Shown here piece after piece: positions 1 through 64,000 of a DNA stretch of 64,000 nucleotides. The translations under genes were made by a program, and so were the position numbers. Each line of letters begins with the position of its first letter. Within the stretch, counting starts at the first letter, position 1. The notes beneath the pieces are model-generated. The model ran no database searches and was not told the origin of the DNA. It saw nothing but the letters and a program-made list of their open reading frames with translations. The stretch lies in contig ONJJ01000003.1 of assembly GCA_900318115.1 (NCBI GenBank), forward strand, positions 1-64,000, read 5' to 3'. This DNA is from an uncultured Prevotellaceae bacterium. Its GTDB lineage: Bacteria > Bacteroidota > Bacteroidia > Bacteroidales > Bacteroidaceae.

Positions 1-123
1 ACTTCGGATCATACCCATTTTCAAGTGATCTATAGACAGATATGGATACTTATATTTCTCAAGCATACGCTGTGCAAGAAGCGTTTTACCCGTATGTGAT
101 GCACCTGTTATCAGTATAACCAT
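1..123 (-). CDS. P-loop ATP-binding protein, 3' part outside window
   Basis: Only the first 41 codons are present; the gene runs off the left edge of the window on the minus strand. The start is an ATG at 123. Residues 7-14 read GASHTGKT, a Walker A nucleotide-binding loop directly after a short hydrophobic strand, as in small adenylate- or shikimate-kinase-like P-loop kinases. The next segment resembles Bacteroides proteins annotated as adenylate kinase-like or ATP-binding. The substrate cannot be told from this fragment. It is followed upstream, 10 bases away, by a small membrane protein gene on the same strand, so the two may be co-transcribed. Confidence 0.7.
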   Translation of the reverse strand, partial: MVILITGASHTGKTLLAQRMLEKYKYPYLSIDHLKMGMIRS

Positions 124-133
124 AAATTCCGAT

Positions 134-337
134 TTATCGTTCTTTTGTTAATTTATAAATTACCAATGTGGGTAGAATGACCAATAGCAATAAACTAATC
201 TCGACAAATGCATATGAACCAAAGGAGTCCACCAATGTCTGGAATTTCAAGACTCCATCCACGAGGAATACCAGAAGGGCAAACCAGCAGATAAAAAATA
301 TTGCTGAATACTTGATTTTACGTTTCTTCAGTCTCAT
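134..337 (-). CDS. small two-helix membrane protein, unknown function
   Basis: A 67-residue protein with a basic N-terminus (MRLKKRKIK), two predicted membrane helices (about residues 10-30 and 42-62) and a short charged C-terminus. The positive residues at the start suggest a cytoplasmic N-terminus. I do not recognise a family. It lies between the P-loop kinase-like gene and the PPOX gene on the same strand. The overlapping plus-strand reading frame of similar length has no such hydrophobic pattern and is taken as a shadow. Function unknown. Confidence 0.55.
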   Translation of the reverse strand: MRLKKRKIKYSAIFFICWFALLVFLVDGVLKFQTLVDSFGSYAFVEISLLLLVILPTLVIYKLTKER

Positions 338-414
338 TTTGCAGTATTGTTCTTATGCCTAACCAGCTGACCTTCGGTCTTCTTCTGTCGCGACTCGGCA
401 GAGTTTAAGCAAGC

Positions 415-918
415 TTAACGCTGCTCTCGCTGCTTCATCAGTTCTATAGCCTCTTTTCCCGTAAGATGCTCTATGTCGAAACGAATCATCAGCATCCGAG
501 AGAGGCCGTTCTCCAACTCTTTCTGCAAGGCTTCCTCTTGATTGGGATTATATCTGTTCCCAAGCATCCTGGCAGTTTCCAGCTTCTCGGTATCATCCTC
601 AATGATGTGGATTCGTCCAAATGCGATGACACTACGGAAGAACGTGGTATATTTCTCTGGATGCACTTCATCCTGTTCAATGACACAGAACGAAGCCTTG
701 TCATACTTACGGATGGCATCGACTTTATGCCCGTTCAACGCACTGTGGAAATATAACCTGCCATCGGCATAGACATAGCTGATGGGGACGGCATACGGAT
801 AGTCATTGTCTCCCAGCAGAGCCAAAGTCCCTGCCGTGGATTTCCGTAGTATGCTGATGCTTTCTTCTTCTGAAAGCTGTTGGCGTTTGCGCCTCATTTC
901 TCTGAATTGTTCCATCAT
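415..918 (-). CDS. pyridoxamine 5'-phosphate oxidase-like flavoprotein (NimA-type)
   Basis: 167 residues, the usual length for PPOX-fold FMN-binding split-barrel proteins of the Nim-like group. Residues 25-70 (GTLALLGDNDYPYAVPISYV, then YFHSALNGHKVDAI) match the first strands and the HxxGxK-like flavin-contact region of the family, and CVIEQDEV follows in the expected place. Relatives bind FMN, F420 or heme; the Nim subgroup can reduce 5-nitroimidazoles, but that activity cannot be claimed from sequence. Two adjacent ATG codons are possible starts; the second gives one residue less. The neighbouring gene is a truncated YdeI-like gene. Confidence 0.85.
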   Translation of the reverse strand: MMEQFREMRRKRQQLSEEESISILRKSTAGTLALLGDNDYPYAVPISYVYADGRLYFHSALNGHKVDAIRKYDKASFCVIEQDEVHPEKYTTFFRSVIAFGRIHIIEDDTEKLETARMLGNRYNPNQEEALQKELENGLSRMLMIRFDIEHLTGKEAIELMKQREQR

Positions 919-984
919 GATAATGCTTTAATTCCTATAATTGATCCTATGAACGAAAGTCCTTGCAGCCATTGCTTGATTTTG

Positions 985-1332
985 TCAAATGTCTTCATTT
1001 TGTGTCAGTGCTTTTCTTCCGTATTCAGTCATTAGCCCACGACGTTCCAGGTCACGGCACCTCTGTCTGTTGAGTTCCGTCCAATGGCTACCTTTCCTGC
1101 GGGGTGACAACCGCTGGGCCAGCCTTCCGTCCGGCAGTTTCTTCAACGTGGAGTCAATCCATCCGAAGCAGAGGGCTTCCTCAACGATTTCAAGGTAAGG
1201 CAGCGTGGCGGGCTTCGGCGTCTTCGACCTGTTGCAGGCAACCCAGCAACAACGCTCCGAGAGGTGGTTCCGTTCCAGCCATTCCCTCAGTTGTCCGCGA
1301 TCTGTGTATGTCAGCAGGTTCGTAACTTCCAT
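985..1332 (-). CDS. YdeI/OmpD-associated family protein, short form
   Basis: 115 residues that match the N-terminal two thirds of the YdeI/OmpD-associated (bacteriocin-protection) family: WLERNHLSERCCWVACN, then VEEALCFGWIDSTLKKL, then AQRLSPRRKGSHWTELN and GLMTEYGRKAL. Family members are normally near 180-190 residues and continue with a helical C-terminal domain containing a W-x-NF/FP-x-Y motif. Here the frame stops right after GRKALTQNEDI, and I could not find the missing part in the other frames before the next gene at 918. It is therefore either a naturally short variant or a truncated gene. The biochemical function of the family is not established. Confidence 0.65.
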   Translation of the reverse strand: MEVTNLLTYTDRGQLREWLERNHLSERCCWVACNRSKTPKPATLPYLEIVEEALCFGWIDSTLKKLPDGRLAQRLSPRRKGSHWTELNRQRCRDLERRGLMTEYGRKALTQNEDI

Positions 1333-1347
1333 GGGCTAAAGTACTTA

Positions 1348-2082
1348 TTATTTCTTATCTGGCTGCTGGCCGTCGTGAGCCTTCCAGGCGCACTCCGTAA
1401 TCTTCATGTCGGAGAAGATGGCCGTGAAGGACGATTCCTCCGGCGAGCAGGCATAGATGCCAAAACGGATCTCATCGGCAGCGGCATACATGTGGCAGAC
1501 GCGCATCTGACTGAACGTCACGCCATCTGTGGAGCATTCGATGCAGTAGTCATCCTCGCGGCGCGAGAACCGGTACCACATGGTCTTCACTTCGGCTGGA
1601 ATGGCCGTCGTGGCCCAGTCGGAGTATCCATGGTTGGTCACTACGCTGCCCAGATGTTGGAACTCCTCGTTCTCGTATTCCACCGAGCCTTTCAGCCAGT
1701 TCTCGCTGTCGAGATACATCACGATACCGCATTGGTCAAAGCGATGATGACTGCCCGTGAAGTCGGTCTTCACCACGAAGCTGAAGAACTTCTCACGCGT
1801 CTTCATCTGCAGCACCGGCGCATTGTCGTTCTGGAAGTGGTAGTATGTGCGTTGCCAGAGGTCGGTCTTCGGGGCGGTGGTGATGCGGATGGTATCATTC
1901 TTGATTTCACTTGCGGCAGGCTCCCGCGTCCACTGGAGGCTGTCCAGATTGATGCGGCCGCTGTCGGCGAGGGCCACCTTCACGTTATCTACGAAATCCA
2001 TGGTCGTTTCCTGTTTTTCTTGTTGTCCACATGCCGTCAGCATGAGTCCAACGGTAAGTAATGAGCATAGTTTAGTTTTCAT
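1348..2082 (-). CDS. DUF1349-family lipoprotein
   Basis: 244 residues beginning with a lipoprotein signal peptide (MKTKLCSLLTVGLMLTAC; lipobox LTAC, cysteine 18), so it should be exported and lipid-anchored. The body fits the DUF1349 concanavalin-like beta-sandwich family: DLWQRTYYHFQNDNAP, KTDFTGSHHRFDQCGIVMYL, WLKGSVEYENE, and the closing RFGIYACSPEESSF. Relatives are often annotated as 'regulation of enolase protein 1'-like and are suspected carbohydrate binders or glycan-active proteins. No catalytic residues can be named. It lies downstream of the GNAT gene on the same strand with a 25-base gap. Confidence 0.8.
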   Translation of the reverse strand: MKTKLCSLLTVGLMLTACGQQEKQETTMDFVDNVKVALADSGRINLDSLQWTREPAASEIKNDTIRITTAPKTDLWQRTYYHFQNDNAPVLQMKTREKFFSFVVKTDFTGSHHRFDQCGIVMYLDSENWLKGSVEYENEEFQHLGSVVTNHGYSDWATTAIPAEVKTMWYRFSRREDDYCIECSTDGVTFSQMRVCHMYAAADEIRFGIYACSPEESSFTAIFSDMKITECAWKAHDGQQPDKK

Positions 2083-2107
2083 ATCTGTTTCTGTTTAAAT
2101 ACCATCT

Positions 2108-2671
2108 TCATAACACCAGGTGTTTCATCGGGTGACCGCCCCACGCGCTGTCGTTCACATAACGAAAGCCGACGGCGGCGTACAGCTTCTCGCCGGCAGG
2201 ATTCCCCTGGTCCACCAGCAGCCCCACGCAGGGCAGCCCCATCCGGTCGGCCTTCTCCTTGGTGGCTCTCAGCAGTCGCCGGGCAATGCCCTGTCGTCTG
2301 TGGTCGGGCTCTACGGCCAGCGAGTCGAGATAGAGCTCGCCCGCCTGCGTCTCGTCATCCATTCCCGAATGGTCCTTGCCGATGCACGCCTTGGCAGCTT
2401 CCACGAAAGCCCGGCGCAATGCATGCAGGCGGCCGCCGTCATAGCTGACGGCAACCCCTGCCACCCGGTCTCCATCCATGGCCACCAGCGTGTTACGGTA
2501 GCTATATTGTGAGTCTTCACGCTCCACGAGCATGGTCATCATCCTGCGAAAGTCCTCCAGGCCATAGCCTGCCCCGCAGAAGTGCAGGCAACAATCATCA
2601 GTCATCGCCGTCATGATCAGCCGCGCAATGTCTGCCGATTGTTCCTTCCGTGCATCCTTTATCTCAATCAT
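2108..2671 (-). CDS. GNAT-family N-acetyltransferase
   Basis: 187 residues with the GNAT fold. The acetyl-CoA pyrophosphate-binding motif A is clear at about residues 115-135 (LAVEPDHRRQGIARRLL; the Q/RxxGxG/A loop is RRQGIA), followed by motif B (GNPAGEKLYAAVGF). The N-terminus is IKDARKEQSADIARLI, typical of this superfamily. The substrate is unknown; candidates are small amines, antibiotics or protein N-termini. It sits 29 bases from the nitroreductase gene on the same strand, so the two probably share a transcript. Confidence 0.85.
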   Translation of the reverse strand: MIEIKDARKEQSADIARLIMTAMTDDCCLHFCGAGYGLEDFRRMMTMLVEREDSQYSYRNTLVAMDGDRVAGVAVSYDGGRLHALRRAFVEAAKACIGKDHSGMDDETQAGELYLDSLAVEPDHRRQGIARRLLRATKEKADRMGLPCVGLLVDQGNPAGEKLYAAVGFRYVNDSAWGGHPMKHLVL

Positions 2672-2700
2672 ACCTTTCTAATGTCATGTAGGCCCGACGT

Positions 2701-3429
2701 TCACACCCAATCAAAGTTCACCTTTCCGGCACCCACCTCGAAGTGGTATTTTGCGATGCCTAAGTCAATCTGGGCGTAGCCGATCATCGAGAAACCTTTC
2801 TTGGCGTGCACCTGATGACGATTGTCGCTTATGCCTATGTACTCTAACGAGCGCTCGGCACTTTGTGACGCTTTCGTAACGTAATGGAAAAAGAACTTCT
2901 GCTGGTTCACGGCCGTCGGGGCAAGCAATGCTGCTTCGACGCCTCTCCTGAACCACGGAGGAGTGATGTCTGTCGCATTGCTCACTTGCTCTACCGTCTT
3001 AATCTTATGGCCTACGCCTTGCGTCTCGCCGTAGCCGACGGCAATGTAGCAGACTACCTTCTCGTCTTCGCCGAGCTCATACGTTCCCGGCACCTTGGAG
3101 TAGGAGAGGCCCACCCAGCAGGTGTTCAGGCCAAGTGTCTGGGCCAGCAACACCAGATGCTCACCGTAGTAGCCGATGCGCTCGTCGAGGTCGTCGGCAC
3201 GTTTTCCGGCCATGACCAGATAACTCGTCACATTGCGGAACTTGTCGTACTTGGCCAAGGACCCTTGGAAAGCCTTCGGCTCGTCCTGGATTAGCTGGAT
3301 ATGAAGATTGCCCCGTCGGTTGACTTCGGCAATCTCCTCTTCTATCTTTTGGCTGGCATCCTCTGCCAACGGCTGCAATCTATATGCCCTCACGCTATGG
3401 CGGGCTTCAATGGCTTCTTGTAATGTCAT
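2701..3429 (-). CDS. nitroreductase-family flavoprotein (TM1586-like)
   Basis: 242 residues. The N-terminus MTLQEAIEARHSVRAY carries the RxSxRxY motif of the FMN-binding nitroreductase superfamily. The central HLVLLAQTLGLNTCWVGL segment and the repeated AALLAPTAVNQQKFFF half fit the duplicated TM1586 type, in which one chain holds two pseudo-repeats. It should use FMN and NAD(P)H for reduction of quinones or nitro compounds; the physiological substrate is unknown. It is probably the first gene of the minus-strand group, with a Bacteroidetes -7 box at 3481-3488. Confidence 0.85.
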   Translation of the reverse strand: MTLQEAIEARHSVRAYRLQPLAEDASQKIEEEIAEVNRRGNLHIQLIQDEPKAFQGSLAKYDKFRNVTSYLVMAGKRADDLDERIGYYGEHLVLLAQTLGLNTCWVGLSYSKVPGTYELGEDEKVVCYIAVGYGETQGVGHKIKTVEQVSNATDITPPWFRRGVEAALLAPTAVNQQKFFFHYVTKASQSAERSLEYIGISDNRHQVHAKKGFSMIGYAQIDLGIAKYHFEVGAGKVNFDWV

Positions 3430-3480
3430 AATTAGTAACGAATCAAAACTATATGATGTTCGTGATGATAATTACGAGTG

Positions 3481-3488
3481 CAAAGGTA
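3481..3488 (-). promoter_or_regulatory. -7 promoter box for the nitroreductase operon
   Basis: On the minus strand the sequence reads TACCTTTG followed by CAC, a perfect match to the Bacteroidetes TAnnTTTG box, about 50 bases before the nitroreductase ATG at 3429. No clear TTTG -33 box was seen at the ideal distance. Confidence 0.6.
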
Positions 3489-3552
3489 CAACATTTCTTG
3501 CAGAATATTCGATTTCATACGTTACAATTTCGTCTTCTTCACGAATTTTTCA

Positions 3553-3560
3553 TATTTTTG
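3553..3560 (+). promoter_or_regulatory. orphan -7 box pointing into the repeat element
   Basis: TATTTTTG followed by C matches the -7 consensus on the plus strand. There is no convincing gene downstream: the next feature is the inverted 9-mer element and a 47-codon frame starting at 3611 that is mostly made of that repeat. It may be a relic or may drive a non-coding transcript. Confidence 0.3.
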
Positions 3561-3621
3561 CATCAATGCTAAGCTATTATAGGACTATTTGTTCGTATGA
3601 AGTAAATTTCATGAAGAAAAT

Positions 3622-3718
3622 GTCGGAATCTTACGCAAATCTGCTTAATACACTAAAACACAGCCTGCTACGATGCGTAAGATTATGCGTAAGATTTGTC
3701 TTTTGCGTAAGATTTTTA
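3622..3718 (+). repeat. left imperfect inverted repeat, four copies of GCGTAAGAT
   Basis: The 9-mer GCGTAAGAT occurs at 3628-3636 (minus orientation), 3675-3683, 3687-3695 and 3705-3713 (plus). The start-to-start spacings are 47, 12 and 18 bases. The reverse complement of the block at 4118-4216 has the same order of orientations and spacings of 48, 12 and 19, so the two blocks are imperfect inverted copies around a core of about 400 bases. Confidence 0.75.
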
Positions 3719-3997
3719 GGGAATAAGCCCGCCAGGATGGTTGTCAGTAAGTAAATGCACAAAAATAGTTTACTGAACTTTCGGATGTTTATTTTGAACA
3801 ACGAATTACACGAATTAAACGAAATATTCATGGTCTCTGGATATTACAATAAATTAGTGAAGATTGGTGATTGGATTAATGCCGATTCTTGAAGTGTCAA
3901 GCGTCCTTCGACCGAGCGGACGTCTAAATCAAGCACCGACAATAGTTTATAGATTCTGTGGTTCATCGTTTTATGACAAGTTCCAGCTGTGGTACTT

Positions 3998-4063
3998 AAA
4001 AGTACCAGCAGTGGAACTCAAAAGTACCAGCAGTGGAACTCAAAAGTACCAGCAGTGGAACTC
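3998..4063 (+). repeat. three tandem copies of a 22-bp unit
   Basis: The unit reads AAAAGTACCAGCAGTGGAAC plus TC and is repeated exactly at 3998-4019, 4020-4041 and 4042-4063. The first copy is also the right half of an imperfect inverted repeat spanning 3980-4017, with arms GTTCCA..GGTACTT and AAGTACC..GGAAC. The array lies in the core between the two inverted 9-mer blocks. There are no spacers, so it is not a CRISPR array. Confidence 0.85.
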
Positions 4064-4117
4064 GCTCCAAACTCGTCATCTTTCCGTCCCTTCGCCCCAA
4101 TATCCGCCATTTGTTTC

Positions 4118-4216
4118 TCTGAAAATCTTACGCAAATACGCCAATCTTACGCATAATCTTACGCATCATAAACATCTTACTATCAGCGACAAAGGCACTA
4201 AATGCGTAAGATTCGG
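4118..4216 (-). repeat. right imperfect inverted repeat, four copies of GCGTAAGAT
   Basis: The 9-mer occurs at 4125-4133, 4144-4152 and 4156-4164 in minus orientation and at 4204-4212 in plus orientation. Read in reverse complement the block matches the left block at 3622-3718, including the shared stretches GATGCGTAAGATTATGCGTA and GCGTAAGATTTT. Confidence 0.75.
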
Positions 4217-4291
4217 AGATTTTTTGCTAAACTTCATTACGCGCTCCTGAACACGCGCGCGCTTTATAACATTTAGAAACTGGAGAAGCGG

Positions 4292-4402
4292 ATGCGGCGA
4301 GAGCCACAGATGGATATCCAGATGCGACTGCACCAACAAGTGCGTCAGAAGCGGAAGCAACTGGCAGAGTTAAAACAAAAGATGGAGGGGCTAAGCGTAT
4401 GA
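4292..4402 (+). pseudogene. short charged coiled-coil remnant
   Basis: A 36-codon frame rich in Arg, Lys, Gln and Glu with heptad-like spacing (MRLHQQVRQKRKQLAEL). It looks like the C-terminal tail of a larger protein; the same frame is stopped just upstream (TAG at 4274-4276). I do not recognise the parent gene. Relatives of mobile-element primase/VirE-type proteins in Bacteroides often end in such tails, so a decayed element gene is possible, but that is inference. It could also be a chance frame. Confidence 0.25.
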
Positions 4403-4431
4403 CACACTTATTGTTCCTCTATAATGACGTT

Positions 4432-4680
4432 TCATTTGCGCATCAACTTGATATACCATTCATCTGTTGGTTCTGCACGGTAATAGACTTTTCCATCACC
4501 GCCCAAATCCCAAGTATCCATGACCTCGATAGTCAGATATGGGATACGCTCAAAGCGGTTTGTCCTAATAGAAATTCGTTCTCGACGACGAAACTTTCTG
4601 TTGCACACTTGCTTCCCTCTCTTCTGAGATTTACAACCTGCCCAATATGTTACTGGGGTGCGTTTTTTACTTCTGCTCAT
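4432..4680 (-). CDS. small basic conserved protein of unknown function
   Basis: Starting at the ATG at 4680, the product has 82 residues: MSRSKKRTPVTYWAGCKSQK, then NRKFRRRERISI, and near the end TWDLGGDGKVYY. This order (MSRSRKKTP-like start, a basic NRxxRR block, a DxWxxGxDGKxY motif) is that of a widespread small hypothetical protein family. A longer frame begins at 4737, but the family start is MSRS. The high Arg/Lys content would suit nucleic-acid binding, which is only inference. A good -7 box lies at 4803-4810, giving a leader of over 100 bases. Confidence 0.7.
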   Translation of the reverse strand: MSRSKKRTPVTYWAGCKSQKRGKQVCNRKFRRRERISIRTNRFERIPYLTIEVMDTWDLGGDGKVYYRAEPTDEWYIKLMRK

Positions 4681-4802
4681 TTTGTCTTGAATGTTATTAG
4701 CGGTCACAGACTCTCGCTGTGCCACTTGGTTAAACATTACAAGACATCAAGATTTAAATTTACAAACTGTTCCATAACACATTAATGACTGGTTTCTGGG
4801 CG

Positions 4803-4810
4803 CAAAAGTA
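4803..4810 (-). promoter_or_regulatory. -7 promoter box upstream of the small basic protein
   Basis: Minus strand TACTTTTG followed by CGC fits the Bacteroidetes -7 box. It precedes the ATG at 4680 by about 120 bases, so the leader is long; no structured element was recognised in it. Confidence 0.5.
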
Positions 4811-4848
4811 CAAAAAAATATTCATAAACAAATAAAATCGATAGAAAA

Positions 4849-4995
4849 ATGTATTTAAGACATGTAGATATGCAGACAAAAGACGGCGCACAGCTCAATC
4901 TTGATGCACTCTACCAGATTGCTCCCTCCAGTTCTGCTGTCACCTATGGCGTGTTGCGAGACTACGAAGAACTGAGGAATGTCATCACGCAGTAA
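4849..4995 (+). pseudogene. possible N-terminal remnant of a DNA methyltransferase
   Basis: A 48-codon frame containing AQLNLDALYQIAPSS, which resembles the start of type III restriction-modification methyltransferases, followed by a stop. Downstream, in another frame (about 5019-5114), is a separate short stretch ending KYNYFIIRGGKKVVWEN that I do not recognise. Both look like leftovers of longer genes. The assignment rests on one short motif and is weak. Confidence 0.25.
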
Positions 4996-5114
4996 GTGGG
5001 TCATTCATATCCCCAAGATTTCGGGTCGGATTCTACAATGGTTGCAGAACCCTGAAGAACAAATATAATTACTTCATTATCCGCGGAGGAAAGAAAGTGG
5101 TGTGGGAGAATTAA

Positions 5115-5142
5115 AAGTGAAAAATGAAAAGTGAAAAATGAT
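5115..5142 (+). repeat. 14-bp simple repeat (AAAAGTGAAAAATG) x2
   Basis: Two adjacent copies of AAAAGTGAAAAATG in an A-rich intergenic stretch before the TPR/kinase operon. The rest of 5143-5250 holds no gene or clear structure that I can see. Confidence 0.5.
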
Positions 5143-5252
5143 GTAAAAAGGAAAAGTTTCATTAGTGTGGAACGGGGGCTGGGCAGAAAAGTAAAAAACG
5201 CTTAAATATTCTCCGAAATAGAGGGGGATAAACAAGTTTTAACCCCACATAT

Positions 5253-5283
5253 TTTGACATGATGAGGGTTTGCGGTAATTTTG
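5253..5283 (+). promoter_or_regulatory. promoter of the TPR-kinase-regulator operon
   Basis: TTTG at 5253-5256, a 19-base spacer, then TAATTTTG at 5276-5283: a full Bacteroidetes -33/-7 promoter. Transcription should start near 5288, about 20 bases before the ATG at 5308. Confidence 0.75.
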
Positions 5284-5307
5284 CACCGCAAACCCTCTAT
5301 ATTGAAT

Positions 5308-6522
5308 ATGAAGAAACTCACGATATTGCTCCTCTTGCTGTTGTCGGTGCCGGCGTTCCCGGCGAGTGTGATCCGCCAGGCAAAGGAGGCCATAAAGAAG
5401 AAACAGAACCTCGAGGCAACAGCCAAGAACCTACTGGCCGAAGCGGCCAAACCCGAGACCAAACACGCCGACAGAGTGGAATGTTACATCCTGGCCGCAG
5501 AGTGCTGGAAGCGCGTGAACGATGCGGAGAACATGAAGCTCTACCTCAAGCAGAAGTACGACACGACCAAGTTCTTCAGCAGCATCCGCCAGATGTTCGA
5601 GTTGCTGGAGACGGCAGACAGCCTGGAAACCGTTCCCGACGAGAAGGGACGAGTGCGCATCCGAAACCGACACAGCAGTCACGACCGCCTGTTGCCCTAC
5701 CGGAAGAATATCTTAGCGGGCGGCAACTGGTATTTCCGCAAGGCACAGATGAAGGAAGCGCTGTCTTTCTTCAAGACCTATATCGATGCTGCCGAGTCGC
5801 CTATCTTTGAAGCCGACGACTTCCTACAGACGGACACGATGATGCCCGGGGTGGGGTATCTGGCCGTGCACGCCGCGAATTTGAGCCAGAAGCCGGACGC
5901 TGTGATCAAGTATTGCCCGCTGGCACTGAGTGCCGGAATCCGGAACTACATCGTGCAGGAGTTCCTGACGAAAGCGTGGGTGGCGAAGGGTGACACGGCA
6001 CGGTACATGGAGGAGATGTGGGAGGGGCTGCACAAGTACCCGGAGCACACCTATTTCTACTCACACCTCATCGACCGCCTCATGGAACAACAGAACTACG
6101 AGCGCGGACTGGCAGTGACGGACTCGATGATTGCCTGGTCGGACACGGTGCCCCTGTTTCACTATGCTAAGAGTCTGCTGCTGCTGAAGCTGCATCGCGA
6201 CGAAGATGCCATCAAGGCGGCCGACGACTGTCTGGCCTTAGACTCCAACTATGTGGATGCGCATTATAATAAGGGTATAGCCTCGCTGAACCTGGCACTG
6301 ATCTATGCGGAGACGGCCTGCACGGACCTGACGAACCCCCAGTGCAAGCGCGACCGCGAGATCATCCGCAGCCTCTATGAGCTGGCGCGCCACCCGATGG
6401 AGCGCGTGCGGCAGTTGCAGCCGGAGAACAAGGAACGATGGGCGGCGCCGCTCTATCGGATCTATCTCCACCTGAATATGGGCAAGGAATTTGACGAAAT
6501 GGACAAACTGCTGAACGGCTGA
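5308..6522 (+). CDS. secreted TPR-type protein next to sensor kinase
   Basis: 404 residues counted from the ATG at 5308; a longer frame from 5281 would start upstream of the likely transcription start. Residues 1-19 (MKKLTILLLLLLSVPAFPAS) form a Sec signal peptide. The rest is helical with tetratricopeptide-like repeats, clearest near residues 280-340 (FHYAKSLLLLKLHRDEDAIK, then DSNYVDAHYNKGIASLNLA). It therefore probably acts in the periplasm as a protein-binding scaffold. It is the first gene of an operon with the double-module histidine kinase (13-base gap), so it may feed a signal to the kinase's own periplasmic TPR-like domain; that is inference. Confidence 0.8.
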   Translation: MKKLTILLLLLLSVPAFPASVIRQAKEAIKKKQNLEATAKNLLAEAAKPETKHADRVECYILAAECWKRVNDAENMKLYLKQKYDTTKFFSSIRQMFELLETADSLETVPDEKGRVRIRNRHSSHDRLLPYRKNILAGGNWYFRKAQMKEALSFFKTYIDAAESPIFEADDFLQTDTMMPGVGYLAVHAANLSQKPDAVIKYCPLALSAGIRNYIVQEFLTKAWVAKGDTARYMEEMWEGLHKYPEHTYFYSHLIDRLMEQQNYERGLAVTDSMIAWSDTVPLFHYAKSLLLLKLHRDEDAIKAADDCLALDSNYVDAHYNKGIASLNLALIYAETACTDLTNPQCKRDREIIRSLYELARHPMERVRQLQPENKERWAAPLYRIYLHLNMGKEFDEMDKLLNG

Positions 6523-6535
6523 CGAGTAGGCAAAT

Positions 6536-9500
6536 ATGAGACGTGTGTATCTTCTTCTGTTGCTGTTGGGCGCCTGTGCGGGTGCTTGCCGGACTGGTCG
6601 GACCGACGCCGGAAGAGATGCCGTGGACTCGCTGAACGAACGTGCCTTCAGCTTTCACTACCGCAACATAGACAGTGTGCGCGCCCTGGCTTCCGAAGCC
6701 TATGAGAGGGCGCTGCTGTCGGGTTATACCGACGGGATGGCGGAGGCGCTGAACAACCAGATGTTCGAGCGCTTCCAGCAGATGGACTTCGACAGCGTGG
6801 TGGCCCTGGGGCAACGGCTGCAGGAGTTGGCGCCCTGCGAGTTGGAACTGCTGGTGTGCGACATCATGCAGATGAAGGTTGATCAGCGCACCAGCGACAA
6901 CCGTTCGTTCTTCACCCACCGCAGCCACGCCCTGCGTCGTCTGCAGCACATAGAGCGCCGTCGCAAGCATCTGTCGGCGCACGCCCAGCGACGGCTGGAC
7001 TACGCCTGCGGCGACCTGCATATCGTGGGCAGCACCTATTTCTACTACGTGGACCAGCGCGAGCGCGCCCTGGAGGAAATCCGCCAGGCGGAGCCGTACT
7101 GCACGCTGAACACCGACACGGCGCAGTGGCTGTACTACTGCTATATGCGCGGCTCGGGCGGACTGGCCGAGAGCACGCGTCCGGAGGATGTCACGCTGGA
7201 GGAGTTCGACTACCTGCTGCAGTGCTTCACGCTGGCCCGCTACGGCGATTATGTCTTTTTCGAGGCCAACAGCTCGCAGTCGTTAGCCACTATGTTTGCG
7301 GACTCGCTGCAGCGTGCCTGCCTGGACGATCACCGGGGCGAGGTCGTTCACTACCTCACAGGTATCTTCGGGGAGGAAGACCCCTCGGTGGAGATGGCGG
7401 AATGGGCGCTGACCCTCTTCCGCGACTACGACGACTTGTACCAGACGGCCTGCGTGCTGCGCACCTTGGGTGAGCTGGCTTTCGACAAAGGGTTCTTTGC
7501 CGACGCCATTGACTTCTACGGTAGTGCGCTGGACTGCGTGAACTTCCACCACGACGTGTACTACGCCTCGGATAACGTGCTGGCGGGAGGACGAACGGAA
7601 CAGCTGTTGCCCTTCGACCCCGAGTCCAGCGGCGAATCCGTGGAGCGCAGATGGCTGCGGCAGGAAGGAGTCAGAACCGTGCCGGAGTGGATAGGAGGCA
7701 TACGGCAGCAGTTGTCTGTGGCCTACAGCGCACTGAATATGAAGCAGGTGAGCGACTACAACCGCAATATCTACCTCGACCTTTTGGACGTCACACGCGA
7801 GGATGCCGAACTCGAGAGCAGAGCGGCCGAACTGCAGGCCGAGAGCCAGCGGCTGCACCGGCTGCTGGCCGCCGTGGCCATCGTGGCAGCGTGCGTGGTA
7901 CTGCTGCTGATCATGCTCTTCCGCAGATGGCGCAGAAGAGGAGAGGAAAAGAACAGACTGCTGAGCCAGCAGCTGGAACAGCTGGAACAGGAGACGCAGC
8001 AGCGCAGCGCTGATCTGGCCGAGCAGCAGGAACTGCTGCAGGAACAGCAGCAGGCCACGGACCTCAGACTGCAACGCGACAAACGGCTGAATGTGGAGAA
8101 ACGTGCCAAGATGAGCCTCGTACACAGCATCGTCCCCTTCCTGGACCGTATCATTCACGAGGTGCAGAAGATGCAACGGGCCGGACAGACCAACGAGGCA
8201 TCGCTGCAATATATTCGCGAACTCATACAACCCATCACGGAATACAACGAACTGCTGACGGAGTGGATCCGCGTGGAGCAGGGGCAGTTGAGCCTGCAGC
8301 TGACGTCCTTCGAGCTGGAACCCCTGTTTGCATCGCTGCGCCAGAGCCACTTCGCCTATGAGCAGAAAGGACTGACCCTGGAGGTGGAGACGACAGACCT
8401 CGCCGTGAAGGCCGACAAGGCGCTGACGCTGTTCATGCTGAACACGCTGGCGGACAATGCGCGCAAGTTCACTCCCGCAGGAGGAAGCGTCGCCATCAGT
8501 GCCACCGACGGCGAGAACGAGGACGGCCGCTATGTGGAACTCTCGGTACATGATACGGGGTGCGGCCTGACAGAAGCCGACGTGGAGCTCATCCTTCGCA
8601 ACAAAGTCTATGACGCCGCCCAGATCGGGCAAGGGACGTCGGTGGAAGGCAAGGGCTTCGGCTTCGGACTGATGAACTGCAAGGGCATCATCGAGAAATA
8701 CCGCAAGACGAACCCGCTGTTCCGTGTGTGCCAATTCGGTGTAGAAAGCAAGGTGGGGGAGGGTAGCCGTTTCTTCTTCAGGCTGCCCCGTGTGGTCATG
8801 ACCCTCGTGGCCGTGGTCTGCTGCCTGCTACCCTCACTTGCAGTGGCGAAGACCCCGCAGCAGGCCTATGTGCTGATGGACTCCGTCTATTACTGCAATA
8901 TCCAGGGCCGATATGTCGAAGCACTGGACTTCGCCCAAGAGGTCATCCGCGAACTGGATGATATGGGACTGCCCGAGCAGATGCAGATGCGCCCCATGAA
9001 CGACGACGTGGCAGAGGTCGTCTGGTGGCAGCGCCACGAGGACGTGGACTTCTCCCTGCTGATGGGGTTGCGCAATGAGATTGCCGTGTCGGCACTGGCG
9101 CTGCACGACTGGACGCTATACCGCCTGAACAACGCCGCCTACAAGCGCCTGTATAAACTCGTGGGACAGGATGCGACGCTGGAAACCTTCTGCCAGGAAA
9201 CGGAACGGACTCAGGCCGGCGAGCGGCTGGCTGCGATGGCGGTGGTGCTGCTGTTCATAGCCGGCTTGACGTTGGCCTATTTCTTGTGGTTCAGGCATTT
9301 GCTGGCCAGACGAAAGGCTAACGTGGAACTCTCGGCACAGCACATAGAGGAACTCAGGGCCACATACGAGGCGGAACTGCAGCATGGACGGGACGAGATA
9401 GAGCTCGCCGAGGACGAGCACAGACGACGTCTGTATGAGGAAGGTCGGCTGCATGTGCAGAATCAAATCATCGACAACTGCCTCTCTACCATCAAGCACG

Positions 9501-10120
9501 AGACGATGTACTACCCCGGACGCATCCTGCAGTTGGCAGAGCGGCAACCTGTGGACCTGGCGACGCTGAACGAGACGGCCTGCTACTACAAGGATATCTT
9601 CACCCTCCTCTCGGCACAAGGCGATGCGCAGTCCGCCGCGGTGGCTTTCCGGCGGAGCCGACTGACCTTCGGCGACATCACGGAAGGAGTGGCAGAACGC
9701 ATTGCGGCCAAGGCACGCCGCAGGGGAATCGCTATCGAGGTGGAAACCACCGACGACACGGACGGCGCCCTCTTCACGGCAGACGCGGAGCTGGTTCGCC
9801 AGCTGATAGACGAACTCTTTGAGTACGAACTGGGCACGTGCAACGAAGGAACGCTGTCGCTCGGCGGCGCGGTGGACGGCCGTTTCGTCCGACTGACCCT
9901 CGCAAACCCCGCCGTGACGCTCACTGCCGACGAACTGCACAACCTCTTCATGCCCCACGAAGGAGGGATTCCCCTGCTGGTCGTCAAGCAAATTATCCGT
10001 GAGCACGACACTTTCATGGGACATCCCGGTTGCCGGGCGATGGCCGTGGCCCTGCCGGGCGGAGGCCATGCCATCTGGATCACCCTGCCGCTGGCTGCCA
10101 AACTCAACGAAACAAATTAA
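6536..10120 (+). CDS. double-module membrane histidine kinase (DUF5112/DUF5113 type)
   Basis: 1194 residues. The N-terminus is a signal with a lipobox-like LGAC (Cys14). Residues 30-430 form a helical, TPR-like extracytoplasmic region, followed by a membrane helix (about 443-463), a coiled coil, a dimerisation helix around His530 (LVHSIVPFLDRI) and an intact ATPase domain: N box at Asn641, G1 box DTGCGL at 673-678, G2 box GKGFGFGL at 705-712. The chain then re-crosses the membrane (755-771, 898-920) around a second small extracytoplasmic domain and ends in a second kinase-like half. That half has an H-box-like KHETMYYP (His988) but no N, G1 or G2 boxes. This architecture is known in Bacteroidetes. 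It probably phosphorylates the regulator encoded 15 bases downstream. Confidence 0.85.
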   Translation: MRRVYLLLLLLGACAGACRTGRTDAGRDAVDSLNERAFSFHYRNIDSVRALASEAYERALLSGYTDGMAEALNNQMFERFQQMDFDSVVALGQRLQELAPCELELLVCDIMQMKVDQRTSDNRSFFTHRSHALRRLQHIERRRKHLSAHAQRRLDYACGDLHIVGSTYFYYVDQRERALEEIRQAEPYCTLNTDTAQWLYYCYMRGSGGLAESTRPEDVTLEEFDYLLQCFTLARYGDYVFFEANSSQSLATMFADSLQRACLDDHRGEVVHYLTGIFGEEDPSVEMAEWALTLFRDYDDLYQTACVLRTLGELAFDKGFFADAIDFYGSALDCVNFHHDVYYASDNVLAGGRTEQLLPFDPESSGESVERRWLRQEGVRTVPEWIGGIRQQLSVAYSALNMKQVSDYNRNIYLDLLDVTREDAELESRAAELQAESQRLHRLLAAVAIVAACVVLLLIMLFRRWRRRGEEKNRLLSQQLEQLEQETQQRSADLAEQQELLQEQQQATDLRLQRDKRLNVEKRAKMSLVHSIVPFLDRIIHEVQKMQRAGQTNEASLQYIRELIQPITEYNELLTEWIRVEQGQLSLQLTSFELEPLFASLRQSHFAYEQKGLTLEVETTDLAVKADKALTLFMLNTLADNARKFTPAGGSVAISATDGENEDGRYVELSVHDTGCGLTEADVELILRNKVYDAAQIGQGTSVEGKGFGFGLMNCKGIIEKYRKTNPLFRVCQFGVESKVGEGSRFFFRLPRVVMTLVAVVCCLLPSLAVAKTPQQAYVLMDSVYYCNIQGRYVEALDFAQEVIRELDDMGLPEQMQMRPMNDDVAEVVWWQRHEDVDFSLLMGLRNEIAVSALALHDWTLYRLNNAAYKRLYKLVGQDATLETFCQETERTQAGERLAAMAVVLLFIAGLTLAYFLWFRHLLARRKANVELSAQHIEELRATYEAELQHGRDEIELAEDEHRRRLYEEGRLHVQNQIIDNCLSTIKHETMYYPGRILQLAERQPVDLATLNETACYYKDIFTLLSAQGDAQSAAVAFRRSRLTFGDITEGVAERIAAKARRRGIAIEVETTDDTDGALFTADAELVRQLIDELFEYELGTCNEGTLSLGGAVDGRFVRLTLANPAVTLTADELHNLFMPHEGGIPLLVVKQIIREHDTFMGHPGCRAMAVALPGGGHAIWITLPLAAKLNETN

Positions 10121-10135
10121 ATCCTCCTATATAAC

Positions 10136-10858
10136 ATGGAACCTTTCAAAGTCATCATCGTCGAAGACGTCAAACTGGAACTCAAGGGAACCGAGGAAAT
10201 ATTCCGGACGGACATTCCCGAAGCCACCATCATCGGTACGGCACAGAGCGAGAGTGAACTATGGCCACTCATGCGCGACCAGCAGCCCGACCTGCTGCTA
10301 CTGGACCTCGGGCTGGGCGGAAGCACCACCGTGGGCGTGGATATCTGCCGGCAAGTGCGCCACAAATACCCCAATACGAAAGTGCTCATCTTCACAGGCG
10401 AGATCCTGAACGAACGACTGTGGGTGGATGCCCTGCAGGCTGGAGCCCACGGCATCATCCTCAAGACGGGAGAACTGCTCACCCGCAACGATGTGCGGCT
10501 GGTCATGGACGGGCGAAGGCTTGTCTTCAACCAACCAATCCTGGAAAAGATCGTGGCACGCTTCAAGAAGAGTGTCGTCAGCGAGACGCGCCGCACAGAC
10601 GCCGTGATCGACTATGACATCGACGAATACGACGAGCGATTCCTCCGGCATCTGGCACTGGGTTATACCAAGGATATGATAGCCTCGCTCAAGGGGATGC
10701 CCTTCGGAGTGAAGAGCCTGGAGAAGCGCCAGGTGGACCTCATCAACAGACTGTTTCCACAGAGCGAACGCATCGGAGTGAACGCCACGCGGCTGGTGGT
10801 CAAGGCTTTGCAGCTGCATATCATCGACCTGGAACGTCTGGAACCCGACGACGAATAA
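10136..10858 (+). CDS. response regulator with LuxR-like output domain
   Basis: 240 residues. The receiver domain fills residues 1-125, with acidic pocket Glu10/Asp11, phospho-acceptor Asp57 (LLLLDLGLGG), Thr87 and Lys110 in the expected places. After a linker, residues 165-235 (FLRHLALGYTKDMIASLKGM, VKSLEKRQVDLINRLF) resemble a LuxR/GerE-type helix-turn-helix, though divergent. It sits 15 bases behind the double-module kinase, so it is the obvious partner. Its targets are unknown; autoregulation of the operon from the promoter at 5253-5283 is possible. The helicase gene follows after 33 bases. Confidence 0.85.
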   Translation: MEPFKVIIVEDVKLELKGTEEIFRTDIPEATIIGTAQSESELWPLMRDQQPDLLLLDLGLGGSTTVGVDICRQVRHKYPNTKVLIFTGEILNERLWVDALQAGAHGIILKTGELLTRNDVRLVMDGRRLVFNQPILEKIVARFKKSVVSETRRTDAVIDYDIDEYDERFLRHLALGYTKDMIASLKGMPFGVKSLEKRQVDLINRLFPQSERIGVNATRLVVKALQLHIIDLERLEPDDE

Positions 10859-10891
10859 TATTCCTCAATAGCCCCCACCTACGGAAAGAAT

Positions 10892-13240
10892 ATGAATCTC
10901 AATGAGTTGAACGAGGCACAGCGCGCTGCAGTGCTCTATCTCGACGGACCTTCGCTGGTCATTGCCGGAGCCGGGTCCGGAAAGACGCGTGTGCTCACCT
11001 ACAAAATAGCATACCTGCTCGAACAAGGGATGCAACCATGGAACATACTGGCTCTGACCTTCACGAACAAGGCCGCCAACGAGATGAAGGAACGCATCGG
11101 GCGTCAAGTGGGCGAAGAGCGTGCACGCGGGCTGTGGATGGGCACCTTCCATAGTATCTTCGCGCGCATACTCCGGCGCGAGAGCGCGGCCATAGGTTTC
11201 TCGTCGAACTTCACCATCTACGACGCCGCCGACAGCAAGAGTCTGGTCAAAGGTATCATTCGCGAGATGCAGCTGGACGACAAACAGTACAAGCCCGGTG
11301 CTGTGCTGGGCCACATCTCGGCAGCCAAGAACCAGCTGGTGTCGCCGGCGGCTTATATGCGAGATCCCCAGTTGCAAAAGGCCGACCAGGCCAGCAGGAT
11401 TCCACAGACGGGTGAGATCTACAAGCGCTACATGAACCGGTGCAGACAAGCCGACGCCATGGACTTCGATGACATCCTGGTCTATACCTACCAGCTCTTT
11501 GCACAACATCCAGAGATTCTGAGGCAGTATGAGGAGCATTTCCATTTCGTGCTCGTGGATGAGTATCAGGACACGAACTATGCCCAGCACGCCATCGTAT
11601 GGCAACTGACGCAACACACGCGGCACGTGTGTGTGGTGGGTGATGATGCACAGAGCATCTACAGTTTCCGTGGGGCTAACATTGATAACATACTCACGTT
11701 CCAGAAACTCTACGAGGGTGCACAGCTGTTCAAACTCGAGCAAAACTACCGTTCGACGCAGAACATCGTCGAGGCTGCCAACAGTCTTATCCGCCACAAC
11801 CGAGGCCAGATTCAGAAAGACGTGTACTCGAAGAAAGAACGTGGACAACTGATACATGTCTATAACTTCTTCAGCGACATCGAGGAAGCAGCAGGCGTGG
11901 CTCGTAAGATATTGAACCTGAACAACTACGACCACATTGCGTGGAATGACATCGCCATCCTCTACCGTACAAATGCCCAGAGCCGCACTTTTGAGGAAGC
12001 CTTCCGCAAGCAAGGTATTCCTTACCGCGTCTATGGAGGACTCTCGTTCTACCAGCGCAAGGAAATCAAGGATATGATAGCCTACTTCCGTCTGGCGGTG
12101 AACCCCAACGATGAGGAAGCCCTGAAGCGAGTGATCAACTATCCAGCCCGAGGAATCGGACAGACCACCTTGCAGAAAGTGCTGGATGCGGCATCCACAG
12201 CCAACGTCAGCGTCTGGCAGGTGTTGACGAATCCCGCGTTCTACGCCTTAGACATCAACCGAGGCACCATCTCCAAGCTTGAATCATTTGTTCAACTGAT
12301 AGACTCTTTCGTGCAGGATGTCAATCAGGTAGATGCCGCAGAACTCGGACGCAGGATTGCTAAGGAAAGCGGCGTGGAAGCAGAAATCTTCAGAGGACGA
12401 GAGCCCGAGGACATCAGCCGACAGGAAAACCTGCAAGAACTGCTGGATGGTATGCAGCAGTTCGTGGACGACCGCCGTGAACAAGAAGGTGAGGGACATG
12501 AGCTGATGACCCATTACCTGCAGGAAGTGTCGCTCATCAGTGATCTGGATGAGAGCGACGACGACAGCGACGAGAAGTTGTCGCTGATGACGATACACTC
12601 TGCCAAGGGACTGGAGTTCCGTGTGGTCTTCATCGTGGGGATGGAGGAGAATCTGTTTCCCAACCAGATGGCCAGCGGCTCCATCCGCGAGTTGGAGGAA
12701 GAACGGCGTCTGTTCTATGTGGCGCTGACCCGTGCGGAAGAACAATGTTATCTGACGCATGCACAGAACCGTTATCGCTTCGGCAAGAGTGAGTTCTGCA
12801 CACCGAGTATCTTCCTCCGAGAGATAGACTCTCGCTATCTGGATGTGCAGCAGTCGGGCGGTGAGCGCCAACGGAAACCCATCTCGCGCTTCGACGCGCG
12901 CAGTCCTTTTGAGTCTGGATCTCCTTTTACGTCAGAGAGTCCTTTTGCGACAAGATTTACTTCCACCTCCATCGGCTCACGGTCAGCAGCGAAGCCGAGC
13001 ACCCCGCCACCGACATTCTCGCTACACAGCACCACAGCTGCTTCTCAACCCGAAGTGTCGTCCACCCAGACACCTTCTGGGATCTTGGTCGTGGGCAGCC
13101 GTATTGAACATTCAAGGTTCGGACGCGGAGAGGTGATTGCTCTGGCCGGATCGGGTATAGATGCGAAGGCGACGGTGAAGTTCGAAAATGTAGGCACCAA
13201 GCAGCTTTTACTCCGATTTGCCAAGTTTACAATTCTCTGA
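10892..13240 (+). CDS. pcrA: ATP-dependent DNA helicase PcrA/UvrD family
   Basis: 782 residues, a superfamily 1A helicase with 3'-5' polarity used in repair and removal of recombination intermediates. Motif I GAGSGKT lies at about residues 27-33, motif Ia ALTFTNKAANEMKERI follows, motif II is VDEYQDTNYAQ, motif III DDAQSIYSFRGA, motif IV RSTQNI, motif V TIHSAKGLEF and motif VI YVALTRAEEQ. The C-terminus has a low-complexity linker with three SPF repeats (about residues 671-690) and a closing segment HSRFGRGEV like the PcrA C-terminal Tudor-type domain that binds RNA polymerase. It follows the response regulator and is ended by a hairpin at 13289-13324. Confidence 0.93.
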   Translation: MNLNELNEAQRAAVLYLDGPSLVIAGAGSGKTRVLTYKIAYLLEQGMQPWNILALTFTNKAANEMKERIGRQVGEERARGLWMGTFHSIFARILRRESAAIGFSSNFTIYDAADSKSLVKGIIREMQLDDKQYKPGAVLGHISAAKNQLVSPAAYMRDPQLQKADQASRIPQTGEIYKRYMNRCRQADAMDFDDILVYTYQLFAQHPEILRQYEEHFHFVLVDEYQDTNYAQHAIVWQLTQHTRHVCVVGDDAQSIYSFRGANIDNILTFQKLYEGAQLFKLEQNYRSTQNIVEAANSLIRHNRGQIQKDVYSKKERGQLIHVYNFFSDIEEAAGVARKILNLNNYDHIAWNDIAILYRTNAQSRTFEEAFRKQGIPYRVYGGLSFYQRKEIKDMIAYFRLAVNPNDEEALKRVINYPARGIGQTTLQKVLDAASTANVSVWQVLTNPAFYALDINRGTISKLESFVQLIDSFVQDVNQVDAAELGRRIAKESGVEAEIFRGREPEDISRQENLQELLDGMQQFVDDRREQEGEGHELMTHYLQEVSLISDLDESDDDSDEKLSLMTIHSAKGLEFRVVFIVGMEENLFPNQMASGSIRELEEERRLFYVALTRAEEQCYLTHAQNRYRFGKSEFCTPSIFLREIDSRYLDVQQSGGERQRKPISRFDARSPFESGSPFTSESPFATRFTSTSIGSRSAAKPSTPPPTFSLHSTTAASQPEVSSTQTPSGILVVGSRIEHSRFGRGEVIALAGSGIDAKATVKFENVGTKQLLLRFAKFTIL

Positions 13241-13288
13241 AGAGGGTCGTGAGGGCTGTGTGTCTGTCCATCCTTGTTCATAAATATA

Positions 13289-13324
13289 ATAGCAGCTACA
13301 ATCCCCATTGATTGTAGCTGCTAT
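13289..13324. terminator. bidirectional terminator hairpin
   Basis: ATAGCAGCTACAAT (13289-13302) pairs perfectly with ATTGTAGCTGCTAT (13311-13324) around an 8-base loop. It lies between the convergent helicase gene and DUF4923-like lipoprotein gene and can serve both. Confidence 0.8.
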
Positions 13325-13344
13325 GAGTTAATAGAGTGTTACGT

Positions 13345-14028
13345 TTACTTGGCGAGCTGGAAGCCGAGCTTCATGCCTTGATAGCTGTTGCCGAGAAGCT
13401 TGGTGATGCTTCCCAGGGTGGAGTTTGCCTTGCCCAGGACACCACCTACGGCGTTAACGGCAGTGAGCAACTTGTCTGCGTCGTAGAGCAGGCAGAGGTT
13501 GGTGCCGTCCATACCTACGGTGCAAGTCTGGTTCAGCAGTCCGAGTGAACCCTGCAGAGTCAGCGTCTTGGAGTTGGCGTCGAAGGTATAGGTTCCCGTG
13601 GAGATGGTCTTGCTGCCGGTGGAGATAGCGAAGGTCTTGTCCTCCTTGAAAGTGTAGGTCGTGGCACCCTTGGTGATACCCACCTTGCTGAGATAGGTGT
13701 TCAGTTTCTGCTCAATGCTTGAGGCTGCTACTTCGCCGCCGGCTTTGGCCAGAAGGTTCTCGCTCTCAAAGCGTACTTCAGGCTGCTGATAGGTCCAGCT
13801 GCCAACGATGGATTGCTCGGTGAGGCTGCTGCTGAGGATGGAACCCAAGAGGCTGTTGAGGATGGTGGCGCCGGCAGAACCCAGGATGGAACCTGTGTCG
13901 GTGGTGCCGGTGGTAGTGCCTGCGGCACCGCCGAGGATGGAACCGAGAGCGTTAGCACCCGTAGTGCCACAACTGCTGAGGGTGAGGGATGCAGCGAGGA
14001 TGGCTGCAGTAATGATGTTTTTCTTCAT
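13345..14028 (-). CDS. DUF4923-like lipoprotein
   Basis: 227 residues starting with a lipoprotein signal (lipobox LSSC, cysteine 20). Residues 21-70 are a Gly/Ser/Thr/Ala-rich low-complexity stretch, followed by a lipocalin-like or DUF4923-like beta domain (VGSWTYQQPEVRFES, TTYTFKEDKTFAI, GTYTFDANSKTLTLQG). Such proteins are common, abundant outer-membrane-attached proteins of Bacteroidales with unknown function. The gene stands alone: a terminator lies behind it, and only a weak promoter-like TATCTTTC lies before it near 14062-14069. Confidence 0.75.
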   Translation of the reverse strand: MKKNIITAAILAASLTLSSCGTTGANALGSILGGAAGTTTGTTDTGSILGSAGATILNSLLGSILSSSLTEQSIVGSWTYQQPEVRFESENLLAKAGGEVAASSIEQKLNTYLSKVGITKGATTYTFKEDKTFAISTGSKTISTGTYTFDANSKTLTLQGSLGLLNQTCTVGMDGTNLCLLYDADKLLTAVNAVGGVLGKANSTLGSITKLLGNSYQGMKLGFQLAK

Positions 14029-14100
14029 TGTTGAATAATATTTATGGGTAAAGTGGCCATGAAAGATACTGTTGCTAAGACATTCTTTCCTTCGGAAAGT

Positions 14101-15051
14101 TTATCCCGGCTGCTCATCTTCGCCGTTTTTTTCAACGAGCGCCTTGTTTTTATCTATCAACTGTACGAAGTCCCGTGGGAAGGGTGTCTCAAATAACATC
14201 GGTTCACCTGTGCGTGGGTGGTAGAAGTGCAGGCGGTAGGCGTGCAGACACAGGCGTCCGATGGGATCCTGACCGTTTCCATACTTGCGGTCGCCCAGGA
14301 CCGGGTGGCCGATGTCTTGCATGTGTACACGAATCTGGTTCTTGCGCCCCGTTTCGAGTCGCATCTCCACCAGTGAGCAACGCGGCGTGGTCTGCAAGGT
14401 GTGGTAGTAGGTGACGGCGAATTTTCCGCCTCCAGGATCTTCGGGTGAGGAGAAGGTGATGTATGCTTTGTTGTCCTTCAACCAACTCTGGATGGTGCCG
14501 CCCTCGTGCTCCATCTCGCCACTGACGACAGCCACATAGCGGCGGTCATAGACGATGTCGTGCCAGTTGTCCTGCAGAATCTGTGCGGTCTCGATGTTCT
14601 TGGCGTACATCATCAGCCCGCTGGTCTCACGATCCAGACGGTGGACGATGTGGGCTGTGCACTTGAAGTGTCGCTTCTCGAAATACTCGTCGAGCACCTG
14701 CTTCACAGAATACTGCTTGGCGGTTGCGGGCATAGACAGAATACCCACCGCTTTCTCGATGACGATGAGGTCTTTGTCCTCATAGACGATGCGGACGTAC
14801 TGGTTTTGCAGTTGGCTGCCACCTTTGTGTTTGCTGATGCGGACAATCTGTCCGGGATGCAGGGGAAGGTCGTAACGCGTGGTGCGCTGACGGTCCACGG
14901 TGACTCCATTTCCTGCAAGGATGTCTTTGGCACGATTGCGGCTGATTCCGTCCATCGTGCTAATGATGAACTCGAGAAGAGTCGTTTCTTCGCGAACGAC
15001 GTGTTCGCTGTATTTTGATCGAGCGTACTCGGCGCCGGTCATGTTACGCAT
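14101..15051 (-). CDS. RluA-family pseudouridine synthase
   Basis: 316 residues. The N-terminal S4-like RNA-binding region (LLEFIISTMDGISRNRAKDI, NGVTVDRQ) is followed by the RluA catalytic domain. The signature HRLDRETSGLMMYAK holds the catalytic aspartate in HRLDR, and RKNQIRVHMQDIGHPVLGD is the second conserved motif. It isomerises uridine in rRNA or tRNA; the exact target (RluA, RluC or RluD site) cannot be decided. The start chosen (MRNMTGAEYA) puts about 20 extra residues before the S4 domain; the Met at residue 4 is an alternative. Confidence 0.88.
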   Translation of the reverse strand: MRNMTGAEYARSKYSEHVVREETTLLEFIISTMDGISRNRAKDILAGNGVTVDRQRTTRYDLPLHPGQIVRISKHKGGSQLQNQYVRIVYEDKDLIVIEKAVGILSMPATAKQYSVKQVLDEYFEKRHFKCTAHIVHRLDRETSGLMMYAKNIETAQILQDNWHDIVYDRRYVAVVSGEMEHEGGTIQSWLKDNKAYITFSSPEDPGGGKFAVTYYHTLQTTPRCSLVEMRLETGRKNQIRVHMQDIGHPVLGDRKYGNGQDPIGRLCLHAYRLHFYHPRTGEPMLFETPFPRDFVQLIDKNKALVEKNGEDEQPG

Positions 15052-15099
15052 AATTTTGGATTTACAGATTAACGGATTTATGGATCTAAGAATTCAATC

Positions 15100-15399
15100 T
15101 TAATCTTCATATTCGTGTACGCGCTTTGGGTTCATGGGGAACCAGCCGCGCTGCACGCGTTTGTGCTGCTGGAAGACTTCGAGAATGCCCCATAGGGAGG
15201 AAAAACCGACGACACCCAGAATGATGCTGATATATTCGTTGCTAATGAGCAGGGACGCAGCCAGTGCTGCAAGTCCGCCCACCAAAAATGCCCACCACGA
15301 ACGACGACCGAAGTAATATTCGGCTTTGATAACGATGGGGTGGAAGACGCCTATTGTGAGGAAGGTGGACAGGCCTATGAGGATTCCGATGAAATTCAT
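15100..15399 (-). CDS. DUF4491-family membrane protein
   Basis: 99 residues with three hydrophobic segments (about 2-25, 36-52, 54-75) and the conserved pattern FHPIVIKAEYYFG and RGWFPMNPKR of the DUF4491 family, found mainly in Bacteroidetes and Firmicutes. It is an inner-membrane protein of unknown function. It lies between rlmH and the pseudouridine synthase gene on the same strand, with a hairpin (15447-15486) separating it from rlmH. Confidence 0.8.
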   Translation of the reverse strand: MNFIGILIGLSTFLTIGVFHPIVIKAEYYFGRRSWWAFLVGGLAALAASLLISNEYISIILGVVGFSSLWGILEVFQQHKRVQRGWFPMNPKRVHEYED

Positions 15400-15446
15400 T
15401 GTCTAAATAAATAAGTAGATGAACACAATTAGTTTTCATTTTAGAA

Positions 15447-15486
15447 ACAGAGACGCAGAGAATATATATAAACTCTGTGTCTTTGT
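15447..15486 (-). terminator. imperfect hairpin between rlmH and DUF4491 gene
   Basis: ACAGAGACGCAGAG (15447-15460) pairs with CTCTGTGTCTTTGT (15473-15486) at 12 of 14 positions around an AT-rich loop. It follows the rlmH stop by about 65 bases and could end that operon, or it may simply be a repeat; no T run is obvious. Confidence 0.4.
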
Positions 15487-15551
15487 ATCTCTGTGTCCTA
15501 AAGATTGTGTCATTTAATTTTGATTGGTTACTTATGTGTGAATAGTGGTAT

Positions 15552-16025
15552 TTATTCGTGATGATATGGTTCGCCCCGCAGGATGGTGCACGCCCGATAG
15601 AGCTGTTCCACGAAAAGGACGCGGATGAGCTGATGGGAGAAAGTCATCAGCGAGAGCGAAATCTCCTCTGCGGCTTGCTGATGCAGGGAGGCGTCGAAGC
15701 CATAAGGACCACCGACGACGAAGACGATGCGGCGGGCGCCTGCTGACATTCGTTTACCCAGCCAGGAGGCGAAATCTACCGAGCGCCGTTCGGTGCCGTG
15801 CTCATCGAGCAGGATGAGGTGGTCGCCAGGTTGAAGCTGCTTGCGAACCAAGTCGGCTTCCTGAGCTTTCTGCTGTTCGACGGAGAGACCACGAGTGTTG
15901 CGCAACTCGGGAATGACGTCGAGCTGGAAGGGAACGTAATGACCAAGGCGGCTGGAATAGTCGTCGATGAGGGCCTGTACGTGGCGGTCTGTGGTGCGTC
16001 CGATGACGAGGAGGATTAATTTCAA
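15552..16025 (-). CDS. rlmH: 23S rRNA pseudouridine-1915 N3-methyltransferase
   Basis: 157 residues, the standard length of RlmH, a SPOUT-class trefoil-knot methyltransferase that uses SAM to methylate pseudouridine 1915 in helix 69 of 23S rRNA. Recognisable parts are the start MKLILLVIGRT, the conserved LLDEHGTERRSVDFASWL, the SAM knot motif VFVVGGPYGFD and the terminus SLMTFSHQLIRVLFVEQLYR followed by YHHE. It follows the TPR/pseudo-protease gene after a heptanucleotide repeat tract. Confidence 0.95.
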   Translation of the reverse strand: MKLILLVIGRTTDRHVQALIDDYSSRLGHYVPFQLDVIPELRNTRGLSVEQQKAQEADLVRKQLQPGDHLILLDEHGTERRSVDFASWLGKRMSAGARRIVFVVGGPYGFDASLHQQAAEEISLSLMTFSHQLIRVLFVEQLYRACTILRGEPYHHE

Positions 16026-16056
16026 TGTGAATGAGGTTTGAGGGGATGGGGAGAGG

Positions 16057-16131
16057 AGAGTTTAGAGTTGTTTTGGAGTTTAGAGTTTAGAGTGTAGAGT
16101 TTAGAGTTTAGAGTTTAGAGTTTGGAGGGTA
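16057..16131. repeat. heptanucleotide tandem repeat (GAGTTTA)n
   Basis: About ten imperfect copies of the 7-mer GAGTTTA between the rlmH start and the stop of the upstream gene. It is all in one orientation, unlike the inverted heptamer array at 60743-60907. Copy number probably varies by slippage. Confidence 0.85.
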
Positions 16132-16134
16132 GGA

Positions 16135-17796
16135 CTATTGTTTGTCGATGATATCCTTGGCCACCTCGTCTCCGAGGTCGATGGCTCGTTGCAACTCTGC
16201 GCGCGCTTCAGCTTCTTTCTTCTGTGCCCTCAGACTGATGCCAAGGATGCGATGGGCATCAGCGAAGGTGTCGTCGAGGGCGATGGCCTTGCGGGCAGCA
16301 TAGACGGCTTCGTCGAGTTGGTTGAAACGGTAATGAGTGCCTGCCAACTCGGCAAAATAGAGTGGCTCGTCCGGCTCCATGAGAGTAGCGTGCTCGATGT
16401 CCGACAACGCCTGCTGGAACATACGGCATTGCATTTCAATCTGATAGCGCTGATAGTAGAAGTTTGCGTTTAAGGAAGAAGACATCAGTCGTTCGTATTC
16501 GTTGAGATCCTTGATGGCATCGCGGAAACGACCGAGAGAGCGCAGCGTGGTGGCTCGCATGAGGAGTGCCGGTGCTGCATCGGGAGTGTAAGGCTTGCTG
16601 AAGCAGGCTACCGCACTGTCTTGCAGAGCTAAGAGGGCTGTGGTGTCAGACAGCATTTGTTGGCATTGTGCTGCATAGAGAAAATGTTCAGCAGACCGCA
16701 AGGACGTCTTGTTCACGGCCACGAATTTCTCGGAGGCCTCGGCATAGCGTTTCTGAGCATAAAGGATGTGACCCTGCAATGCCGTGTAGATAGGTTGCGG
16801 GTCGGCACTCTCTGCACGCTGAGCCAGTTCTAAGGAATGGTCGAGCGACCACGTCTCGGGCAGCTGTCTTTCGCTTTGCACGGCAGCTAAGATGGAACGA
16901 GCCTGGGAGTAGTCCAATTCGGGTTGAACGCCGCCGGCTTTGGCACCGGCTTCCCATGCAGCGTCGGCAGCAGCGAAATCCCCCTTGGCAGCGAGCATCT
17001 CTGCTTGCATGGTGTAGCCATTGGTCTCACTGGGGAAGCGACGGACATACTCGTTGACGTAGTCGAGGTAGAGAGCGGTGTCGCGTGTGCCAGTCAGGAA
17101 GATGAAACTGGCGGCCTGCGATGCCTCGGAAGGCAACTCCTTGCGGATGAGAATATCGCGGTAGTCCGGGGAGTTGGCGTTGAGGGCCGAGGTCTTGAGG
17201 TCGTTGACGTAGGCGGCACTGATGGCGTAGGACTTATCCTCGCCGGGTTTTGCGTTCATCTGAACAAGTCCTAACACTTGTCCCTCATCGTTCACCACGG
17301 GGCATGAGGTACTCTTCTCGCTGAGTTTCACAGGCAACGTGTAGTAGGAATAGAGTTCCTTGAAGGTTTTTGCTTCCTCGATGAAAGTGGCGGTGGGCAA
17401 GCCCGACTTGTTGGAGAGGTAGGGGAGGACAAATACCTGTTGTCCCTTGAGACCATTGACGGGAGACAGCGTGAGGGGCTGTCCCTTGCGAATATCAGCA
17501 CGAAGCTTGATGACATCATAGAGAGAGGAAGCTCCGACGAGGGTCAGAATGGGATACTCATTGCCTTTTTCGTCTATGGCAACAGCGCGGGATGCTCCCT
17601 TGAAGGATGCGTAGTCAGAAAGGATGGTGCCTTCTTCATCAATGAGGAAGCCATTGGTGGAATGAAGCAACTGTCCGCTGGCATCATAACTGACGAGATT
17701 CAGTTGGGCCTTACGGGCTTTCTTCAGCCATTTGGTCTGGGCCGAGGCGCTCAGTGTGAAAAGGCAAAGTGAGATAAGAAATAGTTTACGAATCAT
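16135..17796 (-). CDS. secreted TPR protein with inactive trypsin-like domain
   Basis: 553 residues with a Sec signal peptide (MIRKLFLISLCLFTLSASAQ). Residues 35-200 follow the outline of a trypsin/HtrA-like domain (TNGFLIDEEGTILSDY, then STSCPVVNDEGQVLGLV), but the catalytic His is replaced (LSDYASF instead of a TNxHV-type motif) and the GNSGGP serine loop reads KSTSCPVV. It should therefore have no protease activity and may bind peptides. Residues 230-550 contain TPR-like repeats (YFAELAGTHYRFNQLDEAVY, FADAHRILGISLRAQKKEAE). Its start overlaps the recN stop by four bases (ATGA), so it is translated with recN. Confidence 0.8.
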   Translation of the reverse strand: MIRKLFLISLCLFTLSASAQTKWLKKARKAQLNLVSYDASGQLLHSTNGFLIDEEGTILSDYASFKGASRAVAIDEKGNEYPILTLVGASSLYDVIKLRADIRKGQPLTLSPVNGLKGQQVFVLPYLSNKSGLPTATFIEEAKTFKELYSYYTLPVKLSEKSTSCPVVNDEGQVLGLVQMNAKPGEDKSYAISAAYVNDLKTSALNANSPDYRDILIRKELPSEASQAASFIFLTGTRDTALYLDYVNEYVRRFPSETNGYTMQAEMLAAKGDFAAADAAWEAGAKAGGVQPELDYSQARSILAAVQSERQLPETWSLDHSLELAQRAESADPQPIYTALQGHILYAQKRYAEASEKFVAVNKTSLRSAEHFLYAAQCQQMLSDTTALLALQDSAVACFSKPYTPDAAPALLMRATTLRSLGRFRDAIKDLNEYERLMSSSLNANFYYQRYQIEMQCRMFQQALSDIEHATLMEPDEPLYFAELAGTHYRFNQLDEAVYAARKAIALDDTFADAHRILGISLRAQKKEAEARAELQRAIDLGDEVAKDIIDKQ

Positions 17797-19463
17797 ATTC
17801 TGAGTAGTGATTTGGCATTTTGGATGGCAGCATCTGTCAACTGGGCACCACTGAGCAAATGTGCAATTTCAGTGATGCGCTCATCAGTGTTCAGCTGCAG
17901 GATATGGGAGGTCGTTCCCTGGTCGTTGTCTTCCTTATAGACGCGATAGTGATGCTCGCCGAGGGCAGCAATCTGAGGGAGGTGGGTGATGGAAATGACT
18001 TGGCGTCCGCCGTCGCCCATCTGGCGCATGATCTCTGCCATTCGTTCTGCGATCTGACCGCTGACTCCCGTGTCGATTTCATCGAAGATGATGGTCGGCA
18101 GGCTGACGGAAGCACTGATCATGGCCTTCAGCGAGAGCATCACACGTGCGATTTCGCCTCCGGATGCCACCTCAGAGACCGGTTCGAGACGGCCGTTCTT
18201 ATTGGCACTGAAGAGAAATACAACCTGGTCGAAGCCCGTGGCATCGGGCTCCTTGCGCGGGGTGACGCTCACCTGGAACTTGACGTTGGGGATTCCTAAG
18301 GGCTGCAAACGTTCTGTCATCTGGCGCTCCACTTCTTTGGCTGCTTTCATTCGGGCAGTCGTCAGTTCCTTGCCAGCAGCAATGACATCTTTGTGGGCCT
18401 TTTCTGCAGCCTCGGTCAGTTCCTGAATACGGCTTTCGGCGTTCTCGGTGGCCTCTAATCGCTGGCGGAAGTCATTGGCCAGTTGAATCAGTTCATCTTC
18501 TGTATTGAGATGATGTTTCTTCTGCAGGGTGTAGAGACTGCTTAGCCAGTCGTTGACCTGTTCGAGCCGACTGGGGTTCACATCGATGCGTTCGGCTTGG
18601 GAAGAGACTTCGGAGGCGATGTCGTCCAATTCGATGCGACAGCTGTTGAGACGTTCCGCCAGCGCATCGGCTTGCGGCAGCAGTGAGGTGATGGAGGAAA
18701 GCTGACGTTCGGCATCGCGCAAGGTCTGTACGGCTCCTGGCAGGTTGCCACTGTCGCCACTGAGCAAAGTCTCCGTACTCCATAGTGTCTCGCGGATTTC
18801 TTCGGCATGTTCCAGTTGGCGGGCTTCCATTTCCAGTTCTTCCTGCTTGCCAGGTTCGAGATGCAGGTCATCAATCTGGCTGAGCTGAAAACGGAGGTAG
18901 TCTTCCTCGTCCCGGTCGCGCTGGGCTGCTTCCTTGGCCTCGCGCAACAGGTTCAGGGTCTGCCTATAGTGCTGGAAGTGCTGCTCATACAGTCGGCGAA
19001 CGTCCTGATCGCCTGCAATGATATCCACGACGCTAAGTTGGAAATCCTCTTGGGCCAGCAGCAGATTCTGATGCTGGGAATGGATATCTATCAGTCTGGA
19101 TCCAAGCATCTTGAGCTGAGCCACACTGGCGGGTGTGTCGTTGATGAAGGCACGACTCTTGCCCGCTGCCGTCAGTTCGCGACGAATGATGCAACTCTGC
19201 CCATCGAAATCCAAGTCCTCGCTCTCGAAGAATTCATCCAGCCCATAGCCACGGAGGTCAAATTCAGCTTCGATGATGCAACGATTCTCGCCAGCTTTGA
19301 CGCTGCGGGCGTCGGCACGCTGTCCCAGCAACAGACCAATGGCGCCGAGCAGGATACTCTTGCCGGCACCCGTCTCGCCAGTGATCACGCTGAAGCCCCG
19401 GTGGAAGTTGATGTGCAACTCGTCAATGAGCGCGTAGTTCTTTATGAATAAAGATTGCAACAT
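17793..19463 (-). CDS. recN: DNA repair ATPase RecN
   Basis: 556 residues, the usual RecN length. It is an SMC-like protein with an N-terminal Walker A (GETGAGKSILLGAI, residues 31-44), a coiled-coil middle (about 150-370), and C-terminal ABC signature SGGEIARVMLSLK, Walker B PTIIFDEIDTGVSG and the H-loop VISITHLPQIAA. It tethers DNA ends in double-strand-break repair. The gene overlaps the DUF4835 stop by one base (TAATG) and the following TPR gene by four, indicating tight co-translation in the dnaN-side operon. Confidence 0.95.
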   Translation of the reverse strand: MLQSLFIKNYALIDELHINFHRGFSVITGETGAGKSILLGAIGLLLGQRADARSVKAGENRCIIEAEFDLRGYGLDEFFESEDLDFDGQSCIIRRELTAAGKSRAFINDTPASVAQLKMLGSRLIDIHSQHQNLLLAQEDFQLSVVDIIAGDQDVRRLYEQHFQHYRQTLNLLREAKEAAQRDRDEEDYLRFQLSQIDDLHLEPGKQEELEMEARQLEHAEEIRETLWSTETLLSGDSGNLPGAVQTLRDAERQLSSITSLLPQADALAERLNSCRIELDDIASEVSSQAERIDVNPSRLEQVNDWLSSLYTLQKKHHLNTEDELIQLANDFRQRLEATENAESRIQELTEAAEKAHKDVIAAGKELTTARMKAAKEVERQMTERLQPLGIPNVKFQVSVTPRKEPDATGFDQVVFLFSANKNGRLEPVSEVASGGEIARVMLSLKAMISASVSLPTIIFDEIDTGVSGQIAERMAEIMRQMGDGGRQVISITHLPQIAALGEHHYRVYKEDNDQGTTSHILQLNTDERITEIAHLLSGAQLTDAAIQNAKSLLRI

Positions 19464-20365
19464 TATTGTTTCAGCTTGTCCCAGTATTGATTTTGTGAAG
19501 GATTGATGCGGAAGAGAATCTCGTAGATCGACTCACGTTGTTCGCTCGGCGTCTGTGCATTGAAGATACTGATGATCTCGTCGCGCTTGATGTCCGTGAA
19601 AATTTGCGGAAGCAGGCTGAGCGACTTGTCCTCGTGGGCTTCCTTGAGCAAGGTCATCGTCTCGGCAATGGCATCGCGCCCCTTCTCGGTATTCTCTGAC
19701 ATCTGGTCGAGTCCCTTGCGGTAGTAGTCATATTGCAGCTGCCGCATTTTTTCCATGGCGCCGTCGAGGTAGTCGTTGACGATGGAGAACCGGTTCTTGG
19801 TGTTGCCGAACGCCTTCCAGCCATCAGAGCCCAGACTCTCGGCATTGTTGCAGATATCCAATGCCATCTGCAGGTAGGGCGTGCCGCCCTTGGGAGACAT
19901 CGTGTCAAGATCCATTCCTATGATGAAATATATCCAGTAGGCGAGCATCGCGGTCAGGTTGTTGTCAATCTGTTCCGGACGCCATTCCAGCTGGTCGAAC
20001 TCCTGAAAGTTGAAGTTGAAGTCTTTGTCGTTGTAGTTCCAGACGGTGGTCGTGTAGGAACTGCCCCAGACGGGACGGTTGGACGCTACCAGCAAACTGG
20101 CCTTGAAGGAGTTGTCTGTCTCGCTGTAGGCGCTGATGGTGAGGTTGAACGCACATTGAATCCGCTCGCTCTCGCGAAACTGGAGGTCTGTCCACTTCCG
20201 CTCGTTCAGAAACTGGGTAATCTGCTTCTCCAGAGCATCGAAGACGCCGGATTTGGTGTTTGAGACCTGTTCGCGGTTTATCATGACGCGAGCGTTCAGT
20301 TCCTGCGCTTGGACAACGTTGCCGAACGCGAGGAAGAGCAATAACGAAAGAAACACCTTTTTCAT
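19463..20365 (-). CDS. DUF4835-family secreted protein
   Basis: 300 residues with signal peptide MKKVFLSLLLFLAFGNVVQA. The body shows the pattern of the Bacteroidetes-specific DUF4835 family: LNARVMINREQVSNT at the start of the mature protein, RPVWGSSYTTTVWNYNDKDF in the middle and FFRINPSQN-like RINPSQNQYWDKL at the end. In many Bacteroidetes it lies, as here, between coaBC and recN. Function unknown; probably periplasmic. Confidence 0.88.
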   Translation of the reverse strand: MKKVFLSLLLFLAFGNVVQAQELNARVMINREQVSNTKSGVFDALEKQITQFLNERKWTDLQFRESERIQCAFNLTISAYSETDNSFKASLLVASNRPVWGSSYTTTVWNYNDKDFNFNFQEFDQLEWRPEQIDNNLTAMLAYWIYFIIGMDLDTMSPKGGTPYLQMALDICNNAESLGSDGWKAFGNTKNRFSIVNDYLDGAMEKMRQLQYDYYRKGLDQMSENTEKGRDAIAETMTLLKEAHEDKSLSLLPQIFTDIKRDEIISIFNAQTPSEQRESIYEILFRINPSQNQYWDKLKQ

Positions 20366-20377
20366 AGTCGCAGTTTA

Positions 20378-21556
20378 TTAGAGGAGTGTGAGCTGATCAA
20401 TGATATCGCGTGCCACTTCAGTCTTAGACTTCAAGGGATACGGAATCTGCCGGTCGGGTGTGACGATAGTGATTTTATTCGTATCGAACTGGAAGCCTGC
20501 ACCTTCGTCCTGCAGTGAGTTGAGCACGATGAAGTCAAAATGCTTCTTCTGCAGTTTCTTCTGTGCGTTTGCCACCTCGTCGTTGGTCTCCAGGGCAAAA
20601 CCGATGAGATGCTGCCCATCGCGCTTCATCTCGCCCAGACCACGTGCGATGTCCTGAGTGGGCTTCAGCCGCAAGACGAGATCATCGCCCTCACGTTTGA
20701 TTTTCTGATCGGCAACGGTGGCAGGCGTGAAGTCTGCAACGGCAGCACAGAGTATAGCAGCATCCATCGTGGGGAAAAGCGAGCTGGCAGCCTCCCACAT
20801 CTGTTGAGCACTTTCGACATGAGTCAGATGAATCCCTTCTGTAGAAGTCGTGCGCTGGACGGGACCGCAGACGAGCTGCACCTCGGCCCCGCGGGCAGCA
20901 CATTCTTCTGCTAAGGCGAAGCCCATCTTGCCGCTGGAGTAGTTGCCGATGAATCGAACGGGGTCGATGCGTTCGTAGGTCGGACCAGCTGTGATGAGAA
21001 TACGTTTGCCAGCCAGGTCTTTCTTGGCCGACAGGGCTGCGAGAACGATTTCCGCAATGCGCTCGGGTTCTTCCATCCTGCCTTTGCCGACCAGATGGCT
21101 GGCGAGTTCACCGCTGGCAGGTTCAATGATGGTCACTCCGCGCTTCCGCAGTAATTCCAGATTGGACTGAGTGGCAGCGTGTGCCCACATATCCAGATCC
21201 ATAGCCGGTGCCACAAAGACGGGTGCCTTCATCGAGAGGTAGGTGGTGATGAGCATGTTGTCAGCGATGCCGTTTGCCATCTTACCAATGGTGGAGGCGG
21301 TGGCAGGAGCGATGACCATCGCATCGGCCCACAAGCCCAAGCTGACGTGGCTGTGCCAGGTGCCGTCGCGCTGCGAGAAGAAATCGCTGATGACAGGTTT
21401 GGAAGTCAGCGCCGAAAGCGTGATGGGAGTGATGAACTCCTTTCCGGCAGGCGTGATGACGACCTGCACCTCATGGCCTTGTTTGACAAACTGGCGGATG
21501 AGTGTACATGCCTTGTAGGCTGCTATACTGCCTGTGATTCCGAGTACGATGTTCAT
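20378..21556 (-). CDS. coaBC: phosphopantothenoylcysteine decarboxylase / synthase
   Basis: 392 residues, a bifunctional coenzyme A biosynthesis enzyme. The N-terminal FMN-dependent decarboxylase half has GITGSIAAYKA, the TWHSHVSLGLWADAMVIAPA block with the active-site His, and PAMDLDMW. The C-terminal synthetase half has ILITAGPTYERIDPVRFI, NYSSGKMGFALAEE and LCAAVADFTP followed by KIKR. CoaB ligates cysteine to phosphopantothenate with CTP and CoaC then decarboxylates the product. It sits 11 bases after the exonuclease gene and 12 before DUF4835. Confidence 0.95.
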   Translation of the reverse strand: MNIVLGITGSIAAYKACTLIRQFVKQGHEVQVVITPAGKEFITPITLSALTSKPVISDFFSQRDGTWHSHVSLGLWADAMVIAPATASTIGKMANGIADNMLITTYLSMKAPVFVAPAMDLDMWAHAATQSNLELLRKRGVTIIEPASGELASHLVGKGRMEEPERIAEIVLAALSAKKDLAGKRILITAGPTYERIDPVRFIGNYSSGKMGFALAEECAARGAEVQLVCGPVQRTTSTEGIHLTHVESAQQMWEAASSLFPTMDAAILCAAVADFTPATVADQKIKREGDDLVLRLKPTQDIARGLGEMKRDGQHLIGFALETNDEVANAQKKLQKKHFDFIVLNSLQDEGAGFQFDTNKITIVTPDRQIPYPLKSKTEVARDIIDQLTLL

Positions 21557-21567
21557 TCTTTTAGTAA

Positions 21568-22341
21568 TTATTTGGTGCTGCGGCTGCGTAATGCTATTTC
21601 CGTGAGCACCTGTTTGGTATTGAGAGCGAAGTCACCTTGCTGGATCCAGCTGTAGTATCCCGGATCCCGACGAAGAACCTCCGCGACAGGCATCCCTTTG
21701 TACTTCCCGAAGTTGAAGACCTCCACATTCTTGTCGTCATAGACGATGCGCCCGGCAAAGTCCACATTGCGATTGCGGCGCGAATATTCTGTCAGGAAGT
21801 CGATATCGTTCTGCAGTTCCTCGGGATAGTGATCCAGCTGAGCGCAGAGTACTTCGTAAGTTGCTTCTGTGTCGGCCAGCGCGGAGTGGGCGTTCTCGAG
21901 ATCTTTGTGGCAATAGAACTTGTAGGCGGCAATGAGGGTCCGGCGTTCCAGTTTGTGGTAGATATTCTGGACGTCCACACAGCGCGTGTTGCGAAGATCG
22001 ATGTTGATGCCATTGCGCAAGAACTCCTCCACGAGCATCGGGATATCAAAATGATTGGAGTTGAAGCCACCCAGATCGCATCCGCGGATGAAGTCATACA
22101 CCTCCCCGGCTACCTCCTTGAAGGTAGGGCAGTCTGCTACGTCTGCATCATAGATACCATGGACAGCCGATGCCTCCTCGGGAATATGAATGGTGGGATT
22201 GATACGCATCACCTTGGATTCCTGATTGCCGTTGGGGAACACTTTCAGAAGGCATATTTCGACGATTCGGTCGTTGACGATATCGACACCTGTGGTTTCG
22301 AGATCAAAGAAAACTATGGGTCTGTCAAGTTTTAGTTGCAT
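21568..22341 (-). CDS. DnaQ-like 3'-5' exonuclease
   Basis: 257 residues. Residues 8-170 are a DEDD exonuclease: ExoI motif FFDLETTGVDI (Asp and Glu metal ligands), ExoII region LGGFNSNHFDIPML, ExoIII region AHSALADTEATYEVL. The C-terminal part (FGKYKGMPVAEVL, then YYSWIQQGDF) is the small domain often found on Bacteroidetes DnaQ-like proteins. It could act as a polymerase proofreading or repair exonuclease; its place directly behind dnaN supports a replication link. A terminator separates it only weakly from dnaN (22361-22397). Confidence 0.9.
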   Translation of the reverse strand: MQLKLDRPIVFFDLETTGVDIVNDRIVEICLLKVFPNGNQESKVMRINPTIHIPEEASAVHGIYDADVADCPTFKEVAGEVYDFIRGCDLGGFNSNHFDIPMLVEEFLRNGINIDLRNTRCVDVQNIYHKLERRTLIAAYKFYCHKDLENAHSALADTEATYEVLCAQLDHYPEELQNDIDFLTEYSRRNRNVDFAGRIVYDDKNVEVFNFGKYKGMPVAEVLRRDPGYYSWIQQGDFALNTKQVLTEIALRSRSTK

Positions 22342-22360
22342 TACTTTTATTCGTTAAGTA

Positions 22361-22397
22361 GGCACGGATTGCAGGAGCTCTTCTCGCAATCCGTGCC
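22361..22397 (-). terminator. hairpin between dnaN and exonuclease gene
   Basis: GGCACGGATTGC (22361-22372) pairs perfectly with GCAATCCGTGCC (22386-22397), loop 13 bases. It follows the dnaN stop and lies before the exonuclease start, so it could end or attenuate dnaN transcription before the coaBC-recN run. Confidence 0.7.
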
Positions 22398-22431
22398 CTA
22401 TCATTATTAATAAGGTTATAAGCACCGCAAA

Positions 22432-23556
22432 TTAATCATTGAGCATCATGGGCATGAGGAGCATGAGGATTTCCTCTCCCTCTTTCTGCTCAGCGGGTGT
22501 GATGATACCGGCGCGCCCGGGGTCCGCCAGCTGGAATACCACTTCGTCGCTGTCGAGGTTGCCCAAGATGTCCAGCAGCAGGGTGCCTTTGAAACCGATG
22601 TTCATCTTCGGAGCGTCGTATTCGCACACAATGCGTTCTTCTGCCGAAGTGGCATAGTTGACATCCTGGCCACTGACGGTGAGCTTGCTGGGGCTGAAGG
22701 CCATCTTCACCTGTGCGCTGCTTTGGTCGCAGAAGACGAGCACGCGCTTGAGGGCTGAGATGAGGGCTGCACGGTCGATACGTGCCAGATAGGGATTGTT
22801 CTGAGGAATGACGCTGTTGTAGTTCGGGTAGCGTCCGTCAATGAGGCGGCAAGTGAGCGTGAATTCGGGAGCGACAATCTGAGCCTGCTTGTCGTTGAAG
22901 CTCAGGTGAAGTTCACCGTCGCCCTTGCTCAGGAGCGCACGAAGGATGGTGGCGGGTTTCTTGGGAAGGATGAAGCCTACCTGTGCCTCGCTCTTGACGG
23001 AGGCATCCTTCTTGCGGACGAGTTTGCGACCGTCGGTGCCGACAAAGACCAGGTTCTCAGGAGTGAAATCGAAGTAAACACCTGTCATCACAGGACGAAT
23101 CTCGTCGTCGGCGGTGGCAAAGAGGGTCTGATTGATGCCCGTGAGCAACACTCCCTGCTTGATGTCGTAGTTGTGGACATCGCCGTCGATGGAGTGGGGG
23201 GCAGGATATTCATCTGCGCGCTCGCCCATAATCGTGAAGGTGCCATTCTGGTATTCACCGGAAATGACCATTGTATCCAGGTTCACGTTCAGCGTGATGG
23301 GCTGGTCTGCGATTTCCTTCAAGGAGTCCTGAATAGTCTTAGCCTTGATGCAGAAGCGGGCGTCCTCGCTGCTCTGGATGAGTTCTACGGAAGTGACAAG
23401 GGTCGTCTCGCTGTCAGAGGCGGTGATGGACATCTTCTGTCCCTGAATCTCGAAAAGGAAGCAATCCAGAATAGGGAAGGAGTTCTTGCTGTTGAGCACG
23501 CGGTTGATTGCTGTGAGGCGGCCAAAGAGTGCCGCACTGGAGACTTTGAATTTCAT
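22432..23556 (-). CDS. dnaN: DNA polymerase III sliding clamp, beta subunit
   Basis: 374 residues from the ATG at 23556 (MKFKVSSAALFGRLTAINRV), the normal clamp start; a 31-residue upward extension of the frame reaches past the promoter and is discarded. Three clamp domains are visible, with ILDCFLFEIQGQKMSITASD early, VYFDFTPENLVFVGTDGRKL in the middle and the closing LMPMMLND, matching the conserved M-P-M/R-L end that contacts partners. It encircles DNA and holds polymerase. The promoter is at 23621-23628. Confidence 0.96.
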   Translation of the reverse strand: MKFKVSSAALFGRLTAINRVLNSKNSFPILDCFLFEIQGQKMSITASDSETTLVTSVELIQSSEDARFCIKAKTIQDSLKEIADQPITLNVNLDTMVISGEYQNGTFTIMGERADEYPAPHSIDGDVHNYDIKQGVLLTGINQTLFATADDEIRPVMTGVYFDFTPENLVFVGTDGRKLVRKKDASVKSEAQVGFILPKKPATILRALLSKGDGELHLSFNDKQAQIVAPEFTLTCRLIDGRYPNYNSVIPQNNPYLARIDRAALISALKRVLVFCDQSSAQVKMAFSPSKLTVSGQDVNYATSAEERIVCEYDAPKMNIGFKGTLLLDILGNLDSDEVVFQLADPGRAGIITPAEQKEGEEILMLLMPMMLND

Positions 23557-23620
23557 TAGGTATGTTTTTTTATTATTGCTTTGTCGGCTTGGATTGTCAC
23601 TATTGGTCTTAAAAACCGAG

Positions 23621-23628
23621 CAAAGATA
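23621..23628 (-). promoter_or_regulatory. -7 promoter box of dnaN
   Basis: Minus strand TATCTTTG, followed by C, about 65 bases before the dnaN ATG. Confidence 0.65.
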
Positions 23629-23691
23629 GCGTTTTTCGGTCACGCACACAAAATTTTCCTCTTAAAATTAGCAAAACCGACAAGAAAGTCT

Positions 23692-23699
23692 TACATTTG
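23692..23699 (+). promoter_or_regulatory. -7 promoter box of the DUF3127 gene
   Basis: Plus strand TACATTTG followed by C, about 53 bases before the ATG at 23753. It forms a divergent promoter pair with that of dnaN. Confidence 0.6.
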
Positions 23700-23752
23700 C
23701 ATCGCTTTTCGCACAAAAACGCATTTATTAACCACCAAAAAGAATATAAAAT

Positions 23753-24214
23753 ATGGAAATTCAAGGAAAGATTATTGCCGTGTTGCCTGAGCGCGGTGGA
23801 GTGTCTCAGCGAACAGGTACTGAATGGAAGGTTGCCACCTATGTCATCGAGACCATTGAACAGTATCCCCGCAAGTGTGCCTTCGAGGTCTTCGGAAGCG
23901 ATAAGATACAGTCGTTCAACATTCAGGTCGGTCAGCTGTTGACTGTCAGTTTTGACATCGATGCTCACGACTATCAGGGCCGCTGGTACAATACGATCCG
24001 TGCTTGGCGTGTGCAACCCTATGATCCCAACGCACCTGTAGCTGCAGCAGCTCCCGTTGCCGGCTTTGACACAGCCGCCCAGCCTGCTGCTCCCTTCCCC
24101 CCGACCATGGGCCAGTCGGCTGCTCCTTCAGCTCCCGCTGCTGATCCTGCAGCTGCTGCCGCTGCTCCCACGCCCGCTTTCCCTGGCGAAAGCACGGACG
24201 ATCTGCCATTCTAA
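23753..24214 (+). CDS. DUF3127 protein (OB-fold-like)
   Basis: 153 residues. Residues 1-95 match DUF3127, a Bacteroidetes family proposed to have an OB-like fold related to single-stranded DNA-binding proteins (MEIQGKIIAVLPERGGVSQR, EYPRKCAFEVFG-like YPRKCAFEVFGSDKIQSF, VSFDIDAHDYQGRWYNTIRA). Residues 100-145 are an Ala/Pro-rich linker and the end is STDDLPF, similar to the acidic SSB tail that binds repair partners. Its position facing dnaN suggests a DNA-replication role; that is inference. Confidence 0.85.
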   Translation: MEIQGKIIAVLPERGGVSQRTGTEWKVATYVIETIEQYPRKCAFEVFGSDKIQSFNIQVGQLLTVSFDIDAHDYQGRWYNTIRAWRVQPYDPNAPVAAAAPVAGFDTAAQPAAPFPPTMGQSAAPSAPAADPAAAAAAPTPAFPGESTDDLPF

Positions 24215-24238
24215 AGATAAGCTTTTAGAACATAAAGT

Positions 24239-24282
24239 ATTCCGGAGCCGCTTGAATATATGATTCAAAGTGGTTCCGGAAT
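24239..24282. terminator. terminator between DUF3127 and FHA genes
   Basis: ATTCCGGAGCCGCTTGAAT (24239-24257) pairs with ATTCAAAGTGGTTCCGGAAT (24263-24282) with one or two mismatches and is followed on the plus strand by CTTTTA. The flanking genes converge, so it can act on both. Confidence 0.75.
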
Positions 24283-24340
24283 CTTTTATGAGTCCGCTAG
24301 AGACTTGGCGATAGGATTTATGTATAGTCGTGTGGAAAGC

Positions 24341-24895
24341 TTATTCTTGCGCTCCGGCAACCTGGAGGATGAGTGTGGTAGCGCCGATGGTGATAACTGT
24401 GCCATCCTCAATTCGCAGCCGGTCTTTCTCGCTCAGGAACGTGGTACCAACAAAAGTGCCAGTGCCGTCGGTGCTGGCATCGCGCAGGGTGTACACCAAT
24501 TCTCCCTGGCGATTGCGGCTGACGTTGATTATGCAATGGGTGGTGTCCACGCTGGGGTCTCGAGTTTCAATGGCGGTATTAGCCCGCGTGCCATGCACAT
24601 AGCGGCCAATGATGTTATCGCCCAGTTGCAGAGGTAGCTCCTGGCGATAATGAAAGACGTTCTCCACCACAAGTATGCGGCCGTAGTCCTGGGCGTTCTC
24701 TTCCGTGTTTTCCACAGCCGATGCTCCCAGGCGTTTCTCCTCTTTGCGGGTGGTCATCAACTTCGAAACACCGATGCGGATTCCAAACTGGCGATGACAA
24801 TCAGGACACTCGAAGACGAGTGTCTGACCATCCGCATAGCGGGTTTCATCAAAAGTGATGTGCTTGTTACACTTGGGGCACCGTACTCTCTTCAT
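24341..24895 (-). CDS. zinc-ribbon and FHA-domain protein
   Basis: 184 residues. Residues 1-35 hold two CxxC pairs (CPKCNKHI and CPDCHRQF), a zinc ribbon of the MJ0042 type. Residues 85-180 form an FHA phosphothreonine-binding domain: NIIGRYVHGTRANTAIE, VDTTHCIINV and TGTFVGTTFL with the usual Gly-Arg and Ser/Thr-x-x-His positions. It starts inside the stop of the HU/SPOR gene (ATGA overlap). FHA proteins bind phosphothreonine partners; no kinase is visible here. Confidence 0.8.
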   Translation of the reverse strand: MKRVRCPKCNKHITFDETRYADGQTLVFECPDCHRQFGIRIGVSKLMTTRKEEKRLGASAVENTEENAQDYGRILVVENVFHYRQELPLQLGDNIIGRYVHGTRANTAIETRDPSVDTTHCIINVSRNRQGELVYTLRDASTDGTGTFVGTTFLSEKDRLRIEDGTVITIGATTLILQVAGAQE

Positions 24896-25935
24896 AATGC
24901 CATAACCCAGGTGGAAGCGTACTCGCTGTCAGTATGATGTAACTTGATATTCTCAGCGGTGGCCTGTTCTTCCGTCTGGAAGCCATCGATGATCACACGG
25001 TTCATCTTACCATTATTATAAACGCGCGCATTAGAGAATCCACGCTGGCGTAAGGTCTGCACATAACGTTCTGCGTTCTTGCGGCTGACGTTGCTGGCCA
25101 GCACAATGCAGTAATTTCCTGCAGGTTGTAACTCATTAGAAGTGGCATCAGTCTGTGTGGCCGGGGCAACTTCTTCAGCTTCCACCTTCACTTGCTCAGG
25201 CTTCACTTCGGGCGTGACTGCGCTTTCCTTGACAGTCTTTTCTTTCACGACGGCAGGCTGTTGGGGCTTTGCCTGCTTGGCGGCAGGCAATTCAGTTGAA
25301 GGCTCCGAGGGGAGTACAGAGGCCTGATTGCTGCGAACAGCGTTGTCCAACGGCGTGGAGAACAGTGCGCAAAGTAGTATGATGGCAGCTGCAGCGACGA
25401 TGTTCTTCAGGCCACGCTTGCTGATATGAATCGTGATGTGCTGCGAATCGTGGGATGCATCGTGAGCCAATTGTGAGGCAGAACTACCACGACGGTGGCC
25501 ACTGCGCTGGGCAGCAGTCAGCTTTTGCATCAGGAAGGCGTCCAAGCCGAAGAAGTCTGGAGTGACAACGCCAGCCTGACAGGGTGAAAAGCTGACACGA
25601 CCGTCTTCATCCTGGGAAAAGACACCCATACTGCCGAAGTCCACTTGTCCGTCGGAGAGAAGTTGCTGACGTAAATCAAGGACTTGCAGCTGAATGTAGC
25701 GCTTGGCTTCGGTGGAGGTGCAATGACGCCACTCACGAACAGCAGTCGTCAGCAACCCGTCGTCTTCCATGAGGTCGGGATTAAAGCGCACCACACGGAT
25801 TGGAGGGAAGAACAACTGCTCTGTTTCCTCACGCGTAGCACTCGTGGCCATCGTGACGAAACCGCCGAACTGAGGAACAACTACGCAATCGTGACTCAGC
25901 AAAAGGCTTTCTATGTGTCGAGATAGTTCATTCAT
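24892..25935 (-). CDS. HU-like (CCDC81-type) and SPOR-domain membrane protein
   Basis: 347 residues from the ATG at 25935 (MNELSRHIESLLLSHDCVVV). The first 100 residues match the prokaryotic CCDC81/HU-like domain (VPQFGGFVTM, IRVVRFNPDLMEDDGLLTTA). A membrane helix lies at about residues 186-205 (IVAAAAIILLCALFSTP), followed by a Pro/Glu/Lys/Ala linker and a C-terminal SPOR domain (NYCIVLASNVSRKNAERYV, RVYNNGKMNRVII). SPOR domains bind denuded peptidoglycan at the division site, so this protein may link the nucleoid or cytoplasm to septal wall; inference. The ATG lies only six bases after the -7 box, so the mRNA may be leaderless. Confidence 0.85.
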   Translation of the reverse strand: MNELSRHIESLLLSHDCVVVPQFGGFVTMATSATREETEQLFFPPIRVVRFNPDLMEDDGLLTTAVREWRHCTSTEAKRYIQLQVLDLRQQLLSDGQVDFGSMGVFSQDEDGRVSFSPCQAGVVTPDFFGLDAFLMQKLTAAQRSGHRRGSSASQLAHDASHDSQHITIHISKRGLKNIVAAAAIILLCALFSTPLDNAVRSNQASVLPSEPSTELPAAKQAKPQQPAVVKEKTVKESAVTPEVKPEQVKVEAEEVAPATQTDATSNELQPAGNYCIVLASNVSRKNAERYVQTLRQRGFSNARVYNNGKMNRVIIDGFQTEEQATAENIKLHHTDSEYASTWVMAL

Positions 25936-25941
25936 CGGCTG

Positions 25942-25949
25942 CAAAGGTA
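25942..25949 (-). promoter_or_regulatory. -7 box giving a possible leaderless mRNA
   Basis: Minus strand TACCTTTG followed by CAGCCG and the ATG. The start codon begins six bases after the box, where transcription itself should start. The -33 region is poorly conserved. Confidence 0.6.
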
Positions 25950-26010
25950 TGTATTTTTTGCCATAAAAGAGAATTTTTTGCAAAAAAAATGCAAGTATTT
26001 TGTTTTTGGC

Positions 26011-26042
26011 TTTGTGTTTTCGACGATTTATCATACTTTTGC
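26011..26042 (+). promoter_or_regulatory. promoter of the lipoprotein-addAB run
   Basis: TTTG at 26011-26014, a 20-base spacer, and TACTTTTG at 26035-26042: a near-ideal Bacteroidetes promoter, about 55 bases before the ATG at 26099. Confidence 0.75.
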
Positions 26043-26098
26043 ACTGAAAAGAAAGAAGCGACTGACTAAATATGCTTTGAAATTGACTCTATGAAGAT

Positions 26099-26920
26099 AT
26101 GAAATCACCTTTTACAATATTTTTATACGCTTTGACGTTGCTTTTGCTGGTTGCCTGTGGTGGTGATCAGCGACGTGATGACGCTGTTCTCGTTGTGGAG
26201 CCCGACTCGGTGGCCATGCAGCGATTGAATGGAATTTGGGTGGACGCAGAAACCCAGACTGTGGTATTCCGCGTAGATGGCGATAGCCTTTTCTACCCGA
26301 ACTCTTCCAGCCAGCCTGTGCGCTTCGCTATCTACGAGGACACTTTGCTGCTCTTTACGGCCGACAGTGTCCGTTTTCCCATTATCCGTCAGAAGGACTA
26401 TTCCTTTGTCTATGAATCACTTTCGGGTGACTCTATAACGCTGCTGAGATCGGAAAATCCTTTGGATTCACTCATCTTCTTCTCAACCGAACATGAGTAT
26501 GCACCTATCCTGCTCAACGAGGAGGTCAGTCGCGACACGGTCGTGTTCTCCCCGTCGAACGAGCGCTATCATCTATATATAAAGGTGAATCCAACCCATT
26601 ACCGCGTCGTTCAGACCACATTTACCGATGAGGGTCTGCCGATAGAGAATGTCTATTTCGACAATATCATCCACGTAGGTGTCTATAATGGTCGGGCCAA
26701 GCTCTTCTCCCACGACTTCGTGAAAGCGGATTTCGCGGAACTCATTCCCCAGGAATTCCTGAAGGGTGCCATCCTCTCAAACGGCGAGTTCGGTAATGTG
26801 GATCGTGACGGCTGCCACTTCAACATCACTCTCTGCCAGCCCAATGGTTCCAGTTGTTATGTGGTCAGTGTGGTCGTCGACTATCGTGGTCAGCTCGAAA
26901 AAAAGCTAATAGAATACTGA
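26099..26920 (+). CDS. DUF4738-type lipoprotein
   Basis: 273 residues with a lipoprotein signal (lipobox LVAC, cysteine 20). The body has an N-terminal beta-rich part (LNGIWVDAETQTVVFRVDGD) that resembles lipocalin-like domains and a C-terminal DUF4738-like half (YHLYIKVNPTHYRVVQTTFT, VGVYNGRAKLFSHDFVKADF). Function unknown. It is nine bases ahead of the AddA-like gene and is probably the first gene of that transcript, an odd pairing of an envelope lipoprotein with recombination enzymes. Confidence 0.75.
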   Translation: MKSPFTIFLYALTLLLLVACGGDQRRDDAVLVVEPDSVAMQRLNGIWVDAETQTVVFRVDGDSLFYPNSSSQPVRFAIYEDTLLLFTADSVRFPIIRQKDYSFVYESLSGDSITLLRSENPLDSLIFFSTEHEYAPILLNEEVSRDTVVFSPSNERYHLYIKVNPTHYRVVQTTFTDEGLPIENVYFDNIIHVGVYNGRAKLFSHDFVKADFAELIPQEFLKGAILSNGEFGNVDRDGCHFNITLCQPNGSSCYVVSVVVDYRGQLEKKLIEY

Positions 26921-26929
26921 TTACCAACG

Positions 26930-29900
26930 ATGAATCCTCTGAAAGTTTACAAAGCCTCGGCGGGTGCCGGCAAGACGTTCAGGTTAGCCGTTGAATATTT
27001 CAAATTACTGGTCCTCGCAGCTAACGGCGGCGAGCATAGCCATATTTTGGCGGTGACCTTCACCAACAAGGCCACGGGCGAGATGAAGAACCGCATCATC
27101 ACTCACCTCTATGGCATCGCCCACTCGTTACCTTCCAGCCAGGATTACTACGATAAACTCGTCGAGGCGCTGCAGGAAGAAGCCGACGCCCCCACCGAAG
27201 AAGCCGAGATTCGCCTCCGCTGTGGCGAGGCTCTGCACCAGATACTCCATGACTATAGCCATTTCCGCGTTGGCACCATCGACTCGTTCTTCCAGACCAT
27301 CCTTCGTGGTCTGGCTCATGAGCTGGGCCTGACAGCCAATCTTCAGGTTGAAATCAACGACACAGAAGTGCTCTCGAAAGCCGTGGACCGCATTGTGGAC
27401 CGTCTCCAGGACGAACCCGTGGTACTGGACTGGCTGCTCAGCCTGGTGGCGGACCAAATAGAGAACAACCAGAAGTGGGATGTCACCAACCGCGTGAAAG
27501 ACTTCGGACGAGCGATCTTCAACGAGGACTACCTCCGCCGGGGCGACCAGCTGCGCAAGGTGCTCAGTGACGGCGCCTTCGTACGCAATTTCATGAAAGG
27601 GTTGCGCGAGCAGGAGGGCGCGGCGATTGCCACGCTGAAGTCCTGCGGAAAACGTATTGACCAAGCCATTTTGGGCGCTGGATTGAGCTACTCCGATTTC
27701 TCCAACGGTCAGCGTGTTCTCGGCGGGTTGGTCGCCCGTCTATTGTCGGGCGATGTCTCGTCCGTCGAAATCACTTCCACATACCAGAAGTGGGCCGACG
27801 ACCCGCTGTCGCTTTTGCGCCGTGCCGACCAGCAACGCACAGACCTCGTCGATGCCGCCGATACCATCAGCGGCGTCATTTCCGAGCTGGTGGATCATCT
27901 GGAGGAACTCCAGTATTCCATCAATAGTGCCCGCCTGGCCTTGGCACATATCAAGCCTCTCTTCCTGCTGGACTTCATCGACCGTGAGGTGGCTGATATC
28001 AACGCCGAGACCTCGCGCTTCAACCTCGCTAAGACGCCCATACTTCTCTCGCGCATGGTCGGTGACTCCGATGCTCCGTTCGTCTTCGAGAAAATCGGAG
28101 CCTTGCTCCACCATGTGATGATCGACGAGTTTCAGGACACATCGCGCCTACAATGGGAGAACTTCCGCACCTTGTTGCTCGAGAGCTATTCGCGGGGCGG
28201 GCGCAACCTCATTGTTGGCGACGTCAAACAGAGTATCTATCGCTGGCGGGGCGGCGACTGGCGCACCTTGGGATATATCAAGGAAACGGTACAACCTACG
28301 CCTGTTGTGCAATACCTGGATGTAAACTACCGCAGTATGCGCCGGATCGTGAAGTTCAACAGCGATTTCTTTGACGAGGCCAGAAAGGTTCTGGAAGCCG
28401 TTTCGCAGAAGGAAGAGCGGCAGCTGGAACTACGTAACTTCTTCGAGTCTGCGTATCGGGATGTCATTCAGCAAGTTCCTGACGGCAAAAAAGACGAAGG
28501 CTATGTCCGCGTGAAAGTCTTCGACAGCAAGAGTTACCAGACACGGGAAGACTGGGAACCCGAGGTACTGGAGGAACTCTGCCAGACCATCCGCGAGCTT
28601 CATGAGGGCGGTCTGCCATATAATCAGATGGCCATTCTGGTGCGTATCAACTCCGAGTCCGATGCCATCATCCGTGCTTTTGCCGAGATCCCGGACATGC
28701 CGGCCATCGTCTCTGACGAGGCCTTCCTCCTATCGTCCTGCCTGCCTGTCACTTTGCTCATCGAGGCCTTGCGCGTGATTATTGATGAACAGAATCCTCT
28801 ACCTCGATTCCTTCTGGAAGAACATGGTATTGACGTGCAGCTCATCGACGACAACCTCCAGCAGCTGCGTCTCACACCGCTCTATGAATTGCTGGAACAC
28901 CTCTATCGCCTGCTGGGTCTCGACAGGTTCCAGCAGCAGGATGCTTTCCTCTTCGGCTTCTTCGACGCTGTCAGCGAGTACTTGCGCGGCGAGGCCTCTG
29001 ATTTGCAGTCCTTCGTCACTTTCTGGGACGAGAATCTCTGCCGTCAGTCCGTTCCGGCAGGCGAGGTTGACGGAATCCGCATCCTGACCATCCACAAGGC
29101 CAAGGGCCTGGAATTCCACACGGTGTTGCTGCCTTTCTGCACCTGGAGCTTCGAGCGCAACCGTCATTCAGACCTCATGTGGTGTACACCCACCGCCGAG
29201 CCCTACTCGGAGATGCAATTGCTGCCCATTACCCCGACGTCCAAGGTCACGCCCAATTCTGTCTTTGCCGATGATTATGCAGAGACTCATCTGCTCAGCC
29301 GAATGGATGAGTTCAACGCCCTATATGTAGCCTTTACGCGTGCGTGCGCGAACTTATTTATATGGTCCTCCGGTGGGGACATGGATCGTGACAGCCGTAC
29401 AGTGGGCGACCTCATCGCATGCACCATGTCCTCTGTGCTCACGGCTGATTCCGATGGCGTTTACACCTACGGTCAGCCGGTCCTTACTTTCAAGAGTGCC
29501 CATACCTCTGAGGACAATAGGATGGCTCAACATCCCGTTGCCGTTCCCGTCACCATGCAGTCATTTGACTTAGGGGTCACGTTCCGCCAGAGCAATCGTT
29601 CCGCTCAATTCCTGGCCGAGCAGGGTGGGGAAGAGGCTCCTCCCGAGGAGGAGCTAACCCGCCGCCGCTACCTCGAGACCGGTCGCCTGCTGCACCGTGT
29701 GCTTCAGAGTATTCGCGTCCACGGCGATGTGGACAGCGTGCTCGATTCCTTCGAGCGCCAGGGACTTATCTCTCGCACGGCTCCCGACGGCACGGAGGTC
29801 GCCGTGCCACGTGCTTCCATGGAGCGATGGGTGCTTCAGGGGTTGCGCAATCCCCTTGTCAGCGACTGGTTCCAGCCGCATTGGCAGCTGTTCAACGAGT

Positions 29901-30205
29901 GTTCCATCGTCAGCCTCGACGACCAAGGCGTGCCGCAAGTCCATCGGCCGGACCGCGTCATGGTCAGTGCCGACGGTCAGCGCATCATCGTCGTTGACTT
30001 CAAGTTCGGCGCCGACAGGCCGGAGTACCAGCAGCAAGTCCTGGGCTATATGCGACTGCTGCAGCAGATGTCGCCTCAGGCACAAGTCGAGGGCTACCTC
30101 TGGTTTGTCTATAGTGGGCGCGTCGAACACGTAATAGAAAATTCCTCCCCGTCGCCTCGCAATTCCCGTAAGTCCGACAGCGGACAGCTAACCCTTGATT
30201 TCTGA
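26930..30205 (+). CDS. addA: AddA-like UvrD-family helicase/nuclease
   Basis: 1091 residues. The Walker A motif is at residues 8-16 (KASAGAGKTF), then AVTFTNKATGEMKNRI (motif Ia), MIDEFQDTSRLQWENF (motif II), DVKQSIYRWRGGDW (III), YRSMRRIVKFN (IV), TIHKAKGLEFHTV (V) and YVAFTRACANLF (VI). The C-terminus has the RecB-type nuclease motif IIVVDFKFG (Asp and Lys of the PD-(D/E)XK fold) and QQVLGYMRLL. It is the AddA/RecB-type subunit that processes double-strand breaks. The partner nuclease gene follows after six bases. Confidence 0.9.
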   Translation: MNPLKVYKASAGAGKTFRLAVEYFKLLVLAANGGEHSHILAVTFTNKATGEMKNRIITHLYGIAHSLPSSQDYYDKLVEALQEEADAPTEEAEIRLRCGEALHQILHDYSHFRVGTIDSFFQTILRGLAHELGLTANLQVEINDTEVLSKAVDRIVDRLQDEPVVLDWLLSLVADQIENNQKWDVTNRVKDFGRAIFNEDYLRRGDQLRKVLSDGAFVRNFMKGLREQEGAAIATLKSCGKRIDQAILGAGLSYSDFSNGQRVLGGLVARLLSGDVSSVEITSTYQKWADDPLSLLRRADQQRTDLVDAADTISGVISELVDHLEELQYSINSARLALAHIKPLFLLDFIDREVADINAETSRFNLAKTPILLSRMVGDSDAPFVFEKIGALLHHVMIDEFQDTSRLQWENFRTLLLESYSRGGRNLIVGDVKQSIYRWRGGDWRTLGYIKETVQPTPVVQYLDVNYRSMRRIVKFNSDFFDEARKVLEAVSQKEERQLELRNFFESAYRDVIQQVPDGKKDEGYVRVKVFDSKSYQTREDWEPEVLEELCQTIRELHEGGLPYNQMAILVRINSESDAIIRAFAEIPDMPAIVSDEAFLLSSCLPVTLLIEALRVIIDEQNPLPRFLLEEHGIDVQLIDDNLQQLRLTPLYELLEHLYRLLGLDRFQQQDAFLFGFFDAVSEYLRGEASDLQSFVTFWDENLCRQSVPAGEVDGIRILTIHKAKGLEFHTVLLPFCTWSFERNRHSDLMWCTPTAEPYSEMQLLPITPTSKVTPNSVFADDYAETHLLSRMDEFNALYVAFTRACANLFIWSSGGDMDRDSRTVGDLIACTMSSVLTADSDGVYTYGQPVLTFKSAHTSEDNRMAQHPVAVPVTMQSFDLGVTFRQSNRSAQFLAEQGGEEAPPEEELTRRRYLETGRLLHRVLQSIRVHGDVDSVLDSFERQGLISRTAPDGTEVAVPRASMERWVLQGLRNPLVSDWFQPHWQLFNECSIVSLDDQGVPQVHRPDRVMVSADGQRIIVVDFKFGADRPEYQQQVLGYMRLLQQMSPQAQVEGYLWFVYSGRVEHVIENSSPSPRNSRKSDSGQLTLDF

Positions 30206-30211
30206 TGCTCT

Positions 30212-33040
30212 ATGAAAACGTTCCTTGAACATGTAGCCTCCTCGCTGCTCCAGCGCTTCGGCTCCAACCTCAGTCGCGTCACGGTGGTGTTTCCCGGCAA
30301 GCGCGCCAGCCTGTTCCTCAACCAAGCGCTGGCTGAACAGTCTTCCACTCCCGTGTGGGCTCCTCGCTACCTGACCATCAGCGAACTCTTTCAGCAAGCC
30401 TCGCCTCTGGCTTTGGCCGACCCCATCGAGTCTGTCTGCCGCCTTCATGCTGCCTACGCGCGTCATATCCAGGATCCTCAGCCGCTGGACCGTTTCTGGT
30501 CCTGGGGCGAGATACTCCTCTCTGACTTCGACGACCTCGACAAACACCTCGTGGACGCCGCCAGCCTCTTCACCAATATTGCGGACCTACACGCCCTGGA
30601 CGACAACAGCTATATCACCCCCGAGCAGGAAGAAGCCCTGCGCGCTTTCTTCCGCAACTTCTCCCTCGAGGAGAATAGCCAGATCAAGCAGCAGTTCCTT
30701 CGTCTCTGGGAACATATGGGCGACATTTATTCGGAACTGCACACATCCATGCGCAGCGACGGCGTCCTCTACGAGGGAGCCCTGCAGCGATCTGTCGTCG
30801 AACAACTCCGCCAGGCACGCCTCGCGGGCGATGACTCTGAAGAGGATTGTCCTTTATTTACTACCGATCAGCGGCGTCAGATGACTTATGCCTTTGTGGG
30901 ATTCAACGTGCTGAACGACGTAGAGCAAGCCCTCTTCGATGAGCTTCAGGCCCGGCAGCAGGCACTCTTCTTCTGGGACTACGACACCTTCTACGTTGAC
31001 CATAGCCATGAAGCGGGCCACTTCCTGCGCCGTAACCTCCAGCGCTACGGCAATGAGCTCCCTGCTGATTGTTTCGATAATCTCCGTCAGCCCAAGCAGA
31101 TTGAACTGGTTTCCGCCTCCAGCGAGAACGCCCAGGCCCGCTTCGTGCCACAATGGTTAGGACAGCACCTCACTCCGCGTGAAAACCGCACCGCCGTTGT
31201 GCTTTGCAACGAGCAGCTCCTGCAGCCTGTGCTCCACAGTATTCCTTCCGACGGAAAGCCCGAGGCCGTGAACATCACCATGGGATTTCCACTGGCGGAC
31301 ACTCCTGTCTTCAGTTTCGTCGTCGCGCTCATCAGCCTTCAGACCGAAGGCTACGACGCAGCGCGCCAGCGTTTCCGCAGCGCCCAACTGCGCATCGCCC
31401 GACGCCACCCCTTCGCGCGCCTGCTCGATGAGCAGTTGTGGTGCCATCCTGTCGGCGAAGGTCCCGCATTGCTGTCTTACCTCCTCGAGTGTCTGACAGC
31501 CCTTGCACCCCATTTCTCCGAGGACTCCGCCGATATCGCCGCCTTCTATCGCCAGCTTTATGTCGAGGCGCTGTTCCGCACCTTCACCGCCATCTCCCGC
31601 CTGCTTGATCTGATGACGTCTTCGTCTTCGCCACTCACGGTGAGCGACCATACCCTACGCCGGCTGCTGCGTTCCATCCTGCAATCCCAGAGTGTGCCCT
31701 TCCACGGCGAACCAGCCACGGGCCTGCAGGTGATGGGCGTTCTTGAGACACGCGCCTTGGATTTCGACAATTTGCTGATGCTCAGCGTCGGCGAAGGCTT
31801 CCTCCCCAAAACCTCCTCCAACACCAGCCTCATTCCTTACAACTTGCGCGAGGCCTTCGGACTCACTACGGTTCGCCACAAGATGGCTGTCTATGCCTAC
31901 TACTTCTATCGCCTGATCCAGCGAGCCCGGCACATCACTTTCGTCTATAACGAGAGCAACGCCGGCACCCGCCAGAACGAGCCCTCGCGCTTCCTACGTC
32001 AGTTACTCGCTGAGACGGACTTCCCCATCACCGCCCAGCGCTTGCAGGCTCCCACAAAGGTCATCACCGCCGAACCTATCGTCATCCAGAAGACCCCCGA
32101 AATCCTTCATTGGCTCCACTCGTCCTACGATCTACGCAGCCAGCAGCCGGGTGAGAAAGCCCACGTTCTCTCGCCAACGGCCATCAATACCTATACCACC
32201 TGTCCCCTCAGTTTCTATTTCCGCTACGTGCGCCAGCTCACCACGGAGTTCGACCCCGAGGAATTCAATGCGGTACTCTTTGGACTGGTGTTCCACAAGG
32301 CGGCGCAGTTGGTCTTCCAGAAACTCACCTCTGCCGGTGACATCGTTCGGGCACAGGATATCGAGCCATTGCTCGAAAACCGAGGCATCGCCCTCGAATC
32401 CATCATCAGCCAGGCGTTCCGCGAAGAGTACTTCCACGACCGTCCGGAGGAGTACAGCGGAATCCTCATCATTGCACGTCATGTCTTGCAGACCTATCTG
32501 CTCCAGTTGTTGAAGCACGACCTGAAGCTCACGCCGTTGAGAATCATCGGCCTCGAGAAGTGGTACGAGATGCAGCTCACCATCGGCGACATCGAAGTGC
32601 GCACTGGCGGTATCATCGACCGCCTCGACGAGGTGCAGGATCCCGCCGTCGATGGCGGCAGAGCTCTGCGTATCGTTGATTATAAGACGGGGGGCACACC
32701 GGGTGCCGTGAATGAAATGCAGCAACTCTTCGCCCAGGCAGGACAACGGGAGCACTACTATCTGCAAACGATTCTCTATGCCACTATCGTTGCTACTAAG
32801 CAGGGGCTGCCTGTCACTCCCTGCCTCTTCTATGTCCACAGGTCCGGCGCAGACGACTATAGCCCCAAGCTGCGCCTGGCGCGCCAACAACTGAATGACG
32901 TCCGTCCGCTGCAGGAGGAGTTCCTGCAGCAGCTGTCCGACGTCATCGCTCATATCTTCGACCCCCAGATTCCGTTCACTCAAACTCAGAATACCCAATC
33001 ATGCCTAAACTGCGACTTTGCTCATCTTTGTGGGCGCTGA
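30212..33040 (+). CDS. addB: AddB-like PD-(D/E)XK nuclease with Fe-S cysteines
   Basis: 942 residues. The N-terminus (VTVVFPGKRASLFLNQAL) is the degenerate helicase-like domain of AddB. The C-terminal nuclease has LRIVDYKTGGTPG (catalytic Asp/Lys). Four cysteines are placed as in the AddB iron-sulfur cluster: one in TYTTCPLSFYFRY before the nuclease, and three in SCLNCDFAHLC at the very end. With AddA it should form the helicase-nuclease complex that resects double-strand ends for RecA. The last 40 bases, coding for the three terminal cysteines, are also the start of the next gene in another frame. Confidence 0.88.
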   Translation: MKTFLEHVASSLLQRFGSNLSRVTVVFPGKRASLFLNQALAEQSSTPVWAPRYLTISELFQQASPLALADPIESVCRLHAAYARHIQDPQPLDRFWSWGEILLSDFDDLDKHLVDAASLFTNIADLHALDDNSYITPEQEEALRAFFRNFSLEENSQIKQQFLRLWEHMGDIYSELHTSMRSDGVLYEGALQRSVVEQLRQARLAGDDSEEDCPLFTTDQRRQMTYAFVGFNVLNDVEQALFDELQARQQALFFWDYDTFYVDHSHEAGHFLRRNLQRYGNELPADCFDNLRQPKQIELVSASSENAQARFVPQWLGQHLTPRENRTAVVLCNEQLLQPVLHSIPSDGKPEAVNITMGFPLADTPVFSFVVALISLQTEGYDAARQRFRSAQLRIARRHPFARLLDEQLWCHPVGEGPALLSYLLECLTALAPHFSEDSADIAAFYRQLYVEALFRTFTAISRLLDLMTSSSSPLTVSDHTLRRLLRSILQSQSVPFHGEPATGLQVMGVLETRALDFDNLLMLSVGEGFLPKTSSNTSLIPYNLREAFGLTTVRHKMAVYAYYFYRLIQRARHITFVYNESNAGTRQNEPSRFLRQLLAETDFPITAQRLQAPTKVITAEPIVIQKTPEILHWLHSSYDLRSQQPGEKAHVLSPTAINTYTTCPLSFYFRYVRQLTTEFDPEEFNAVLFGLVFHKAAQLVFQKLTSAGDIVRAQDIEPLLENRGIALESIISQAFREEYFHDRPEEYSGILIIARHVLQTYLLQLLKHDLKLTPLRIIGLEKWYEMQLTIGDIEVRTGGIIDRLDEVQDPAVDGGRALRIVDYKTGGTPGAVNEMQQLFAQAGQREHYYLQTILYATIVATKQGLPVTPCLFYVHRSGADDYSPKLRLARQQLNDVRPLQEEFLQQLSDVIAHIFDPQIPFTQTQNTQSCLNCDFAHLCGR

Positions 33041-34266
33041 CCTTGGCGCTCGGTCTTTCTGCTCAGACCTTTGACCTCACCGCGCCGCAGCCCGAGTACT
33101 CCTCATCCACGGGCTATGGCTATGACCTCTCTACCCGTCAGGCCGAGGTCGATGCCCGCCGTACTACGCCCGTTCCCTTCTATTTCTCCGTGCGTGTGCC
33201 CGATGGCAACTACCGCGTCTGTGTCACCCTGGGTTCCCGTCGGCGCGCTGCCAGCACGGCAGTCCGCGCTGAGAGCCGACGTCTACTGCTGGAGGAGACA
33301 GCCACCGCCAAAGGCGGTTTCCAGACCTTCACCTTCCTTGTCAACAAACGATCGCCACGCATCGACGACCAGCGCGAGGTGGGACTCAAGCCGCGTGAGC
33401 GCAGCTATCTGAACTGGGACGACCGCCTCACCCTGGAATTTGCAGGTTCGGCACCAGCCGTGCGATCCATCACCATTGAACCCGACACGACGGCCACCAC
33501 ACTTTACCTCGTGGGCAACTCCACCGTGGTGGATCAGGAAATGGAACCTTACGCCAGCTGGGGACAGATGATTCCGCGCTGGCTGGGCGACCGCATTGCG
33601 GTCAGCAATCACGCTGAAAGCGGCCTCGCGGCCTCCAGTTTCCTCGGCCAGCGTCGCCTGGACAAGATACTCTCTACCCTGCGCCCGGGCGACTACGTCT
33701 TCGTGGAATTCGGCCACAACGACCAGAAAGAACACGGAACAGGCGATGGTGCCTGGTACAACTTCTCCCACAACCTCAAGATTTTCATCGACCGTGTGCG
33801 TGCTGCAGGAGGCCGCATCGCCTTCATCACTCCCACCCAGCGTCGCAACTTCGATGCTGAAGGTCACATCCGCGAGACCCATGGCGAATACCCCGATGCC
33901 ATGCGGGCCGTGGCGGCCCGGGAGCACGTGCCGCTCATCGAACTGCATGACATGACGCGCACGTTCTTCGAAGCCTTGGGCGTCGAAGGCAGCAAGAAGT
34001 CCCTTGTGCACTATCCTGCCGGTACCTATCCGGGGCAGGCCAAGGCACTGGCGGACAACACCCACTTCAACACTTTCGGGGCCTATGAGGTCGCCAAGAT
34101 GGTGGTTTGCGGCATACGACAACTCGACCGCGACTTCGCAGCACCTCTCATCGACGCCATCGACCCCGCTTTCCCTGCGTTTGATCCAGCCCGACCCGAC
34201 GACCCGGCTGCTTTCCGCTGGCCCACGGCACCGCGCGTGGACGTCACGAAACCTGATGGCAACTGA
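33001..34266 (+). CDS. rhamnogalacturonan acetylesterase-like (CE12) SGNH hydrolase
   Basis: 421 residues with a signal peptide (MPKLRLCSSLWALTLALGLS). Residues 25-150 form a beta-sandwich domain; residues 160-370 are an SGNH hydrolase of the CE12 type, with VGNSTVVD (nucleophile Ser in block I), block III GHNDQKEH and block V DNTHFNTFGAYEVA holding the Asp and His. CE12 enzymes remove acetyl groups from rhamnogalacturonan or xylan. The start overlaps addB by 40 bases in another frame; no later Met gives a signal peptide, so the overlap is probably real. The metallopeptidase gene starts 88 bases downstream. Confidence 0.85.
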   Translation: MPKLRLCSSLWALTLALGLSAQTFDLTAPQPEYSSSTGYGYDLSTRQAEVDARRTTPVPFYFSVRVPDGNYRVCVTLGSRRRAASTAVRAESRRLLLEETATAKGGFQTFTFLVNKRSPRIDDQREVGLKPRERSYLNWDDRLTLEFAGSAPAVRSITIEPDTTATTLYLVGNSTVVDQEMEPYASWGQMIPRWLGDRIAVSNHAESGLAASSFLGQRRLDKILSTLRPGDYVFVEFGHNDQKEHGTGDGAWYNFSHNLKIFIDRVRAAGGRIAFITPTQRRNFDAEGHIRETHGEYPDAMRAVAAREHVPLIELHDMTRTFFEALGVEGSKKSLVHYPAGTYPGQAKALADNTHFNTFGAYEVAKMVVCGIRQLDRDFAAPLIDAIDPAFPAFDPARPDDPAAFRWPTAPRVDVTKPDGN

Positions 34267-34354
34267 CCGTGCCGATTCTGTCCGAAACGGATATAGAGTC
34301 CGCCTGCACAACCTCAAGCAATACTTTACCAACTAATTCTTAACTATACTACTT

Positions 34355-37300
34355 ATGAACAACTTTACCCTGAATCATCGTACCTGCACGCGATCACTAC
34401 TCCGTGCCGTGTGCTTGTTGGTCACTTGTTGCTGTTCTGCCGTCGCATGGGCGCTCAGCGAAGTCCACGTGGATAAAGCCGGAACGCTGTCCTCCCTGCT
34501 GCCCGCCAGCGAAGAACAGCTCAAGATCTCCGGTTCCATCAATGGGTCGGACATCAAATACCTCCGCCAACTCATCAACGAAGGCGGCGTGACTTCTGTG
34601 GACCTCACGGCCGTCAAGATCGTCAGAGGCGGTGCGGCTTACTACGAAACCAACAAGACCGAGAACGACGTCATCGGTCCTTATATGTTCCGCGAGTGCT
34701 CCAAGCTGCGCGAGATCTTCCTGCCCCCGACGATTACCGCCATTCAAACTAACGCCTTCTCCAAATCCGGACTTCGCAAGGTGGAAATCCCCAACAGCGT
34801 CTCCCGTGTCGGCGGCGACGCCTTTGCCTATTGCGAGTCACTCGCCACCGTGGTCATCGGGCGGCGGGTGTCACATCTGGACCAGGGAGTGTTCTACAGC
34901 TCGCCCGTCAGGAACGTCTATTGCCTGCCCGTCAATCCGCCTTCCACTCCGGCCTATCTATTCTCATCCAGCCCCACAATCCGCGTCTATACCTCATCCC
35001 TGAATGACTACAAGAAAGCCAACTGGGGACAGTATGGTTCGCTGGTAGGGCGCCTGGAGAAGGACTATCCTATGGAAGAAGACTCTGCAGCAGTCGTGAA
35101 CTCGCTGCGCGAGCAGTTCTTCGAGGATGCCGCCTGCACGAGCCTGAAGGCTGAGTATCTCGCCATGTCCGATGCAGACCTCACGGCTGCGATGACCGAG
35201 GCTGGTATGCCCGCATTCATGGCCGACATCGCCGTCAAGCTGAAGAACAACAGCTGGGCTGCCTACGAACAGGATTTCCGCATACATAGCTACAAGGCCT
35301 ACAGCGATGCAGCCTACTGGAACGAACAGATGCGCAGCACCGGCGGCTCCTATATGGGAAACCCCACGGGTATCTATTCCCAGAGCCTCCAGCCACTGTA
35401 TGTCTTTGTGGACCAGGACGTCCCGGAGGATGCGACGCTGTACCTCGCAGGATGCGTCGACAACGATTTGATCTACAACGCTAAAACCGGCACTCGTCTC
35501 AGCAAGGGACTGAACATCATCGACGGACCATCCGACGCTCTGTACTATGTGATATATACGGCCGACACCCGCTCGCGCACTAAGACCCTCGACCAGTGGC
35601 CGTCCATCAAAATCCACATCGAAGGAGGCACCGTCAATGGCTACTACGACCTCTCGCGCCACAGCGACAGCGACTACCAGGCACTGCTCAAGGCGGCCAC
35701 CCACGACCTGTTCACCATCCGCGGAGAGCAGGCGCTGTTCAACTTCCGGCGTTCAACCTACAAGACCGTCTTCCCAAAGACCATTGACCGCAGCATCGAC
35801 TGGTTCGACCACCTCACCGTATGGGAGAAGGAACTCATGGGATTCTGTGCTTCCGTGGCCAACGGCGAACGCGCGGGCGCTCCCTACTACCTCACGGGCG
35901 GCGAGGCAATCTTCCCCCTCTACTACAATAACCCCAACTTCGCCATCGAGGGTAATTCGTCCGATGCGGGCTACGCCAATTCCACACCTTACCGCACGTG
36001 CTACAACTCCGTGGAGTGTATCCGCAACTCCTTCGATGTCAGCCGGCCGGAGCAGGACGAGTGGTGCTCGGCCCACGAGTGTGGCCATAACAACCAGAGC
36101 ACCATCAACCTCGAAGGCGGAACGGAGGTGTCCAACAACCTCTTCTCTAACTATATACGATATCTGACAGGCATTGCCACCTCTGCCGGTGAACCCTTGG
36201 CTGCGACGATGAACGACTTCGCCCAGCATCTGCCCTACGTCAAGCATAGCGGGCTCATGCGAATGTACTATCAGCTATACCTCTACTACCACCTCGCCCA
36301 GAAGAACACCTCGTTCTATCCTACACTCTTTCAGGAACTGCGCAAGGATCCTTTGGTGCTTTGGACCAACACCAACAACAGTGCGCTGAAGTTCGTACGC
36401 AAGGTCTGCGAAATCGCGCAGGAAGACCTCACAGACTTCTTCGCCGCATGGGGGTTCTTTGAGCCATTCACTAACCTCAGTGTGGAGGACTATGGCGCCC
36501 ACACGCTCTCGCATCGACTCACCAATATCAACAAGACCCTCCAGGAGATCTCCAAGTATCCCAAGAATCGCCAGATACTCTTCGTCGAGGACCGCATCGA
36601 CTACGTGCTGAACAATGGCTTCCTCGGTAATGAAGGCAAGAAGAGGCGCGACTCCGAGCAAGTGGGGCAGTGCGGCGACCTCGGTCAGTTCACCTCCTAC
36701 CTGCCCGAAAACGCACAACCCTCCAGCTACACTTATCTTCAGGCCGACTCCCTCTATGCCATGAGCGGCACGGGAGGTGTGGGATTCATCATGCTCGACC
36801 CCGAGGAGAACATGGTCTTCGCCGCAAACGCCTTCAACTTCTGCATCCCCACCAGCGTCGGCGACAACTTCACCATCTATTCCGTGGATGCCGACGGCAC
36901 ACTGCATGAAGTCACCAAGGCCGGTGAGGGCACTCAGATCATAGCTCTCGAAAAAGCAGGAACGCTGCCCGACACCCTCGCGGCACAGACCATCAAGGCC
37001 ATCCTTAGTGGAAACATCAACGGCACGGACTTCAAGTATATGCGTCAACTGCTCAACGAAGGCAACCTCTCTTGTATAGACCTCTCCGGCACCAAGGTCG
37101 TAAGTGGCGGCGGAGCTTACTACGAGACGTTCCGCACCAGTGCCAATGGCCTGGGCGAGAAGACTTTCTATCAATGTCGCCAGCTCATCGCCATACGTCT
37201 GCCTGAAAGCATTACGAAAATCGGTACCGCGGCCTTTGCGAACTCAGGACTGAAGGAAATAACCATCCCCGACAACGTCACCTCCATCGGCGGCGACGCC

Positions 37301-37690
37301 TTTGCCTACTGCAGCCAGCTCAATAAAGTAGTCATCGGCTCTAAGGTGAAGTCTCTCTCGCAGGGTGTCTTCTACAGTTCTCCTGTGCAACACGCCTATG
37401 TGAAAGCCCTCACGCCGCCCTCCGTTGCCGCCTACCTCTTCTCCAGCAAACCCATCATTCACGTCTATGCCTCCGCCCTCGCGGCTTACAAAGCCTCGGC
37501 CTGGGCAGACTTCGGCACCATTGTGGGCGACCTGGATGACTACGACCTCACTCCCGTGCAGGCTCCTCGCGACTCCCAGCTCGCCGCCACTCCTGACGTC
37601 CCCACCTACGACCTCCTTGGCCGCCGTGTCACCACCCTTCGCCCCGGCACCATCTACCTCCGTGGAGGCCGCAAGTTCATCATGAAGTAG
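34355..37690 (+). CDS. secreted M60-type metallopeptidase between two LRR modules
   Basis: 1111 residues with a signal peptide ending near residue 27. Residues 28-235 form a BspA-like leucine-rich module (LRR_5 type: GLRKVEIPNSVSRVGGDAFA). The middle is an M60-like (enhancin-type) peptidase with HECGH at 574-578 and a Glu at 587 or 591, the HExxHx(8,28)E zinc site. Residues 869-1065 are a second copy of the leucine-rich module (GLKEITIPDNVTSIGGDAFA). The end (YDLLGRRVTTLRPGTIYLRG) resembles C-terminal sorting tails of Prevotella secreted proteins, so cell-surface export is likely. M60 enzymes often act on mucin-type O-glycoproteins; the exact substrate is unknown. Confidence 0.85.
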   Translation: MNNFTLNHRTCTRSLLRAVCLLVTCCCSAVAWALSEVHVDKAGTLSSLLPASEEQLKISGSINGSDIKYLRQLINEGGVTSVDLTAVKIVRGGAAYYETNKTENDVIGPYMFRECSKLREIFLPPTITAIQTNAFSKSGLRKVEIPNSVSRVGGDAFAYCESLATVVIGRRVSHLDQGVFYSSPVRNVYCLPVNPPSTPAYLFSSSPTIRVYTSSLNDYKKANWGQYGSLVGRLEKDYPMEEDSAAVVNSLREQFFEDAACTSLKAEYLAMSDADLTAAMTEAGMPAFMADIAVKLKNNSWAAYEQDFRIHSYKAYSDAAYWNEQMRSTGGSYMGNPTGIYSQSLQPLYVFVDQDVPEDATLYLAGCVDNDLIYNAKTGTRLSKGLNIIDGPSDALYYVIYTADTRSRTKTLDQWPSIKIHIEGGTVNGYYDLSRHSDSDYQALLKAATHDLFTIRGEQALFNFRRSTYKTVFPKTIDRSIDWFDHLTVWEKELMGFCASVANGERAGAPYYLTGGEAIFPLYYNNPNFAIEGNSSDAGYANSTPYRTCYNSVECIRNSFDVSRPEQDEWCSAHECGHNNQSTINLEGGTEVSNNLFSNYIRYLTGIATSAGEPLAATMNDFAQHLPYVKHSGLMRMYYQLYLYYHLAQKNTSFYPTLFQELRKDPLVLWTNTNNSALKFVRKVCEIAQEDLTDFFAAWGFFEPFTNLSVEDYGAHTLSHRLTNINKTLQEISKYPKNRQILFVEDRIDYVLNNGFLGNEGKKRRDSEQVGQCGDLGQFTSYLPENAQPSSYTYLQADSLYAMSGTGGVGFIMLDPEENMVFAANAFNFCIPTSVGDNFTIYSVDADGTLHEVTKAGEGTQIIALEKAGTLPDTLAAQTIKAILSGNINGTDFKYMRQLLNEGNLSCIDLSGTKVVSGGGAYYETFRTSANGLGEKTFYQCRQLIAIRLPESITKIGTAAFANSGLKEITIPDNVTSIGGDAFAYCSQLNKVVIGSKVKSLSQGVFYSSPVQHAYVKALTPPSVAAYLFSSKPIIHVYASALAAYKASAWADFGTIVGDLDDYDLTPVQAPRDSQLAATPDVPTYDLLGRRVTTLRPGTIYLRGGRKFIMK

Positions 37691-37797
37691 CACCGTCCCC
37701 CCTTTGGGCGACCGCAATCCCATCCCCATTTTCCCCCATTTCCCCGCCTTTCCGCAAATTTTCTTTGCCGAAAGTGCGGGGATTGAGAAATAATTGA

Positions 37798-37896
37798 TAC
37801 CCCGATGGAAGGATTGGCTACAAGTGTCTCCACGCACACTGCGCCGACCGCACCTGGCAGGACTACCGAGCCTTCTTCGACCCCAAGGCGTGGTAA
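37798..37896 (+). pseudogene. C-terminal fragment of a primase-like zinc-binding protein
   Basis: Thirty-two codons with no start, reading YPDGRIGYKCLHAHCADRTW then QDYRAFFDPKAW and a stop. The CxxxxC core with the following TW-x-DxR pattern resembles the CHC2-like zinc segment at the ends of plasmid and ICE primase/VirE-type proteins. An in-frame stop lies directly upstream. It is followed at once by a cluster of three GCGGACA repeats. It looks like the last remains of a mobile-element gene. Confidence 0.4.
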
Positions 37897-37898
37897 TT

Positions 37899-37921
37899 GC
37901 GGACATGCGGACATGCGGACA
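37899..37921 (+). repeat. three direct GCGGACA repeats
   Basis: GCGGACA at 37899, 37907 and 37915, period 8. The same word appears inverted (TGTCCGC) at 38003-38009, 38011-38017 and 38189-38195. The 81 bases between the direct and inverted clusters are AT-rich with no gene. Confidence 0.7.
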
Positions 37922-38002
37922 TCAGATTCTATAACTTTATGCGAAAAATGAAAAGTATATTTTATGCTATTTATAGTATTGCTATAATCTTATGAAAACG
38001 GT

Positions 38003-38017
38003 TGTCCGCTTGTCCGC
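38003..38017 (-). repeat. inverted copies of the GCGGACA repeat
   Basis: TGTCCGC at 38003-38009 and 38011-38017, again with period 8, facing the cluster at 37899-37921. Confidence 0.7.
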
Positions 38018-38039
38018 ACCCAGGCCCCTACACGACAAT

Positions 38040-38080
38040 CCCCGCCAGCCTCTCATTCCCAGGCTGGCGGGGAATCTTTT
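38040..38080 (+). terminator. strong rho-independent terminator
   Basis: CCCCGCCAGCCT (38040-38051) pairs perfectly with AGGCTGGCGGGG (38061-38072), followed by AATCTTTT. It is 350 bases after the metallopeptidase gene and may end transcription coming from there or from the repeat locus. Confidence 0.75.
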
Positions 38081-38130
38081 GCCTGACCGCGGATTACGCA
38101 GGTATTCTCGGCTTTTTATAACGCCCGATA

Positions 38131-38196
38131 CGACCGCTCGTGTTGACTGTCACGACCGCTCGTGTTGGCATTCACGACCGCTCGTGTTTGTCCGCA
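38131..38196 (+). repeat. three tandem copies of a 22-bp unit with a hairpin core
   Basis: Units at 38131-38152, 38153-38174 and 38175-38196 begin CGACCGCTCGTGTT and diverge at the end. The last two copies carry CACGA-CCGC-TCGTG, a short perfect dyad, across the unit junction. The count of three and length of 22 equal those of the unrelated array at 3998-4063. Confidence 0.85.
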
Positions 38197-38278
38197 TCTT
38201 TCCTCTGAAACAACGGAGTGGACGCCCTCGGCCGAAGGACGCATAATTCGTTGTTTGAGATTGCAAAGGGGGAAGAGT

Positions 38279-38315
38279 GGCGGAAAGGGTGGAGAGGGGC
38301 GGAAAGGGTGGAGAG
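38279..38315 (+). repeat. two copies of an 18-bp purine-rich unit
   Basis: GGCGGAAAGGGTGGAGAG occurs at 38279-38296 and 38298-38315 in the ftsZ upstream region. Nothing else is recognisable between 38200 and the promoter. Confidence 0.6.
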
Positions 38316-38366
38316 GGAGCGGAAATATGTTGCAGGAAATGTTTTTGGAAAAAAGTGACGGTGATA

Positions 38367-38398
38367 GTTGGCGGTGTCGAAAGGTTTCTCTATATTTG
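38367..38398 (+). promoter_or_regulatory. promoter of the ftsZ gene
   Basis: GTTG at 38367-38370, a 20-base spacer and TATATTTG at 38391-38398, followed by CA. The leader to the ATG at 38506 is about 105 bases. Confidence 0.65.
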
Positions 38399-38505
38399 CA
38401 GCCCACAACGAGTAGAAACGGAAATTATCTTTGTTTTCTTAGAATTATCGTCTTTCAACGACTGAATGAACTTTATCGTCTTAAATTATTAAGGAGTAGT
38501 ATATT

Positions 38506-39942
38506 ATGGAACAAAAAGGACAAGAATGGCAGGACGGCGGAATCCAATTCCTCAACGTCCCGAAGGACACGTCGGTGAATATCATTAAGGTCATCGGAGT
38601 CGGTGGCGGCGGCTGCAATGCCGTTCGCAATATGTTTCTCGAAGGTATCACGAACGTGACGTTCGCTGTGATGAACACGGACAGCCAACAGTTGGCAAAG
38701 AGCCCTGTGCCGGTGAAACTGCAGCTGGGGGCGGACGGTCTGGGTGCCGGCGGCAAGCCTGAACGTGGTCTCCAGGAGGCTCAGAACACGGCGGAACAGA
38801 TTCGTGCGCTGCTCAGCGACGGTACGAAGATGGTATTCGTCACGGCCAGTATGGGCGGTGGTACGGGCACGGGTGCAGCTCCGTTCGTGGCAAAAATAGC
38901 CAAGGAAATGGGGCTGCTGACGATAGGTATCGTGACGATTCCTTTCGCCTTCGAAGGACGGAGGAAGATTATCATGGCTCTGCGCGGTGTGGAGGAGATG
39001 CGAAAGAATGTGGACGCGCTGCTGATCATCAACAACGAGAGTCTGGGACGCGGCGACAAAGAGGAGGAACGTGTTCCGATGAAGACAGAGTACAAGCGGG
39101 CAGACAATATCCTGAAGGATGCTGCCAAGAGTATTTCTGAACTGATTACCATCCACTCCGACGGCGATATTAACCTTGACTTCTGTGACGTGGACACCAC
39201 CATGCGCAACGGAGGTGGAGCCATCATGGCGATGGGCACGGCCAGCGGGGAGCATCGTGTGGAGAGAGCGATCTTGAATGCGCTGGACTCGCCGTTGCTC
39301 TATGGCAACGACGTGGATCGCGCCAAGCGCATTCTCTTTGCAATCTACGCCAGCGACGAAGCTCCTCTGTATAATTTCGAGATGCATGAGGTGCAGGAGT
39401 TCATGGATCGCTTGGATATCGACATCGAGCTCATCTGGGGTACGTCCACGGACAACACGCTGGGGCAGGAAGTGAAGGTCATCATCCTGGCTACGGGCAT
39501 AGAGGATGACTTGCACGGGACGCAGCTGGCACGGACATCGCAGGAGAGGGATGATGATTTCTACCTGGAATTGATGGGGAGATTGTACAGGAAGAAAGGG
39601 GAGACTGGAGAGGGGAGGACAAAGGCAGAGGCAGAGGCAGAGGCGGCGAATACGCCGCCCACCAAACCGCAGGCCATGGAGGAGAAGGCAGAGGAGGCGA
39701 ATACGCCGCACGCCGAACCGCAGGCCGGGGAGGAGAAGGCAGAGGAGCCCACAGAACCGCAGGCTGAGGAGGGGAAGGCGGAGGCGGCGAATACGCCGCC
39801 CACCAAACCGCAGGCCGGGGAGGAGGAAAAGACTCAAGCTGAAGAGGGGAAGAAAGGGGCGCCTGAACTGTCGAAGTGGAAAAAGATGCTTGAAGAACTC
39901 TGGGTGTTCCTGGCTAAAATGACGAACCCGGAAACACACTAA
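38506..39942 (+). CDS. ftsZ: FtsZ family cell-division GTPase, divergent, repeat-rich tail
   Basis: 478 residues. The tubulin-like core has IIKVIGVGGGGCNAVRNM, the GTP-binding signature MGGGTGTGAAPFVA and an intact T7 loop (INLDFCDVDTT, NxDxxD), so it should bind GTP and polymerise. Compared with the usual Bacteroidales FtsZ it has a charged stretch around GRGDKEEERVPMK, and from residue 379 the tail is made of repeats such as ANTPPTKPQAGEE encoded by a hairpin repeat. The end (WKKMLEELWVFLAKM) is an amphipathic helix rather than a familiar C-terminal peptide. No ftsA, ftsQ, mur genes or GatB/YqeY-like gene lie nearby, so it may be a second ftsZ or the only one in an unusual place. Confidence 0.85.
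   Translation: MEQKGQEWQDGGIQFLNVPKDTSVNIIKVIGVGGGGCNAVRNMFLEGITNVTFAVMNTDSQQLAKSPVPVKLQLGADGLGAGGKPERGLQEAQNTAEQIRALLSDGTKMVFVTASMGGGTGTGAAPFVAKIAKEMGLLTIGIVTIPFAFEGRRKIIMALRGVEEMRKNVDALLIINNESLGRGDKEEERVPMKTEYKRADNILKDAAKSISELITIHSDGDINLDFCDVDTTMRNGGGAIMAMGTASGEHRVERAILNALDSPLLYGNDVDRAKRILFAIYASDEAPLYNFEMHEVQEFMDRLDIDIELIWGTSTDNTLGQEVKVIILATGIEDDLHGTQLARTSQERDDDFYLELMGRLYRKKGETGEGRTKAEAEAEAANTPPTKPQAMEEKAEEANTPHAEPQAGEEKAEEPTEPQAEEGKAEAANTPPTKPQAGEEEKTQAEEGKKGAPELSKWKKMLEELWVFLAKMTNPETH
39642..39826 (+). repeat. intragenic hairpin repeat array in ftsZ tail
   Basis: Units start with a stem-loop and continue CACCAAACCGCAGGCC and a GGGGAGGAG-type tail. Copy 1: GGCGGCG-AATA-CGCCGCC at 39642-39659. 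Copy 2: GGCG-AATA-CGCC at 39696-39707. Copy 3 lacks the hairpin (39747-39775). Copy 4: GGCGGCG-AATA-CGCCGCC at 39783-39800, tail to 39826. The reading frame is kept in every copy. The same loop and flank occur inverted in rimO. Confidence 0.85.
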
Positions 39943-39960
39943 GGAAAATGGAAGATTAAT

Positions 39961-39993
39961 GGCCGCCGGAGGATGCAAGGTCCTGCGGCGGCC
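39961..39993. terminator. bidirectional terminator after ftsZ
   Basis: GGCCGCCGGAGGA (39961-39973) pairs with TCCTGCGGCGGCC (39981-39993), one mismatch, loop of seven. It lies between the convergent ftsZ and esterase genes. Confidence 0.75.
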
Positions 39994-40023
39994 GTAGTTT
40001 GGGAATGATGGTAATAAGTGAGG

Positions 40024-43360
<3,337 letters not shown>

Positions 43361-43390
43361 GAATTTCCGTGGCCGAATAAAGATCGCGGA

Positions 43391-44782
43391 TTACACGGAT
43401 TTCGCGGCTTTTTCTTCCTGCACATCCGCTTGGAGGCGAAGATGATGCGTGATGCCGGCGGGGAGTTCGTCGGCATAGTGTGAGACGATGATAAGCGTCT
43501 TCTGCGGGTCAGAGCAATAGTCTTCTATGACGCGCGTAGCGAGCAGACGGTTAGGGTCATCGAGCCCATGGAAAGGCTCGTCGAGAATCAATAGATCGGG
43601 ATATTTGACGAAAGCTCGCGCCAGCAGGCAAAGACGCTGTTCGCCACTGCTGATGCGGAGAAACGTGCGGTCGGCCAGGTCGCTGATTCCGAAGCGTTGC
43701 ATCCACTCAAGGCAGGTTTGGCGTTGCTCGGGACGAGGGCGCACATAGAGGCCTACGCTGTCGTGAAGTCCGCTGGCGACGATGTCGATAGCAGGTAGGT
43801 CGCGCATATAGGCGCGATGCATCTCAGGACTGACGTATCCAATATGGCGTTTGATGTCCCAGATACTCTCACCGGTACCTCGCTTTCGTCCGAACAGCTC
43901 GATGTCGCAGGCGTAGGCTTGGGGATTGTCCGCACAAACCAGGCTGAGCAGGGTGCTCTTGCCAGAACCGTTGGCTCCCTCCAGTGCCCAATGCTCACCA
44001 CGATGCACCGTCCACGAGAGGTCGCGCAGAATGGTGCGCTCGCCATAGCGGATAGTAACGTTGGAGAAGCGGAGAACGGTCTCACTATCAGCCCCATCAA
44101 CCCCATTTTCCCCATTCTCCCCATTCACCCCATTCTTCCCATCACTCCCCCTCTCTCCGCTCACCTTGCCATCCTCCACAATCCGGAGTCCCTCGAGTCG
44201 GATCACCCGGGTGATGAAAGGTGGAATATCACTGTCGCGAGTAAGGATGAGAATCACTTGAAGTCCACGCTCGCGTATGAGTTCGTCCAGGGTGTCGCGC
44301 AACTGTTGGCGTGCCTCGGGATCGAGTCCGATGAAAGGGCTGTCGAGGATGAGCAGGCGAGGAGAGGAGGCGATGGCTCGCTGCAACTGATATTTGCGGA
44401 GTTCGCCGCTGGAAAGACTGATGATGTAGCGTCCATCGACCTTTGGAGTGTTTTCGTCGATGTCGTGCTGGTTCCAGCGTTGCTGCAGATAATAGGTGGC
44501 ATCGCTATCGCCGTAGGAATCACGGAAGCTGAGGACGCGGATATTCTCGCTGACGTAGCGATGAGGGCTACCCTCGAAATGATATCTGACCTCATTAGCA
44601 CCCAGAAGGGGGTAGCGTCCGGTCAAGATATCGACCAGACGAGACTTGCCAGAAGCGTTAGGCCCTACGATAGCCACCTGCTCGCCCGGCATGATCTGCA
44701 GAGTCACGGGCTCGGCCATGCGGAAGTCCGGATGGCGCGGAACGCCATTGACGACAGAGAGAATCGGTGTCTTACAATCCAT
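43391..44782 (-). CDS. two-domain ABC ATPase, ModF/PhrA-like
   Basis: 463 residues with two ABC domains and no membrane helix. Domain 1: Walker [11 protein letters not shown], signature [11 protein letters not shown], Walker [12 protein letters not shown], in which the catalytic Glu is replaced by Ser. Domain 2: Walker [14 protein letters not shown], signature [13 protein letters not shown], Walker [12 protein letters not shown], complete. The linker (about residues 205-235) is a Gly/Asn/Glu repeat ([13 protein letters not shown]) encoded by a nine-base slippage-type repeat. The arrangement is like ModF/PhrA, whose role (molybdate-related or repair-related) is unsettled. The start overlaps the ruvC stop by 11 bases. 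Confidence 0.8.
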
Positions 44783-45338
44783 GTACCTTGTCTTTGTTCT
44801 TACGTACGAAGTCTTTCCAGGACTTGGCTCCGCCCGCCACGGTGGGACGAGAGCTCTCGATGAAATGACAATAAGCCGCAGCCAGCCCGTCGGTGGCGTC
44901 GAGCCAAGGCAGCATGGCTTCGTCAGGAATCTTCATCATCTGCCGGAGCATGAAGGCCACCTGCTCCTTGGAGGCTGAGCCGTTGCCGGTGATGGCCATC
45001 TTGATTTGCATGGGCGCGTACTCCGTGATGGGCACTTGGCGACTGATGGCGGCGGCCATTGCCACGCCCTGAGCACGTCCCAGCTTGAGCATAGATTGCA
45101 CGTTCTTGCCAAAGAAGGGAGCTTCGATGGCAACTTCGTCGGGAAGGTAGCCTTCAATGATACTGGTTATGCGCTCAAAGATGTGGCCGAGCTTCAGGTA
45201 GTGGTCGGCGAATTTGCGGAGGTCTATCACGCCCATGGTCACCATCTCCGCCTTGCGTCCGCTGACTTTGATGATGCCATAGCCCATGATGTTCGTTCCT
45301 GGGTCTATGCCTAATATTATGCGTTCTGTGCTGTCCAC
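44772..45338 (-). CDS. ruvC: Holliday junction resolvase RuvC
   Basis: 188 residues. Catalytic acidic residues sit in [13 protein letters not shown] (Asp), [20 protein letters not shown] (Glu) and the C-terminal [14 protein letters not shown] (two Asp), the full RuvC set. It cuts four-way DNA junctions with the RuvAB complex. It precedes the two-domain ABC ATPase gene on the same strand, overlapping by 11 bases. The DUF4286 gene lies 37 bases upstream. Confidence 0.95.
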
Positions 45339-45375
45339 GTTAAACTATTACTTTAAATAAGGTCCCCATTCAGGA

Positions 45376-45723
45376 TTAACTCTCGGTGCTGGCAGAAGAA
45401 CTTGCTGTATCCTCAGCGTCGAGGACGACTTCCATCATGGTCGAAAAGCCGATGACTTGACCGTCGAAGGTCTTCTGGAGTTCTTCACTCAGCGCCTTTC
45501 CCTGTTTGACGAACCAGTAGTGAAGGCGAGCGGTGCTCTCAACTTCAAAGTGGAGTGCAAAGCACTCAGATTCAGCATCCTTGTGAGAGAGGATATGCGA
45601 AAGGCGACCGTGACGCATGTGCCCGAACTCACGGACGCGGGGAAACATCACCTCGTGGACCCATATAACGAAGTCGCGAGCCACGGAGGTTGGCATTTGA
45701 TAAGTGGTATTATAGAGTATCAT
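45376..45723 (-). CDS. DUF4286-family protein
   Basis: 115 residues from the ATG at 45723 (MILYNTTYQMPTSVARDFVI). The start region, the IWVHEVMFPRVREFG block and HFEVESTARLHYWFVKQGKA match the small Bacteroidetes DUF4286 family. A frame start nine codons earlier would precede the likely transcription start. Function unknown; the fold is predicted ferredoxin-like in relatives, as far as I recall. The ATG lies four bases after a -7 box (45728-45735), so the mRNA may be leaderless. The C-terminal tail is Ser/Thr/Glu-rich. Confidence 0.8.
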   Translation of the reverse strand: MILYNTTYQMPTSVARDFVIWVHEVMFPRVREFGHMRHGRLSHILSHKDAESECFALHFEVESTARLHYWFVKQGKALSEELQKTFDGQVIGFSTMMEVVLDAEDTASSSASTES

Positions 45724-45727
45724 GGTG

Positions 45728-45735
45728 CAAAAGTA
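45728..45735 (-). promoter_or_regulatory. -7 box giving a possible leaderless mRNA for DUF4286-ruvC
   Basis: Minus strand TACTTTTG then CACC and the ATG. A second box-like TAGTTTTG lies just upstream on the same strand (45738-45745), so the exact start may be ten bases earlier. Confidence 0.55.
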
Positions 45736-45810
45736 CGCAAAACTACCCACAAAAACTCGTTTTTAACGCTTTTTTCACCTTTTTTCTGCCGCTGTTTGGG
45801 AAAAAGACCC

Positions 45811-45818
45811 TAAATTTG
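45811..45818 (+). promoter_or_regulatory. -7 promoter box of the DUF1573 gene
   Basis: TAAATTTG followed by CA, about 63 bases before the ATG at 45881. Confidence 0.6.
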
Positions 45819-45880
45819 CAGTCAAAATATGCCATCAAGGCATCATATAATAGAAAATAAAGTAAAACAATATTGCTACT

Positions 45881-46333
45881 ATGAAAAAGATTCTTCTTTC
45901 TTCACTTCTGCTTGCAGCCATGGCCATGAGCCTGCAGGCACTGGAACCTCAGAAAACAAGTGTGAACGTTTCCACCCATCAATCTGGTGAGAAGGTTGCA
46001 GAAATCAAGTTCGACACCCTGACCCACGACTTCGGCTCATTCTCTGAGGCAGACCCTGTTGTTTCCTGCGAGTTCGGCTTCACGAATGTAGGCACTGCCC
46101 CCCTGGTTATTCATCAGGCAATTTCCAGCTGTGGTTGCACCGTTCCGGACTACACCAAGTCTCCCATCAAGCCCGGTGAGCGTGGTGCCATCAAGGTGAC
46201 TTACAACGGAAAAGGCAAGTTCCAAGGTCCCTTCCGCAAGGTAATAACCGTTCGTTCAAACGCAGCCGAGAACAGCAAGGTAAACCTCTTTATTCAGGGA
46301 ACGATGACCCCTGCCGAGGAGAAGAAAAACTAA
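45881..46333 (+). CDS. DUF1573 secreted protein
   Basis: 150 residues with signal peptide MKKILLSSLLLAAMAMSLQA. The DUF1573 domain (residues 45-145) is an Ig-like beta fold: DTLTHDFGSFSEADP, FGFTNVGTAPLVIHQA, SSCGCTVPDYTKSPIKPGER and VTYNGKGKFQGPFRKVITV. The conserved SSCGCT cysteines are present. Such proteins are numerous in Bacteroidetes and presumed periplasmic or surface-located; no enzymatic role is known. It is followed after 71 bases by the DUF2264 gene. Confidence 0.88.
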   Translation: MKKILLSSLLLAAMAMSLQALEPQKTSVNVSTHQSGEKVAEIKFDTLTHDFGSFSEADPVVSCEFGFTNVGTAPLVIHQAISSCGCTVPDYTKSPIKPGERGAIKVTYNGKGKFQGPFRKVITVRSNAAENSKVNLFIQGTMTPAEEKKN

Positions 46334-46404
46334 TCCACAGGAACGGCAAATAGTTTCTTGCGACGACATGTATTCGTGGAAACAGAAAAGTCAATAGCAG
46401 ACCG

Positions 46405-47730
46405 ATGAAACGTACATTATTACTTATTTCTGCGCTCTTGCTGACCATCGGCGTGGCTATGGCCGGAAGCAAGAAGAAGGTGCAGGCAGCAGAAAATCCG
46501 CTGGGCGACGGCCAGAGCGACCGCGCTTACTGGGTAGAGTTGGCCTACACGATGGCAGCACCCGTGCTGGAGAACATGGCCAATGGAACGCTGCAGCAAA
46601 ACATGAAGCTGGAGCTCTCGCCCACTTGGGATAACCGAGACAAAAAAGTGGCCTACATGGAATGCTTCGGCCGCCTGATGGCTGGTATTGCACCCTGGTT
46701 GACGCTCCCCGATGACGATACGCCCGAAGGACAGAAACGTAAGCAACTGCGCGAATGGGCTCTGAAGGCCTACAAAAACGCCGTGGATCCCGAGAGCCCC
46801 GACTACCTCGGATGGACGAGTGGCGGACAGACGTTGGTGGATGCCGCTTATGTCGTCGAGAGCTTGTTCCGTGGTTACAAAGCCCTTTGGGAGCCCCTCG
46901 ATTCGCTGACGAAGGCTCGCTATATCAAGGAACTGCAAGGCCTGCGCCGCTACGACCCGCCCTATACCAACTGGTTGCTGTTCGTGGGTATGGAGGAATC
47001 TTTCCTGATGTATGTCGGTGGCGGCTATGATGCCTTCCGCATCAAGATGGCTATGAGTAAGGCCGAGGAATGGTACGTCGGCGACGGCCTTTACTCGGAC
47101 GGACCCTCCTTCGCCTTCGACTACTACAATGCCTATGTCATCCAGCCGATGTACAGCGAGTGTCTGCAGATGGTGGCCGCCCGCCAGGGCAACAACAGCT
47201 ACCTCATCCGCTCGAAAGGCGACAAGCGCAATGGCGCCAAGAACCGTCTGGAGGTGGTGACGAAGCGTATGCAGAAGTATGGCGTCATTCTCGAGCGCTT
47301 CATCTCGCCCGAAGGAACCTTCCCTGTGGTCGGTCGTTCCATACCCTATCGTCTGGCTGTGCTGCAGCCGCTGGCTATGCTGGCATGGCAGAAGCAACTG
47401 CCTGAAGAACTGCATAATGGACAGGTGCGTGCGGGCATCACTGCCGTGATGAAACGTATGTTCGAAGGCAAAGGCAAGACGAACTTCACCGAGGATGGCT
47501 ATCTGACCATCGGTTTTGTAGGTTCTCATCCTAATGTTGCCGACTGGTACACCAACAACGGTTCCCTCTATATGACATCGCTGGCCTTTATGCCGCTGGG
47601 TCTTCCTGCCGACGATCCCTTCTGGACGGACGCTCCGGAGAAGTGGACATCAAAGAAAGCCTGGGAGGGCGACGACTTCCCGAAGGATCACAAGTGGGAT
47701 ATTAACCGCGAAATCCTTTATTGGGAATGA
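46405..47730 (+). CDS. DUF2264-family secreted protein, likely glycan-active
   Basis: 441 residues with a signal peptide (MKRTLLLISALLLTIGVAMA). The DUF2264 domain covers nearly all of the mature chain: YWVELAYTMAAPVLENMANG, ECFGRLMAGIAPWLTL, FLMYVGGGYDAFRIKMA, GLYSDGPSFAFDYYNAYVIQ and GSHPNVADWYTNNGSLY. The family has an (alpha/alpha)-barrel-like pattern and at least some members are glycoside hydrolases acting on uronic-acid-containing glycans. The substrate here is unknown. A strong terminator follows at 47825-47853. Confidence 0.85.
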   Translation: MKRTLLLISALLLTIGVAMAGSKKKVQAAENPLGDGQSDRAYWVELAYTMAAPVLENMANGTLQQNMKLELSPTWDNRDKKVAYMECFGRLMAGIAPWLTLPDDDTPEGQKRKQLREWALKAYKNAVDPESPDYLGWTSGGQTLVDAAYVVESLFRGYKALWEPLDSLTKARYIKELQGLRRYDPPYTNWLLFVGMEESFLMYVGGGYDAFRIKMAMSKAEEWYVGDGLYSDGPSFAFDYYNAYVIQPMYSECLQMVAARQGNNSYLIRSKGDKRNGAKNRLEVVTKRMQKYGVILERFISPEGTFPVVGRSIPYRLAVLQPLAMLAWQKQLPEELHNGQVRAGITAVMKRMFEGKGKTNFTEDGYLTIGFVGSHPNVADWYTNNGSLYMTSLAFMPLGLPADDPFWTDAPEKWTSKKAWEGDDFPKDHKWDINREILYWE

Positions 47731-47824
47731 TGAAACCCCAATCGGTCATTAGGCCTACAGTCCATATTTCCTATAGGCGTTTCAGTATGTTGGTGACCGA
47801 TTTGGATTAAGGGATATAAAGAGA

Positions 47825-47853
47825 AAAGGGGAGCACACGATGTGCTCCCCTTT
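47825..47853. terminator. strong bidirectional terminator
   Basis: AAAGGGGAGCACA (47825-47837) pairs perfectly with TGTGCTCCCCTTT (47841-47853) around CGA. It lies between convergent genes and has A and T runs on the two sides. Confidence 0.9.
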
Positions 47854-47872
47854 CTAGTCTTATAGCTGCCTG

Positions 47873-49504
47873 TCAGGGCTTGAGGTATCGGTCGCCAGTT
47901 TGCTGGACAATCGTACGTTTGAAGCGTTCTGGATAACCGGTGCGGATAAGGGGCACCTGGTCGCCACCGGCGGTTTTCTTGTACTCGCCGTTTTCCTCCG
48001 GCTTGATAGCCATGTCGTTGTACTTGACGATGATACGCTCGAAGAGTTGGCGCCAGCGATCCATCATGAGACCGGATGCACGGGAAGTGTAGTCTGTCAG
48101 GAAGCTTACGGCCTCGTCCTTTGTCATCTTCAGCGCGTCGGCGTCGGTCTGATGTTGCAGGGTCTCGAAGTCGGTGTCCAGCTGGTCACGAACATGGCGC
48201 AACTCGGGGAAGAGCTGGCAGTAGCGAGGATAGACAAAGTTGGAGAGGGCGTTGGCCAGCCAGTAGGCACTCTTCGCGGAGAAGGTGAAGGGACTGGCAG
48301 TCTTCTCAGCGTAGGGCTCAGGACAGATTCTGGAGCAGCAGTAAACAGGAGCGTAGGCAACCATATTGGCATCGTCGAAACCAACCCAGAGGACTCCGCC
48401 CACATGGGCAGGCAGCCATGAGCGAAGCTGGGCGAGGTAGGTGACTGCCGTCTGTTGGGTGGAGATAGGTCGTTCGTTGAAGTACTTCTTGCCATCGACC
48501 TCAAAGAAGAGTGGGGTGGGGCGATAAGGGGCTTCGTAGGGACCTGCACCTACGTCGGAAGTCATGTCCATAGGCGTTCCTTCATAGTGGTCGCGCATGG
48601 CCTGCTTGAGTGCGTTCAGGCTCACGAGGGTGTCGGGCTTTATGCACCACGGCATCTCTTCCGTGTTCTCTTCGATGCCCATGGCGTATGGCAGGTACTT
48701 GTCCATTCCGGCGCAGAAGCGGTTGAAGAACGTCCAGACACGAGCTTCGCAGATACGGCGCGCGCTGAAATCGTTGGGGGCGTAGGCGTCGCGGAACGAG
48801 AAGTCGGCGTCCTTTCCGCTGAAGTAGCCTTTCTCGCGTGCAAAGCTGATGACATCCTTTGAGTAGAGGCAGTTCTGAGGATCTTTCAGGGGGAAGCGGG
48901 TGATGCGTGCCTGATTGGCGTGCCCCGTGATGCAATCGTCTGGCAGACGGCGGGCAACCCACACGGCGCCTTTGCGCCCTGGGCCCTTGCCTATCATCTC
49001 CAGGACCCATACCTCGTTGGGGTCGGCAAGTGTGATGCTCTCGCCCTCACTGCGGTAGCCGTAGGTTTCTACGAGTTTGGTCCATACGTCGATAGCTTCG
49101 CGAGCTGTACGGGCGCGCTGGAGCGTGACGTACATCAGCGATCCGTAGTCGAAGAGTCCGGTGGTATCGACCAGTTCCTCACGACCTCCAAAGGTCGTCT
49201 CCATGATAGCGAGCTGGTGCTCGTTGATCTGTCCGATGACGTTGTAGGTGTGGGGCACTTCGGGAATCTCGCCGAGGTAGTTGCTCGTCTCGTAGTCATA
49301 GAGGCTGCGAGTCTCGCCCGCCTTGTGGTCGGAGGCTGGATAGAAAAAGAGGTAACCGTAGGAGCCGTAGGAATCGGCGCTGTAGGTGATCATGACAGAG
49401 CCGTCGGCCGAAGCCTTCTTGCCCACGATGAGGTTCGTACAGGCAAAGCCCGCGATGCCCATGGCAAAGGCAAGGAGGCTGGTAGTAATACGTTTGCTAT
49501 TCAT
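47873..49504 (-). CDS. C69-family dipeptidase (secernin/PepD-like)
   Basis: 543 residues from the ATG at 49504; an ATG four codons earlier (49516) is also possible. After a signal-like stretch comes ACTNLIVGKKASADGSV, in which Cys22 would become the N-terminal nucleophile of the Ntn-hydrolase fold after processing, the hallmark of peptidase family C69. Further family features are INEHQLAIMETTFGGR, ARTAREAIDVWTKLVETYGY and LADPNEVWVLEMIG. It should cleave dipeptides or N-terminal residues in the periplasm. The helical secreted protein gene lies 34 bases upstream on the same strand. Confidence 0.88.
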   Translation of the reverse strand: MNSKRITTSLLAFAMGIAGFACTNLIVGKKASADGSVMITYSADSYGSYGYLFFYPASDHKAGETRSLYDYETSNYLGEIPEVPHTYNVIGQINEHQLAIMETTFGGREELVDTTGLFDYGSLMYVTLQRARTAREAIDVWTKLVETYGYRSEGESITLADPNEVWVLEMIGKGPGRKGAVWVARRLPDDCITGHANQARITRFPLKDPQNCLYSKDVISFAREKGYFSGKDADFSFRDAYAPNDFSARRICEARVWTFFNRFCAGMDKYLPYAMGIEENTEEMPWCIKPDTLVSLNALKQAMRDHYEGTPMDMTSDVGAGPYEAPYRPTPLFFEVDGKKYFNERPISTQQTAVTYLAQLRSWLPAHVGGVLWVGFDDANMVAYAPVYCCSRICPEPYAEKTASPFTFSAKSAYWLANALSNFVYPRYCQLFPELRHVRDQLDTDFETLQHQTDADALKMTKDEAVSFLTDYTSRASGLMMDRWRQLFERIIVKYNDMAIKPEENGEYKKTAGGDQVPLIRTGYPERFKRTIVQQTGDRYLKP

Positions 49505-49538
49505 TCTTTTGAGCATTCAACTTTCAATTCGCAACTTC

Positions 49539-49967
49539 TTATTCCTCGGTGTCAGTGCCCTCAATTTTGGACATCTTATCGTTGGCGAGGTCGAAGGCGT
49601 ACCACACTTTCTTCATCTTCAGCACCTTGGCGAATTCAGGGTAGTACTTCTTCTTGGCTGCCAGTTCCTTGGCCTCGGATTCGAGTTTGGCGTCCATCAG
49701 CTGCTTGGCTTGGTTGTCCGTGATCGTTCCGGCTTTCTCCGCAGCCTTGAACTTATCTTTGACATCGTCGTAGATGTCATTGGCAGCTTTACGCTCGGTG
49801 AGATAAGCCTTCAGCAGTGGAGCGAACTTGGCTTCTGTCTGCTTGTCAAGCCTCAGGTTCTTGAGCGTGTACTCGTAGCGCTTTTCCAGTTTGGACTTAG
49901 CGGACACAGTGGTGGCGGCATTCAGCGTGAAAACTGCCACGAGGAGAAGGGTGATGAGTCGTTTCAT
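49539..49967 (-). CDS. secreted helical protein, Spy/CpxP-like in outline
   Basis: 142 residues with a signal peptide (MKRLITLLLVAVFTLNAATT). The mature part is all-helical and rich in Lys, Glu and Ala, with a repeat-free pattern such as RLDKQTEAKFAPLLKAYLTE and DNQAKQLMDAKLESEAKELA. It resembles Spy/CpxP-type periplasmic chaperones only in length and helicity; I would not assign that function. It overlaps the end of the radical SAM gene by four bases, so the two are co-transcribed. Confidence 0.7.
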   Translation of the reverse strand: MKRLITLLLVAVFTLNAATTVSAKSKLEKRYEYTLKNLRLDKQTEAKFAPLLKAYLTERKAANDIYDDVKDKFKAAEKAGTITDNQAKQLMDAKLESEAKELAAKKKYYPEFAKVLKMKKVWYAFDLANDKMSKIEGTDTEE

Positions 49968-52117
49968 TTTCTTTTGGGTTTGTTTGGTGAATGATTGGGT
50001 TTATTTAAATTGTTTCTGTTCTGTAAATTCTGAGTCCTGTGCTCGCCACGTTCGTTGTGGGACTTGACGGCTCGTGTATCCGTGGCTCGGGTTCTGAAGC
50101 TTCGATCATCAAGTGTGCTTGAATCAAAGAGCCGAGCCAAGAGGTCGGGGCGACCTATCCGCCGGAGTTCTTGTTCGATGCGCCGTCGTTCCTCGGGGCG
50201 GTACCAGAAAAAGAACAAACGCTGTGCCTGCTTCTCGGCGGGGGTGCGAGCGCTGAAGACGGGGTGCATCGTGTCCGGGTCATAACCTGTTGCCCACATG
50301 GTCGTGGCGGTGGTCATCGGAGTGGGCGTGAAATCCTGCACCTGCTCCAACTGGAAATCCAACTGCTTGGTTTCAATGGCCAGAGCAGCCATATCTTCCT
50401 CCCGGCAACCCGGATGGGAACTGATAAAATAGGGGATGAGTTGTTGACGCAGGCCTGCCTGGCGGTTGATCTCATCGAAGCGCCGTTTGAAGGCATGAAA
50501 GAGGCGGAAGGAAGGCTTGCGCATGAGGTTCAGCACTACATCGGAAGTGTGTTCGGGGGCAACCTTCAGACGCCCGCTGACGTGGTGTAGAATGAGTTCC
50601 CTCGTGTAGTCAGAGGCGGCACGGTTGAGTGCTTCGTCCTTCCAGTCGTGGAGCAGCAGGTCGTAGCGCACACCACTGCCAATGAATGCACGCTTGATAC
50701 CAGGCACCTCGGCCACAGCTTTGTAGATATCGAGCAGTGGACGATGATCGCCGCAAAGGTTGGGACACACCTCCGGATGAATACACGACGGGCGGCGGCA
50801 CTTGCGGCAAGCTTTTTCATTCCTGCCTTTCATTCCATACATGTTTGCCGAAGGTCCTCCCAGATCAGAGAGGTTCCCCCGGAAGTCGGGCATGTGGGTG
50901 ATGGCCTCCACCTCGCGTAATATACTTTCTTTGGATCGACAGACAACAAACTTGCCCTGATGGGCCGATATGGTGCAGAAGGCGCAGCCGCCAAAGCAGC
51001 CTCGATGCATGTTCACCGAGAAACGAATCATCTCGTAGGCGGGAATACGCTTTCCCTTGTATTTGGGATGTGGCAGGCGGGTGTATGGGAGATCGAAGCT
51101 GTGGTCGATTTCCTCCGTTGTCATCGGCGGAAAGGGCGGATTGACGACCACCCACTGGCAACCTGTTTGCTGAATGAGCCGCTGAGCTTCGTAGCGGTTG
51201 CTCTGTTCCTCAATGAGGTGGAAGTCCTCAGCGAGGAGTCGCGGGTCGGCAAGACATTCCTCATAGGTGTGGAGGACGATATCATCGGGACGAATGCCGC
51301 CAGGGATGTCATCGACGGAGGAGTGAAGGGTGACGGTTTGGGGTATGGCAGCGGAAGGGGCTTCAGCGGAAGATATGCGCGATTCGGCGGACAAACTGCC
51401 GACAACAGAGCAAGGTGAGGAGGAGGATTTTTGAGAGGGGACAGAGGAGAGGATTTCGCGGAAGGCGGTGGAGGTCAGCTGGGTGTTGCCTGCCTCGTCG
51501 TAGGCGAGGGCGGGGTGGTAGCTGTCGAGTAGGGCGAGTGCACGGCGGGCAAGTTCCAGCGTAGGTTGTTCACCCATACCGTAGATGATGCAGTCGGCAG
51601 GGCTGTCGACAAGAATGCTGGGCCGGAAGCGCTCCTGCCAGTAGTCGTAGTGCATGAGACGTCGCATAGATGCCTCAATGCCTCCGAGCACTACGGGAAC
51701 GTCGGGGAACAGCTGCTTCAGGATTTGTGTATAGACGATGGTCGGGTACTCCGGGCGCAGGTCGTGGCGTCCGTCGGGGCTATAGGCATCCTCGCTGCGC
51801 AACCTGCGTGCGGCAGTATATTTGTTCACCATTGAATCCATGCAGCCAGGTGCCACTCCGAACCAAAGGCGGGGACGTCCCAATTTCTTGAAGTCGCGGT
51901 AATCCCCGTGCCAATCGGGTTGAGGGATGATGGCTACTCTCAACCCCTCGGCCTCCAACAGACGTCCGATGACCGCAGCCCCAAAGGATGGATGATCCAC
52001 ATAAGCATCGGCACTCAGCAGGATAACATCGGCTTGCTCCCAACCGCGAAGTTGCATTTCCTTGCGTGTGGTGGGGAGAAAATCGGTCAGAAGGGGCGTG
52101 GTCAAATTTGTAGGCAT
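49964..52117 (-). CDS. YgiQ-family radical SAM protein
   Basis: 717 residues from MPTNLTTPLLTDFLPTTRKE (ATG at 52117; the frame runs 14 codons further up). It has the YgiQ N-terminal domain (GWEQADVILLSADAYVDHPS, LWFGVAPGCMDSMVNKYT), a cobalamin-type region with VPVVLGGIEASMRRLMHYDY, and the radical SAM cluster motif CFGGCAFC, followed by a cysteine-rich CRKCRRPSCIHPEVCPNLC stretch that may bind a second Fe-S cluster. Its reaction is unknown. Around residues 225-265 a Ser/Ala-rich insertion (SSSSPCSVVGSLSAES) is encoded by what looks like the same hairpin repeat as in rimO. The C-terminus is a basic, Asn-rich tail. Confidence 0.88.
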   Translation of the reverse strand: MPTNLTTPLLTDFLPTTRKEMQLRGWEQADVILLSADAYVDHPSFGAAVIGRLLEAEGLRVAIIPQPDWHGDYRDFKKLGRPRLWFGVAPGCMDSMVNKYTAARRLRSEDAYSPDGRHDLRPEYPTIVYTQILKQLFPDVPVVLGGIEASMRRLMHYDYWQERFRPSILVDSPADCIIYGMGEQPTLELARRALALLDSYHPALAYDEAGNTQLTSTAFREILSSVPSQKSSSSPCSVVGSLSAESRISSAEAPSAAIPQTVTLHSSVDDIPGGIRPDDIVLHTYEECLADPRLLAEDFHLIEEQSNRYEAQRLIQQTGCQWVVVNPPFPPMTTEEIDHSFDLPYTRLPHPKYKGKRIPAYEMIRFSVNMHRGCFGGCAFCTISAHQGKFVVCRSKESILREVEAITHMPDFRGNLSDLGGPSANMYGMKGRNEKACRKCRRPSCIHPEVCPNLCGDHRPLLDIYKAVAEVPGIKRAFIGSGVRYDLLLHDWKDEALNRAASDYTRELILHHVSGRLKVAPEHTSDVVLNLMRKPSFRLFHAFKRRFDEINRQAGLRQQLIPYFISSHPGCREEDMAALAIETKQLDFQLEQVQDFTPTPMTTATTMWATGYDPDTMHPVFSARTPAEKQAQRLFFFWYRPEERRRIEQELRRIGRPDLLARLFDSSTLDDRSFRTRATDTRAVKSHNERGEHRTQNLQNRNNLNKPNHSPNKPKRK
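51361..51430 (+). repeat. probable decayed copy of the intragenic hairpin repeat
   Basis: Read on the strand of the gene (minus), CCGAATCGCGCATATCTTCCGC resembles the rimO element CCGCGCATATTTGCGCGG (shared CGCGCATAT), preceded by a GTCGGCAGTTTG flank and a CTCCTCCTC tract. The right stem arm no longer pairs. The similarity also shows in the protein (CSVVGSLSAESRISSAEAPS against rimO CSQASALGAAHICADSPS). Confidence 0.45.
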
Positions 52118-52158
52118 GTGTGGAATGGAGAGTGAAACACAGGAGGGCACAGTGGGCA

Positions 52159-53178
52159 CTAACGTTGAAGTATGCGGTCGAGGAGGTCTTTGTTAATGGC
52201 CAGAAGCTTGCGCTGCTGGGATTTGATATCAGAGGTGATTTGGTCGTATAGATCCTGGAAAATATGTAGCATCGGAGTTTGCGGTCGTTTTTCGGCTTCT
52301 CCGTTGACAACTACACGCAATCCCTTTGGAACCAGATGAATATCGATATCCGTTCCAGCTTCGGCTGGGTCGCCGTCGTAGTGGATGACTCCCGGCTGAG
52401 AGCGGTGGACATGCAAGGATCGGCACTGAAAGGTGCGTATCCGGGAGTTGGTGTCCAAGGTTTTAGTGAGCATTTGCATCACAATCTGCGGAGCCTCGAG
52501 GACGTTGAAGGGCTCCATAATCGTTACATCGAGCAAACCGTCGGACATCGAGGCTTGTGGAGCAATATAGAAGTTGTTGCCATACTGCGAGGCGTTACCG
52601 CAGGCGATGAGGAATGCTTTATAGTGCTCTTTCTGGCCGTCCAGTTCCAATTCGTAAGTTTCAGGTTCATAAGACAATCCTCCTCGAAGTGTGTTCTCGA
52701 TGTAGGTCAGGAGACCTCGTTTGCCGCTGTTGGCGAACTTCTCGCTGATGAAGGCATCGAATCCCATTCCGCAGGTGCAGAAGAAAGGATAGTTGTTGAT
52801 GACGCCGTAATCCAGCGATTTAATCTCACAGCGGGATAGTACCTGCAGGGCGCCGTCGGGGTTCATGGGTATCTGAATGTGGCGGGCCAATCCATTGCCG
52901 CTGCCCATAGGGATGATGGCCAGCGCCGTCTGGGTATGACACAAAGAGCGAGCCACCTCGTTCACAGTGCCGTCGCCGCCGATGGCTGCACACACATCAT
53001 AACCCTCCTCTGCAGCCTGCTGGGCAAGCTCGGCCGCATGACCCCGATGATCGGTCCATGCAACTTCCCAGACGAAGCGTTCTTCGGAGAGGAATTGGGG
53101 CAAAGACTCGATGAAGGGACGCTTGTCGTGGGTTCCCGAAATAGGATTTACGATGAAGAGTATTCTTGTCTTTTCCAT
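52159..53178 (-). CDS. diacylglycerol-kinase-like lipid kinase (YegS/BmrU)
   Basis: 339 residues from the ATG at 53178; upstream residues of the frame lie before the promoter boxes. The DAGK catalytic domain has ILFIVNPISGTHDKRPFIES, the GGDGTVNEVARSL glycine-rich ATP-binding motif, MGSGNGLARH and PMNPDGALQVL. It phosphorylates a lipid such as diacylglycerol, sphingosine or ceramide; which one cannot be told. The gene faces serine palmitoyltransferase across a divergent promoter region, which makes a sphingoid substrate worth considering. Confidence 0.88.
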   Translation of the reverse strand: MEKTRILFIVNPISGTHDKRPFIESLPQFLSEERFVWEVAWTDHRGHAAELAQQAAEEGYDVCAAIGGDGTVNEVARSLCHTQTALAIIPMGSGNGLARHIQIPMNPDGALQVLSRCEIKSLDYGVINNYPFFCTCGMGFDAFISEKFANSGKRGLLTYIENTLRGGLSYEPETYELELDGQKEHYKAFLIACGNASQYGNNFYIAPQASMSDGLLDVTIMEPFNVLEAPQIVMQMLTKTLDTNSRIRTFQCRSLHVHRSQPGVIHYDGDPAEAGTDIDIHLVPKGLRVVVNGEAEKRPQTPMLHIFQDLYDQITSDIKSQQRKLLAINKDLLDRILQR

Positions 53179-53188
53179 AAAAACGCCA

Positions 53189-53207
53189 CAAAGATAGTGC
53201 AAAGTTA
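53189..53207 (-). promoter_or_regulatory. two -7 boxes before the lipid kinase gene
   Basis: Minus strand TATCTTTG (53189-53196) and TAACTTTG (53200-53207), 11 bases apart. Either could serve; the nearer one would leave a leader of only a few bases to about ten. Confidence 0.55.
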
Positions 53208-53302
53208 GGGAATTGAACCAAGAAAACAGATAAAAATGGAAGAAATGAGCGTGGAAATAGAGATTTTATACCGAAAATAGCTCTTACTCCAAAATATTTG
53301 TG

Positions 53303-53310
53303 TACCTTTG
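53303..53310 (+). promoter_or_regulatory. -7 promoter box of serine palmitoyltransferase gene
   Basis: TACCTTTG followed by CG, about 45 bases before the ATG at 53356. No good -33 box is visible. Confidence 0.6.
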
Positions 53311-53355
53311 CGCCGCAAATTCTGAAAAAAGGAAAACATACACCTTATTTATAAT

Positions 53356-54546
53356 ATGGGAATATTACAAGACAGATTGGCTAAGTACGACCGCCCGCAA
53401 AAATACAAAAAGCTGGGTATCTATCCTTATTTCCGCGAAATCGAGGGTAAGCAAGGTACTGAAGTCATTATGGAAGGGCACCGTGTGCTCATGTTCGGTT
53501 CAAACGCCTATACAGGTCTCACGGGTGACGAGCGTGTCATCCAGGCCGGTATCAAGGCCATGGAGAAATATGGTAGCGGTTGTGCAGGATCACGCTTCCT
53601 GAACGGAACCTTGGATCTGCACGTGCAGTTGGAAAAAGAACTTGCCGAATTTGTGGGCAAGGACGAGGCAATGTGCTTTGCAACGGGTTTCACCGTGAAT
53701 AGTGGCGTTCTGGGAGTACTCACCGACCGCCATGACTATATCATCTGTGATGATCGTGACCACGCCAGCATCGTTGATGGTGTGCGCAATAGCTTCTCCC
53801 ATCGCCTGAAGTACAAGCACAATGATATGGAGGAACTCGAAGCCCTCCTTCAACGTTGCCCGGCCGATGTCGTGAAGCTCATCGTCGTCGATGGCGTTTT
53901 CTCGATGGAAGGTGACTTGGCACCTCTGCCTAAGATCATTGAACTGAAGAAGAAATACCCCGGAACGGCTGTGATGGTTGATGAAGCCCATGGACTTGGT
54001 GTCTTCGGACGTCAGGGACGTGGCGTATGCGACCACTTCGGACTCACGAAAGACGTGGATCTCATCATGGGAACGTTCTCCAAGAGCCTGGCCAGTATCG
54101 GTGGTTTCATTGCCGCTGACAGTAGCATAATCAACTATCTCCGTCATCACACCCGCACCTACATCTTCTCTGCCAGTTGCACACCTGCAGCCACAGCAGC
54201 TGCCCGCGAGGCCCTGCACATCATTCAGGAAGAGCCCGAACGTATCCAGAAGTTGTGGGATGTCACCAACTATGCCCTGAAGCGCTTCCGCGATGCAGGA
54301 TTTGAGATAGGCGAGACCGAGAGCCCCATCATTCCATTGTACGTGCGCGATGTGGACAAGACCTTTGCCGTGACCAAACTGGCGTTCGATGCCGGTGTGT
54401 TCATCAATCCCGTCATCCCCCCTGCCTGCGCTCCGCAGGATACTTTGGTGCGCTATGCGCTGATGGCCACCCACACAAAAGAGCAGGTCGATGAGTCCGT
54501 GGAAGCACTTTCAAAAGTCTTCCGTGAGCTCGAAATCATCAAATAA
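53356..54546 (+). CDS. spt: serine palmitoyltransferase
   Basis: 396 residues of the PLP-dependent alpha-oxoamine synthase family (SPT, KBL, BioF). The PLP lysine is Lys243 in GTFSKSLASIGGF, preceded by MVDEAHGLGVFGRQGRG (Asp and His cofactor contacts) and CAGSRFLNGTLDLH. The N-terminal GILQDRLAKYDRPQKYKKLG and overall match are those of Bacteroides SPT, which condenses serine with palmitoyl-CoA to start sphingolipid synthesis. 2-Amino-3-ketobutyrate CoA ligase is the main alternative. A divergent lipid kinase gene lies opposite. Confidence 0.88.
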   Translation: MGILQDRLAKYDRPQKYKKLGIYPYFREIEGKQGTEVIMEGHRVLMFGSNAYTGLTGDERVIQAGIKAMEKYGSGCAGSRFLNGTLDLHVQLEKELAEFVGKDEAMCFATGFTVNSGVLGVLTDRHDYIICDDRDHASIVDGVRNSFSHRLKYKHNDMEELEALLQRCPADVVKLIVVDGVFSMEGDLAPLPKIIELKKKYPGTAVMVDEAHGLGVFGRQGRGVCDHFGLTKDVDLIMGTFSKSLASIGGFIAADSSIINYLRHHTRTYIFSASCTPAATAAAREALHIIQEEPERIQKLWDVTNYALKRFRDAGFEIGETESPIIPLYVRDVDKTFAVTKLAFDAGVFINPVIPPACAPQDTLVRYALMATHTKEQVDESVEALSKVFRELEIIK

Positions 54547-54599
54547 AATGGCTTTTGAGCCAGAAAATGTAGTAGATTTGTGAAAAAATAGCCAAAAAG

Positions 54600-54631
54600 T
54601 TTGGCTGTTTCCAGAAAAGTCACTACCTTTG
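54600..54631 (+). promoter_or_regulatory. promoter of the tRNA-Lys pair
   Basis: TTTG at 54600-54603, a 20-base spacer, TACCTTTG at 54624-54631: an ideal Bacteroidetes promoter, about 55 bases before the first tRNA. Confidence 0.75.
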
Positions 54632-54689
54632 CACCCGCAAAACGGAAAGCACCTCCTCTGGCGATGCTTCCGAAGCCGAAACGAAAGTT

Positions 54690-54762
54690 GCGTCCTTAGC
54701 TCAGTTGGTAGAGCAATTGACTCTTAATCAATGGGTCCAGGGTTCGAGCCCCTGAGGGCGTA
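54690..54762 (+). tRNA. tRNA-Lys (CTT), copy 1
   Basis: 73 bases. Acceptor stem GCGTCCT/AGGGCGT with two G-T pairs, discriminator A, D arm GCTC-GAGC, anticodon arm ATTGA-CTCTTAA-TCAAT with anticodon CTT, T arm CAGGG-TTCGAGC-CCCTG. The CCA end is not encoded. Confidence 0.95.
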
Positions 54763-54790
54763 CTTTCAACAAGGCTGGAGCACAAAAGAT

Positions 54791-54863
54791 GCGTCCTTAG
54801 CTCAGTTGGTAGAGCAATTGACTCTTAATCAATGGGTCCAGGGTTCGAGCCCCTGAGGGCGTA
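54791..54863 (+). tRNA. tRNA-Lys (CTT), copy 2
   Basis: Identical in sequence to the copy at 54690-54762, 28 bases downstream, so it is a recent duplication or is kept identical by gene conversion. Both probably share the promoter at 54600-54631. Confidence 0.95.
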
Positions 54864-54948
54864 CAGAAGGAGACGACAACCGTCATTGGATGCCGTCTCT
54901 TTTGTTTTTCTACGAAGTAAAATACACCTTATTATATTATATAGAGTA

Positions 54949-55773
54949 ATGAGTAAACGTAAAGATGAACAACTGGAATCTATCCTCGACTTGAATTCTT
55001 CGAATGTATGGGATGTCGATGCTGAGGAGATTGCCCAACTATGGGAAAAGGAAACCAAGGAAGAGAGTTTCCTTCCCTACGAAGATAAACTCCTGAACGT
55101 CATTCGTCTGGCGTATGAGGTGGTGCATTTTAATCCGGAAGATGAACGTGAGGTCGCTAAATATCCCACTGATGTGTGGGCTATATTCTCGCGAATGGAT
55201 CCTCGGAAAGGAAACGTAGCCATTCGGCGCCGCACGATATCACGTCTGAACGACCTCAGCTACGAAAATGTGCGCCACATCACGGCTGCCACCCTGTTGG
55301 ATCTTATCGACCGCAACTTCGGCGGAGGGTGGGATAGTATTCCTCTCTCTATCAAGGATATCATCGAAAGTGGCTTCGAAGTGACGACAACGACCCTGCC
55401 GGCATCACGCATACACGCTCCGGGCGGCACCTTGGAGAAGAAAGTGGAGGACGGATTCGAGGTTCTCGAAGTTCCCAAGGGGACCTGGATTGAGGCCATC
55501 TTTGCCAAGAAGAAAGCTCCCGCTACCAAGCTGCGTTTCTTCAACGAGAACGAATACGACGAGGATGGCAACCGAATACGTCGCCACAGTGATGACGATG
55601 ATGAGGAGGACTACGACGAACTCGATGACCGCGACGACGAAGAGGAAGAGGAGGAGGAGATGGAGATGGAACCCTCGGAGAACGACGAGACATTCTACTC
55701 CAGCTTCGCTCCCGAGGCCGATGTGAAGGTCGATGATGACGATGACACGGCCGGCCTCTCAGTTCTTGAATAA
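54949..55773 (+). CDS. unknown protein with long acidic C-terminal tail
   Basis: 274 residues from the ATG at 54949 (MSKRKDEQLESILDLNSSNV); the frame continues upstream into the second tRNA, so the earlier Met is rejected. Residues 1-195 look like a soluble globular domain (YEDKLLNVIRLAYEVVHFNP, YENVRHITAATLLDLIDRNF). Residues 205-265 are strongly acidic (SDDDDEEDYDEL, long Glu runs). I do not recognise a family; acidic tails of this kind occur on transcription and chromatin-like factors, but this is only analogy. The symporter gene follows after six bases. Confidence 0.75.
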   Translation: MSKRKDEQLESILDLNSSNVWDVDAEEIAQLWEKETKEESFLPYEDKLLNVIRLAYEVVHFNPEDEREVAKYPTDVWAIFSRMDPRKGNVAIRRRTISRLNDLSYENVRHITAATLLDLIDRNFGGGWDSIPLSIKDIIESGFEVTTTTLPASRIHAPGGTLEKKVEDGFEVLEVPKGTWIEAIFAKKKAPATKLRFFNENEYDEDGNRIRRHSDDDDEEDYDELDDRDDEEEEEEEMEMEPSENDETFYSSFAPEADVKVDDDDDTAGLSVLE

Positions 55774-55779
55774 GAGCCG

Positions 55780-57231
55780 ATGAATGCGATGTTGTTTCTG
55801 CTCGTAGCTGTAGCCTACTTTCTCGTCCTGTTGGGCGTTTCGCGACTTACGGCTGGTCGGGCAACTAACGATACTTTCTACAGAGGAGAGCGACGGTCCC
55901 CGTGGTGGGCTGTCGCTTTCGGTATGTTGGGGGCTTCATTGAGCGGAGTCACCTTCGTCAGCGTGCCTGGAATGGTACGTACTTCAGATATGACCTATCT
56001 GCAGATGTGTCTGGGCTTCATTCCCGGTTATCTGATGGTGGCCTTCGTGCTGCTGCCCGTTTACTACCGCCTTGGACTCACCACCATCTACGGCTACCTC
56101 CGTCGCCGCTTCGGTCCTACGAGTTTCCGTACAGGAGCCTCATTCTTCCTGATTTCGAAATTGCTTGGGGCGGCCGTGCGATTGTACCTTGTATGCCTGA
56201 TTCTCCAGCGCGTGGTACTCGATGCGCTGGGGTGGCCCTTCTGGGCTTCGGCTGTTGTCATCCTGCTGCTCATCTGGCTCTACAGCCGCCGCGGGGGTAT
56301 CGCCACGCTGGTGTGGACGGATTGCCTGCAGACACTGGTGCTGCTGGTGGCTTTGGTACTCATCATCCACTCACTTCTCTCGGCAGGAGGGTGGGGGATA
56401 GGCGATGCCGTGCGCATCATTCGTGAGAGTCCCATGAGCCGTGTCTTCGAGTTTCAAGACTGGTCTTCGCGCCAGTATTTCTGGAAGCAGTTCCTCAGCG
56501 GAGCATTCATCGTGGTTGTCATGACAGGGCTCGATCAGGACATGATGCAGAAGAACCTCACTTGCCGCACGCTCCCTGATGCGCAGAAGAATATGGTAGT
56601 CAATGGCTTGCTCTACGTTCCTGTAAACCTGCTGTTTCTCTCTCTGGGTGTGCTGATGTACGTCTTCGCTCAGCACCACAACCTCACGCTTCCACCATCC
56701 GGCGACGAGGTGATGCCGTTTCTTTGCGCGGGAGGCTATCTGGGTCAGTCAGCATTGCTTTGTTTCACTTTGGGCATAGCTGCTGCCGCGTTCTCCAGTG
56801 CCGACAGCGCACTCACCGCACTGACCACCAGCGTCTGCGTGGACTTGATGGAACGACCAGACGACGAACGCCTGCGCCGCCGTATGCACATCATAGTGAC
56901 CTTAGTCGTGCTTGCCTGCATCCTTGCTTTCCGTGCCCTGAACAGCACCAGCGTCATCGATGCGGTTTACGTCATCGCCTCCTACACCTACGGTCCTCTG
57001 CTCGGCCTCTTTGCCTTTGGGTTGTTCGTTCCTTCACGTGTGCGTCCGTGCGAACCATTAATTCCATATATATGTGTGGCATCCCCTATGGTGTGCTATG
57101 CACTCTCGCAGTTGGCCGTTTCGGTGTGGAATTACCACTTTGGCTACGAGCTTTTGCTGCTGAATGGTGCATTAACAGCCCTCGGAATGGCGTTGAGCGC
57201 GTTTTTCTTTGTTAAAAAGAACAAAGTTTGA
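55780..57231 (+). CDS. sodium:solute symporter family protein
   Basis: 483 residues with about 13 membrane helices. The sodium:solute symporter (SSS) pattern is clear: FYRGERRSPWWAVAFGMLGA and SLSGVTFVSVPGMV near the start, TGLDQDMMQKNLTCRT in the middle and AAAFSSADSALTALTTSVCV with the Ser-rich Na+ site. It couples Na+ flow to uptake of an organic solute such as a sugar, sialic acid or amino acid; the substrate cannot be named. It starts six bases after the acidic-tail protein. Confidence 0.9.
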   Translation: MNAMLFLLVAVAYFLVLLGVSRLTAGRATNDTFYRGERRSPWWAVAFGMLGASLSGVTFVSVPGMVRTSDMTYLQMCLGFIPGYLMVAFVLLPVYYRLGLTTIYGYLRRRFGPTSFRTGASFFLISKLLGAAVRLYLVCLILQRVVLDALGWPFWASAVVILLLIWLYSRRGGIATLVWTDCLQTLVLLVALVLIIHSLLSAGGWGIGDAVRIIRESPMSRVFEFQDWSSRQYFWKQFLSGAFIVVVMTGLDQDMMQKNLTCRTLPDAQKNMVVNGLLYVPVNLLFLSLGVLMYVFAQHHNLTLPPSGDEVMPFLCAGGYLGQSALLCFTLGIAAAAFSSADSALTALTTSVCVDLMERPDDERLRRRMHIIVTLVVLACILAFRALNSTSVIDAVYVIASYTYGPLLGLFAFGLFVPSRVRPCEPLIPYICVASPMVCYALSQLAVSVWNYHFGYELLLLNGALTALGMALSAFFFVKKNKV

Positions 57232-57242
57232 TGATTTCTTTG

Positions 57243-57250
57243 TAATTTTG
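57243..57250 (+). promoter_or_regulatory. -7 box giving a possible leaderless map mRNA
   Basis: TAATTTTG then CGGCC and the ATG of map at 57256. The start codon begins six bases after the box. It lies just behind the symporter stop. Confidence 0.6.
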
Positions 57251-57255
57251 CGGCC

Positions 57256-58116
57256 ATGAAAAAGAAAAAGAACCGCTGGATCATCCCGGAAGGACATGAA
57301 TTAACCGAGATGGATCGTATCATCATCGAGGCTCAGGAGCGGGGCAAGAAGGTGCCCACCCGAGCGCTCATTAAGACACCAGAACAAATCGAGGGTATTC
57401 GTCAGGCAGGTGTTGTCAATACAGGTATCCTCGATATGCTGACCGACCGTATCCGACCCGGAATTTGCACTCAGGACATTGACGACTGGGTGGCAGAGTA
57501 CACCGAGTCGCACGGTGCAACGTCCGCCTGTCTCGGCTACGAAGGTTTCCCGCGTTCGTGCTGCACGAGTGTAAATGAAGTCGTGTGCCACGGAATTCCC
57601 AACGAGTGGGAGGTCTTGGAAGAGGGCGACATCATCAACGTCGATTGCACCACCATCCTCGATGGCTATTTCGCTGATGCTTCGCGTATGTACGTCGTGG
57701 GCGGCAAGACCACGAAGAAGAAACAGAAGCTGGTGGACGTTGCCTGGGAGTGCCTGAAGATAGGTCAGGAGGTATGCTCCAAGCCATACGTTTACGTTGG
57801 CGATATCGGCAATGCCATCCAGAAGCACGCTCACGCCAACGGCTTCTCCGTCGTGCGCGACCTGGCCGGACATGGTGTGGGCCTTGAGTTCCACGAAGAG
57901 CCTGACATCGACCACTATGGCCGCAAGGGCACGGGAATGCTGCTTGTCCCGGGAATGGTCTTCACCATCGAGCCGATGATCAATATGGGCACTTATGAGG
58001 TGTTCTGCGACGAGGAGGACGGATGGACCATAGTCACCGAGGACGAACTCCCCAGCGCACAATGGGAACATACCTTCGTGATGACGGAGCATGGAGTGGA
58101 AGTTTTAACACACTAA
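57256..58116 (+). CDS. map: type I methionine aminopeptidase
   Basis: 286 residues. The metal ligands of the pita-bread fold are present: two Asp in INVDCTTILDGYFADASRM, His in GHGVGLEFHEEP, Glu in MVFTIEPMI and Glu in WEHTFVMTEHGVEVL. A 40-residue basic N-terminal extension precedes the catalytic domain (KTPEQIEGIRQAGVVNTGIL). The enzyme removes N-terminal Met from new proteins and is normally essential. It starts 24 bases after the symporter stop; tsaD follows after five bases. Confidence 0.95.
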   Translation: MKKKKNRWIIPEGHELTEMDRIIIEAQERGKKVPTRALIKTPEQIEGIRQAGVVNTGILDMLTDRIRPGICTQDIDDWVAEYTESHGATSACLGYEGFPRSCCTSVNEVVCHGIPNEWEVLEEGDIINVDCTTILDGYFADASRMYVVGGKTTKKKQKLVDVAWECLKIGQEVCSKPYVYVGDIGNAIQKHAHANGFSVVRDLAGHGVGLEFHEEPDIDHYGRKGTGMLLVPGMVFTIEPMINMGTYEVFCDEEDGWTIVTEDELPSAQWEHTFVMTEHGVEVLTH

Positions 58117-58121
58117 GAACA

Positions 58122-59150
58122 ATGGAAAACAAACCAATAATTATACTCGGAATCGAAAGTAGTTGTGACGACACCAGCGCAGCCGTACTGCGCAATGGCG
58201 TGCTCCTCTCCAACGTCACCGCTTCGCAAGCCGTTCATGAGGCCTACGGCGGTGTGGTGCCCGAACTGGCATCACGCGCGCACCAGCAGAACATCGTACC
58301 CGTGGTCGATCAGGCACTGAAACGGGCAGGTATCACGAAGGATGAACTCTCTGCCATCGCTTTCACACGAGGCCCCGGCCTGATGGGGTCACTGCTTGTG
58401 GGTGTCAGCTTTGCCAAAGGGCTGGCAGCCTCCCTTGGCGTACCTATGATTGATGTCAACCATCTCCAAGGGCACGTTCTGGCACATTTCATTCGGGAGG
58501 ATGAAACCTCGGACACGCAGCCTCCCTTTCCCTTCCTCTGCCTGCTCGTCAGCGGCGGCAACTCGCAAATCGTGCTTGTCAAAGCATACAATGACATGCA
58601 AATCATCGGCCAAACAATCGACGACGCCGCCGGCGAAGCCATAGACAAGTGCTCCAAGGTCATGGGCCTCCGCTACCCCGGAGGACCCATCATCGACCGT
58701 CTGGCACGCCAGGGAAACCCCGAGGCCTTCCAATTCGCCAAGCCCGCTATCGAGGGCTACAACTACAGCTTCAGTGGCCTCAAGACCTCCTTTCTCTACA
58801 ACTTGCGCGACTGGCTGAAAGAAGACCCCGACTTCATCGAGCACCACAAGTGTGACCTCGCGGCATCGTTAGAGAAGACCATTGTCGATATCCTGATGAA
58901 CAAACTCCGTCGTGCAGCCAAGGACTTGAAGATTAAGCACGTAGCCGTAGCCGGAGGTGTCAGCGCCAATACAGGTCTCCGCGAGGCGTTCCGCGACCAC
59001 GCCCGCCGCTACGGATGGACCATTTACATCCCAAAATTCAGCTATACCACCGACAACGCCGCCATGATTGCCATCGTCGGGCACTTCAAATATCTCGACA
59101 AGGACTTTTGTCCCATGGAAGCACCTGCCTATAGCCGAGTGGCCATCTGA
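58122..59150 (+). CDS. tsaD: tRNA t6A-modification protein TsaD
   Basis: 342 residues from the ATG at 58122 (MENKPIIILGIESSCDDTSA); an earlier frame start lies inside map and is rejected. The ASKHA-type fold shows the iron-binding HxxxH motif in HLQGHVLAHF, ATP-binding LVSGGNSQIV and DDAAGEAIDKCSKVMGLRYP, and the C-terminal AVAGGVSANTGLR and DNAAMIAIVG. With TsaB, TsaE and TsaC it makes N6-threonylcarbamoyladenosine at A37 of ANN-reading tRNAs. It is translated with map. Confidence 0.95.
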   Translation: MENKPIIILGIESSCDDTSAAVLRNGVLLSNVTASQAVHEAYGGVVPELASRAHQQNIVPVVDQALKRAGITKDELSAIAFTRGPGLMGSLLVGVSFAKGLAASLGVPMIDVNHLQGHVLAHFIREDETSDTQPPFPFLCLLVSGGNSQIVLVKAYNDMQIIGQTIDDAAGEAIDKCSKVMGLRYPGGPIIDRLARQGNPEAFQFAKPAIEGYNYSFSGLKTSFLYNLRDWLKEDPDFIEHHKCDLAASLEKTIVDILMNKLRRAAKDLKIKHVAVAGGVSANTGLREAFRDHARRYGWTIYIPKFSYTTDNAAMIAIVGHFKYLDKDFCPMEAPAYSRVAI

Positions 59151-59234
59151 TAAGGCGGGTTCTACAAAATCCATAAAGAATTTGATCATTGATAGAGCAC
59201 ACCATAAATCTTTAAATCAATAAATATCGTAGTT

Positions 59235-59738
59235 GTGAGTATTCAAGTTAAAGTTCTATCTCGCGAAATAAGCGAATACCTCTGGCGGGCAGGCAAGACC
59301 GTCTCTACCGCAGAAAGCTGCACAGCGGGCCTCGTGGCAGCGGCCATCGCAGCCCTCCCTGGTGCCAGCACCTACTTCAAAGGTGGTGTCGTCACCTATA
59401 CAAACGAACTCAAGACCCAATTGCTGGGTGTCACGGAAGAACTCCTAGCCGAGAAAGGAGCCGTCAGCAAGGAGTGTGTCAACGCTATGGTTGCTGGAGC
59501 GATCGAACGACTTGGCACCGATTATGCTGTTGCTGTCACCGGATACGCCGGCCCCGGAGGAGGTCCCGAGGCTCCCGTGGGTACGATTTTTGTCGCGGCA
59601 GGCAATGCCGAGGAGATTATTGTGCGTGAACTAACGGGCGACGATGGACGCGAGGAAAATGTGGCTCGAGCAAGCCTTAATGCGCTGCAAATATTGCTCG
59701 AAAAACTGAAAAATGACTTCCCCTTGACTGAAGAATGA
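59235..59738 (+). CDS. pncC: CinA C-terminal-type nicotinamide-nucleotide amidase
   Basis: 167 residues, only the amidohydrolase domain of CinA, without the N-terminal MoeA-like part. The start is a GTG at 59235. Family motifs are STAESCTAGLVAAAIAALPG with the catalytic Ser, YFKGGVVTYTNELKTQLLGV and AVTGYAGPGGG. PncC-type enzymes deamidate nicotinamide mononucleotide to nicotinate mononucleotide for NAD recycling. It lies 84 bases behind tsaD and before the ribosomal-protein promoter. Confidence 0.88.
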   Translation: MSIQVKVLSREISEYLWRAGKTVSTAESCTAGLVAAAIAALPGASTYFKGGVVTYTNELKTQLLGVTEELLAEKGAVSKECVNAMVAGAIERLGTDYAVAVTGYAGPGGGPEAPVGTIFVAAGNAEEIIVRELTGDDGREENVARASLNALQILLEKLKNDFPLTEE

Positions 59739-59756
59739 AAAAAATGGCACAAAAAG

Positions 59757-59788
59757 CTTGGAGATTCCGAAGAAAAGCTGTACCTTTG
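59757..59788 (+). promoter_or_regulatory. promoter of rpmB-rpmG-DUF4295
   Basis: CTTG at 59757-59760, a 20-base spacer and TACCTTTG at 59781-59788. The leader to the L28 ATG is about 45 bases. Confidence 0.7.
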
Positions 59789-59839
59789 CGCCCTGTTTGG
59801 AAGAAGTAATTCTTGAAAGTTACAAAAGGAAAGATCGAA

Positions 59840-60076
59840 ATGTCTAAGATTTGTCAAATCACCGGAAAGAAAGCGATGCACGGTAACAACGTGTCGCACT
59901 CTAAGCGCCGCACAAAGCGTGTCTTCGACGTGAACCTCTTCACTAAGAAGTTCTACTGGGTCGAGGAGGACTGCTGGATCAGCCTCAACATCTCCGCCGC
60001 TGGCCTGCGCTTGATTAACAAGATTGGTCTCGATGCTGCTATCAAGCAAGCTGCCGAGAAGGGTTACCTACAGTAA
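59840..60076 (+). CDS. rpmB: 50S ribosomal protein L28
   Basis: 78 residues from the ATG at 59840 ([20 protein letters not shown]), the normal L28 length and start; nine upstream codons of the frame belong to the leader. [16 protein letters not shown] and [20 protein letters not shown] are typical. It is the first gene of the L28-L33-DUF4295 operon. Confidence 0.97.
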
Positions 60077-60120
60077 TCGCCAGTCGAACGGTTTAACCCC
60101 ATTAAAACTGAGAAAGCAAC

Positions 60121-60309
60121 ATGGCAAAGAAAGCTAAAGGCAACAGAGTACAGGTGATTCTCGAATGCACTGAAATGAAGGAGAGCGGCCTCCCCGGCAC
60201 CTCCCGCTACATCACCACGAAGAACAGAAAGAACACCCCCGAGCGCCTCGAGTTGAAGAAGTACAATCCGATTCTCAAGCGCATGACGGTTCACAAGGAA
60301 ATCAAATAA
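60121..60309 (+). CDS. rpmG: 50S ribosomal protein L33
   Basis: 62 residues, starting [20 protein letters not shown]. The zinc cysteines of the C+ form are absent (only one Cys), so it is the C- type of L33. [20 protein letters not shown] is the conserved core. It lies between L28 and DUF4295. Confidence 0.97.
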
Positions 60310-60321
60310 AACTGAAGCACA

Positions 60322-60477
60322 ATGGCAAAAAAAACAGTCGCAACCCTGCAAACGGGTAAGACCGATGGCCGCAGCTACTCCAAGGTCATCCGGATGGTGA
60401 AGTCCGAAAAGGGCTCTTACACCTTCGATGAGCGTATGGTTCCCAACGAGGCCGTCCAGGACTTCTTCAAGAACTAA
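60322..60477 (+). CDS. DUF4295-family small protein
   Basis: 51 residues (MAKKTVATLQTGKTDGRSYS, ending AVQDFFKN), 12 bases after L33. DUF4295 proteins occupy this place in nearly all Bacteroidetes and are thought to be ribosome-associated because of this linkage; the function is not shown. The size and basic start fit a small ribosomal-type protein. Confidence 0.92.
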   Translation: MAKKTVATLQTGKTDGRSYSKVIRMVKSEKGSYTFDERMVPNEAVQDFFKN

Positions 60478-60539
60478 GTTCTGAGCAAGTTCTTTCCAAA
60501 AACAAGAATTACAAACGCACACATTTCACATCACAATGG

Positions 60540-60580
60540 CTCCCCAGCGCTCTCACGAAAGGGCACTGGGGAGTTTTTTT
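60540..60580 (+). terminator. rho-independent terminator of the L28-L33 operon
   Basis: CTCCCCAG (60540-60547) pairs with CTGGGGAG (60566-60573) with inner GC pairing, followed by seven T. It cuts the operon off from ftsY. Confidence 0.9.
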
Positions 60581-60742
60581 ATGGACGTGTGCGCACACAC
60601 CTGAGGTGGGAATTTCTTAGTCGAACGCGTCCAAAACCGCCGGTTCCATCGGAGATTTTACAGACAGAATCGCAGCGCCTCTCATTCAGCCCCCCCCCTG
60701 AAACAAGCCGGCAACGTTCAGAAAGAAAACACTGTCAAAAGC

Positions 60743-60907
60743 AGTCATTAGTCATTAGTCATTAGTCATTAAGGAATCTGAAAAGGGATTATTTAGTATA
60801 AAGTATATATAATATAATATATTATATATACTTTGAGCACTATTTGAGGAAACCCGAAAAGCTAAATGACTAATGACTAATGACTAAATGACTAATGACT
60901 AAATGAC
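60743..60907. repeat. inverted heptamer arrays around an AT palindrome
   Basis: Four exact AGTCATT copies at 60743-60770 face about six AATGACT copies at 60865-60907. Between them lies a perfect palindrome at 60800-60834: AAAGTATATATAATAT, loop AAT, and its reverse complement. The whole could fold into one long nested hairpin of about 165 bases. It sits in the gap of some 890 bases between DUF4295 and ftsY. Confidence 0.85.
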
Positions 60908-60999
60908 ACTCTTTGACACATTTGACTTCCTCGGAAGAAAAAATGTGCTGCCAAGCAAAAAAATGACCTTGTTATTCGTAGACCGCAATGTAAATGTTG

Positions 61000-61007
61000 T
61001 ATCTTTG
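61000..61007 (+). promoter_or_regulatory. orphan -7 box in the DUF4295-ftsY gap
   Basis: TATCTTTG followed by CAG matches the -7 consensus, but no plausible gene follows before the separate ftsY promoter at 61313-61344. A small RNA starting near 61012 is conceivable. Confidence 0.4.
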
Positions 61008-61073
61008 CAGCGCGAAAAGGAAGAAAGAGGAGAATCGCCCCCCGCAGCCCCCTAAAACTAGTTTCTCGCAAAT

Positions 61074-61144
61074 CAAGCTACTACTCCCTCGCTGCTCAAA
61101 CTACTACTTCAACGGCCGTCAAACTACTACTTCCCCGCACCGCT
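61074..61144 (+). repeat. three imperfect 23-bp tandem repeats
   Basis: CAAGCTACTACTCC at 61074, CAAACTACTACTTC at 61097 and CAAACTACTACTTC at 61120, each followed by a variable end; period 23 and 23, with a degenerate fourth start (CAAGCG) at 61145. The remaining gap sequence is C-rich with no gene. Confidence 0.65.
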
Positions 61145-61312
61145 CAAGCGCAACAACGCTCGAGATACAACATCCGCCCGCCTCCAGGTCACCTACCAAT
61201 CCCCACCCCCTCAACATAAAGTCCGACTTATATCCAACTCCCCCCCTGAACCTGCAAGAAATGTTAACATGCTTAAATCCGTCTTAATCCTCCCTTAATC
61301 TATGATTAAAAA

Positions 61313-61344
61313 TTTGGCGGTTTAGCAGAAAAGCAGTACCTTTG
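61313..61344 (+). promoter_or_regulatory. promoter of ftsY
   Basis: TTTG at 61313-61316, a 20-base spacer and TACCTTTG at 61337-61344, giving a short leader of under 20 bases. Confidence 0.75.
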
Positions 61345-61366
61345 CGGTCGCAAAAATGAAATGACT

Positions 61367-62332
61367 ATGGGATTCTTCAACTTCTTCTCCCGCAACAAGG
61401 AGCAACAGAAAGAGACGCTTGACCGCGGTCTCGAAAAAACCAAGGAGAGTTTCTTCGGTAAGCTTGCTCGTGCCGTGGCCGGCAAGAGCAAGGTGGACGA
61501 CGACGTTCTCGACGACCTCGAGGAAGTGCTTGTCACATCCGATGTAGGTGTGGATACTACGCTCAACATCATCCATCGTATAGAGGAACGCGTGGCGCGC
61601 GACAAGTATGTTAGCACCAGCGAGCTACAGGGAATTCTCCGCGACGAGATTGCCGCTCTCCTCACGGAAAACAACAGCGGCGACATCGAAGGCTACCAGA
61701 TACCCGAGGGCAAGCGACCTTATGTCATCATGGTCGTAGGCGTCAACGGAGTAGGCAAGACCACCACCATAGGCAAACTCGCCTGGCAGTTCAAGCAGGC
61801 AGGATTGAAGGTGATGCTCGGCGCTGCCGACACCTTTCGCGCCGCAGCCGTGGAACAGATTGTCATCTGGGGAGAGCGTGTGGGAGTACCCGTCGTGAAA
61901 CAGCAGATGGGTAGCGACCCCGCCAGCGTGGCCTTCGACACCCTCAGTAGCGCCGTGGCCAACGATGTGGATGTCGTGCTCATCGACACCGCTGGGCGAC
62001 TCCACAACAAGAAAGGTCTCATGGACGAACTCTCAAAGATCAAGCGCGTCATGCAGAAGGTGGTCCCCGATGCTCCCCACGACGTCATGCTCGTACTCGA
62101 CGGCAGCACTGGTCAGAACGCGTTTGAGCAGGCCAAACAGTTCACGGCAGCCACCGACGTCACTTCCATGGCCATCACCAAACTCGATGGAACAGCCAAG
62201 GGTGGGGTAGTGCTCGGAATTTCTGACCAGTTCAAGATTCCCGTCCGCTACATCGGACTCGGAGAAGGAATGGAAGACCTTCAGCCCTTCAACCGCCGCG
62301 ACTTTGTCGATAGTCTCTTCGGTAACAAGTAA
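61367..62332 (+). CDS. ftsY: signal recognition particle receptor FtsY
   Basis: 321 residues from MGFFNFFSRNKEQQKETLDR (ATG at 61367; an ATG two codons earlier is possible). The N domain is followed by the G domain: G1 GVNGVGKTTTIGKLAW, DTFRAAAVEQ, G3 IDTAGRLHNKKGLM, G4 TKLDGTAKGG and the closing YIGLGEGMEDLQPF. It receives SRP-ribosome complexes at the membrane. In most Bacteroidetes it follows DUF4295 closely; here the gap is about 890 bases and repeat-filled. Confidence 0.96.
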   Translation: MGFFNFFSRNKEQQKETLDRGLEKTKESFFGKLARAVAGKSKVDDDVLDDLEEVLVTSDVGVDTTLNIIHRIEERVARDKYVSTSELQGILRDEIAALLTENNSGDIEGYQIPEGKRPYVIMVVGVNGVGKTTTIGKLAWQFKQAGLKVMLGAADTFRAAAVEQIVIWGERVGVPVVKQQMGSDPASVAFDTLSSAVANDVDVVLIDTAGRLHNKKGLMDELSKIKRVMQKVVPDAPHDVMLVLDGSTGQNAFEQAKQFTAATDVTSMAITKLDGTAKGGVVLGISDQFKIPVRYIGLGEGMEDLQPFNRRDFVDSLFGNK

Positions 62333-62435
62333 CATCTCTGCAAGGACTTCTTCAGAAGTTATATCAGTAAAGTTCCCTCCTCAACCAGAACATTCAAAAG
62401 ATTCCTCCTCCAAAAGGATTTCTCTACTGAAAGTG

Positions 62436-63980
62436 ATGAAAAAAAATCATGTTGACATCCTGACAATGGGCTGCTCCAAGAACCTCGTGGACAGCGAGCG
62501 CCTGATGGCTCAATTGCGTCATGCCGGTTTCACCGTCTCTCACGACCCTGAAGTCTGCACGGGTGACATCTGCGTCATCAACACCTGCGGTTTCATTGGC
62601 GATGCCAAGGAAGAGAGCATCAACATGATTCTCCAGCAAGGTCTGCGCAAGCAAGTCTCGCCCTCCTCCTCGTCCTCTTCGTACTCCTCCCCTTCGTCTC
62701 CTTCCCCTTCATCCTCTTCCCCCTCGTCTTCCTCCTCCCCCCTGGCGTCAAGGTTGGGTGAGGTGCGTATTCGCGCCGGCATCTTCCCCCTCCGCCGCCT
62801 CTATGTAATGGGTTGTCTTTCTCAGCGTTATCTCAGTGACTTGCAGGCTGAAATACCTGAAGTCGATGGCTGGTATGGCAAGTTTGACTGGCCCCGCCTT
62901 CTCACAGACCTCGGCCACGCCTGGGACGACCACCTCACTCCCTCCCGCTTCCTCACCACCCCTTCTCATTACGCCTATGTGAAGATCTCCGAAGGCTGCG
63001 ACCGCCGTTGTTCCTACTGCGCCATCCCCCTCATTACTGGCCGCCACCGCAGCCGTCCCATGGAGGATATTCTTGACGAAGTGCGGCAGCTTGTGGCACT
63101 CGGTGTCAAGGAGTTCAATGTCATCGCCCAGGAACTCACCTACTACGGCGTTGATCTCTACCACCGCCGTGCCATCGCCGAACTCATCGACCGCATGGCC
63201 GACATCCCCGGCGTCTGCTGGATTCGTCTCCACTACGCCTATCCGACGGACTTCCCTTGGGAACTCCTTCCCGTCATCAACCGGCACCCGAACATTTGCC
63301 GTTACCTCGACATTGCCCTCCAGCATATTGCCGACCCCGTGTTGACCGCTATGCGTCGTCATATCACCAGCGAGCAGACCTATGACTTCATCCGGCGTCT
63401 TCGCGCAGAAGTGCCTGGCATTCATATCCGTACCACCCTCATGGTCGGTCATCCTGGTGAGGACGAGGAAGCCTTCCAGCAACTGCTGGACTTCACCCGT
63501 TGGGCGCGTTTCGAGCGTATGGGCGCCTTTGCCTATAGCGAAGAAGAAGGCACGCACAGCGCCGAAGCCTTCTCCGATGACATCCCAGATGACGTCAAGC
63601 AAGCACGCCTCTCCCGCCTCATGCGCCTTCAGCAACGCATCTCTGCCGAGGTGCAGGAAGCCAAGGTCGGCACCACCCAGCGCGTTGTCATCGACCGCAT
63701 CGAAGGCGACTACTATGTCGGTCGTACTCAGTTCGATTCCCCCGAAGTAGATCCCGAGGTCCTCATCCCCGTCGCCTCCGCCTCCCCCTCTGCCACTCCC
63801 CCCTCAACCACTCCCCCCCAGTCCGACACTTCCTGCTCCCAGGCGTCAGCGTTGGGTGCCGCGCATATTTGCGCGGATTCCCCCTCCCTCTCCATCGGCC
63901 ACTTCTACGACGTCCACATCACTTCTGCCGATGACTTTGACCTCTTCGCCACACCCCTCTCAAACACCCCCTCCGCATGA
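62436..63980 (+). CDS. rimO: ribosomal protein S12 methylthiotransferase RimO
   Basis: 514 residues from the ATG at 62436 (MKKNHVDILTMGCSKNLVDS); relatives have about 430. The N-terminal Fe-S cysteines are in MGCSKN, NTCGF and VMGCLSQRY; the radical SAM motif is CDRRCSYCAIP; the TRAM domain is at the end. The extra length comes from two in-frame insertions: residues 73-118 (a long Ser/Pro run followed by LASRLGEVRIRAGIFP) and 442-488 (Pro/Ser-rich with CSQASALGAAHICADSP) inside the TRAM domain. Both are encoded by the same hairpin repeat as in ftsZ. The enzyme adds a methylthio group to Asp in S12. Confidence 0.95.
   Translation: MKKNHVDILTMGCSKNLVDSERLMAQLRHAGFTVSHDPEVCTGDICVINTCGFIGDAKEESINMILQQGLRKQVSPSSSSSSYSSPSSPSPSSSSPSSSSSPLASRLGEVRIRAGIFPLRRLYVMGCLSQRYLSDLQAEIPEVDGWYGKFDWPRLLTDLGHAWDDHLTPSRFLTTPSHYAYVKISEGCDRRCSYCAIPLITGRHRSRPMEDILDEVRQLVALGVKEFNVIAQELTYYGVDLYHRRAIAELIDRMADIPGVCWIRLHYAYPTDFPWELLPVINRHPNICRYLDIALQHIADPVLTAMRRHITSEQTYDFIRRLRAEVPGIHIRTTLMVGHPGEDEEAFQQLLDFTRWARFERMGAFAYSEEEGTHSAEAFSDDIPDDVKQARLSRLMRLQQRISAEVQEAKVGTTQRVVIDRIEGDYYVGRTQFDSPEVDPEVLIPVASASPSATPPSTTPPQSDTSCSQASALGAAHICADSPSLSIGHFYDVHITSADDFDLFATPLSNTPSA
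62743..62790 (-). repeat. intragenic hairpin repeat, first copy in rimO
   Basis: TGGCGTCAAGGTTGGGTG (62743-62760) followed by the stem-loop GGTGCG-TATT-CGCGCC (62762-62777, one G-T pair) and a TTCCCCCTCC tail. A C/T-rich tract (62656-62742) precedes it. In reverse complement it matches the ftsZ unit order: hairpin with AATA loop, CACC-type flank, G-rich tail. Confidence 0.8.
63841..63885 (-). repeat. intragenic hairpin repeat, second copy in rimO
   Basis: AGGCGTCAGCGTTGGGTG (63841-63858) followed by the perfect stem-loop CCGCGCA-TATT-TGCGCGG (63859-63876) and TTCCCCCTCC-type tail. The flank is almost identical to the first copy while the stem sequence differs. Confidence 0.85.
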
Positions 63981-64000
63981 ACCACAAAGAATTCATATCC

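Follow-up and report, generated by a model that had tools for sequence, protein, structure and literature searches.

R1 hairpins in ftsZ and rimO

The window, that is the whole stretch of 64,000 nucleotides that was analysed, contains an ftsZ paralog and a rimO gene, both with short hairpins inside their reading frames (Table 1). The genome of the window (G000) encodes a second FtsZ, in a 446-residue frame at G000:C39:29361. The element common to the ftsZ tail and rimO, here called R1, has a 26-nt core consisting of the head GTTGGGTG, a 7-bp stem and a TATT loop.

Table 1. Coordinates of the ftsZ and rimO features in the window.
Feature	Position	Strand	Evidence
ftsZ paralog, 478 aa; C-terminal tail holds the R1 array	38506..39942	+	TIGR00065, 301.8 bits (cut-off 295.2); PF00091, PF12327
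Tandem array, 4 units, hairpin in 3 of 4	39635..39825	+	51-nt period, one 39-nt unit; spacings 51, 51, 39
R1 copy 1 in ftsZ (antisense), head GTTTGGTG, 7-bp stem, TATT loop	39642..39667	-	Covariance model, 45.3 bits
R1 copy 2 in ftsZ, degenerate, 5 of 7 pairs	39693..39718	-	Covariance model, 37.2 bits
R1 copy 3 in ftsZ	39783..39808	-	Covariance model, 45.3 bits
rimO with two in-frame insertions	62436..63980	+	TIGR01125, 396.9 bits (cut-off 356.95; run from 62442); ortholog alignments
rimO insertion 1 (approximate extent): Ser/Pro-coding tandem repeat, then R1	62658..62789	+	Alignments
C/T-rich tandem repeat, head side of rimO R1 copy 1	62663..62741	+	TRF; 120-nt score 13, below threshold 16
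R1 copy 1 in rimO (sense), GTTGGGTG-AGGTGCG-TATT-CGCGCCG	62753..62778	+	Covariance model, 38.3 bits
rimO insertion 2, near C-terminus (approximate extent)	63776..63886	+	Alignments
Tandem repeat, head side of rimO R1 copy 2	63784..63818	+	TRF; 120-nt score 14, below threshold 16
R1 copy 2 in rimO (sense), GTTGGGTG-CCGCGCA-TATT-TGCGCGG	63851..63876	+	Covariance model, 42.2 bits

The spacings of the ftsZ array are all multiples of three. Two units have a perfect hairpin (39642-39659 and 39783-39800), a third has a degenerate one at 39693-39710 (GGAGGCG-AATA-CGCCGCA), and the unit near 39747 lacks it, in agreement with the first-pass annotation, which had described three units with a stem-loop and one without. 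A search for the 18-nt hairpin with up to three mismatches gave five strand matches at the three ftsZ places, against 0.11 expected from shuffles. Read on the minus strand the units are GTTTGGTG-GGCGGCG-TATT-CGCCGCC; this is the same head, stem and TATT register as in the rimO copies, confirming the annotation's statement that the reverse complement of the ftsZ units has the order seen in rimO. Because the ftsZ ortholog of RUG11694 has one recognised R1 copy, the three copies look like a local tandem amplification of a single element rather than separate insertions.

Alignment with orthologs from G003, G018, G010, G034, G035 and G036 shows that the insertion at rimO site 1 is absent from all six. 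The same linker site, occupied in frame by R1 in G000, contains a different hairpin, R2 (described below), in the relatives G032 and G042, and in G041 an insertion with no recognised hairpin. Hairpins with TTTT and TTCA loops in the rimO of G031 were considered as a third dispersed family and rejected, only these two copies being found in six genomes.

A dispersed hairpin and its probable transposase

In G000, the R1 pattern with up to two mismatches has 41 matches, against one for the pattern read backwards. A covariance model, the construction of which the first-pass annotation had proposed, was scanned against 31 genomes and located R1 well beyond the two genes: at least 44 matches in G000, at least 48 in G018 and at least 13 in G010 (lower bounds, 150 candidates having been scored per genome). 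A third same-genus relative gave one weak match, making it the fourth genome beside the three rich ones, and matches were absent from 15 other same-genus relatives and 12 outgroup genomes. R1 is thus dispersed genome-wide in many copies, as REPs are, and the restriction to ftsZ and rimO that would have spoken against an element family was not found. The named carriers are uncultured MAGs, entered under the titles Bacteroidaceae, Prevotellaceae, Bacteroidales or Prevotella sp.; two stretches of viral contigs also match, and their contigs contain no RAYT (REP-associated tyrosine transposase) gene. Two model matches, L091 and L123, were judged false positives, lying antisense within a conserved domain that we take to be of the S1 type. 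They were left out of the 90-site repeat test, the count of repeat periods in ORFs and part of the minority-orientation test, and are still included in the 120-nt repeat score, the position table and the strand-composition and ORF-location counts.

The R1 stem covaries with little G-U, as expected of a DNA hairpin. Of its cells, 94.0% are paired (74.5% in shuffles), 41 show double changes (11.9 in shuffles) and 2 of 217 are G-U, and the covariation score is 0.518 versus 0.177; two of five measures do not exceed the shuffles (both-side-changed pairs, 5 versus 4.1; pair types, 9 versus 10.5). The core falls within the 20-40 nt of a REP, an imperfect palindrome with a conserved stem-loop, and the hairpin is nearly symmetric. 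In position tables of 40 and 46 sites the last four letters of the head GTTGGGTG are GGTG, and neither of the canonical REP feet, GT[AG]G or CGTC, is present. An RNA regulatory element was rejected on the basis of the low G-U content, the occurrence in both orientations and an Rfam scan of 38000-64000, which returned two tRNAs only, and an intrinsic terminator because no T run follows the hairpins inspected.

By heuristic ORF calls, 50 of 97 R1 sites lie inside ORFs of at least 120 residues (28/40 in G000, 21/46 in G018 and 1/11 in G010). REPs are mainly extragenic; R1 is so in G010, about evenly divided in G018 and not so in G000 or overall. We judge 50/97 to be lower than the coding share of genomes of this kind, and the proposed enrichment of R1 in coding sequence is not borne out. 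Many ORFs do contain R1 with the frame kept open, 43 of the 50 intragenic copies being sense and seven antisense (two of these probable false matches). The annotation's view that unrelated genes carry one element in either orientation without frame loss stands, with antisense as the minority.

Hairpins were surveyed at 52 fetched RAYT loci, part of the RAYT places found by the A5 profile; PF01797 used alone missed most RAYTs (none were detected in G018). Ten loci, from ten genomes, have two or three R1-like hairpins within the ORF or up to 400 nt to either side of it, and 42 have none. Nine of the ten were found by searching with the R1 pattern itself, and six of these nine have at least one further hairpin that this pattern does not match. 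The ten R1-bearing RAYTs make up one side of a tree branch (100/99; none of 500 label shuffles gave as low a value), a grouping that persists when the linker columns are omitted. The co-occurring RAYT-like transposase that had been suggested as a check is thus present, and a Rickettsia-like class of element lacking a transposase, considered at first, was replaced by the REP/RAYT assignment once the ten were seen to group. R1-clade RAYTs were not found in G010 or G018, though both carry R1 (the MAGs are 88% and 80% complete); two RAYT fragments of G018, outside the tree, are nearest to non-R1 clades.

In nine of the ten genes, a minus and then a plus R1 copy, heads inward, flank a hypervariable linker. 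This linker is situated in the HUH-Tyr interval, and the R1 copies encode SPQICGAP- and VGCSAYSR-like stretches around it. The motifs are MPDH[FLIV]H, mostly LW[EQ], and Y[VIL]xDNP, and a C-terminal domain of about 160 residues follows. Profile NF047646 matches four RAYTs with E-values of 8.3e-8 to 1.1e-10 and the C40 RAYT with 6.7e-14, all below its 80-bit cut-off; Pfam gave no match for either of two R1-clade RAYTs tested. A short Y1 transposase is encoded in G000:C53 and G013:C4, and G013 has no R1 match.

R2 is a second REP family, matched to another RAYT clade. The exact C40-type hairpin has two copies in G000; the wider R2 pattern gives 74 places in six genomes, with 10 to 28 copies in five of the six (reversed control, 0). 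Three C40-clade RAYTs have R2 within their ORFs, so that, with the ten R1 genes, both families are carried by or adjoin a putative cognate transposase gene. Hairpin pairs are not clear at every RAYT locus of other clades.

The C-terminal domain of the R1-clade RAYTs weakly resembles the Rossmann domain of DprA. Against PDB profiles its top three matches are DprA entries (E 0.021-0.023, 47 positions), and hhalign aligns it with DprA over 100 columns with a score of 28.3 and a probability of 18%, higher than all of 100 column shuffles (maximum 23.55). The DprA match is absent from the single-sequence search and from the full-length profile, and Pfam, NCBIfam and PHROGs give no support for the likeness.

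Tandem repeats on the head side

Site-specific tandem repeats are found next to R1 on the head side at 47 of 90 sites and on the other side at two; at 46 sites they are 5' only and at one 3' only, and at 43 of the 90 no head-side repeat is detectable. The 120-nt repeat score has a threshold of 16, and both rimO copies are under it. At R2, repeats are present on the head side at 14 of 33 sites and on the other side at two. In a set from other MAGs, some sites of which are orthologs of sites in the first set, the asymmetry is weaker, with 12 head-side versus three other-side repeats at 27 sites (p 0.012; 19 versus 7 of 38 before arrays were dropped). The repeats come from short-read MAGs, which may misrepresent them.

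Head-side repeats turn over between species while R1 stays. For 12 orthologous R1 pairs the identity is 0.61 in the 5' flank and 0.79 in the 3' flank (p 0.012); nine diverge more on the head side and three show the opposite trend, and one clean 30-bp tandem duplication is present among the 12. Within ORFs, all 20 repeat periods are divisible by three, which is in part to be expected, as other periods would often interrupt the ORF.

Origin of the repeats and comparison with known systems

We consider it likely that R1 is the REP of one RAYT clade, that the RAYT moves or copies these REPs, that nicking on the head side gives rise to the tandem repeats and that frame-keeping linkers are selected; the step from nicking to repeats is inferred. 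R1 was probably spread by this enzyme, the genes of which contain the same hairpins. The RAYT would fold and bind the single-stranded R1 hairpin, read the head as a guide and place a nick on that side. The 3'-OH that this sets free next to the head could then slip and be re-extended before rejoining, duplicating the upstream sequence in tandem, and selection would retain only frame-preserving insertions and duplications in dispensable linkers. RimO and this FtsZ may in this way have acquired new low-complexity linkers.

That the ftsZ and rimO tails are alike by chance, as GC-rich low-complexity linkers expanded independently from simple repeats, would agree with the tandem repeats in both; the first-pass annotation had named this outcome as one that would refute a shared element. 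The genome scan with the 26-nt core, the stem covariation and the R1 copies in ten RAYT genes reduce its probability to practically nil. A reverse transcriptase, of a diversity-generating retroelement (DGR) or retron-like, with the hairpin as target mark, is a very improbable writer of the repeats and was rejected, as the presence of RVT_1 is uncorrelated with R1. R1 resembles the layout of a DGR target, a variable sequence followed by a conserved head and a short hairpin, and the single RVT_1 gene of G000 (C42:150174) is some 2.2 kb away from an R1 copy. Yet RVT_1 matches are absent from G010, G018 has a single weak one (1.7e-6), several RVT_1-bearing genomes have no R1 match, and the repeats appear to be templated locally, with no template repeat as their source.

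A stronger competitor, although we still regard it as rather unlikely, is that REPs are mobile through the RAYT and the repeats unrelated to it, REPs preferring pre-existing low-complexity linkers and intergenic repeats that expand by polymerase slippage. Repeats do exist without R1 (most of the 21 TRF rows of the window lie away from it), linkers tolerate insertions and repeats alike, and the 43 sites without a head-side repeat and the hairpin-less G041 insertion fit such a preference. However, insertion into a repeat would leave both sides repeated; the near-exclusive 5' position, the same side being repeated at R2 and the greater divergence of the head-side flank would require REPs to favour the 3' edge of repeats very strongly. 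Less probable again is stalling of replication at the hairpin, with slippage nearby, no enzyme, and the side set by the direction of replication or transcription. A strand-oriented process could produce one-sidedness, and the strand that is C-rich in its region carries R1 at 86 of 95 sites and R2 at 28 of 33, while intragenic copies are mostly sense. Against this, the R1 hairpin is nearly symmetric, and all five antisense intragenic copies that were checked show head-side repeats, with a repeat on the other side in one of the five, so the side follows the head and not the gene. Split by strand, for which minority-orientation copies only were used, the eight R1 copies on the G-rich strand (four head-side repeats, two other-side) are too few to decide.

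A more tentative extension of the nicking model, which we think possible but doubtful, is that the RAYT-REP pair acts as a local tandem-duplication generator, REPs seeding fast-evolving in-frame linkers, also in the transposase itself, and the fused DprA-like domain handling the freed strand. If so, a mobile element would be a diversifier of protein linkers and not an inert repeat, and a bacterial transposase would have a route to reshape linkers while leaving genes unbroken. Related rumen Bacteroidales contain several RAYT clades, each with a distinguishable hairpin, in copy numbers that vary widely among relatives. Where the REP family inserted into one protein linker differs from species to species, as in RimO, REP insertion becomes directly comparable, and the one-sided repeats provide a testable signature of the processed side of the REP. 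To our knowledge, what benefit RAYTs bring to their hosts is unclear.

Known REP/RAYT systems ("REPtrons"), as described in the available parts of PMC6006769 and PMC8266576, likewise have a short hairpin that is dispersed and strand-specific and the unpaired 5' head of which is conserved, a cognate Y1 HUH-type transposase gene that carries the REP, and REP families that differ by RAYT clade. TnpAREP cleaves beside the REP and leaves a 3'-OH, and the spread of REPs is called poorly understood (PMC8266576, in part). R1 differs in that its head ends in GGTG instead of GT[AG]G, many of its copies are intragenic and its tandem repeats are one-sided, and its RAYTs differ in the weakly DprA-like C-terminal domain of about 160 residues. 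A close group is TnpAREP subclass 2.4 (RAYT group 4; Quentin et al. 2018, PMC6006769, in part), in which REPs lie in frame in the tnpAREP gene, in the HUH-Tyr interval, as here; a region of variable length and short DNA repeats are found in this interval, and Bacteroidetes are among the carriers. The subclass 2.4 motifs in the same part of that paper are NH[IFV]H, WQ and YIxNNP, with no C-terminal extension listed, whereas the R1-clade RAYTs have DH[FLIV]H, mostly LW[EQ], Y[VIL]xDNP and the long C-terminal domain, and the R1 foot is not GT[AG]G. A canonical foot is not universal, since subclass 2.6 REPs have atypical structures (PMC6006769, in part).

The intragenic GTAG/CGTC REPs of Di Nocera et al. 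2013 (PMC3733652) also lie in frame in unrelated proteins, where tolerant linkers or loops were argued for; R1 has neither foot, and one-sided site-specific repeats do not appear in the available text of that paper. The first-pass annotation had compared the element with Rickettsia palindromic elements (RPE). The likeness holds for the effect, a palindrome inserted in frame within genes; by description, the 26-nt core is shorter than RPE-1 (PMC3733652, in part), and a cognate transposase gene goes with R1. Of the proposal of an undescribed system, the variant features remain: relative to the literature searched, the head-side tandem repeats and the weakly DprA-like C-terminal domain of the RAYT are new, neither one-sided REP repeats nor a RAYT-DprA fusion being found in its open-licence part, with a report elsewhere possible. 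The one-sided repeats, the more unusual feature, were not part of the first-pass annotation. For the element itself the best reading is a REP of the known kind, in-frame intragenic REPs being in print (PMC3733652, PMC6006769, both in part). REP/RAYT pairs, intragenic REPs and REPs in RAYT genes are already known, and the R1 system is a variant of these with a non-canonical foot.

R1 hairpins in ftsZ, rimO and related genomes

The tail of ftsZ contains a tandem array of R1, a 26-nucleotide hairpin element also found in rimO. The first-pass annotation had described hairpin units with one hairpin-free unit among them, and this holds: two units are perfect hairpins, one is degenerate and one lacks the hairpin. 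On the minus strand, the hairpin units consist of the head (a conserved unpaired 5' stretch), a 7-bp stem, a TATT loop and the returning stem, in a register identical to that of both rimO copies, confirming the claim that the order is the same in the two genes.

In the genome of the window (3.33 Mb, 74 contigs, 87% complete), the GTTKGGTGNNGNGNRTATTNGC pattern has 41 matches with up to two mismatches; the reversed control has one. The core, from an ungapped alignment of 33 copies, is GTTGGGTG followed by 7 bp, TATT and 7 bp. Of 217 stem cells, 94.0% are paired (shuffles 74.5%), 41 are altered on both sides (shuffles 11.9) and two are G-U; two of five covariation measures, namely the pairs altered on both sides and the number of pair types, are not above shuffles. 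This is the pairing pattern a DNA hairpin should show.

A covariance model scan, as the annotation had proposed, detected R1 in four of 31 genomes, with dozens of copies in two of them. The counts are lower bounds, up to 150 first-look candidates being scored per genome: at least 44 matches in the genome of the window, 48 in G018 and 13 in G010, while G001 has one weak match (E 0.03). The model found no R1 in the other 15 same-genus genomes nor in 12 genomes of other families. Scanning GTDB species genomes with the exact pattern gave 63 stretches in 14 MAGs (counted from titles), titled Bacteroidales, Bacteroidaceae, Prevotellaceae or Prevotella sp.; the named sources are goat or water buffalo, rumen or abomasum. 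Two R1 copies are also present on an IMG/VR contig (L329), on which an ORF begins like what we take to be a DnaG-type primase.

The element had been claimed to occupy unrelated genes in either orientation. In three genomes, 50 of 97 R1 sites (103 minus six array copies) indeed lie in heuristically called ORFs of at least 120 amino acids, 43 of them in sense orientation; among these 43, all three frames occur, with phase 2 in 25. Copies of a second hairpin family, R2 (CTGTTNNCGGCGG-TTCGT-CCGCCG), number 28 in G018, 13 in G031 (RUG11694), 12 in G032, 11 in the genome of the window, 10 in G042 and none in G041, the reversed control giving none in all six. RimO of the window has two in-frame insertions. 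The first is absent from all ten same-genus orthologs first aligned, which at the second site show no more than a few additional residues. In a second set, the first site holds R1 in the genome of the window, R2 in G032 and G042, another hairpin in G031 and an insertion without recognised hairpin in G041, and it is without insertion in G018, G003, G010, G034, G035 and G036.

Coordinates of the features described (window positions unless a contig or locus is named)
Feature	Position	Details
Tandem array in ftsZ tail	39635-39825	Spacings 51, 51, 39
ftsZ	38506-39942	One of two FtsZ genes; two places also in G031, G032, G033, G037, G040, G041, G003
Second FtsZ gene	G000:C39:29361-30380	Genome of the window
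Tandem repeats upstream of ftsZ	38130-38188; 38265-38325	Unrelated, 22-nt and 19-nt units, without R1; possible inverted repeat AAACAACG...CGTTGTTT between them
Head-to-tail REP arrays	L198 2599-2790 (RUG13587); L060 1375-1534 (G010)	Period 41-43 nt, resembling the ftsZ array
Further RAYT	L048 1560-2601 (G000:C26, contig end)	71.6 bits to NF047646; flanking repeats with GTAGGGGCATAC...GTATGCCC resemble canonical GTAG REPs; part of stretch is N
Reverse transcriptase gene	G000:C42:150174-150794	RVT_1, 149 bits; an R1 copy lies about 2.2 kb away
tRNA gene tandem duplication	54684-54864	Period 101 nt, 98% match; two equal-score tRNA matches
Two inverted arrays of one 7-mer	60743-60907	AGTCATT / AATGACT, around AT-rich region; downstream ORF presumably ftsY-like

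A clade of RAYT transposases carrying R1

A profile built on five proteins bearing Y1-transposase motifs matches 20 of the 31 genomes. These proteins contain MPDH[FLIV]H and DNP motifs, a low-complexity stretch between them and a conserved carboxy-terminal domain, and match the NCBIfam REP-associated tyrosine transposase (RAYT) family with scores under its cut-off (E 6.7e-14 for the RAYT of contig C40, 8.3e-8 to 1.1e-10 for four others). Among 52 RAYT loci retrieved for the search, 400-nt flanks included, ten contain R1-like hairpins, two or three each, and the other 42 contain none. A RAYT-like transposase does co-occur, as the annotation had proposed to check. Nine of the ten were captured via the R1 pattern itself, six of these nine having at least one further hairpin outside it, and the tenth (G000:C42:68735) via the protein profile. 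The RGIG3507 locus has an additional R1 copy with four of seven pairs.

In a tree of 49 RAYTs, the ten carriers lie on one side of one branch (support 100/99), and they group again when linker columns are removed. In nine of the ten ORFs, a minus copy precedes a plus copy in gene orientation, heads inward; the RUI084 RAYT has two plus copies instead. SPQICGAP-like and, more conserved, VGCSAYSR-like encoded stretches flank a hypervariable linker in most of the clade. Comparable positions in some other RAYT clades hold related hairpins that differ in head and loop, such as GTTGNGTATG with a TATCA or TATTA loop, and the C40-clade ORFs of the genome of the window, RUG11694 and G018 each contain two R2 copies. 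No RAYT of the R1 clade was seen in G010 or G018, though both carry R1; two further G018 fragments are closest to other clades.

The carboxy-terminal domain weakly resembles DprA, a likeness that is suggestive only: DprA provides the top three PDB profile matches, over 47 positions, and hhalign scores 28.3 against it with a probability of only 18% (100 column shuffles reach at most 23.55, reversal gives 16.6 and two unrelated families give 15.7-18.2). Single-sequence search, full-length profile, Pfam, NCBIfam and PHROGs do not support it.

One-sided tandem repeats beside the hairpins

Tandem repeats (score at least 16 within 120 nt; control background about 2.2% of 2113 segments) accompany R1 mainly on the head side, its 5' flank. 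In a first pass over 95 of the 97 sites (two being too short), 49 have them on the head side and two on the other. The cleaned set of 90 sites (101 given, nine with another R1 within 150 nt dropped, two too short) gives 47 and two, with discordant sites 46 to 1. In other MAGs, outside RAYT contigs, 27 sites (37 given, seven dropped, three short), not fully independent since some are orthologous to first-set sites, give 12 versus 3 (discordant 10 to 1, p 0.012); before arrays were dropped, this was 19 versus 7 of 38, including RUI002, near-identical to G010. For R2 the figures are 14 versus 2 (33 copies on 30 loci of 74 places). Repeat periods are divisible by three at all 20 sites within ORFs, partly because an open frame was required, and at 9 of 29 outside.

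The head side also changes faster. In 12 ortholog pairs, hand-picked among the blast matches listed (one locus serves twice; pairs within a species, RAYT copies and partial matches were excluded), mean identity is 0.61 on the head side against 0.79 on the opposite flank, and nine of the pairs show this direction (p 0.012). Loci L018 and L221 differ by a single tandem duplication of 30 bp on the head side, and the RUG11694 ftsZ ortholog retains one recognised R1 copy with an unrelated Gly/Glu/Ala-rich repeat there. By their titles, the compared genomes are MAGs of incomplete or unstated completeness, in which repeats are hard to assemble.

According to PMC8266576, TnpAREP proteins (the RAYT class) of two known groups cut single-stranded DNA 5' or 3' of the REP, at C|T and, in one case, also at C|A; in HUH enzymes the tyrosine retains the 5' phosphate and a 3'-OH is freed, which the authors of that paper suggest could prime synthesis or rejoin. 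RAYTs of the R1 clade or related ones may nick on the head side; if the freed 3' end then slipped before it was rejoined, the DNA upstream would become tandemly duplicated on that side; the carboxy-terminal domain may take part in processing. Stalling of replication forks at the hairpin could make one-sided repeats with no enzyme. R1 favours the regionally C-rich strand (86 of 95 sites), as does R2 (28 of 33), a bias that may equal co-direction with genes, since plus-strand gene runs in the window have, by eye, negative GC skew; ftsZ is an exception to this co-direction. Eight R1 copies on the G-rich strand have four head-side and two other-side repeats. Antisense intragenic copies keep their repeats on the head side (five of five checked, one of five on the other side), which slightly lowers the probability of fork stalling, an unlikely source.

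Comparison with known REP systems

The proposal of an undescribed system stands in part. REP/RAYT pairs are already known, as are in-frame intragenic REPs, according to PMC3733652; PMC6006769 describes REPs in frame within RAYT genes, with short repeats there, as unique to subclass 2.4. Apparently new, within the literature searched, are this head, these RAYT clades and their carboxy-terminal domain, the insertion of different REP families into the same linker, and repeats beside REPs that are one-sided and change rapidly.
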